Shown one piece after another: positions 1 through 24,730 of a DNA stretch of 24,730 bases. A model generated the notes under the pieces. The model was given only the letters and a program-made list of their open reading frames with translations. It did not search any database and had not been told where the DNA came from. The number at the start of each line of letters is the position of its first letter. Position 1 is the stretch's first letter. A program made the translations under genes and the position numbers. The DNA is from a virus. The stretch lies in the IMG/VR virus record IMGVR_UViG_3300005526_000028, positions 1-24,730 of that record. One strand, given 5' to 3'.

Positions 1-86
1 CCAACTGTAGCTTTTCGACGAACACCCCACTTCATTCCCCTAACACCGTGATGCTCGAGAATACTTTCTACAATTTTTAGGGACAT
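1..86 (-). CDS. Phage protein with HHGVRGMKWGVRR motif (N-terminal fragment)
   Basis: The gene runs off the left edge; 28 residues are visible. It starts at an ATG four bases after AGGGGG, just downstream of the 57-residue gene. Residues 12-24 read HHGVRGMKWGVRR. This signature recurs in small phage proteins of the head/connector region and in some minor head proteins, and its function is not established. Placement next to a head-tail adaptor fits a structural or assembly role, but that is inference. A looser version of the motif opens the RNA-polymerase-like protein at 9415-12156. Confidence 0.7.
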   Translation of the reverse strand, partial: MSLKIVESILEHHGVRGMKWGVRRKATV

Positions 87-94
87 TTTGCCCC

Positions 95-268
95 CTAGCT
101 TGGCGGAGCTGCAGTCTTAGCTTCCGGTGCAGGTGCAGCTTCCGGTGCAGCTTCTTCTTCTGCTCCTTCTTCCGAAATTACTCCCTGACGCTTCTGTCGT
201 GCTCGATTATCCTCAGCTTTCTCCTTATCCTGTCGTTTTCTCTCTTCCAGAGGATCTTCTCTTTCCAT
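95..268 (-). CDS. Small charged hypothetical protein (57 aa)
   Basis: This short reading frame starts at an ATG that overlaps the stop of the head-tail adaptor gene (TGATG), so it is probably translated by coupling. The first 30 residues are rich in Glu, Arg and Lys (EREDPLEERKRQDKEK) and predict a helix. The second half is acidic, then becomes an Ala/Pro/Glu linker (APEAAPAPEA). There is no recognisable domain. The tight spacing between adaptor and GMKWGVRR gene suggests a virion or assembly accessory. Function unknown. Confidence 0.65.
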   Translation of the reverse strand: MEREDPLEERKRQDKEKAEDNRARQKRQGVISEEGAEEEAAPEAAPAPEAKTAAPPS

Positions 269-675
269 CACCCCACCCTTCTAAGATCTTCGCCATACGG
301 ACCTTCCGGGTATCTTGGTGGATCTGGATCAACCCACGCCGTTTCTTCTCGATGCACATTCAAACGCCACTCGAGCTCCTGAATTTGTCTATCAAACGCA
401 GCAATCAGATATGATGTCGTCGGAGGATCAAACAGCTGTCGAACACGGAGAAAAACGTACGATTTAACTGAATTATACTGAGCATCGTTGACAATAAAAT
501 CATCCCACTCATCGGCTACATCATCAATCATGTAACCTTCAGGTGGGCCAACCCCTAGCTGGGTAAGAGTAGAGAAGGCAGTGTTAATATGCATGATGAT
601 ATCTTCGTCAAATACGGTATAATTTTCGTCAATCCCCAATACCTTTTTAGTACTAGTAAGAATACTCATAATCAT
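268..675 (-). CDS. Head-tail adaptor/connector protein
   Basis: The 135-residue protein resembles phage head-tail connector proteins of the gp6-like group, which form a ring beneath the portal and link capsid to tail. Family-like features are the opening ILTSTKKVLGIDENYTVFD, the segment IIMHINTAFSTLTQLGVGP at about 27-45, and the segment YNSVKSYVFLRVRQLFDPP at about 67-85. The C-terminal tail is Pro/Glu/Tyr-rich. The start is uncertain between Met1 and Met3, because no strong SD separates them. Unexpectedly, it lies downstream of fibre and lysis genes rather than directly after a capsid gene. Confidence 0.75.
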   Translation of the reverse strand: MIMSILTSTKKVLGIDENYTVFDEDIIMHINTAFSTLTQLGVGPPEGYMIDDVADEWDDFIVNDAQYNSVKSYVFLRVRQLFDPPTTSYLIAAFDRQIQELEWRLNVHREETAWVDPDPPRYPEGPYGEDLRRVG

Positions 676-704
676 CTACTTCACCCGCTTTACTTTCTTT
701 TGAA

Positions 705-950
705 TTATCCCTCGCCGTTTCCATCCCCCTGCTCCTCGGGAGGAGACGTATCTGGAGCTGGAACAGCAGGAGAAGGCTCGGGCTGTCCCGGCTCTGGAGC
801 TGGCTCGGGCTGTCCGGGCTGTGGCTCAGGCTGTCCCGGCTCTGGAACTGGAGCTGGCTCGGGCTGTCCCGGCTCTACCGGTTGATCTGGTGCCTTCGGC
901 TCGGGCTCAGGCTGACCCGGCTCTACTGGCTGCTCATGCTGTGTTTCCAT
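705..950 (-). CDS. Proline/glutamate-rich EPGQPEP-repeat protein
   Basis: This is an 81-residue low-complexity protein made mostly of variants of EPGQPEP, with about six copies between residues 10 and 58. It begins at an ATG preceded by GGGGAATAAGT and follows the 55-residue gene with a two-base gap. It has no globular domain, signal peptide or membrane segment. Such Pro/Glu repeats form stiff, extended linkers; here it may be a spacer or decoration protein, but that is a guess. The opposite strand reads as a Cys/Gly repeat, which I take as a shadow. Confidence 0.55.
   Translation of the reverse strand: METQHEQPVEPGQPEPEPKAPDQPVEPGQPEPAPVPEPGQPEPQPGQPEPAPEPGQPEPSPAVPAPDTSPPEEQGDGNGEG
737..931. 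repeat. GC-rich degenerate tandem repeat (GGCTCGGGCTGTCCCGGCTC type)
   Basis: Several imperfect copies of a roughly 20-base unit, plus half-units, occur within the EPGQPEP-repeat gene. The tract is much richer in G and C than its surroundings and is probably prone to copy-number change by slippage. Confidence 0.7.
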
Positions 951-952
951 AC

Positions 953-1120
953 TTATTCCCCTTTCGATACGTTAAGAAAACCCTTTACTTTATCCGATAA
1001 ATTATCATCTGAGAGCGGCTCTTTACTCCAATCTACTTCACCTTGCTGATCCCAGACATCAACTGTCTCGGGTTCACCACGAAAATCAGTATCACTCTCC
1101 GGGATATCGAACAAGCGCAA
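953..1120 (-). CDS. Small acidic hypothetical protein (55 aa, TTG start)
   Basis: The frame starts at a TTG with GGGGGAGG about ten bases upstream and overlaps the 3' end of the endolysin gene by 29 bases. The product begins (M)RLFDIPESDTDFRGEPE and is rich in Asp and Glu, with a Lys-containing end (KVKGFLNVSKGE). There is no known domain. Support comes from the strong SD, the exact fit between endolysin and EPGQPEP gene, and the absence of any better frame in this interval. Function unknown. Confidence 0.6.
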   Translation of the reverse strand: MRLFDIPESDTDFRGEPETVDVWDQQGEVDWSKEPLSDDNLSDKVKGFLNVSKGE

Positions 1121-2084
1121 TGCCTCTCACCTCCCCCGGATAGCGAACACGAGCATAGGCTCCTCCTCCGTTTGCTTGTGAGCCCGAACTACCTGACGAT
1201 GTATTACCGCCATAGGTCGGTAAGCCCCCGTCCGCCTGAACTTTTCCACGTACCGTCTCAACATGCATACCATAACCGCCAATCACAGCTAGATCACCCT
1301 TGCGCGCGCGTGCGCTATCGGCTGTCCAACCGACGTAACATTTAGCTCTACGTTTGGCATTGTCCTCAATCTGTGCGACCGAGGCCATATGTGAGTCGAT
1401 ACCGTTTACTCCAGCTGCCTCAAGTGCGTAGTAACACCAACAACCACACCAAGGCTGATACAACAACCAAGTACCTCCACCAGCGGTGTGCATCTGTGCT
1501 GTTCTAATACCATCTTTGCGCTCATCACAATTCGAGTTCGCTGGTGACTCGGTGTATCCAAGCCGTCCGTACAAATGATCCATGGCCACCTGTCGCCGAT
1601 CACCACTTGGCTCACTTGGCTCAGGTGGCGGCTTAGGGTCCGGATGATCCTCGTTCCATGCCTGCTGGTAAGCGGTCAAAAGTTCCTGCGATTTTTGGTC
1701 ACAAATCCATTCGCCCGAATGTGACATCGCATTGCCGCGCCAATCTTTTGCCGGTACTCTAGCATATAGTAAGGCATGGTAAACGCGCTCATTCAACGTC
1801 CCTGAGCCGTCGCCAATCCCAATTGATTTGCGTAATCCATCCACCCCAGGACCCGAACCTGTTGGTCCTGTCGCACCATGAGCAAACGCATTGGTGTAAG
1901 TACGATCAAAATCTTGCCAATCCCAGTAACCCGCCCGACTCACCATCCGCTTTAATGCCTGTACATCTTTGCCATCCGACTGCGTCGGTTGATCAGGATT
2001 ATCAGGCGCATAGAGAGTGCGAGTCAAACGCGAATTATTATGAGGTCTTGGTCCAGGACCGATTTCCCATGGGAGTGCGCTCAT
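1092..2084 (-). CDS. Endolysin: peptidoglycan-binding domain plus CHAP/amidase-like cysteine peptidase
   Basis: This 330-residue lysin cuts host peptidoglycan at the end of infection. The N-terminal part (about 35-115) resembles a peptidoglycan-binding fold (DGKDVQALKRMV). A Pro-rich linker (about 150-162, PDPKPPPEPSEP) leads to a cysteine-peptidase-like domain. Visible there are PWCGCWC (Cys213, 215, 217), GDLAVIGGYGMHVETV with candidate catalytic His274, and GGNTSSGS near 293-299, a layout typical of CHAP/NlpC-like phage amidases. I chose the ATG at 2084: AAGGAGG lies four bases upstream and its ATGA overlaps the stop of the preceding gene. The C-terminus carries a short duplication of RYPGE. 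Cleavage specificity cannot be told. Confidence 0.8.
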   Translation of the reverse strand: MSALPWEIGPGPRPHNNSRLTRTLYAPDNPDQPTQSDGKDVQALKRMVSRAGYWDWQDFDRTYTNAFAHGATGPTGSGPGVDGLRKSIGIGDGSGTLNERVYHALLYARVPAKDWRGNAMSHSGEWICDQKSQELLTAYQQAWNEDHPDPKPPPEPSEPSGDRRQVAMDHLYGRLGYTESPANSNCDERKDGIRTAQMHTAGGGTWLLYQPWCGCWCYYALEAAGVNGIDSHMASVAQIEDNAKRRAKCYVGWTADSARARKGDLAVIGGYGMHVETVRGKVQADGGLPTYGGNTSSGSSGSQANGGGAYARVRYPGEVRGIALVRYPGE

Positions 2085-2407
2085 TGGCCCTCCTTGATAC
2101 ATCCATAGATAGTGACTTGACCACCGGGATGATTAATTACTACTTCACCAACCTCAAATCCAGTCGGACAAGTAAGTGCTCCTCCTGTTCCCGTTGGTCC
2201 TCGAGCTCCCGCTGGTCCTGCTGGCCCTGCTGCTCCAGGTTCGCCTTTTACTCCTTTTTCTCCAGTTGGACCAGTTGCTCCATTTTTGAGAGTAACAGTA
2301 ACCGTTTTAACTGCTTGAGTTGGAGCGCCTTGAATAGCCGAAGCTACAAAAAACCCAGAGGCAGCGGCCAGTGATATTGTTACGATTATAAATGCAATCG
2401 TTTTCAT
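2081..2407 (-). CDS. Signal-anchored collagen-like protein of the lysis cassette
   Basis: This 108-residue protein has a hydrophobic N-terminal segment (about 4-25, TIAFIIVTISLAAASGFFVA), usable as a signal anchor or signal peptide. A collagen-like Gly-X-Y stretch follows (about 43-78; units such as GPAGPAGARGPTG), then a short domain with two cysteines (CPTGFEVGEVVI and YGCIKEGQ). It sits between holin and endolysin, overlapping both (GTGATG at its start, ATGA at its end). A role in lysis, such as a membrane-anchored spanin-like or regulatory part, is inferred from position only. A GTG three bases upstream is an alternative start. Confidence 0.65.
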   Translation of the reverse strand: MKTIAFIIVTISLAAASGFFVASAIQGAPTQAVKTVTVTLKNGATGPTGEKGVKGEPGAAGPAGPAGARGPTGTGGALTCPTGFEVGEVVINHPGGQVTIYGCIKEGQ

Positions 2408-2613
2408 CACTTTTTACGCTCCTCGGTTGTTCGCCCAAGTTTCATACCTTCTCTAAATGCTTTAATTTTTTCTTCACATTCCTGTCGACTACGATTTCGC
2501 TCAAATCGAATACCGAGATAGGCAGTAATCACACTACCAAACCCCGATAAGAATGCTGCCAATGTATTTATAATACTATCTACATTAGCCGGATCGTACT
2601 CTCCTATGATCAA
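2407..2613 (-). CDS. Putative holin (single membrane segment)
   Basis: The 68-residue protein has one hydrophobic segment (about 16-33, INTLAAFLSGFGSVITAY), followed by a strongly charged cytoplasmic-type tail rich in Arg, Lys and Glu. Size, topology and position beside an endolysin match phage holins, which permeabilise the cytoplasmic membrane to release or activate the lysin. Translation appears to start at a TTG immediately after the stop of the upstream tail gene, nine bases after GGAGG. No holin family signature is visible, so the call rests on topology and context. Confidence 0.6.
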   Translation of the reverse strand: MIIGEYDPANVDSIINTLAAFLSGFGSVITAYLGIRFERNRSRQECEEKIKAFREGMKLGRTTEERKK

Positions 2614-3672
2614 TCAATACAACCTCCTCAGCGCAAAGCGACCGGTCACATTTCCAGCCAACGGGTTAATTGAGAGCGAAGTCAGATTCGCATTTCCCGA
2701 ATAATACTGTCCACCATAGTTCTTCACAGAAATATACGGCCCGGCAGCGTCAGCGCGGAAAAATGCCTGACCCATATATTCTTGAACATTTATACCTCCA
2801 GCCTGGGCTGTGATAATCCCACGAATTATACAGTAACCATCATTATTCCAATTCGAACGGATCAACCCAATCCCACTTGGAGTGTTCGTACCATCATTTG
2901 CGCCTTGGACTGGTCCTAAATCATAATACGCCCCCGCCGATACCCAGACATAACGGCCACCAGCTCCGGCATCTCCATTAAAGCGTAGATAAATGTGATT
3001 ATCAGGACCAACCGACTGCCAACGAAACTGTCCAAAAAGTTCATAGGCTTGATCTGTTGCACCATCAAGCCCAGTGAAATTTACTGAGGATGCGTTGACT
3101 ACATTCTGTACCTGAAACCAACGATTCGCTGGGTCAAGTGCTGCTCCGCGAGCCCAGAGACGTCCATCAAGATAGAGCATCGCCTTGCCCGCGTGATAAC
3201 GCCAACTACCAGCGCTGCACGTAAACAATCCATCTAGAATATAACTTGTCCCGGCCGCAAGTTTAAACACTCGTTGAACATGGCGGTGATCATAAATATT
3301 AACTGACGCGTGCTGCATTACATAATGATCCGCGTCCTGAACACCATCCACATCAGGAGGTGTCAATCGCATAACCGCGTAGCCATAATTATAGTTGGCA
3401 TCAGATTTCTCGACAATTCCCATATTAAGAGTAGCATCCAACCAAGCATCAACAGGTGGCGTAAAGGTCAGACGCAACGGAATTGTACCTGCGCTGTCAC
3501 AGTAAAGATTAACGAGACTAGTTGAGGTGATGGGACCATTATAGTTCTCATATTGACCGGCAATCCGCTTCATATCAAGTGGTCCACCCGCTGGTCCTGC
3601 TGGTCCAACTAGCGCTATGTCTTGCCAACCTGAACTTGTACGAACTCGAATTGCTTTCGGAATTGGCACCAT
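2614..3672 (-). CDS. Minor tail protein / putative receptor-binding protein
   Basis: This 352-residue protein starts with an ATG abutting the stop of the collar fibre gene (TAAATG). A short collagen-like tract (GPAGPAGG, about 23-30) follows a small N-terminal domain. The rest has alternating polar and aromatic residues typical of beta-rich virion proteins (HRHVQRVFKLAAGTSYILDG at about 129-148). It lies between tail fibres and lysis genes, where phages often place the last tail or host-recognition protein. No enzymatic motif is visible. Receptor binding is inferred from position and architecture. Confidence 0.55.
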   Translation of the reverse strand: MVPIPKAIRVRTSSGWQDIALVGPAGPAGGPLDMKRIAGQYENYNGPITSTSLVNLYCDSAGTIPLRLTFTPPVDAWLDATLNMGIVEKSDANYNYGYAVMRLTPPDVDGVQDADHYVMQHASVNIYDHRHVQRVFKLAAGTSYILDGLFTCSAGSWRYHAGKAMLYLDGRLWARGAALDPANRWFQVQNVVNASSVNFTGLDGATDQAYELFGQFRWQSVGPDNHIYLRFNGDAGAGGRYVWVSAGAYYDLGPVQGANDGTNTPSGIGLIRSNWNNDGYCIIRGIITAQAGGINVQEYMGQAFFRADAAGPYISVKNYGGQYYSGNANLTSLSINPLAGNVTGRFALRRLY

Positions 3673-5403
3673 TTAGATCACCCTAATCGGACGCGCTTTG
3701 ATAATCCGCCAACGTACATGCGGCACACCATTATTTGCCTGGTACTGCATCTTTAATGTCCCGCCTGCGGCGACACCCCGAATCACACCCACAGCAAGAA
3801 ACGAGGAAGCTAAACCACCGTTAGCCAGATACGCAGTATGCGGATCGGTTGTTGTACCACCACTCGCATCGAAAGTACCCGAAGAAGGCGTCAATCCAAG
3901 CACACCCGTGAGTGCTGCTGACTGCGATGCAACATACATATCGCATTGAGCCTCGTACTCATAATCGCCTGCGCGCGGGAAGGTGATTAACGGACCTGGT
4001 GTAGCGGGATCGTTGTAACCTGCATTCGCAGCAAACGATTGATCAGTCACAACAGCCGCGGAAATAGATGGACCGCTAATAGCCTCCCACTTAAACGTAC
4101 TCGGACTCGCTGCTCGAAAGCGTAAATGCCACATCACACCGCCAGTAGCATCGGCCAATAAATAAACTTCTTGCCCATCGTATGGACTAGTCGGCAAAGA
4201 AGTGACAACTGGAATGAGCGGAGTCCAGGCTGCAGGCGTATCATCGGTATCAACCCAGATCGCACCAGTTGTAGTATCACTCGGCTGATCAGGCTGTTCG
4301 TAGACTGTAACTGCTCCCGGAGCTCCAACCGAACCACCCGAAGCAATTATCTCCCAATTCGTTGTATCGGTCTTCGGGTTACCGGCAGTTGTACCCGCTA
4401 CTTTACGTCGATAGCTAGCCGTAACAGTACCATCGTAATAACTAACCGAATCACCTATGGCATAAGCTGTCGCTGCTGACCAAGCACCACGCCAAGGACC
4501 GGGATCACCTTTTGCGCCTGGTGCGCCCGTTGCTCCTTGAAGCACTCCGCCTGAATTGATAGCTGCACCCATAACCTTGATAATGAATGCTACCAAAATA
4601 TGTGGTGGTAGATTATTAATTGCATTACCACTACCAACAGCTCCAGTCAAACCCGAAGTAACTGCATGACCATGATCGGCAGATTCGTAACCAGTTGAAA
4701 AACCGTGTTGGTGATCAGGTTCCCAATCGGTCCAGCCATAATTCGAGACAATATAGCGAGAGGTACCACCCGAACCAAGCGCTGCTGTGGCTCCCGTAGT
4801 TGTGCCAAAGTTATCACTAGTAGATGGACCATGATTATGGGTACCTGCGGGACTAGTTGTACCACTATGTGTATGAGCCGTATCACGCCCACCTGTGTAG
4901 AGCGTTCCCGGACCATGTTGATGGTTTGGGAGCTGACCAAGAGTAAGAGTGTGTGTTTCTGCGCCCCCACTCTGATAACTCATACCTAAATCCGAGGTTG
5001 GTGTACTTGAACCGTACAACATTTTACGACGAAAATCGGGAAGTGTAATAATTCGATTAGGTGCAGTGCCTGTAATTCCCCAAAGTGGATTTCCTGCCGC
5101 AACCTCAGCAGCAGCAAAATTGGCCAAATCTACATAACCAGCATTCTCGTTTAGCGTTTGTCCGGCTGCCAACAGCCAATTGGTTGGAATCGTCCTACCC
5201 GTCCAAACTTTAACCGTACCGATTTGATCACTATCATAAATAGTTGGTGCACCAGGCGCAGTACCGGTAGCATCTACCCAGATTGTGCCATTCCACCAAT
5301 AAAGTTTATTATCATCGATATCGTAGTAAAGTTGTCCCGTCATAGGCGACGAAGGTGGTGCTGATTGGCGCGGAACTACTAGACTGCCAATAAAGGTAGT
5401 CAT
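3673..5403 (-). CDS. Tail fibre with collar-like domain, collagen-like stretch and carbohydrate-binding-like module
   Basis: The 576-residue fibre opens with a module shared with the next fibre gene (SPMTGQLYYDIDDNKLYWW, 19-37). A phage tail-collar-like domain follows (about 61-277): TVKVWTGRTIPTNWLLAAGQ, LPDFRRKMLYG, and six H-x-H pairs between 161 and 246 of the kind that bind metal in trimeric fibres, ending LPPHILVAFIIKV. A short collagen stretch (GATGAPGAKGDPGP, 290-303) leads to a segment like chitin/carbohydrate-binding modules (GAWSAATAYAIGDSVSYYDG). A second surface domain (YDGQEVYLLADATGG) and a beta-rich tip complete it. Likely trimeric and involved in host adsorption. It starts in a TGATG overlap. 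Confidence 0.8.
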   Translation of the reverse strand: MTTFIGSLVVPRQSAPPSSPMTGQLYYDIDDNKLYWWNGTIWVDATGTAPGAPTIYDSDQIGTVKVWTGRTIPTNWLLAAGQTLNENAGYVDLANFAAAEVAAGNPLWGITGTAPNRIITLPDFRRKMLYGSSTPTSDLGMSYQSGGAETHTLTLGQLPNHQHGPGTLYTGGRDTAHTHSGTTSPAGTHNHGPSTSDNFGTTTGATAALGSGGTSRYIVSNYGWTDWEPDHQHGFSTGYESADHGHAVTSGLTGAVGSGNAINNLPPHILVAFIIKVMGAAINSGGVLQGATGAPGAKGDPGPWRGAWSAATAYAIGDSVSYYDGTVTASYRRKVAGTTAGNPKTDTTNWEIIASGGSVGAPGAVTVYEQPDQPSDTTTGAIWVDTDDTPAAWTPLIPVVTSLPTSPYDGQEVYLLADATGGVMWHLRFRAASPSTFKWEAISGPSISAAVVTDQSFAANAGYNDPATPGPLITFPRAGDYEYEAQCDMYVASQSAALTGVLGLTPSSGTFDASGGTTTDPHTAYLANGGLASSFLAVGVIRGVAAGGTLKMQYQANNGVPHVRWRIIKARPIRVI

Positions 5404-6728
5404 CAGCCAATAATGGTTACTAGAATTGAGTTGGCGGCTTGGCTTACACCAAAATTAACATAAACATCGCCGCTAAGCTGTACCGTAACATCCGCGAGAA
5501 GAACGTTCCCACCCGCATCCTGAACTTGTACGAGCAAACATCGAGTGGCTCGAAGACCATGTGTTGACTGAAGAATAACAATCTGTGTCCCAGCGGCATG
5601 AACTGCGCCATTATTATAATAACCAGCAGCACCCATGCCTGTCTCGCGTGCAGCCTTAGCTGTTGTCTGTCCCGTACCACCCTTAGCAAGTGGTAATGCA
5701 TTAGTTACATCCGCACTTGCTAAGTCAACTGCGCCGTCTGCAATCATCGCATTAGTAATCCCGTTATTAGCAACTTGAATTGAATCGGGATTAACGGTAA
5801 TGCCTGCGCCAGCGCCGACATCAACAGTATTACCAGATTTGGTCAGACCAGCACCAGCATTAAAATCTGCTACGCCGGTAAATGCTACCCAAGTCAGTGG
5901 AGTTGTATCAACTGTAATCGGTGCATTGGTAGTACAAGTCCAAGCTGTATCCGAATATGAAGTACCTTCCTCAACAAATACCGCGGCATTCAAGAGCTCG
6001 GCCGCTTGGTTAGCATCAGCCACTCGACTCCAAGTACTACCGGTGTTAGTACTATAAATCCCGTTGTACTGTGGATTAGTTTGGGCTGTTAACAAGACAC
6101 GATCGTTATTACCTGTCGTTACGCCATCGATTGTCTGCGGACCACCAGGCGCGCTACCAGCACCAACATTAGTAGTTGCAACACATCGTACCGGTTGCTT
6201 CCAAGCTGCGCCTTGAATTAGATTATCTACATAATTCTTCGTAGCTGCGTCCTGAGCTGAAGTCGGATCCGCAACACTCACAAGTCTTTGACTCGACATG
6301 GGAATCGGACCAGCAGATGGATTATTCGATCCAATCAAATATAGCGAATTACCACCATTCATCGCCTGCTGCGAACCCATTCCAAGTGTTCGCATCGAAG
6401 GCGTTGCAGCCGCGCCATCTTTATTTGCCGCTGCTACTTCAGCATCGGTAACAGCACCGGCTGCAATCTGTGGAGACGCGGCGGTACCGGCAAGATCGCC
6501 AGCTAATTGAACAATACCTTTCACACTTGGACTTGCGTCGGGTACAGATGAAACTCCACCTCGAGCAGACACCCACGCCGTTCCATCCCACCAGTAAAGC
6601 GTATTGTCTGCCGTATTGTAATAAAGTTGTCCCGTGACCGGAGACCCGGGAGCGGAGCCAAGCTGATGCGCGCGAAGATTGCGAGCCTCTAGCTTAGCCA
6701 AATCAAGTGGTGCTGCTAGAGTTGGCAT
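5403..6728 (-). CDS. Tail fibre protein with phage tail repeats
   Basis: This 441-residue fibre shares its N-terminal module with the neighbouring collar fibre (SPVTGQLYYNTADNTLYWW, about 29-47), probably the part that docks to the tail. Further on are recognised fibre repeats: DPTSAQDAATKNYVDNLIQG, and LPLAKGGTGQTTAKAARE near the C-terminal third. The composition is rich in Ala, Thr, Gly and Asn, as in extended beta-helical fibres. I chose the ATG at 6728 because AAGGAG lies four bases upstream; the TTG three bases earlier is too close to that SD. Host-range determination is inferred. Confidence 0.8.
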   Translation of the reverse strand: MPTLAAPLDLAKLEARNLRAHQLGSAPGSPVTGQLYYNTADNTLYWWDGTAWVSARGGVSSVPDASPSVKGIVQLAGDLAGTAASPQIAAGAVTDAEVAAANKDGAAATPSMRTLGMGSQQAMNGGNSLYLIGSNNPSAGPIPMSSQRLVSVADPTSAQDAATKNYVDNLIQGAAWKQPVRCVATTNVGAGSAPGGPQTIDGVTTGNNDRVLLTAQTNPQYNGIYSTNTGSTWSRVADANQAAELLNAAVFVEEGTSYSDTAWTCTTNAPITVDTTPLTWVAFTGVADFNAGAGLTKSGNTVDVGAGAGITVNPDSIQVANNGITNAMIADGAVDLASADVTNALPLAKGGTGQTTAKAARETGMGAAGYYNNGAVHAAGTQIVILQSTHGLRATRCLLVQVQDAGGNVLLADVTVQLSGDVYVNFGVSQAANSILVTIIG

Positions 6729-6736
6729 CAATCTCC

Positions 6737-7186
6737 TTAGTTAAGATACGCCTTCCCGGAGGTCGGATTGAAAAAAGAAAGATGTATTTCCTTATCATCA
6801 ATATAATGTACATCTGGAAGTATCTCAGTACCACCAGTATCAATAACAGTTACTGATGGATAACGACCAAGATTATGTGTAATAACCCATTGATCAAGAA
6901 GTGCTACCTGAGTAAAAATGTATGTTTGGTCATCCGCCGGACCCACAGGCCCCGGAGGACCTGGAGGACCTACCGGACCCGATGCTCCTTCTGGTCCCGG
7001 TGGACCTTTAGGACCCTCAGGACCTATACCACCCGCAGCTACTACAACAACATCAGGAGCCGAATCGACAGTCAAACTTGTATCGAACGATGCAAAATCT
7101 ACCTTAATATCTGGAACTGCCTCAACTTGAAGCTCAATTTCTGCGGTTGAAACCGTTACGTTTAGTTCACACAGGTCGGGTGACAT
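6737..7186 (-). CDS. Collagen-like minor tail protein
   Basis: The 149-residue protein has an N-terminal beta-type region (about 1-50), a collagen-like Gly-X-Y stretch (about 53-83, GPEGPKGPPGPEGASGPVG), and a C-terminal domain with WVITHNLGRYPSVTVIDTGG and HLSFFNPTSGKAYLN. That domain recurs at the ends of phage tail or fibre proteins. The start at MSPDLCELN is preferred because GGAG lies upstream and a longer frame would cover most of the preceding gene's end; the overlap left is 20 bases. It is probably a trimeric appendage of the baseplate. Confidence 0.7.
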   Translation of the reverse strand: MSPDLCELNVTVSTAEIELQVEAVPDIKVDFASFDTSLTVDSAPDVVVVAAGGIGPEGPKGPPGPEGASGPVGPPGPPGPVGPADDQTYIFTQVALLDQWVITHNLGRYPSVTVIDTGGTEILPDVHYIDDKEIHLSFFNPTSGKAYLN

Positions 7187-7547
7187 CGATCCAACACTCC
7201 ACTTTGCCTTGACAGAGCGTACGTACTTCTGCATCAACCGATGTCCACTGTACGTCCCAAACACCAGTAAATTTACCGGTATCATCGGTAATTAATGCTG
7301 CTGTTTGTTCACCAGTCAACGAAAGCATCACAATTCCGTTAAAAGCATCGGTTAAATCAGAGTCAAATTCAGCTAAAACTGTACTTCCCTGTGAACGATC
7401 TAGTCGTACTTGAGCCTCTACCCCACCGGAAATATCCACCGGCTCGCCATCAGGATCTTTGCAAATCAAGCGAAATTCAGCATCATCTCCGGCATATAGC
7501 GTAAGATCCAGCACTTGAGGTGAGAGATTAATTTTTCCAGCAGGCAT
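7167..7547 (-). CDS. Putative baseplate/minor tail protein (BppU-like)
   Basis: This 126-residue protein has a repetitive beta-sheet pattern (LDLTLYAGDDAEFRLICKD, then VEAQVRLD and GKFTGVWDVQWT). It resembles N-terminal domains of upper-baseplate or minor tail proteins found before fibres in Gram-positive phages. It starts at an ATG with AAAGGAGG upstream, ten bases after the HNH gene stop, and its end overlaps the collagen-like tail gene. The family assignment is from general resemblance and context, so it is moderate. Confidence 0.5.
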   Translation of the reverse strand: MPAGKINLSPQVLDLTLYAGDDAEFRLICKDPDGEPVDISGGVEAQVRLDRSQGSTVLAEFDSDLTDAFNGIVMLSLTGEQTAALITDDTGKFTGVWDVQWTSVDAEVRTLCQGKVECWIDVTRPV

Positions 7548-7557
7548 ATTCCTCCTT

Positions 7558-7971
7558 TCACCAAAGCGTAGTATCACCTCGTTGTCTTTCTACAGGATCT
7601 CGAGGTAGAAGATTGAAATTACCATAGTGAATAGCGTTATGTGTACGCAAAGATGTAGTTATTAGGAACTCTGGATCAATAATGGCCTGGTCTCCGTGTA
7701 AAAGATTATTCAACGAAATTGGGTTCATATGATGCACAATAAGTTGTGCGAAAATCTCGTAACCAGGAACTCCTAAATCACAGCCATGATCTCGGATAAT
7801 AACGTGATCTCGAGTAGTTTCCCACTCAGGCGATTTGTAAAAACGTTGATTAATCCAACGATCGAAGCCAAAAGTAATACTTCCGGTAACTCCACCCAAC
7901 TTTAGATACTCGTATCGCTCGTCGAACGTTTCTAGTTTAGACAGCTCTGAGTACGTTCTGGTCTTGATCAT
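7558..7971 (-). CDS. HNH endonuclease
   Basis: A 137-residue HNH nuclease, of the type seen beside terminase genes in phages of Gram-positive bacteria. The core reads VIIRDHGCDLGVPGYEIF, then LIVHHMNPIS (paired His near 80-81) and LRTHNAIHYGN (His111, Asn112, His115), the metal-binding and catalytic positions of the beta-beta-alpha fold. Such nucleases can stimulate terminase during packaging. The start at MIKTRTYSELSKL matches the usual family N-terminus and overlaps the upstream gene by 35 bases. The SD is weak, and a GTG at 8046 would add 25 residues. Confidence 0.8.
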   Translation of the reverse strand: MIKTRTYSELSKLETFDERYEYLKLGGVTGSITFGFDRWINQRFYKSPEWETTRDHVIIRDHGCDLGVPGYEIFAQLIVHHMNPISLNNLLHGDQAIIDPEFLITTSLRTHNAIHYGNFNLLPRDPVERQRGDTTLW

Positions 7972-8308
7972 CTTCATCCGATCTTGGCTCAGATCCTGCA
8001 TATGTGCGCATTGCTGTAAGAGCTTCCAGGTATAGTTCTTCCACACGCTTCTGAGATTCGATCGCTTCGATCTTGACTCGCGTCAATTCATTTTCATGCT
8101 CGAGTCGTTCCTGCTCCAGCTGTTCGCGAGTTGAACCCAGCTTCAAAAAATGAGTGATCACCTGCGAGGAAGCTGTGCCATCGCGAATTTGCTGCTCGGC
8201 AAGATCGATCGCTTGCGACACGAGTTGATCTTCACGACCTTCGGGAGTGGTCGCGGGTCGACGAGGAATTTGCTGTTCAGGCTCTGATCTTCTTCTCCTT
8301 GCTGGCAC
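7937..8308 (-). CDS. Conserved coiled-coil phage protein, terminase region
   Basis: The 123-residue protein starts at a GTG four bases after AGGAGG. A basic N-terminus (PARRRRSEPEQQIPRR) precedes a helical segment, AIDLAEQQIRDGTASSQVI, then THFLKLGS and a charged coiled coil (about 60-100, REQLEQERLEHENELTRVK). This pattern is familiar in small phage proteins encoded next to an HNH nuclease and terminase genes, and I recall them as unannotated or terminase-associated. A small-terminase-like or DNA-binding role is possible. No large terminase is present in this window. Confidence 0.6.
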   Translation of the reverse strand: MPARRRRSEPEQQIPRRPATTPEGREDQLVSQAIDLAEQQIRDGTASSQVITHFLKLGSTREQLEQERLEHENELTRVKIEAIESQKRVEELYLEALTAMRTYAGSEPRSDEDDQDQNVLRAV

Positions 8309-8323
8309 ACGACCTCCTCTCGT

Positions 8324-8803
8324 TTAAATCATCAAGCCAAGTAGAATTCCAGATCCTGCTAGTGGAACTCCGCTAACGCTCAGTAATTCAACATTAAGCA
8401 CAAGATAATCGTGATTATCAACTGGATCCGAAAGCAAGGTAAACAAAGCATTGCTATCTGAGTTTTGAGTATCCTGTACAAACAAGATTCTACCAGCTTT
8501 GCCCTGCTGCATTAGCAAGAACTTAACATCTCTGTTATCAGCATCCATCCGATGGACGTAGATCGTATTAATCTGATCGACTGGGTTAGCGCCAGCGTTA
8601 GTACGAACTTGACCTGTATTTGGCGGCGGATTCACAACTGTGCTATAATTATACTTGACTAATTCTTGCAGAACTGGACGATCAGACCCTCCCGAATCAC
8701 CTGAGCCGCCTTCCCAAATTGTGGTACCATCAGATCTTCTAAACACAATAGTTCCATCGGGATTACTACGGGTTTCAAACACTCTCTCGGTACTTTCATC
8801 CAT
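8324..8803 (-). CDS. Hypothetical protein, probably virion-associated (159 aa)
   Basis: The product is 159 residues, with a Gly/Ser linker (GGSGDSGGSDRP, about 32-43) between a short N-terminal strand region (NPDGTIVFRRSDGTTIWEGG) and a C-terminal domain of alternating hydrophobic residues (VKFLLMQQGKAGRILFVQD). The opening resembles parts of tail proteins where short beta hairpins precede a flexible linker. It is the first gene after the structured intergenic region 8804-8961 and has only a weak SD. I do not recognise the family. Confidence 0.5.
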   Translation of the reverse strand: MDESTERVFETRSNPDGTIVFRRSDGTTIWEGGSGDSGGSDRPVLQELVKYNYSTVVNPPPNTGQVRTNAGANPVDQINTIYVHRMDADNRDVKFLLMQQGKAGRILFVQDTQNSDSNALFTLLSDPVDNHDYLVLNVELLSVSGVPLAGSGILLGLMI

Positions 8804-8888
8804 GCTTGTCTCGCTTCGTCGAGTGTTCGGACTCTTTTCGAATTAGTTTCGACCTAGTTTTAACCGCCAGATTAAAAGACTTTCTGCC

Positions 8889-8962
8889 AAAATATCCCCC
8901 GGGGAAATTTTTGGAAGCCGGGCGATGCTAGAGGGGGGTGTAAAATTTTTACCCCTCCCCCC
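8889..8962 (-). other. Two strong intergenic inverted repeats (G-rich hairpin and AT/GC palindrome)
   Basis: Directly after the stop of the 55-residue gene, the minus strand reads GGGGGGAGGGG, then TAAAAATTTTAC, then a C-run. GTAAAA pairs with TTTTAC and the G-run with the C-run (8931-8945 against 8946-8962). A second palindrome, 11 bp with one mismatch, lies at 8889-8911 (AAAATATCCCC / GGGGAAATTTT). Neither is followed by a clean T-run on either strand, so they are not textbook terminators. RNA stabilisation, 3'-end protection or transcription pausing is possible. Confidence 0.5.
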
Positions 8963-9129
8963 TAAAAAAATTTTCTCCCCCAATTAGTTCTAAAATTTTT
9001 TCCTTGAAGCGCATCGTTAGCAACTCTTGCCATTAACTTTGCCTCATCGCTGCTGGACTTAGTTGGTGTTCCTGCAATTGTAGCTAACGCTCGACGCTCA
9101 AGTCGTCGTCGTTGAGACAGAATGATCAC
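8962..9129 (-). CDS. Small basic hypothetical protein (55 aa, GTG start)
   Basis: I place the start at the GTG at 9129, because AGGAG lies five bases upstream and it sits near the stop of the preceding gene. The product begins (M)IILSQRRRLERRALATIAG and continues SSSDEAKLMARVANDALQGK, a short, basic, probably helical protein. It lies in the cluster with the RNA-polymerase-like gene and its small partner, before the hairpin-rich intergenic region. No family recognised. Confidence 0.55.
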   Translation of the reverse strand: MIILSQRRRLERRALATIAGTPTKSSSDEAKLMARVANDALQGKNFRTNWGRKFF

Positions 9130-9137
9130 CTCTTCTC

Positions 9138-9407
9138 CTATACATCGTAGACTTCTAATTCTTTTACGGAATTTCTTGAAACCTTTCTCCACATTCCTAA
9201 TACGTTCTCCGAAACAATTTCATCAATAGCATTTTGGATAGCAAGTGCTTGGTCAGGTTCAGACAAATCATTAGACACAATAGCTACCCTGTCTAAGAAG
9301 GCGGAGGTATTATAACCCATACTCATATCATACTCTAACCATTCATCAAACCTAGTGAATGGATCAAACGGATTGTCAACTGTAGTTAACATGTACTCAA
9401 CTGTCAT
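9138..9407 (-). CDS. Small conserved phage protein that accompanies the RNA-polymerase-like gene
   Basis: The 89-residue protein begins MTVEYMLTTVDNPFDPFTRF and contains DEWLEYDMSMGYNTSAFLDR (about 22-41). I recall similar small phage proteins with a TVDNPF..F..FDEW....GYNT..YLAR pattern, of unknown function. It starts at an ATG five bases after GAGG, eight bases downstream of the RNA-polymerase-like gene. Cotranscription suggests it may assist that protein, but this is inference from position. There is no membrane segment or metal-binding motif. Confidence 0.65.
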   Translation of the reverse strand: MTVEYMLTTVDNPFDPFTRFDEWLEYDMSMGYNTSAFLDRVAIVSNDLSEPDQALAIQNAIDEIVSENVLGMWRKVSRNSVKELEVYDV

Positions 9408-9414
9408 GTTCACC

Positions 9415-12156
9415 TCACTCAGTAAGACTTACCTTGAGTGTGGTCAAGCCTACACCTAATGCATCAGCTACCTCAGCCTGTGTGTACCCAGAGTTCAACA
9501 TAGCCTGAGCACGACGTACCTTACTGCTTGTCATTGTTGGTGTATGCTTGGGCATAGCCAATACCTTAACGGTATCGCTATCACTATTGTTCAGAACTCT
9601 TTCCAGTTTAGAGGGAGTGATTGCACCAGCTTGAATAGCATTCCACTCCTCTTGAGTAAGATCGATCTTATACTTCTTTGCACCTGTTCTAACTCTTGCT
9701 GTATTCAACTCCTGTTGTCGAATCTTCTTCTCTTCAGCAGCCTCGATCTGTGGGTTAACCTGTTTCTTCTGGGAGACATTGGCGTTTGCTAACAGGTGGG
9801 CCTGTCTTTCGTAGGGGGCATTCTTCTCGGCCCGGTTAAGTTTAGCATTAATTGAAGCCACTTCGGTTTCGTATACCTTCTTGGCTGACTTAGAATAGGG
9901 GGTACCTTTAATCGTTACTGTTTCTTTCCTAGCTTCATTAGCCAAAGCTTTTAGTTTATTAGAGTGAGTTGCATAGAGTACTTCCATAGAGGTAGGAGTA
10001 CGTTCTTTCGGAATGACATCGAACGCGTCATCAACTACAGCCAGCTTTCGATGTTCTTCTTTCCTTTTAATCTGTACTCCAGTTTTAACGGTGACCATCT
10101 TTCCTGTCTTAGGATCCTTTACACGTTTACGTTCTGGAAACGTACGTCCAGTTGGTTCGAAAACTTTCTTGCCTGTGACAGGATCAATCGGTCCACCTCT
10201 TGCTGCAGACCTAAGTCTTCTCTCTTCTATGCGAATGGGCGATTTTTTCCTACTGATTATGGTCTGAGCACCTGCTCGCTTCGAACCTTGATACTCTTCT
10301 TTCAAATCAAGAATACCATGATCTTTCTCTGACTGAGCAAAATCAAGCCCATGTTTTTCCGAATCAATAACAACCATGGAGTGTCTAATCGCACGAGAGA
10401 GTTTATCTGTATCCGCTCCTTGAAGAGTCATGTCCGTAATTAGATTGGAGATTTTACCCATCTCATTTTGTTTGCGAGCATTAGTAATACGAGGAATGGG
10501 AGAATCTTTGGGTAGTTTATAGGTCATCGGATCGAAGCCCTTCAATCCTTCTAGAGCAGCGGTACTTTCAATCTTTCCACTCTTGTTAGGAATGATAAGC
10601 ACCGTATCACCATCGAAGTCTGCACCAGACAAACGTTGTGCAACCTTATGATGAATACCAACAGCATCGTGTCTCGTACTATCAGCACCAGTTCCGATTA
10701 GCTTGCGTGCTTCACGATTGCGATTATTCACTGTCAGTTGAGGAATTTCAAATGTTCCACCATGAGGATAACGAACCAAAACAACACGGTCGCCATCTTT
10801 GAAGGTGGGGGCATAAATTTCAGTTGGTTTCATGGATGGAACGGGAATTAGAACTTTAGTTGCTTGTCGCGGCAAAGCGGCAGACTTAAGATGTACAGCT
10901 GCAGCATCGGTTTGATCTGCAAATTTCTCAAGCAAATCTTTCCGAACTGTTGGATTTGTGAGCGCATTGATTTCATCGAATTCTCTTTTGCGCCGATCGT
11001 AAGTTAGATCAAGTTGCTGCTTTGCTAGAGCTGGACTTTGCTTAGACAGAAACTGGGACGAAAGATTTCGAGACCAAGTATCCCATTGACCTTCTTCTCC
11101 AGATCCTTCTTTAGTTGGACTGCCAACTAGATTCATAGCCGAGGTAACATTACCCGTTTTTGGATCATGTACTTGTCGAATGATAGAACCAAACGGAAGA
11201 TCCGGATCTTCAGAGATTGGTTTCATAGCATCTTTTTTACGTCCGGTATCAGCAGCCTTTGTATTAAAGATCAGATCCTTGCCCGGAGGAAGATCCTCCT
11301 TATAAACCGCCATGCCTTTCAAGTAGTGTGTACCATCAACCAAGATTCGAACTTGACCGTAACGATTGTTTCCAATAGCAAGATCGGGTACACCAGGACG
11401 AACATAAATCATGCCATCTGCCTTAGCACCTTCTTTACCGTAAACAACACCGATTCGTCTAGAACCAACGGAAAGAGGAGCCTGAGGACTAAAGTAACTT
11501 CGACCATGATCGATCGACTGTTCTTGAATCTGTTGAATTTCTCTTCTGTTTTGCTGGACTTCAGAAAGCTTAGTGCCTGGTCGAGCCAATACCTGCATCG
11601 GTGTAAACTTACCACGAATGTTAACTTGCTCAACATAAATGGTATGAACGGGGTATCCTTGTTCCTTCAAAACAGCAAGCGCATTATTGAGTCGAGAATT
11701 AGTAATGCCTAGTTGATGTTCAACACCTTTACCTACATCAACATACTTCTTCTTATCGACTTGCTCCTTGAGCATATTGGCTGTGGTCTCGAGTGCACTC
11801 GCCTTATCTTTTGCACCTGGAGAAAGCCAACCACGAATTGTCGATTCGGGATGACCCATACGTTCACCAATTGCGGTATTAGACCAACCCTTATCTTTCA
11901 GACGCTGCGCAGTAAGAATATTCGTTTGTCGCTGCTGAGCAAGAGCAACTGTTCGAGCACCACGAAGTTCTTTAATCGTAATACCCATACCATCGGCAAT
12001 TTGTTTTTCAGTCATCCCTTGCTTTTTTAAATTAGCCGCCATATCGAGAAAGTCTCGATTGCGCTTATTTTGAGTACCACCAGATCCCCAAGGATAACGG
12101 CCGGAACGTCGGAGGATACCGTAATGCGCAAGATGATCCTCATGAGTACGAATCAC
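9415..12156 (-). CDS. RNA-polymerase-like protein (double-psi beta-barrel, DFDGD motif) with helix-turn-helix segments
   Basis: This 913-residue protein carries the catalytic signature of multi-subunit-type and YonO/QDE-1-like RNA polymerases. YPHGGTFEIPQLTVNN is followed by VAQRLSGADFDGDTVLIIP; Asp513, 515 and 517 match the Mg-binding aspartates of NADFDGD in bacterial beta-prime. The N-terminus reads LAHYGILRRSGRYPWGSG (9-26). Helix-turn-helix-like segments lie at about 47-68 (MTEKQIADGMGITIKELR), 90-110 (GWSNTAIGERMGHPESTIRGW) and 888-911 (GYTQAEVADALGVGLTTLK), and the middle C-terminal region is Lys/Arg-rich. It starts at a GTG overlapping the RecB-like gene (GTGA) after GGAGGAGTC. A role in late or virion-carried transcription is plausible; activity is not shown by sequence alone. 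Confidence 0.75.
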   Translation of the reverse strand: MIRTHEDHLAHYGILRRSGRYPWGSGGTQNKRNRDFLDMAANLKKQGMTEKQIADGMGITIKELRGARTVALAQQRQTNILTAQRLKDKGWSNTAIGERMGHPESTIRGWLSPGAKDKASALETTANMLKEQVDKKKYVDVGKGVEHQLGITNSRLNNALAVLKEQGYPVHTIYVEQVNIRGKFTPMQVLARPGTKLSEVQQNRREIQQIQEQSIDHGRSYFSPQAPLSVGSRRIGVVYGKEGAKADGMIYVRPGVPDLAIGNNRYGQVRILVDGTHYLKGMAVYKEDLPPGKDLIFNTKAADTGRKKDAMKPISEDPDLPFGSIIRQVHDPKTGNVTSAMNLVGSPTKEGSGEEGQWDTWSRNLSSQFLSKQSPALAKQQLDLTYDRRKREFDEINALTNPTVRKDLLEKFADQTDAAAVHLKSAALPRQATKVLIPVPSMKPTEIYAPTFKDGDRVVLVRYPHGGTFEIPQLTVNNRNREARKLIGTGADSTRHDAVGIHHKVAQRLSGADFDGDTVLIIPNKSGKIESTAALEGLKGFDPMTYKLPKDSPIPRITNARKQNEMGKISNLITDMTLQGADTDKLSRAIRHSMVVIDSEKHGLDFAQSEKDHGILDLKEEYQGSKRAGAQTIISRKKSPIRIEERRLRSAARGGPIDPVTGKKVFEPTGRTFPERKRVKDPKTGKMVTVKTGVQIKRKEEHRKLAVVDDAFDVIPKERTPTSMEVLYATHSNKLKALANEARKETVTIKGTPYSKSAKKVYETEVASINAKLNRAEKNAPYERQAHLLANANVSQKKQVNPQIEAAEEKKIRQQELNTARVRTGAKKYKIDLTQEEWNAIQAGAITPSKLERVLNNSDSDTVKVLAMPKHTPTMTSSKVRRAQAMLNSGYTQAEVADALGVGLTTLKVSLTE

Positions 12157-12710
12157 GACTCCTCCTCTAGTCTTCGATGATTGATTACTTTATCGAATTC
12201 TTGAATTCTTTCCATGATAAACATAATATCCTCTGGGTCAGCATCATAGACCGAAACTTCATCATCTTGATAGATTCGAAGTTCAATTTTAATCTCGAAT
12301 GGATTCTTATCGTATTCAAGACAAAACAAAGCTGCGTAAACTTCGAGTTGATGTACTGAGCCTGGATACACGCCAGTTTTTAGATCATGAATTCGAAGAG
12401 TATTGTATCGAAAGGAGATTGTATCTGCAGTACCAAAACAATTCTCAGAGTAAAATAGAACTTGTTCGCAGGTCATTCTATGTTGAATCGCGTCGTTAAT
12501 ATACATACCCACAGTTCCGACGAGATCCGAAACTCGACCAGCTTGAATTTCTCTCTGAGCATAATCATGCTGCGCGACACCATATGCTCCGGCTTGAGCT
12601 GAAGTCCAACGTTCAATCAATCGATCCGGTGTATAGTGGATCCAATGATATTGACTAGGACTGAGAAACGCGTGCTCGCCTTGGAGATTCAAATGCCTGT
12701 TGAAGCGCAT
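12153..12710 (-). CDS. PD-(D/E)XK exonuclease, RecB/Cas4-like
   Basis: The 185-residue nuclease shows the core of RecB/Cas4-type phage nucleases: GTADTI (Asp96), RIHDLKTG (Asp109, Lys111) and HQLEVYAALF (the Q-x3-Y motif, Gln121 and Tyr125), preceded by a helix with AQREIQAGR. Such proteins process DNA ends for recombination or replication. No four-cysteine iron-sulphur cluster motif is visible, so it differs from classic Cas4. It starts at an ATG after GGAGGTTCTGA, overlaps the VRR-NUC gene by 56 bases, and its stop overlaps the polymerase start. Confidence 0.8.
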   Translation of the reverse strand: MRFNRHLNLQGEHAFLSPSQYHWIHYTPDRLIERWTSAQAGAYGVAQHDYAQREIQAGRVSDLVGTVGMYINDAIQHRMTCEQVLFYSENCFGTADTISFRYNTLRIHDLKTGVYPGSVHQLEVYAALFCLEYDKNPFEIKIELRIYQDDEVSVYDADPEDIMFIMERIQEFDKVINHRRLEEES

Positions 12711-12972
12711 TCAGAACCTCCTCTTCATTCTCCGGATAAATATATGCGGCGAACGACATCTCGTTCATAGTATCAATGTAATAATCTTGATTGGGTTGTC
12801 TATTAGACATTGAAAAAAGTTTAACTTCTAGCGAAGCCCAATGCTTATGCCAAAGAACAACGAGATCTGGAACTCCTTGTTGATGCGCCGGATCATTTTT
12901 TAGAATCACACATCCCGGAAACATAGTCTTAAGTTTCTTGATTAACTTGGCTTGATATTGAGCTTCAGTCAC
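12655..12972 (-). CDS. VRR-NUC-type PD-(D/E)XK nuclease
   Basis: This 105-residue nuclease matches the small phage VRR-NUC group, associated with Holliday-junction or flap cleavage. The motifs are an early Glu/Gln helix (TEAQYQAKLIKKLK), GVPDLVVLW (Asp36) and SLEVK (Glu49, Lys51), followed by QDYYIDTMNEMSFAAYIYPE. The length fits the standalone domain. Translation starts at a GTG with AGGAGG seven bases upstream. It forms a nuclease pair with the overlapping RecB-like gene, probably for DNA end processing or branch resolution before packaging. Confidence 0.8.
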   Translation of the reverse strand: MTEAQYQAKLIKKLKTMFPGCVILKNDPAHQQGVPDLVVLWHKHWASLEVKLFSMSNRQPNQDYYIDTMNEMSFAAYIYPENEEEVLNALQQAFESPRRARVSQS

Positions 12973-12983
12973 AGTGGCACCTC

Positions 12984-13559
12984 CTATCCAGATATAGGTG
13001 GTCCCTGAAATACGACTTTCAGAATAATTCCGTCATGACCAGGATCGCAGTCGGGAGTGCCATCTACGTATCCACCAAATTTAACCGGAGTGCCCTTGTC
13101 ATTAATGCACAGATAGAAGAGTGAGTCTCCCAATCCTGTACCATTAATTCCTGCCGGACCCGTTGGGCCCTGAGCACCGGTTGCACCTTTTGGACCGGCT
13201 GGTCCCCGAGGACCCTGTGCGCCAGTTGCTCCACCTGGTGGACCCTGTGGACCGGCGGGGCCAATAGGACCTCTGATCCCACGAGGACCTCTAACTCCAC
13301 GCAAACCGCGACGACTCCAATAAAGCCGCTGCTGTCCCGCATGACACTTCTGCGGCTGCATCATGAAGTGCATTAATCCCTGTCCTCGACCAGTAACGGG
13401 ATTCCATTTACCATAATCGGCACAAACCGGACCAACTCTTTTGCCGCTACCAATTAGAATCACTGATCCCGGTCGTCTAAGGTTCTGATTAGAACTGCCT
13501 GCTAACGCTACACTAGCCGAAATTGCTAGTACAGTTGCTATGATAATGAGAAGTTTCAC
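12984..13559 (-). CDS. Secreted or membrane-anchored collagen-like protein
   Basis: The 191-residue protein has an N-terminal signal-like segment ([20 protein letters not shown], 2-21), a globular part with two cysteines (VCADYG, QKCHAG), and a long Gly-X-Y region (about 85-140, units such as [11 protein letters not shown] and [11 protein letters not shown]). It ends in a short domain with YLCINDKG and PDCDPGHDG. It starts at a GTG nine bases after GGAGG. Export from the infected cell or insertion in its envelope is implied. Its place among nuclease genes rather than tail genes argues against a simple fibre. Function unknown. Confidence 0.65.
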
Positions 13560-13591
13560 AATTTAGTGCCTCCTTCGCAGAAAAAATAAAT

Positions 13592-13616
13592 GGGATGTTC
13601 TATCCCTTCTATTATA
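13592..13616 (-). promoter_or_regulatory. Candidate -10 box followed by terminator-like hairpin (attenuator-like)
   Basis: On the minus strand a perfect TATAAT (13611-13616) is followed within five bases by the hairpin GGGAT-AGAAC-ATCCC (13592-13606), then ATTTATTTTTT, about 30 bases before the collagen-like gene. No good -35 box is visible at 17 bases. The hairpin plus T-run could attenuate transcription into the gene or terminate transcription arriving from upstream. Confidence 0.4.
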
Positions 13617-13643
13617 CTACGCGAATTAGGCGCTAACTAATAT

Positions 13644-14138
13644 CTAATCTCGTACGATACCAAATTCTTGATATGTAGGCCATACATAAGTGCGATTTAG
13701 AATTGAAAGTACTAGGTCTTGCTCGAGCAAACCGTATCTTTTTGCACACTCAGTTGAATTTTCACTTATTTCGCCAGTTTTCAAATCTTCGATTGGTGTT
13801 AGAATCGGCATTTCATATGGATAACGAAACTGCTGGTTGTATTTGATCGCAAACCAACGTGGTCGCCAAACTAGGTTCTCAATACTATTATTATGTCGAT
13901 CACCATCAAGATTAATGGGAGTATCAAAAGGACCAACAGGCTCAGGAATAAAAGCCTTAGCCACCAGGAGTGGGACCGATCTGTGGTGTTGGACTCCATC
14001 TCGCATCATTCCTACTTGTAATAGACCAAATTGATTCTCGGAGAGCACCAAGATTCTGCCAGACTTGTCAGTGCGGATCCTTCCACGGTCGCTTACGCTA
14101 TATCCGGGGAAATTTTCTATTGACATCCAGTTTTCCAT
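13644..14138 (-). CDS. NUMOD4/HNH-type protein with altered catalytic histidine
   Basis: The 164-residue protein has a NUMOD4-type DNA-binding start (ENWMSIENFPGYSVSDRGRI, 2-21) and an HNH_3-like core (VAKAFIPEP, then TPINLDGDRHNNSIENLVW at 73-91). Where homing endonucleases have a His before the DGD segment, this protein has Asn76, so nuclease activity may be reduced or lost. The tail (ILTPIEDLKTGEISENSTEC) recalls helix-turn-helix modules of such enzymes. I place the start at the ATG at 14138, after AAGAAGG, rather than at an ATG ten codons upstream. It lies beside the repeat array and could be a homing nuclease or a regulator. Confidence 0.7.
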   Translation of the reverse strand: MENWMSIENFPGYSVSDRGRIRTDKSGRILVLSENQFGLLQVGMMRDGVQHHRSVPLLVAKAFIPEPVGPFDTPINLDGDRHNNSIENLVWRPRWFAIKYNQQFRYPYEMPILTPIEDLKTGEISENSTECAKRYGLLEQDLVLSILNRTYVWPTYQEFGIVRD

Positions 14139-14235
14139 AACCTTCTTTCTCCACCCGTTTAAAAGCACTTGGGAAAGCTGCGTAGCCTTGGGGATCTCTC
14201 AACACCTTTAACTTGTGAGTAGTCTTGATGAACAA
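14098..14235 (-). CDS. Possible small basic protein (45 aa, TTG start)
   Basis: A very strong SD (GGAAGGAGG) has no other obvious gene. From the TTG right after it, a 45-codon frame encodes (M)FIKTTHKLKVLRDPQGY and then FPSAFKRVEKEGYG, ending inside the NUMOD4/HNH gene (41-base overlap). The product is basic and has no known domain. The start is doubtful because the TTG is too near AGGAGG and must use the upstream AAAGGA; an ATC six bases after the SD is another possibility. The left repeat pair lies immediately upstream. Confidence 0.35.
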   Translation of the reverse strand: MFIKTTHKLKVLRDPQGYAAFPSAFKRVEKEGYGKLDVNRKFPRI

Positions 14236-14245
14236 CCTCCTTCCT

Positions 14246-14550
14246 TTGCCAAGATTTTTGCCAAGATTTCTTGAAGTAGTGCAATCCCTTTGTTCATGCG
14301 GGTTTGAGCCCTATTTTCCTTGCCAAGATTTTTTGAGGAAGAACTCTCTATAGATTCTCTAGTTAATATCTATTATTAGGTATTATATATATTATCTTTG
14401 GGGTCGCGCGTGGGTATAGAAAATTAGATACTATATGACATTCCCTAGGGGACTTTTTGGACGTGTTTTCTTGGCAAGCAAAATTGCACAAAATCCCTGC
14501 AAAATGCGGCTTTTCCTATAATTTAAAAATCTTGGCAAAAATCTTGGCAA
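14246..14550. repeat. Mirror-symmetric array of six TTGCCAAGAT repeats around an AT-rich core
   Basis: Copies on the plus strand are at 14246-14255, 14258-14267 and 14320-14329. Copies on the minus strand are at 14468-14477 (one mismatch), 14529-14538 and 14541-14550. Each outer pair has a 12-base period, and the left and right halves mirror each other about position 14398 to within one base. The core (about 14341-14420) is AT-rich (TATTATATATATTATC) with TATAAT-like sequences. The gap between helicase and next gene holds nothing else convincing. Iteron-type origin, operator cluster or partition site are all possible. Confidence 0.7.
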
Positions 14551-14566
14551 CGCTGTTTTATGACTT

Positions 14567-15748
14567 TCAACTCATATTTTTCAGTGTTTCGATCGGAAAT
14601 TTGGCGACATTGAAATTCTGTTTTGCTTTCAGACTCCGCCAGATTGCAGTGTCGACCGCGTTCTTACTTTTTAAAGTATAGTAGTAGAGATCCAGGAATG
14701 GTGTATTCAGTCGATCAATTCTACCATGTGCTTGTTCCCAGTTCTTGTACGAATAGGTCAATGAGTAGAAAACGATCGTATCGGTCTCGATGCAATTCCA
14801 GCCTTCTGAGCCCGCTACGTACTGAACTAGATAAACCCAGTTATTACCCTCAGGGATCTCTTCGTGCTTGTGTCCATTCCACTCAGCTACCGCTGTAACG
14901 TCCTCTAAAGCCCGTAGACGCTCTAACTCATAGTTAAAGTTATAGAACACTACCAGCTTAGGATGCGTGCTTAGAAGCTCTCTCACGGCTTTGACCCGAC
15001 TGGGATCACTATTCACAATTCGCCGTAAAACAGCAAAAGTTTCGCTGATATCACGGATCGGCCGATTCAGGAAAATGTTCCAGCGATTCTTCAATACGCT
15101 TTGAAACAGTTCCTCATTATGGTCGACTGGAATCGTGCGTGAATGGCGGGTAGTCAGCTTGGTGTAAGCCATCGGCACCAAGATCTGATTGCGATATCTA
15201 TTTAGACGACCGGTGTTCAGATAGCGCTCAACCTTAGGAAACTTGCTGAACGGCTTGTAGACCACGTGTTCGCGCTTGAATTCGGTCCGATTCTTGTAGA
15301 AACCGTTGGCGATGAAGACCGGGATATAGTCGAGCCAAGTATCCCCCGGAGTTGCAGAGAGCAGAATCCAGCGATTCTGGCGGGCAATCTTCAGAAACGA
15401 CTTTACCCAGGTTCCAGATCCAACCAATCTTTGTTCGTCGAAAATAAAGAAAGCACCGCTAACTTCAGTGTACTTATGGATGTTGTTCCAACTATCGACG
15501 GTCAGCAAACCAGAGACAGTTGCATCTCGTGTTTTACCGATTCCGTGAGGAGCAAACTCACCTTCCCAATCGAGCGTGTCACGTTTCTTGGCGGTAGTGA
15601 TCACATACACATCTCGTGGTCGCTCTTCCTCGATGTAGTAAGTTGCTGCTACTTGTGACTTACCTGAGCCAACCCCGCCCCAGAGAATTTTGCCATTAGC
15701 GAGCTGGTCGAGTGCAGATCTCTGATGGGGCTTAAGTTCCATACTCAT
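14567..15748 (-). CDS. SF2 (DEAD/SNF2-like) DNA helicase
   Basis: This 393-residue superfamily 2 helicase has a Q-like start ([12 protein letters not shown]), Walker A GGVGSGKS (24-31), motif II FDEQR (103-107; DEAD/H-box variant), motif III LSATP (130-134), and motif [13 protein letters not shown] (339-349) with arginine finger candidates. Between them lie motif Ia-type VITTAKK and motif IV-type [13 protein letters not shown]. It is a compact, complete helicase of the sort phages use for replication or recombination. Its start overlaps the stop of the 37-residue Cys-rich gene (ATGA). The repeat array begins just after its stop. Confidence 0.85.
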
Positions 15749-15858
15749 TTACATTTAGGATTAGCAAAACACCGCGGACAATACGGATATGTCCAATCAT
15801 CTTTAGAAACCCTTTCTGAACATTTCGTGCATGCGCATTGTGTTTGTTGGTTCTCCAT
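15745..15858 (-). CDS. Cysteine-rich microprotein, probable zinc binder (37 aa)
   Basis: The product is [18 protein letters not shown] and a further 19 residues, with cysteines at 8, 10, 13, 27, 30 and 36 (CACTKC and [11 protein letters not shown]), a probable zinc-ribbon-like microdomain. The start sits in a TAATG overlap with the gene before and the stop in an ATGA overlap with the helicase. This double coupling, with no gap on either side, supports a real gene despite its size. It may bind DNA or assist the helicase; that is inference. Confidence 0.7.
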
Positions 15859-16058
15859 TAATTGAACACTTTGCGTGATACGGCGCCTTCCCATTCGATA
15901 CTGCTACGTACTTTTAGACAGGTGAAGCAGATCTGGGTCAACGTGTCCATAAAGGTGCTGAAGATTACTTGCTGGACATGCCGACCCTCACAATTACGAA
16001 TATGATTGCGCACTTGCGATTCGGGAAGCAGTTCGTATTCGAATACGATCTTATCCAT
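15858..16058 (-). CDS. Hypothetical protein with paired Cys/His (66 aa)
   Basis: The protein starts MDKIVFEYELLPESQVRNHI, with GGGAG seven bases before the ATG. Cys23, His27, Cys44 and Cys47 (NCEGRH and CFTC) could bind one zinc ion. It precedes the 37-residue Cys-rich gene in a TAATG overlap, so two possible zinc-binding small proteins lead into the helicase. I do not recognise the family. Confidence 0.55.
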   Translation of the reverse strand: MDKIVFEYELLPESQVRNHIRNCEGRHVQQVIFSTFMDTLTQICFTCLKVRSSIEWEGAVSRKVFN

Positions 16059-16079
16059 TAATTATCTCCCTCAATTCTA

Positions 16080-16343
16080 TTAGTCCCAATGGCTCACTTC
16101 TCGAGCCAACATCTCTCTTGTCCAGCGGGGAGCTTCTTGACCATTGCCGAGCATCCCCATCTGTGACATCCATCGCTGTCCGTCCGAAGCTTGCCATTCA
16201 ACTACAACCAGCACCGCGGTTGGCACTCCTGAATCTGGAGTTTCTTCGTCCTCTTCATCACGTTCCCCAAACGGGACCGCACGAGCAAGCAGGCTGAGAA
16301 TTTCTGCGCGTAATTCTTCTGGATTAAGTGGTTCGTCAGCCAT
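16080..16343 (-). CDS. Hypothetical acidic protein (87 aa)
   Basis: The protein begins MADEPLNPEELRAEILSLLA and has a strongly acidic linker (GERDEEDEETPDSG, about 26-39) between an N-terminal helix and a strand-rich part (TAVLVVVEWQASDGQRWMSQ). Its ATG directly follows the stop of the upstream gene and has GGGAG seven bases before it. It has no cysteines and no known motif. It resembles small accessory proteins of actinobacteriophages in style only. Function unknown. Confidence 0.6.
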   Translation of the reverse strand: MADEPLNPEELRAEILSLLARAVPFGERDEEDEETPDSGVPTAVLVVVEWQASDGQRWMSQMGMLGNGQEAPRWTREMLAREVSHWD

Positions 16344-16700
16344 CTAAGTATCTCCCTCACAACCTCGTCGAAAGGTCTTCAGTTCGGGGTCATACAGATA
16401 CCAGCAAATCAAATCGTTTAATGGCATAGTTTCAATCTGATCTGGTTCTAAGCCCGCTGGTCGATTACAATGTGCACAGATTCCTCCATCAACCAAACGT
16501 TCGCACAAGCGTAGCGCAGCTCTGACTGGATCAAGACTGGCATCTACTTCGGCTTTACCATTAAGATAGCAAGCTACCACAAACCAAACCACAGGTTGTT
16601 CATCATCTGAGTAACGAATCTGAACTTGCTTAGCTCCTGCTCGACGCATCAGATCGAGGGCGGCTTTAAAACGATCGTCATCCATTTTCATTTCACTCAT
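16344..16700 (-). CDS. Conserved actinophage-type protein with CxxC (ICAHCNRP) motif
   Basis: The 118-residue protein starts at an ATG that overlaps the upstream stop (ATGA), thirteen codons inside the longest possible frame. The N-terminal half is a probable alpha/beta domain (ALDLMRRAGAKQVQIRYSDD). Then come CAHCNRPAGLEPDQIE (Cys75 and Cys78), CWYLYDPELKTFRRGCEGD (Cys99, Cys114), four cysteines that could hold zinc. I recall very similar C-terminal sequences in proteins of actinobacterial phages and actinobacterial plasmids, which supports the host inference. The biochemical role is unknown. Confidence 0.7.
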   Translation of the reverse strand: MSEMKMDDDRFKAALDLMRRAGAKQVQIRYSDDEQPVVWFVVACYLNGKAEVDASLDPVRAALRLCERLVDGGICAHCNRPAGLEPDQIETMPLNDLICWYLYDPELKTFRRGCEGDT

Positions 16701-16894
16701 ATTGGCTCGGCTCTGTTTTGCATCGCTACAACTTCCCATTTGTCACCCACAGGATGAACTTCGAATCGATAGAAATCAACTTCTCGTTGGGCATTCAGTT
16801 GTCGACATAGTCGATTTGCTCGCCAACGAAAGCGAGTAGTTAGTTCAGCGTCTACACTAACCCGCTCATTTGTTTCGACTGTTCTATAAAGCAT
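16697..16894 (-). CDS. Hypothetical basic protein (65 aa)
   Basis: The product begins MLYRTVETNERVSVDAELTT and alternates charged and aromatic residues (FRWRANRLCRQLNAQREVDF). It starts eight bases after AAAGG and its stop overlaps the start of the next gene (ATGA). It is the first gene of the operon leading to the helicase; a terminator at 16945-16981 separates it from the RNA region upstream, so a promoter should lie in 16895-16944, although I see no clear one. Function unknown. Confidence 0.55.
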   Translation of the reverse strand: MLYRTVETNERVSVDAELTTRFRWRANRLCRQLNAQREVDFYRFEVHPVGDKWEVVAMQNRAEPI

Positions 16895-16944
16895 GTATTA
16901 GCCTTTCACTTTTGAAAAAAAGAAAGGACCAGTTACTTCTGCGA

Positions 16945-16981
16945 AAAGAAAAAAGGAAAGTCTTTGTTAAGACTCTCCTTT
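16945..16981 (-). terminator. Rho-independent terminator
   Basis: A 13-bp hairpin on the minus strand (AAAGGAGAGTCTT, loop AACA, AAGACTTTCCTTT; 16952-16964 with 16969-16981) is followed by TTTCTTTT. The only irregular pair is G-U on the minus strand but A-C on the plus strand, so it acts on leftward transcripts. It ends the transcript of the 40-residue membrane protein. Confidence 0.85.
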
Positions 16982-16987
16982 CTTTAG

Positions 16988-17110
16988 CTACTTCGACAGT
17001 GAACGTCGAAGACTTGTAACCAGCGAGAGGCCGTTGCGGATAACGATGTAAGCGCCAACAATGGCCAACGCCTGCACAACTTCCTCCTCATGGGTTCCAA
17101 GAAATCGCAT
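16988..17110 (-). CDS. Membrane microprotein (40 aa)
   Basis: The product starts MRFLGTHEEEVVQALAIVGA and continues YIVIRNGLSLVTSLRRSLSK, with one hydrophobic segment (about 11-33) and a basic C-terminal end, a topology typical of phage membrane microproteins. A good SD (GAAAGGAAATT) precedes the ATG, and the terminator at 16945-16981 follows seven bases after the stop. It is the only gene between the large structured RNA and that terminator, so it may be cotranscribed with the RNA by readthrough. Function unknown. Confidence 0.7.
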   Translation of the reverse strand: MRFLGTHEEEVVQALAIVGAYIVIRNGLSLVTSLRRSLSK

Positions 17111-17173
17111 AATTTCCTTTCGTAGTAGTATCTATTATGATACGTGTAATTAATGCGAATTCTGTGGAAAAGC

Positions 17174-18005
17174 GGGCAAGAGACATCGTTGCGGCGGCCC
17201 AAATGCCTCTTGCCCTAGCTCCGAGGGGTTCAACCCACCTGTGGCGCAGAGTGGGCGTACCTCGGAGATTCAATCTAAGTCAGAAACAACGTTGAAGAGA
17301 CTGTGAGAGGAAGTGTTGTGGCAACTCCCGACCGAAGAGCTCACTGCCATTGTATAATAGCAATCAATTCTTCAGAGCCTTCTCTATCCTACCGGATCAC
17401 CGCTGTACTAGTTTGTAAAACTAGCCCAATACCTCCGCTCAGGGATTTCCCCATTGCTCGGGTATCTTTAATTCGGCTGCTACTAACGCTGCTTGCACAA
17501 CGCGTTTGCCGAGTCCCGCCTTCACGACTAACTGGCCGCAAGCTACAACCAGTATAGTCCTTTTCGAGCCACCTCACATCCCGCGGATACGAATAAGGTA
17601 GCTACTCCTTATCCACACCACTGGACTGTCTCCTCAACGTTGTTTCCGACTTAGTAGTTTGGAAATTTGACTGAAGGCCCCGCCGCAGTGAGGCCCTCAG
17701 TCTGTGATCGGGGGGCCGACCACTTATTTCCAAACCGAAGCTTATAGCTTAGAAGATAAGTGGCCTCCTGGGTGCTACCCAGGTACGGCGCTACCGCTGC
17801 CCCTCCGAACTTTTGAAACTTATGTCAGCCGCGTAATACCGTGCATCGTTTAGGCGGGTTCCATTTGGTATCGTACCGCTAACACTCTAGCCTCGCCTCG
17901 GTTGATCAGACCTCCCGCTACTAGAGCCCAGACAGAGCCGTGATCCCAGCATCCCAGCATGAGAGAAGCGGAACTCTGTCCTATCTCCGCGGGTGCCCCA
18001 CGGAG
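17174..18005 (-). ncRNA. Large structured noncoding RNA (about 830 nt), family not identified
   Basis: This stretch has no convincing gene but contains many long helices. Read right to left: 17985-17993/17997-18005; 17931-17937/17974-17980; 17885-17890/17921-17926; 17767-17773/17777-17783; 17720-17727/17756-17763, crossing 17657-17666/17726-17735 (a possible pseudoknot); and 17669-17681/17690-17702. A 27-bp helix (17275-17301/17628-17654) encloses small hairpins at 17593-17612, 17526-17559 and 17408-17424. Last come 17219-17226/17260-17267 and a 3' hairpin, 17174-17186/17203-17215, followed by CTTTT. Irregular pairs in five helices are G-U on the minus strand but A-C on the plus strand, which fixes the strand. 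Size and setting recall GOLLD and ROOL RNAs of phages; identity is untested. Confidence 0.85.
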
Positions 18006-18010
18006 GGTCT

Positions 18011-18199
18011 TTATCGCTTAGTCAAAGTGATCGCACGCAGGAGAGTAACGCCATGAGACTGTACATTCCAGCCGTCATTAATCAGCTTGCGAATCTCTCG
18101 GAACATCGATTCTTCATTGACAAGCTTCTTGCTTTCGCCGTCGGATCTCCGCCACTTTCCAAGCGTCTGCTTCTTGAAGAAGATTTGACGCTCCTCCAT
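18011..18199 (-). CDS. Small basic hypothetical protein (62 aa) upstream of the structured RNA
   Basis: The frame starts at an ATG five bases after AAGGAGGG, one of the best SDs in the window. The product begins MEERQIFFKKQTLGKWRRSD and ends NDGWNVQSHGVTLLRAITL plus TKR; it is basic with a helix-then-strand look. Its stop is only five bases from the first hairpin of the large RNA, so the two probably share a transcript. A terminator sits just upstream of its SD, leaving almost no room for a promoter. Family not recognised. Confidence 0.6.
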   Translation of the reverse strand: MEERQIFFKKQTLGKWRRSDGESKKLVNEESMFREIRKLINDGWNVQSHGVTLLRAITLTKR

Positions 18200-18216
18200 T
18201 CGCTACCCTCCTTTCG

Positions 18217-18254
18217 AAATAAAAAAATCAAAGTCCGTGAAGAACTCTGATTTT
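18217..18254 (-). terminator. Rho-independent terminator
   Basis: On the minus strand AAAATCAGAGTTC (18242-18254) pairs with GGACTTTGATTTT (18224-18236) over a five-base loop, with two G-U pairs that would be A-C on the plus strand, and is followed by a T-run reaching 18217. It ends transcripts of the 69-residue gene. The next gene's SD lies only about five bases further on, so partial readthrough is likely. Confidence 0.85.
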
Positions 18255-18261
18255 TGCCTTG

Positions 18262-18471
18262 CTAGGAAAGTTCTTTGATACAGAGTCGAGCAATGCGGAT
18301 TTCGCGACGAACGTGATCCACATTAGCTTGAGTCAGATCCAATTCCTTGACACAAATCGGATCATCTGCATAGAGCAGACGACCTTCATCGATACTGGAT
18401 TGAATCTGGTCAAGCTCAGCGGTATAACGTACGAGCTCATCTCGCATCGCTTCTGCCTCTGAATTCAACAT
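18262..18471 (-). CDS. Helical coiled-coil hypothetical protein (69 aa)
   Basis: The product begins MLNSEAEAMRDELVRYTAEL and is almost entirely helical, with heptad-like spacing of Leu, Ile and Val (ELDLTQANVDHVRREIRIA). Its AGGAG lies five bases before the ATG, but this SD is the 3' arm of a perfect 7-bp hairpin in the leader, so initiation may be regulated. A terminator follows eight bases after the stop, making it the last gene of its transcript. Function unknown. Confidence 0.6.
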   Translation of the reverse strand: MLNSEAEAMRDELVRYTAELDQIQSSIDEGRLLYADDPICVKELDLTQANVDHVRREIRIARLCIKELS

Positions 18472-18476
18472 AATTT

Positions 18477-18637
18477 CTCCTATTAGGTTTCATTATAGGA
18501 GATGAAAATTATGCGACGCTTCACCAAAACCTAGGCTTTGGCCAGGTGCGTCGCCAACCCGTCTCCGTATCTGGCCCTACGGAGAACCCCAGTTCGCCAG
18601 GTTATCCATGGTTCCTGACTTCCGTCTGGGGAGTTCT
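18477..18637 (-). promoter_or_regulatory. Structured leader with SD-sequestering hairpin
   Basis: Read from 18637 leftward: a helix with one bulged base (AGAACTCCCCAG / CTGGGGTTCT, 18626-18637 with 18583-18592), the hairpin CTCCGTA / TACGGAG (18563-18569 with 18578-18584), a stem GCGACGC / GCGTCGC (18548-18554 with 18513-18519) holding an inner CCAAA / TTTGG stem, and last CTCCTAT / ATAGGAG (18495-18501 with 18477-18483), which covers the SD of the 69-residue gene. This layout resembles a riboswitch or protein-binding leader. It matches no class I know. Confidence 0.5.
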
Positions 18638-18639
18638 TA

Positions 18640-18831
18640 TTACCGATTTGCTCTACACGCTAGAGTATTACAATGATGCGCCTGTGGATGAGCATTCGCT
18701 TTACTAAGTCGTTTACGGGTATAGCCTGCTTCACCGTTGTTGCCATTTCCACAGTAAGTCGTTTTACCGCCTGGTTTCAACTGATGAATAGTACCCGAAC
18801 GATCGTGCTGGAGTACAAATTTGTCAGGCAT
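18640..18831 (-). CDS. Small Cys/His-rich hypothetical protein (63 aa)
   Basis: The product starts MPDKFVLQHDRSGTIHQLKP and has Cys27, His48, His52, His53, Cys54 and Cys59 (TTYCGNGNNGE and HPQAHHCNTLACR), enough to bind a zinc ion. GAGAGG precedes its ATG. It is followed without a gap by the structured leader at 18477-18637. The 70 bases upstream (18832-18901) hold short GC-rich inverted repeats but no clear gene. Family not recognised; a nucleic-acid-binding role is a guess. Confidence 0.55.
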   Translation of the reverse strand: MPDKFVLQHDRSGTIHQLKPGGKTTYCGNGNNGEAGYTRKRLSKANAHPQAHHCNTLACRANR

Positions 18832-18901
18832 TATTTTTCCTCTCCCATATGCCCCCTTGGCAACGTCTCGCTCTCAGAAGATCAAAAACGTCCCGCGGGG
18901 G

Positions 18902-19132
18902 CTATTCTTCTTCTTGTTCAAGTTGCTCAATTTTACGGTTAATATACCAAGCAGCTTTTTTCAGATCTTCGAGCCGATCAGTTCCTTTTTTATCAGTTTG
19001 AAATCGAACCAGATACTTAATTGCATTACCAAGATGGAATCCAAAATTCCAATATTCGATGAACTTGATCGGTTCGTAAGTTATATCACCGCCATAATGC
19101 GACGGGTGATTAACATTTTCTTCACTAACCAT
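18902..19132 (-). CDS. DUF3310 family protein (nucleotide-kinase-like)
   Basis: The 76-residue protein matches DUF3310: VNHPSHYGGDITYEPIKFIE (7-26), then NFGFHLGNAIKYLVRF and DLKKAAWYINRKIEQLE. The family includes phage T7 gp1.7, described as a nucleotide kinase, so a role in nucleotide metabolism during replication is plausible. The length is typical of the isolated domain. The ATG abuts the stop of the preceding gene (TAGATG). The C-terminus is acidic (EQEEE). Confidence 0.8.
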   Translation of the reverse strand: MVSEENVNHPSHYGGDITYEPIKFIEYWNFGFHLGNAIKYLVRFQTDKKGTDRLEDLKKAAWYINRKIEQLEQEEE

Positions 19133-19372
19133 CTAGTTTTTCTGACCTCGGGCGCGCTTACTCGCCTGAATAGCTCGTCCCTGTTTTCCCGCTCTTGACT
19201 TGGCGCCCTTACCTCGATACACCTTACCGCTGCTACCGTACTGGTAGCCACCCTTTACTTTACGAACTGGCATCTCGGTCACCCTTACACTCGGTTTGGG
19301 TTTAGCCCAGTTAGTACGCCATCGTTCCAATAAATATTCTACTCCCATCGAGTAGAAGTAATCTACGAGCAT
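19133..19372 (-). CDS. Small basic phage protein (MPVRKVKGGYQYGSSGK type)
   Basis: The C-terminal half, MPVRKVKGGYQYGSSGKVYR and further Lys/Arg/Gly-rich sequence (GKQGRAIQASKRARG), is a familiar small phage protein that usually stands alone with that start. Here the frame continues upstream for 34 residues (MLVDYFYSMGVEYLLERW). Either the gene is a longer version or the true start is the internal ATG at 19270, which has AAGGGTG eight bases before it. The strong positive charge suggests nucleic-acid or virion association. Confidence 0.6.
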   Translation of the reverse strand: MLVDYFYSMGVEYLLERWRTNWAKPKPSVRVTEMPVRKVKGGYQYGSSGKVYRGKGAKSRAGKQGRAIQASKRARGQKN

Positions 19373-19376
19373 ATTT

Positions 19377-19586
19377 TCACCAAATAGGAGTTGATGTTTT
19401 AGAAGCTACTTTTTCAATAGCAGTTGATGTTTTTACTTGCTCAATACAGTCTGGGTTATCGTTACAGTAACGAATTTCTTCGGTTGTATCCACAATATCG
19501 TGCGTAAGTATGTGCCGATAAATATTAATTTTGTCTTCAGGACGCGCTTTCTCGCAAACAGCACACACCCACTCAAGGGGCGGCAT
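19377..19586 (-). CDS. Zinc-ribbon-like protein, paralog of the one at 20103-20333
   Basis: The 69-residue protein has LEWVCAVCEKARPEDKI (4-20) and RYCNDNPDCIEQVKT (39-53). Cysteines 8, 11, 41 and 47 have exactly the spacing of those in the protein at 20103-20333, with about half of the aligned residues identical. Zinc binding is likely. The C-terminus is a Ser/Thr/Lys tail. It starts after GGAGAAGAAG, inside the end of the membrane gene upstream (14-base overlap). Function unknown. Confidence 0.65.
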   Translation of the reverse strand: MPPLEWVCAVCEKARPEDKINIYRHILTHDIVDTTEEIRYCNDNPDCIEQVKTSTAIEKVASKTSTPIW

Positions 19587-19815
19587 CTTCTTCTTCTCCT
19601 GTGAAATCTCCTGGCCAGACCGGTTTCAGTGTTTCGGCTGCAACAATCGTATCTTCGTCGCCGGGCACTCGCGCTTTAGATTTAAATAGATCTGGAACTG
19701 TGTGTGGAGTTAATTCAAACATTTTCAAGCGCATATTGGCCCAAGTAACATAGCCCAATAAGAGACTGAGGATTGCGACAATGCCGATAATCAACACTAC
19801 CCATTGCCAAGTCAT
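19573..19815 (-). CDS. Small membrane protein with acidic tail (80 aa), member of a duplicated pair
   Basis: I start the gene at MTWQWVVLIIGIVAILSLLL, which overlaps the stop of the preceding microprotein (ATGA). The first 23 residues form a membrane helix; the rest (about 30-80) is soluble, with a strongly acidic C-terminus (GDFTGEEEDAAP). Its first residues repeat those of the gene just upstream, pointing to a tandem duplication. A soluble domain anchored to the membrane is implied. Function unknown. Confidence 0.65.
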   Translation of the reverse strand: MTWQWVVLIIGIVAILSLLLGYVTWANMRLKMFELTPHTVPDLFKSKARVPGDEDTIVAAETLKPVWPGDFTGEEEDAAP

Positions 19816-19922
19816 GATGTGTCTCTTTGCGAGCTTTTCATGCTTGTCCAGGCAACAAAAGAAAAGAGAATAACGACCAAGAGAACTATTCCTAGAATTA
19901 GTACTACCCATTGCCAAGTCAT
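19812..19922 (-). CDS. Membrane microprotein (36 aa), duplicate of the next gene's N-terminus
   Basis: The product is MTWQWVVLILGIVLLVVILF followed by 16 residues (SFVAWTSMKSSQRDTS), one membrane helix and a short polar end. GGAGGAATT precedes the ATG, and the stop overlaps the next start in ATGA. MTWQWVVLI is shared exactly with the following protein, and the DNA is also similar there, so the pair arose by recent local duplication. It could be a superinfection or envelope-active microprotein; no direct evidence. Confidence 0.7.
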   Translation of the reverse strand: MTWQWVVLILGIVLLVVILFSFVAWTSMKSSQRDTS

Positions 19923-20125
19923 AATTCCTCCGGCCAGTCAACTGTTATCTCTAAAGCTCTACCGTCATCAATTACCTTTGCATCAATAACCTTACCCGTG
20001 CCGATTGGAGTATCCTCGTGCTTGGCAGTAAAATCTTGCCCAATCATTCCATCGGTTCCACCTTTTCCCCAACGTTCATGAGGTCCAGCTGGAAGAATGA
20101 CTTTAACTATTGACACTGTCTTCAT
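19919..20125 (-). CDS. Conserved phage hypothetical protein (68 aa)
   Basis: The product begins MKTVSIVKVILPAGPHERWG and ends GTGKVIDAKVIDDGRALEIT plus VDWPEEL. The last part resembles a short beta-rich segment seen in small proteins of actinobacteriophages. Its start lies in the end of the zinc-ribbon gene and its stop overlaps the membrane microprotein start (ATGA). There are no membrane segments and no cysteines. Function unknown. Confidence 0.6.
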   Translation of the reverse strand: MKTVSIVKVILPAGPHERWGKGGTDGMIGQDFTAKHEDTPIGTGKVIDAKVIDDGRALEITVDWPEEL

Positions 20126-20333
20126 CCGCCTCGGTCAGAAAAGTGAATGTTTTTGCTTTCTCGACGCAATCCGGATTGTCGTTGCAGTAACGAACGTTCT
20201 CAGTCAACTCCACACCAAAACGCGTACTTACTCGACTGTAAACGCTGATCTTATCGTCCGGACGCAGCTTGCCACAAACATGACAAGTCCATTCAAGGGC
20301 TGGTTTCTGGTCCGGGTTCTGCTGGCTCGGCAT
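20103..20333 (-). CDS. Zinc-ribbon-like protein, paralog of the one at 19377-19586
   Basis: The 76-residue protein has LEWTCHVCGKLRPDDKI and RYCNDNPDCVEKAKT, with Cys17, 20, 50 and 56 spaced exactly as in its paralog. I chose the ATG at 20333 because GGAG lies six bases upstream and the alignment starts there; the longer open frame has no SD. It overlaps the end of the TTG-started gene by 41 bases. The two paralogs are separated by the 68-residue gene and the membrane pair, so a block duplication may have occurred. Confidence 0.65.
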   Translation of the reverse strand: MPSQQNPDQKPALEWTCHVCGKLRPDDKISVYSRVSTRFGVELTENVRYCNDNPDCVEKAKTFTFLTEADEDSVNS

Positions 20334-20505
20334 CTTCTGCTCCGGATCCTTTTGCTCCTTGTTCCCCCCGGAGAATTCTCTCGATTCCTTCTGCGTCCTG
20401 AGCCCCAAAGCCTGTTTGAGCCTGGACCAACCATTGTGCCATCGTACCAATAGCCAACTCGATTCGATCGAGTCGTTGTTCAATCTCGAGTTTGGGTTCG
20501 GCCAA
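20293..20505 (-). CDS. Small acidic helical protein (70 aa, TTG start)
   Basis: The frame starts at a TTG six bases after GGGAGG. An ATG five bases earlier, in another frame, would touch the SD and is rejected. The product begins (M)AEPKLEIEQRLDRIELAIGT, a probable coiled coil, and ends in a Glu/Pro/Ala-rich tail (EDAEPAEPGPETSP). It overlaps the zinc-ribbon gene. There is no known domain. The early helix with heptad-like Leu/Ile spacing suggests self-association. Confidence 0.6.
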   Translation of the reverse strand: MAEPKLEIEQRLDRIELAIGTMAQWLVQAQTGFGAQDAEGIERILRGEQGAKGSGAEDAEPAEPGPETSP

Positions 20506-20506
20506 A

Positions 20507-20695
20507 TCATCCTCCCACCGCTAGGGTTTTCACGAAATCTGCGTTGAGCCAGAAATCAGTAATCGGAGCGCCGCTACTTGACAGTTTTGGGTCGATTAGC
20601 ACAATATGACAAAAGCTGTCCTTGAAATCGATCACGTCGACTTGCAGACCGCGAAAATTAGTCAAAGGATACTCATCTGAAATCATATAGATCAT
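20507..20695 (-). CDS. Hypothetical protein (62 aa)
   Basis: The product starts MIYMISDEYPLTNFRGLQVD and shows alternating strands (VIDFKDSFCHIVLIDPKLSS), likely a small beta-rich domain. It begins in an ATGA overlap with the gene before and ends one base before the TTG-started gene. No motif or membrane segment is visible. It is kept because of the coupling and the lack of alternatives in this interval. Function unknown. Confidence 0.55.
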   Translation of the reverse strand: MIYMISDEYPLTNFRGLQVDVIDFKDSFCHIVLIDPKLSSSGAPITDFWLNADFVKTLAVGG

Positions 20696-20940
20696 TCTGA
20701 TGCTCTCAATTTCTCGGCTTGACTTTGGAATTCGGTTACCTTTGAATTGATCCGACTTCTTACCGCTCGCAACTCATGCATAACTTTGTCGTCAGGACTC
20801 TTATCATCATCGAGAAATTTGAACATTTCTAAGAGATCATCACAATGCTCGATAAAATTTGCGGCAGCTTTTGCATAGGCATCATATAGCGTTGCGCCAG
20901 CTTCTTTCCATATTGTTTCAACTTCATGAGTCTCAGACAT
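20692..20940 (-). CDS. Helical hypothetical protein (82 aa)
   Basis: The product starts MSETHEVETIWKEAGATLYD and is mostly helical with many charged residues (DDLLEMFKFLDDDKSPDDKV, then RSRINSKVTEFQSQAEKLR). GGGAG lies seven bases before the ATG, which directly follows the stop of the Rpf-like gene. There is no known domain. Its stop overlaps the next start (ATGA). Function unknown. Confidence 0.6.
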   Translation of the reverse strand: MSETHEVETIWKEAGATLYDAYAKAAANFIEHCDDLLEMFKFLDDDKSPDDKVMHELRAVRSRINSKVTEFQSQAEKLRASE

Positions 20941-21261
20941 TTAGGCACTCCCACATATAGGCCAATCGCCATATCCATGATTTTTCTTAATAAGTATTAC
21001 TGCTCGATACTTTTGTTCTAACTCACTATTTCGATGCGGATAACTACGTCCACCTACCGACTTCCATGTTGACAGTGTAAACTGCAATCCACCGTAAAAT
21101 CCATTTCTCGTATTACCAAACCAATGAGGTTTACTATAACCCCATTCGCAATAGGCCATACGTTCTAACTTGGCGTTGTACGGTCGAACTGTTCTCCAGC
21201 GATGATCATAATGTTGTGGCGAGATTAGTATAAGAGACAACGCTGTCAGTACTACTGTCAA
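20941..21261 (-). CDS. Rpf-like lysozyme/transglycosylase with signal segment
   Basis: The 106-residue protein has a short hydrophobic N-terminus (VVLTALSLILIS, 3-14) and a resuscitation-promoting-factor-like core. LERMAYCEWGYSKPHWFGNT carries candidate catalytic Glu39. NGFYGGLQFTLSTWKSVGG follows, and GYGDWPICGSA ends the domain. Cys38 and Cys103 are placed like the conserved disulphide of Rpf domains. This fold cleaves glycan strands and is characteristic of actinobacteria and their phages. It starts at a TTG four bases after AGGAGG. It lies far from the endolysin, among early genes, so it may serve entry or wall remodelling rather than final lysis. Confidence 0.8.
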   Translation of the reverse strand: MTVVLTALSLILISPQHYDHRWRTVRPYNAKLERMAYCEWGYSKPHWFGNTRNGFYGGLQFTLSTWKSVGGRSYPHRNSELEQKYRAVILIKKNHGYGDWPICGSA

Positions 21262-21298
21262 AAATCCTCCTAACGGAAGATCCTAAGCTGTCTGTATC

Positions 21299-21362
21299 TT
21301 CTTCGTACTCCCCTACCGAAGAAACAGGCACTACCCTGCGGGGGAGAGGGCGGCAACAGGGT
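21299..21362 (-). promoter_or_regulatory. Two hairpins in the leader of the Rpf-like gene
   Basis: The 138 bases between the 60-residue gene and the Rpf-like gene contain a stem TTCTTCG / CGAAGAA (21299-21305 with 21317-21323) and a stem ACCCTG / CAGGGT (21333-21338 with 21357-21362) with a very C-rich loop. A near-palindrome, GAACATGAGTTC, lies at about 21368-21379. No T-run follows either stem. Translational or stability control is possible; no clear promoter is seen. Confidence 0.4.
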
Positions 21363-21399
21363 CGCAGAACATGAGTTCACACTCAGGACCTGACTTGGC

Positions 21400-21582
21400 T
21401 TAAGCAGCCACCTCGCCGAACTCACGAACATCGTAACCCTCCGCGATCAGCATCTCACGCAGCTCGGTCTTATCCTCCGTGGTCAGCGCCTTGAACTCGG
21501 GGATCTCGATCTTCCTGCCGAACGGCTCCCTCATGAAGAAATCCTGACAAGCCTTCACAAAAGAGACCTTCTCGGTGATCAT
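21400..21582 (-). CDS. Conserved small phage protein (60 aa)
   Basis: The product starts MITEKVSFVKACQDFFMREP and continues FGRKIEIPEFKALTTEDKTE, then LREMLIAEGYDVREF. I recall small phage proteins with the same PFGRK.EIPEFK.L...DK.EL.EML..EGYDV pattern, unannotated. GGGAGG precedes the ATG. It is predicted helical with no membrane segment. It is followed by the hairpin-containing leader of the Rpf-like gene. Function unknown. Confidence 0.65.
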   Translation of the reverse strand: MITEKVSFVKACQDFFMREPFGRKIEIPEFKALTTEDKTELREMLIAEGYDVREFGEVAA

Positions 21583-21618
21583 TGTGCAGCCTCCCTTATT
21601 CCGAGAATAATCTTCTGA

Positions 21619-21936
21619 TCAGTTCTGCTCTACTAGATCGAAATTAGCTTGAAAGGCCTTAGTTGTGTAGACCTTGTAGCCTCGTTCGGTGTAGAGAATC
21701 CAATCTCCCACAAACGCCTTAGTTTGCCTCGGGTTCTTGGGATTGTGAACTCGTACATGGATATACTGTTTCGTTGGCTGAATATCAGCTGACTTATCGA
21801 CTGGCGACTCATCGATGTTACCAATTTCACCAAAGCACCAGCGGGCAATATCAGCAAAGTTTTGCTCAGTAACCTGAACAGCATCCACGAATAGTGGCTT
21901 TCGCACATACTTGGTGGTAAGGCTAGTATTTTCCAA
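21619..21936 (-). CDS. Conserved phage hypothetical protein (105 aa, TTG start)
   Basis: The product begins (M)ENTSLTTKYVRKPLFVDAVQ, followed by VTEQNFADIARWCFGEIG, and later YIHVRVHNPKNPRQTKAFVG and DWILYTERGYKVYTTKAF. I recall this pattern (KP..VDAV.VT..N....A.WC, then TKAFVGDW.LY....YKVY..KAF) in many phages of Gram-positive bacteria, without a known function. The TTG start follows AGGA by five bases. It sits just after the 29-residue membrane microprotein. Confidence 0.6.
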   Translation of the reverse strand: MENTSLTTKYVRKPLFVDAVQVTEQNFADIARWCFGEIGNIDESPVDKSADIQPTKQYIHVRVHNPKNPRQTKAFVGDWILYTERGYKVYTTKAFQANFDLVEQN

Positions 21937-21943
21937 GATAGTC

Positions 21944-22033
21944 CTATTCGTTTCGATTGCGTGTTATGCCAAGGGCATATCCAATAAGAACACTGATCAG
22001 AACTATCACAGCCGTGACGATAATTTCCGTCAT
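21944..22033 (-). CDS. Membrane microprotein (29 aa)
   Basis: The product is MTEIIVTAVIVLISVLIGYA plus LGITRNRNE: a single membrane helix (about 4-22) and a short, mostly basic tail. Its ATG overlaps the stop of the SSB-like gene (ATGA), giving coupled translation. Because it is so short, it would be missed by most gene finders. It may be a small envelope-active or holin-like peptide, but the sequence alone does not say. Confidence 0.6.
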   Translation of the reverse strand: MTEIIVTAVIVLISVLIGYALGITRNRNE

Positions 22034-22497
22034 GCTTGATTTAGCTCATTGTACTTCATCTCCAAAGCATCTTCCTCAATCGTGACGTAAATGCTCTGCA
22101 GATATGCTTTGACTCCGCTCTTCTGATTAACAGTCCACTCATAGGGGCGCACAATCAAATCAACATTGATGATGTCGGCCCAATCGAGCATCTCAATTGA
22201 ACCTTCATCAAGGTTGGTGCGGCCACGGGAAGTAATCAACACTATTCGTGGCGGGCGGCCTTTGAAATTAACTGAAACTGGCAGATATGCCTGCGGAGCT
22301 TCTTCTTCCTCTTCGCTACGAGGACGAAGCCATTTGACGTTCCAGTTATCTTCGGCCATTGTCTGTGCAACTTGTTCGTCTAGGAGAACCGCGAAATTAC
22401 GATCTCCTTCTCGATTATACTGGCCCTCCTTTCCCGAGAAATTTCGAAAGATAATCCGGACACCTTCCATCAAGACGGTGTTATCATTTGGTGGCAT
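22030..22497 (-). CDS. Probable phage single-stranded DNA-binding protein
   Basis: The 155-residue protein starts at an ATG six bases after GGAG; a TTG just upstream is possible. It contains MEGVRIIFRNFSGKEGQYNR, then DRNFAVLLD, the acidic segment RPRSEEEEEAPQAYLPVSVN, NFKGRPPRIVLITSRGRTNL and VDLIVRPYEWTVNQKSGVK. Proteins with this sequence pattern are annotated in actinobacteriophages as ssDNA-binding or hypothetical. The strand-rich pattern fits an OB-like fold, and adjacency to the DNA polymerase supports a replication role. Confidence 0.65.
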   Translation of the reverse strand: MPPNDNTVLMEGVRIIFRNFSGKEGQYNREGDRNFAVLLDEQVAQTMAEDNWNVKWLRPRSEEEEEAPQAYLPVSVNFKGRPPRIVLITSRGRTNLDEGSIEMLDWADIINVDLIVRPYEWTVNQKSGVKAYLQSIYVTIEEDALEMKYNELNQA

Positions 22498-22500
22498 CAA

Positions 22501-22731
22501 TCACTCCTCACAAAACGCGGGCACTTTGATATTTTGTCTACGCGCAATTTGCAGTGAGTCATAGAGAAAATCATAGGAACCGGTTTCACCAATAAGTAAT
22601 TCACCTCCACGAAAACCGTATAAATCTTCTGGGTGAATAATTAGATGAATTGTCTGAGGATCAATACCACGTTGATGAGCGATCAAATAACGCTCTTCGT
22701 GTGTTCCACCAACTAAGAATAATTGCATCAT
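22501..22731 (-). CDS. Conserved hypothetical protein next to the DNA polymerase (76 aa)
   Basis: The product starts MMQLFLVGGTHEERYLIAHQ and continues RGIDPQTIHLIIHPEDLYGF, then RGGELLIGETGSYDFLYDSL. The VGG motif, hydrophobic strands and alternating helices look like a tiny alpha/beta domain, perhaps of NTP-binding type, but without Walker residues. It overlaps the polymerase stop (ATGA) and abuts the SSB-like gene. I recall similar sequences in other phages in the same position. Function unknown. Confidence 0.6.
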   Translation of the reverse strand: MMQLFLVGGTHEERYLIAHQRGIDPQTIHLIIHPEDLYGFRGGELLIGETGSYDFLYDSLQIARRQNIKVPAFCEE

Positions 22732-24689
22732 GAGACAAACTCCTGGAAGGAACCGAACTTTTCGATTGTTTTTATTGCGTCATCTTTGAGCTTCTCGAAA
22801 TATGACACGTCGATTTTCAGATCTGGCATCGATTGAGCAATTTCGGCCTCAATCCAGCGATGACCTTTAGTACCTGTTACCGCGTAATACTTTTCATCTT
22901 TGACGCGATAGAGGGTGCCACCTCCTTCTTGAACAGGTACAAACCGCCCAGAGCGGCCAACGTGACGCATGTTCTCAATAGAAAGTTCTTCATCTTTGTC
23001 GTGTTCCTCTCTATCTAGGTACATAGTTCCCTGAACCACGTTCTTACTTTCGCAGAAGTCGTCAAAAGTAAGCGCTTCTCCAGAGAACAGAGTTTTAAAA
23101 ATATATGGATGTTGAAACTGAGAACCAACAGCAGTCCATTGACCATCCTTATAAGCAATATAGACTGCGTCGTTGACAAGGCATATCTTTTCATAGGTTA
23201 TCTCGTGTTCAAACTCGTAGCCATAACGAGCTCCATGTTCTTTGACGAAATCAATCACATGTGTATCTGCGGAATGAGCATAGGGAAGCTTGACTGAGTC
23301 CGTCTTAATATGGACAACGGAATAGAAAGCATCTTTGAGGTCGTTTTTCAAATCAATCATATAGAGAGCACCACGCTTGGCAACAATATTATCTTTATTG
23401 CGATAGTCTTTGAATGGATTAGGAAATGAAGCTGAGGTTAATCCATAGACACTATTGATCACAATTTTCAAGGCAAATGCCAGCTTGTCTGCTCCATCTT
23501 CATTTTCGAGATAGGGGGCTAAACGACCATCTATCATTTTTCTAGCAGTGCCGAAGTCCCTTCGTTTAATGGCCAATCGAGCTGATTTGAGTTCACTGAA
23601 TTTTGCGGTATACTTACCAAAAAGATTGAGAATTTCGATCGTGGTGGGATGCATCGAAGCGATGTCAAGCAAAGCAACGTCAGCATAAATTCCAGGTTCG
23701 GCGTAGACATAACCACCTTCCCCTGGGTCTTCTCCACGATACCAACTCTTTCCAGCATCGAAAGTATAACCGGCAAATTGTTCACTAAGATCGGTATAGA
23801 CAAAATATTGTTGAGGATTTTTATCATCTCCAAATATGATCTTCGCTGTATGTCTTTGCGTAGTATCATTAACCGTTAAACCACTGAGCTCAGCTAGGAT
23901 TTGCCGAGCGACGAAATCCTCCCAACGATCTTCTAGCACGGATTCAGTTGCTCGAACATCGTTGACACAATATTCAACCACTCGGGGCCAATCCTCTTCA
24001 GCTACCGGCTGATCCAAGGGCAAGTCCAATTCCATATGATGAATACCTAGATCAATCTCAAATTTCTTCAAGCTTTGTTTAATTGAACTGAAATCCCATA
24101 CGTCAGCATAGGAGAGATTATATGCCTGAGCAAACATCACATTACGGTTGTTATCGACAACTATCTTGTGAGCTAAGTCATATAGTTGCTTAATACTATA
24201 ACCCAACACGGCCGCATAGAGAATATGATTATCGAAGCGACGATTGTAGAAACCCACCAGTTTTAGTTTAGTCAAGTTCTCAACTTCTGCCTGAGTGGGA
24301 TTGATCATCCTAACGACTGTATCGCTGCCACGAAACTTCCAACAGATAACGAATAGATTTGGATACACCTCAACGTCAAATATAGCCATCCGTTCATCAT
24401 CCGTTGGTACAGTTGAGTCCGGACCTAACTCTGGCTCGGATTGAAATTTCATCGTTTGCACAGTCTTCAAGCAGGTCGAGGCTTGATGAGTACTATTATT
24501 GGCAAACGCTAAAATACGTGGCCGTAGATCCGTAACATCGTATTTCAAATCAGATTCATAGGCCTCCTCGAGAATATGGGCTATGAAATCAACCGAAGGC
24601 TTAGTTCCAGGATGAATTTCTTTCCGAAGATTTCGCTCGATTAGCTGTCTAAGACCTTTTTCACTAGTAATAGTCTTAGCCTTAAGCAT
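22728..24689 (-). CDS. Family B DNA polymerase (possibly N-terminally incomplete)
   Basis: The 653-residue polymerase replicates the phage genome. The 3'-5' exonuclease motifs are FDVEVYP (Asp105, Glu107), FYNRRFDN (Asn149, Asp153) and YCVND (Tyr240, Asp244). The polymerase motifs are LDIASMHPTTI (Asp342; motif A), KIVINSVYG (Lys408 to Gly416; motif B) and HIKTDSVKL (Asp464; motif C, with Lys462 where many family members have Asp). The ATG at 24689 follows AAGGAG at only three bases, and the same frame stays open to the window edge (13 more codons, such as SGLPLKQKKEK). The true start may therefore lie outside. It is the first gene of the early block here. Confidence 0.85.
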   Translation of the reverse strand: MLKAKTITSEKGLRQLIERNLRKEIHPGTKPSVDFIAHILEEAYESDLKYDVTDLRPRILAFANNSTHQASTCLKTVQTMKFQSEPELGPDSTVPTDDERMAIFDVEVYPNLFVICWKFRGSDTVVRMINPTQAEVENLTKLKLVGFYNRRFDNHILYAAVLGYSIKQLYDLAHKIVVDNNRNVMFAQAYNLSYADVWDFSSIKQSLKKFEIDLGIHHMELDLPLDQPVAEEDWPRVVEYCVNDVRATESVLEDRWEDFVARQILAELSGLTVNDTTQRHTAKIIFGDDKNPQQYFVYTDLSEQFAGYTFDAGKSWYRGEDPGEGGYVYAEPGIYADVALLDIASMHPTTIEILNLFGKYTAKFSELKSARLAIKRRDFGTARKMIDGRLAPYLENEDGADKLAFALKIVINSVYGLTSASFPNPFKDYRNKDNIVAKRGALYMIDLKNDLKDAFYSVVHIKTDSVKLPYAHSADTHVIDFVKEHGARYGYEFEHEITYEKICLVNDAVYIAYKDGQWTAVGSQFQHPYIFKTLFSGEALTFDDFCESKNVVQGTMYLDREEHDKDEELSIENMRHVGRSGRFVPVQEGGGTLYRVKDEKYYAVTGTKGHRWIEAEIAQSMPDLKIDVSYFEKLKDDAIKTIEKFGSFQEFVS

Positions 24690-24730
24690 CTTCTCCTTCT
24701 TCTGCTTAAGCGGAAGTCCACTATCTATCG

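Follow-up and report, generated by a model that had tools for sequence, protein, structure and literature searches.

GOLLD and ROOL are large and ornate phage RNAs whose carriers often have tRNA islands (PMC12286853), and theta ribozymes located beside tRNAs in gut phages have been proposed to cut polycistronic transcripts (PMC10879173). The description of manA RNA drew on marine sequences, on cyanophages, and on two gamma-proteobacteria and presents it as a candidate riboswitch for marine as well as cyanophage genes (PMC2864571). Here, we describe an array of RNA elements at positions 17174-18005 of record IMGVR_UViG_3300005526_000028 from an uncultivated tailed phage, of which the whole 24,730 nt were analyzed (referred to as the window). 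GOLLD and ROOL appear nearest to this array in size and setting, but the likeness is limited to its length and its phage origin together with the tRNA islands of its relatives; GOLLD and ROOL have one conserved architecture, whereas the units of our array recur separately and show no match to their covariance models. Theta ribozymes are the nearest functional precedent for small RNA elements of clusters like this. The phage tRNA islands that carry them (PMC10879173) are likewise clusters of small structured RNA genes that are co-directional with the phage genes, but neither tRNAs nor known ribozymes are present in the window, and the module of our array that we call module A has a different fold and a conjectural activity. 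Similarly, manA (RF01745) resembles module A as a phage-borne, intergenic, structured RNA, and a manA-like RNA even lies directly 3' of module A in the relative L093, but its fold is a different one and module A shows no gene specificity.

We consider it rather probable that the locus is a noncoding-RNA island, i.e., that at least four units, each folding autonomously, are arrayed on its minus strand and come and go independently from one phage genome to another, as is the case for the tRNA genes of phage tRNA islands. If so, in the place of the tRNA arrays of other phages this lineage would have islands in which several families of structured RNAs are shuffled, and such islands would offer a compact place to look for new ribozymes, regulators, or counter-defense RNAs.

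The window virus and its isolated relatives

The DNA polymerase of the window virus is 61% identical to its counterpart in Gordonia phage Schwartz33, and the gene order (polymerase, helicase, VRR-type nuclease, Cas4-like exonuclease, and a ~910-aa protein annotated as "RNA-dependent RNA polymerase") is similar to the one in Gordonia, Arthrobacter, and Streptomyces phages; we infer that the hosts are probably actinobacteria. A 52.7-kb IMG/VR contig carries the identical RNA and therefore represents the same virus. The genomes of the isolated relatives that we looked at are densely packed with genes and do not contain module A. An early/middle location of the array is plausible from its DNA polymerase, helicase, and SSAP neighbors.

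Two other features of the window are of note. The protein with the PHROGs annotation RNA-dependent RNA polymerase (913 aa, encoded at 9415-12156) has an HTH at its N-terminus, and an AT-rich noncoding gap at 14236-14566 contains copies of TTGCCAAGATTT in both inverted and tandem arrangement, including a perfect 24-bp inverted repeat (arms 14246-14269/14527-14550), making it a candidate origin or operator array.

A structured noncoding region on the minus strand

The minimum free energy of 17174-18005 is -370.4 kcal/mol on the minus strand, compared to a shuffle mean of -293.9 (z -9.93), and -293.1 on the plus strand (z -4.09). Of the 292 pairs in the minus-strand fold 47 are G-U, compared to 13 of 263 for the plus strand, and this excess is the pattern expected of a selected minus-strand RNA. 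A purpose-built hexamer coding model (not a standard gene finder) classified 17111-18010 as noncoding, and the longest inner ORFs (84 aa on the plus and 62 aa on the minus strand) have zero matches in Pfam or PHROGs. The region is thus real, minus-strand, noncoding, and structured. These results agree with a sequence-only reading that had proposed a structured noncoding RNA without convincing genes at this site and had assigned its strand from irregular pairs that read as G-U on the minus but as A-C on the plus strand.

Searches of Rfam with cmscan (E<=1 for the window, E<=10 for the region) gave no match to GOLLD, ROOL, OLE, HEARO, introns, or ribozymes, and neither manA nor any other Rfam family matched the window above its gathering score. 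Matches to mir-59, SNORD25, and CRISPR-DR41 were below threshold and discarded as chance. Neither ARAGORN nor Rfam gave a tRNA or tmRNA in the window, and BLASTN of the region and its modules against 50,697 phage records returned nothing useful. The region is therefore new to Rfam, as had been suspected from its sequence, though the literature that we checked comprised open-access papers, so that an earlier description is possible. In 5' to 3' order on the minus strand, the array consists of the following units:

17931..18005, minus strand: 5' Z-like unit, composed of a hairpin (17985-18005), an AUA linker, and a second hairpin (17931-17981); fold z -2.78

17818..17927, minus strand: module A, ~110-nt family with two adjacent hairpins joined through a pseudoknot, supported by covariance-model matches, covariation, and partner swaps

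17708..17808, minus strand: module B, cloverleaf-shaped four-way junction; fold z -5.21

17669..17702, minus strand: isolated 13-bp hairpin between module B and domain C; fold z -4.91

17275..17654, minus strand: domain C, 380-nt multibranched domain with a 27-bp closing helix; own fold z -8.97

17174..17267, minus strand: 3' Z element, a double hairpin composed of a hairpin (17219-17267), a CUA linker, and a 14-bp hairpin (17174-17215), followed by GCU; fold z -4.99

Initially, the region had been read as a single ~830-nt RNA akin to GOLLD or ROOL. One large multidomain RNA forming a single particle of this kind would fit the length, the very low folding energy, and the multibranched domain with its long closing helix, and the relatives have tRNA islands as is often the case for GOLLD and ROOL carriers (PMC12286853). 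However, A, B, and Z recur apart from each other, the full 832-nt architecture is present in no relative, and even a threshold of E 10 gave no Rfam match. We regard a single particle as very unlikely and the first interpretation as unsupported in this respect; instead, the array is a mosaic of units that differ in phylogenetic distribution.

Module A as a putative new family of pseudoknotted RNAs

The module A family was started from sequence similarity linking the window to L093, L096, L011, and L014, and these first five sequences contained 10 compensated pairs (0/500 shuffles). A covariance model then reached more divergent relatives and a second pattern scan added others, with many contigs removed from the set as chance matches inside coding DNA, before a refined covariance model yielded 22 distinct members in 21 viral genomes. 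Wherever the strand was checked, members lie on the strand of the phage genes. Two-sided compensatory changes are seen at 20 of the 25 modelled pairs compared to 13.4 in shuffles, none of which reached 20 (0/500). Moreover, 95.9% of cells are paired, there are 119 two-sided cells versus 33 in shuffles, and pairing falls to 28-48% once partners are slid. Given that the single-sequence fold of module A is weak (z -1.2), its support comes from covariation and not from energy.

The pseudoknot pairs GCGGG of hairpin 1 with CCCGC of loop 2. It was spotted by eye, formed part of no model, and was not used in recruiting members, whose own pairings nevertheless outscore those with swapped partners in all trials (0/5000 swaps); swapping partners keeps motif composition but not relatedness, which makes this control strong though not perfect. 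Compensated versions include GCAGG/CCTGC in L011, AGTGG/CCACT in L028, GGACGG/CCGTCT in L013, AGCGAG/CTCGCT in L027, and GGACAGG/CCTGTCT in the second copy of L010, while the helix is not formed in a weak member (L115 5937-6028). The suspicion of a pseudoknot in this region thus proved correct at least inside module A. A different candidate considered at first, a P5 pseudoknot within hairpin 2 (CCGC/GCGG), was dropped because it fails in divergent members, which the helix between loop 2 and hairpin 1 accounts for instead.

Taken together, module A is an RNA family absent from Rfam 15, and apparently new, with a covariation-supported two-hairpin fold and a pseudoknot between the hairpins. It extends the families of Rfam 15 by one whose pseudoknot covaries as well, and, unlike an orphan RNA, modules common to several genomes yield testable alignments. 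No module A was found in isolated Gordonia, Arthrobacter, and Streptomyces phages or in bacterial MAG contigs.

In most relatives, module A stands alone in an intergenic position, often 6-12 nt past a stop codon and with its 3' end often 15-40 nt ahead of the next start codon or ribosome-binding site. It is followed by at least seven different genes or by directly adjoining RNA modules, i.e., module B in the window, the manA-like RNA in L093 (where module A also adjoins a tRNA T-arm-like module), and a further shared module in L010 and L124. Module A precedes too many kinds of genes to be a riboswitch for one of them, and its occurrence alone or beside varied modules shows that it is no obligate part of an 830-nt RNA. 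The further shared module (GGTGACCGA...CCTCGGGTGGA..AGCCCGC...TAGTAGGA, inside a closing helix) is found at 16878-16957 in L003, at about 13875-13950 in L010, and downstream of module A in L124.

As a compact, pseudoknotted, and intercistronic element with conserved unpaired positions, module A might represent a new class of self-cleaving ribozymes that cut polycistronic transcripts, and Pistol ribozymes are indeed found within noncoding DNA of relatives that are more distant (see below). Yet no conserved cleavage dinucleotide was identified in module A, it shows no similarity to known ribozyme models, and Rfam gave no known ribozyme match at five module A/B loci, so we consider a ribozyme unlikely. 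Most likely, module A would adopt a compact tertiary structure and have a protein or another RNA as its binding partner.

Module B, domain C, and the Z elements

The arms of module B comprise a 9-bp closing stem with a bulge, a 5-bp stem with a 3-nt loop, a 5-bp stem with a 7-nt loop, and one long arm. Its covariance model matched only the window and L003, which are 88% identical across 51 nt and differ in the neighbors of the module. Between these two sequences 3 of 25 pairs are compensated, which is not significant (60/500 shuffles). The cloverleaf shape and 7-nt loop of module B are a resemblance to tRNAs, not membership.

The 27-bp helix that had been proposed to close domain C over 380 bases is well supported, with 30-nt arms (17275-17304/17625-17654) that are 90% complementary; nowhere in the window is there a longer inverted repeat within 600 nt. 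Domain C is the largest part of the array, but a comparison to 50 related virus records detected no homologs, and a pair of pattern scans of IMG/VR retrieved the same virus only. The covariation among homologs to which the sequence-only reading had pointed as a check is therefore strong for module A, but falls short of significance for module B and finds no homologs to draw on for domain C. Among relatives, 25 of the 57 long stems of 24-36 nt lie inside noncoding gaps that make up 5.7% of the sequence, and those like the stem of domain C enclose about 60-340 nt. This concentration suggests that domain C may belong to a fast-changing class of long-stem RNAs.

Z-type double hairpins form both ends of the window array. 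A search for Z elements by their helices alone was unspecific (25 matches compared to 18-31 in controls) and a motif-first test was used for this reason, in which both helices were present at 12 of the 16 ATAGGGYRGG sense sites but at only 17 of 2200 random noncoding gap positions. The layout of the 3' Z element matches these 12 elements of relatives. Its 5' counterpart shares their hairpin-AUAGG-hairpin layout but is less canonical (GGACAGAG, without the CCCGCC end) and a weaker match than the 3' copy. The array had also been suggested to end in a hairpin with a T-run; while the hairpin at 17174-17215 is indeed strong, it is followed only by GCUUUUCC, and no intrinsic terminator was called. 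In relatives, Z elements are single occurrences between cistrons, just ahead of the next leader.

Such positions of the Z elements, together with the placement of module A between a stop codon and the next start codon or ribosome-binding site of varied downstream genes, would also be expected if the units were cis-acting intercistronic mRNA elements that tune flanking small genes (processing sites, exonuclease blocks, mRNA stabilizers, or antitermination sites), with the array as a dense run of them. However, module A is followed by RNA modules and not by a gene in both the window and L093, and an 830-nt run of unrelated folds exceeds the needs of a processing site. We view cis-acting elements as a possible but less probable explanation than a noncoding-RNA island.

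RNA islands in related viruses

Noncoding stretches of relatives contain tRNAs (L016, L018, L044, L047, L049, L059, L071, and others), and in L018 a virus-encoded tmRNA (9572-9886, tag ANDNVFALGSVQVSDRSLASAA) has tRNA genes and a manA-like RNA in its vicinity. Pistol ribozymes are found at L047 16501-16553, L049 14286-14351, L059 16219-16277, and L071 15607-15659 and 15830-15892, i.e., in noncoding stretches of more distant relatives on contigs that also carry tRNA genes. The manA-like RNAs (L016 13740-13962, L018 8014-8238, and L093 1382-1603) score just below the Rfam gathering score (37.8 bits for that of L093). With tRNAs, a tmRNA, manA-like RNAs, and Pistol ribozymes in stretches comparable to our array, we interpret these as RNA islands. 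The manA-like RNAs are located here in an actinophage-type lineage, compared to the marine and cyanophage origin of manA. A module resembling the tRNA T-arm (GGGTTCGAYTCCC) is part of larger noncoding folds in L001 (about 1600-1690), L014 (about 15540-15600), and L093 (about 1190-1270) and recurs at other places of the window virus; it is not called as a tRNA.

The tRNAs and tmRNA of relatives, like the cloverleaf shape and 7-nt loop of module B, could hint at units that are degenerate remnants of tRNAs or tmRNA. But no tRNA was called in the window or at the module A loci tested, module A has no tRNA features, and its strong covariation indicates that it is maintained, which argues against a degenerate remnant and makes such an origin exceedingly improbable. 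A bolder and doubtful proposal would be that module A and the units around it are RNA gene cassettes whose functional class is new, either a novel ribozyme or an RNA aimed at the host (a decoy of tRNA-directed or nuclease-based defenses), and that this phage lineage brings them together in shuffled arrays that replace tRNA islands, with domain C as a large new multidomain RNA.

Transcription of the array

Three features flank the array:

18011..18199, minus strand: ORF of a 62-aa gene directly upstream of the array, probably co-transcribed with it

18223..18255, minus strand: intrinsic-terminator-like hairpin ahead of the 62-aa gene (two found compared to 1.8 expected in shuffles)

17131..17147, minus strand: promoter-like ACACGTATCATAATAGA downstream of the array, predicted to serve the next small gene; the motif recurs before genes of relatives

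Homologs of the 62-aa gene are present in L002, L003, L010, L017, and L042, with other RNA elements after several of them. Directly ahead of the window array, no promoter-like site was detected, and L093 has one right ahead of its own; with no adjacent promoter-like site and a terminator-like hairpin before the 62-aa gene, transcription of the window array is assumed. In the noncoding-RNA island that we favor, the array would be transcribed together with two small upstream genes and each unit would fold while being made, with long stems and terminal hairpins protecting the units or marking them for processing. The units would then last as stable RNAs that work independently of any given gene.

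At several sites in L001, L011, L014, and L093, promoter-like ACAnnnnnTATAATAGA or CTATAATGAA is followed by leaders with a short hairpin and T-run before ribosome-binding sites, and these may be attenuator leaders.
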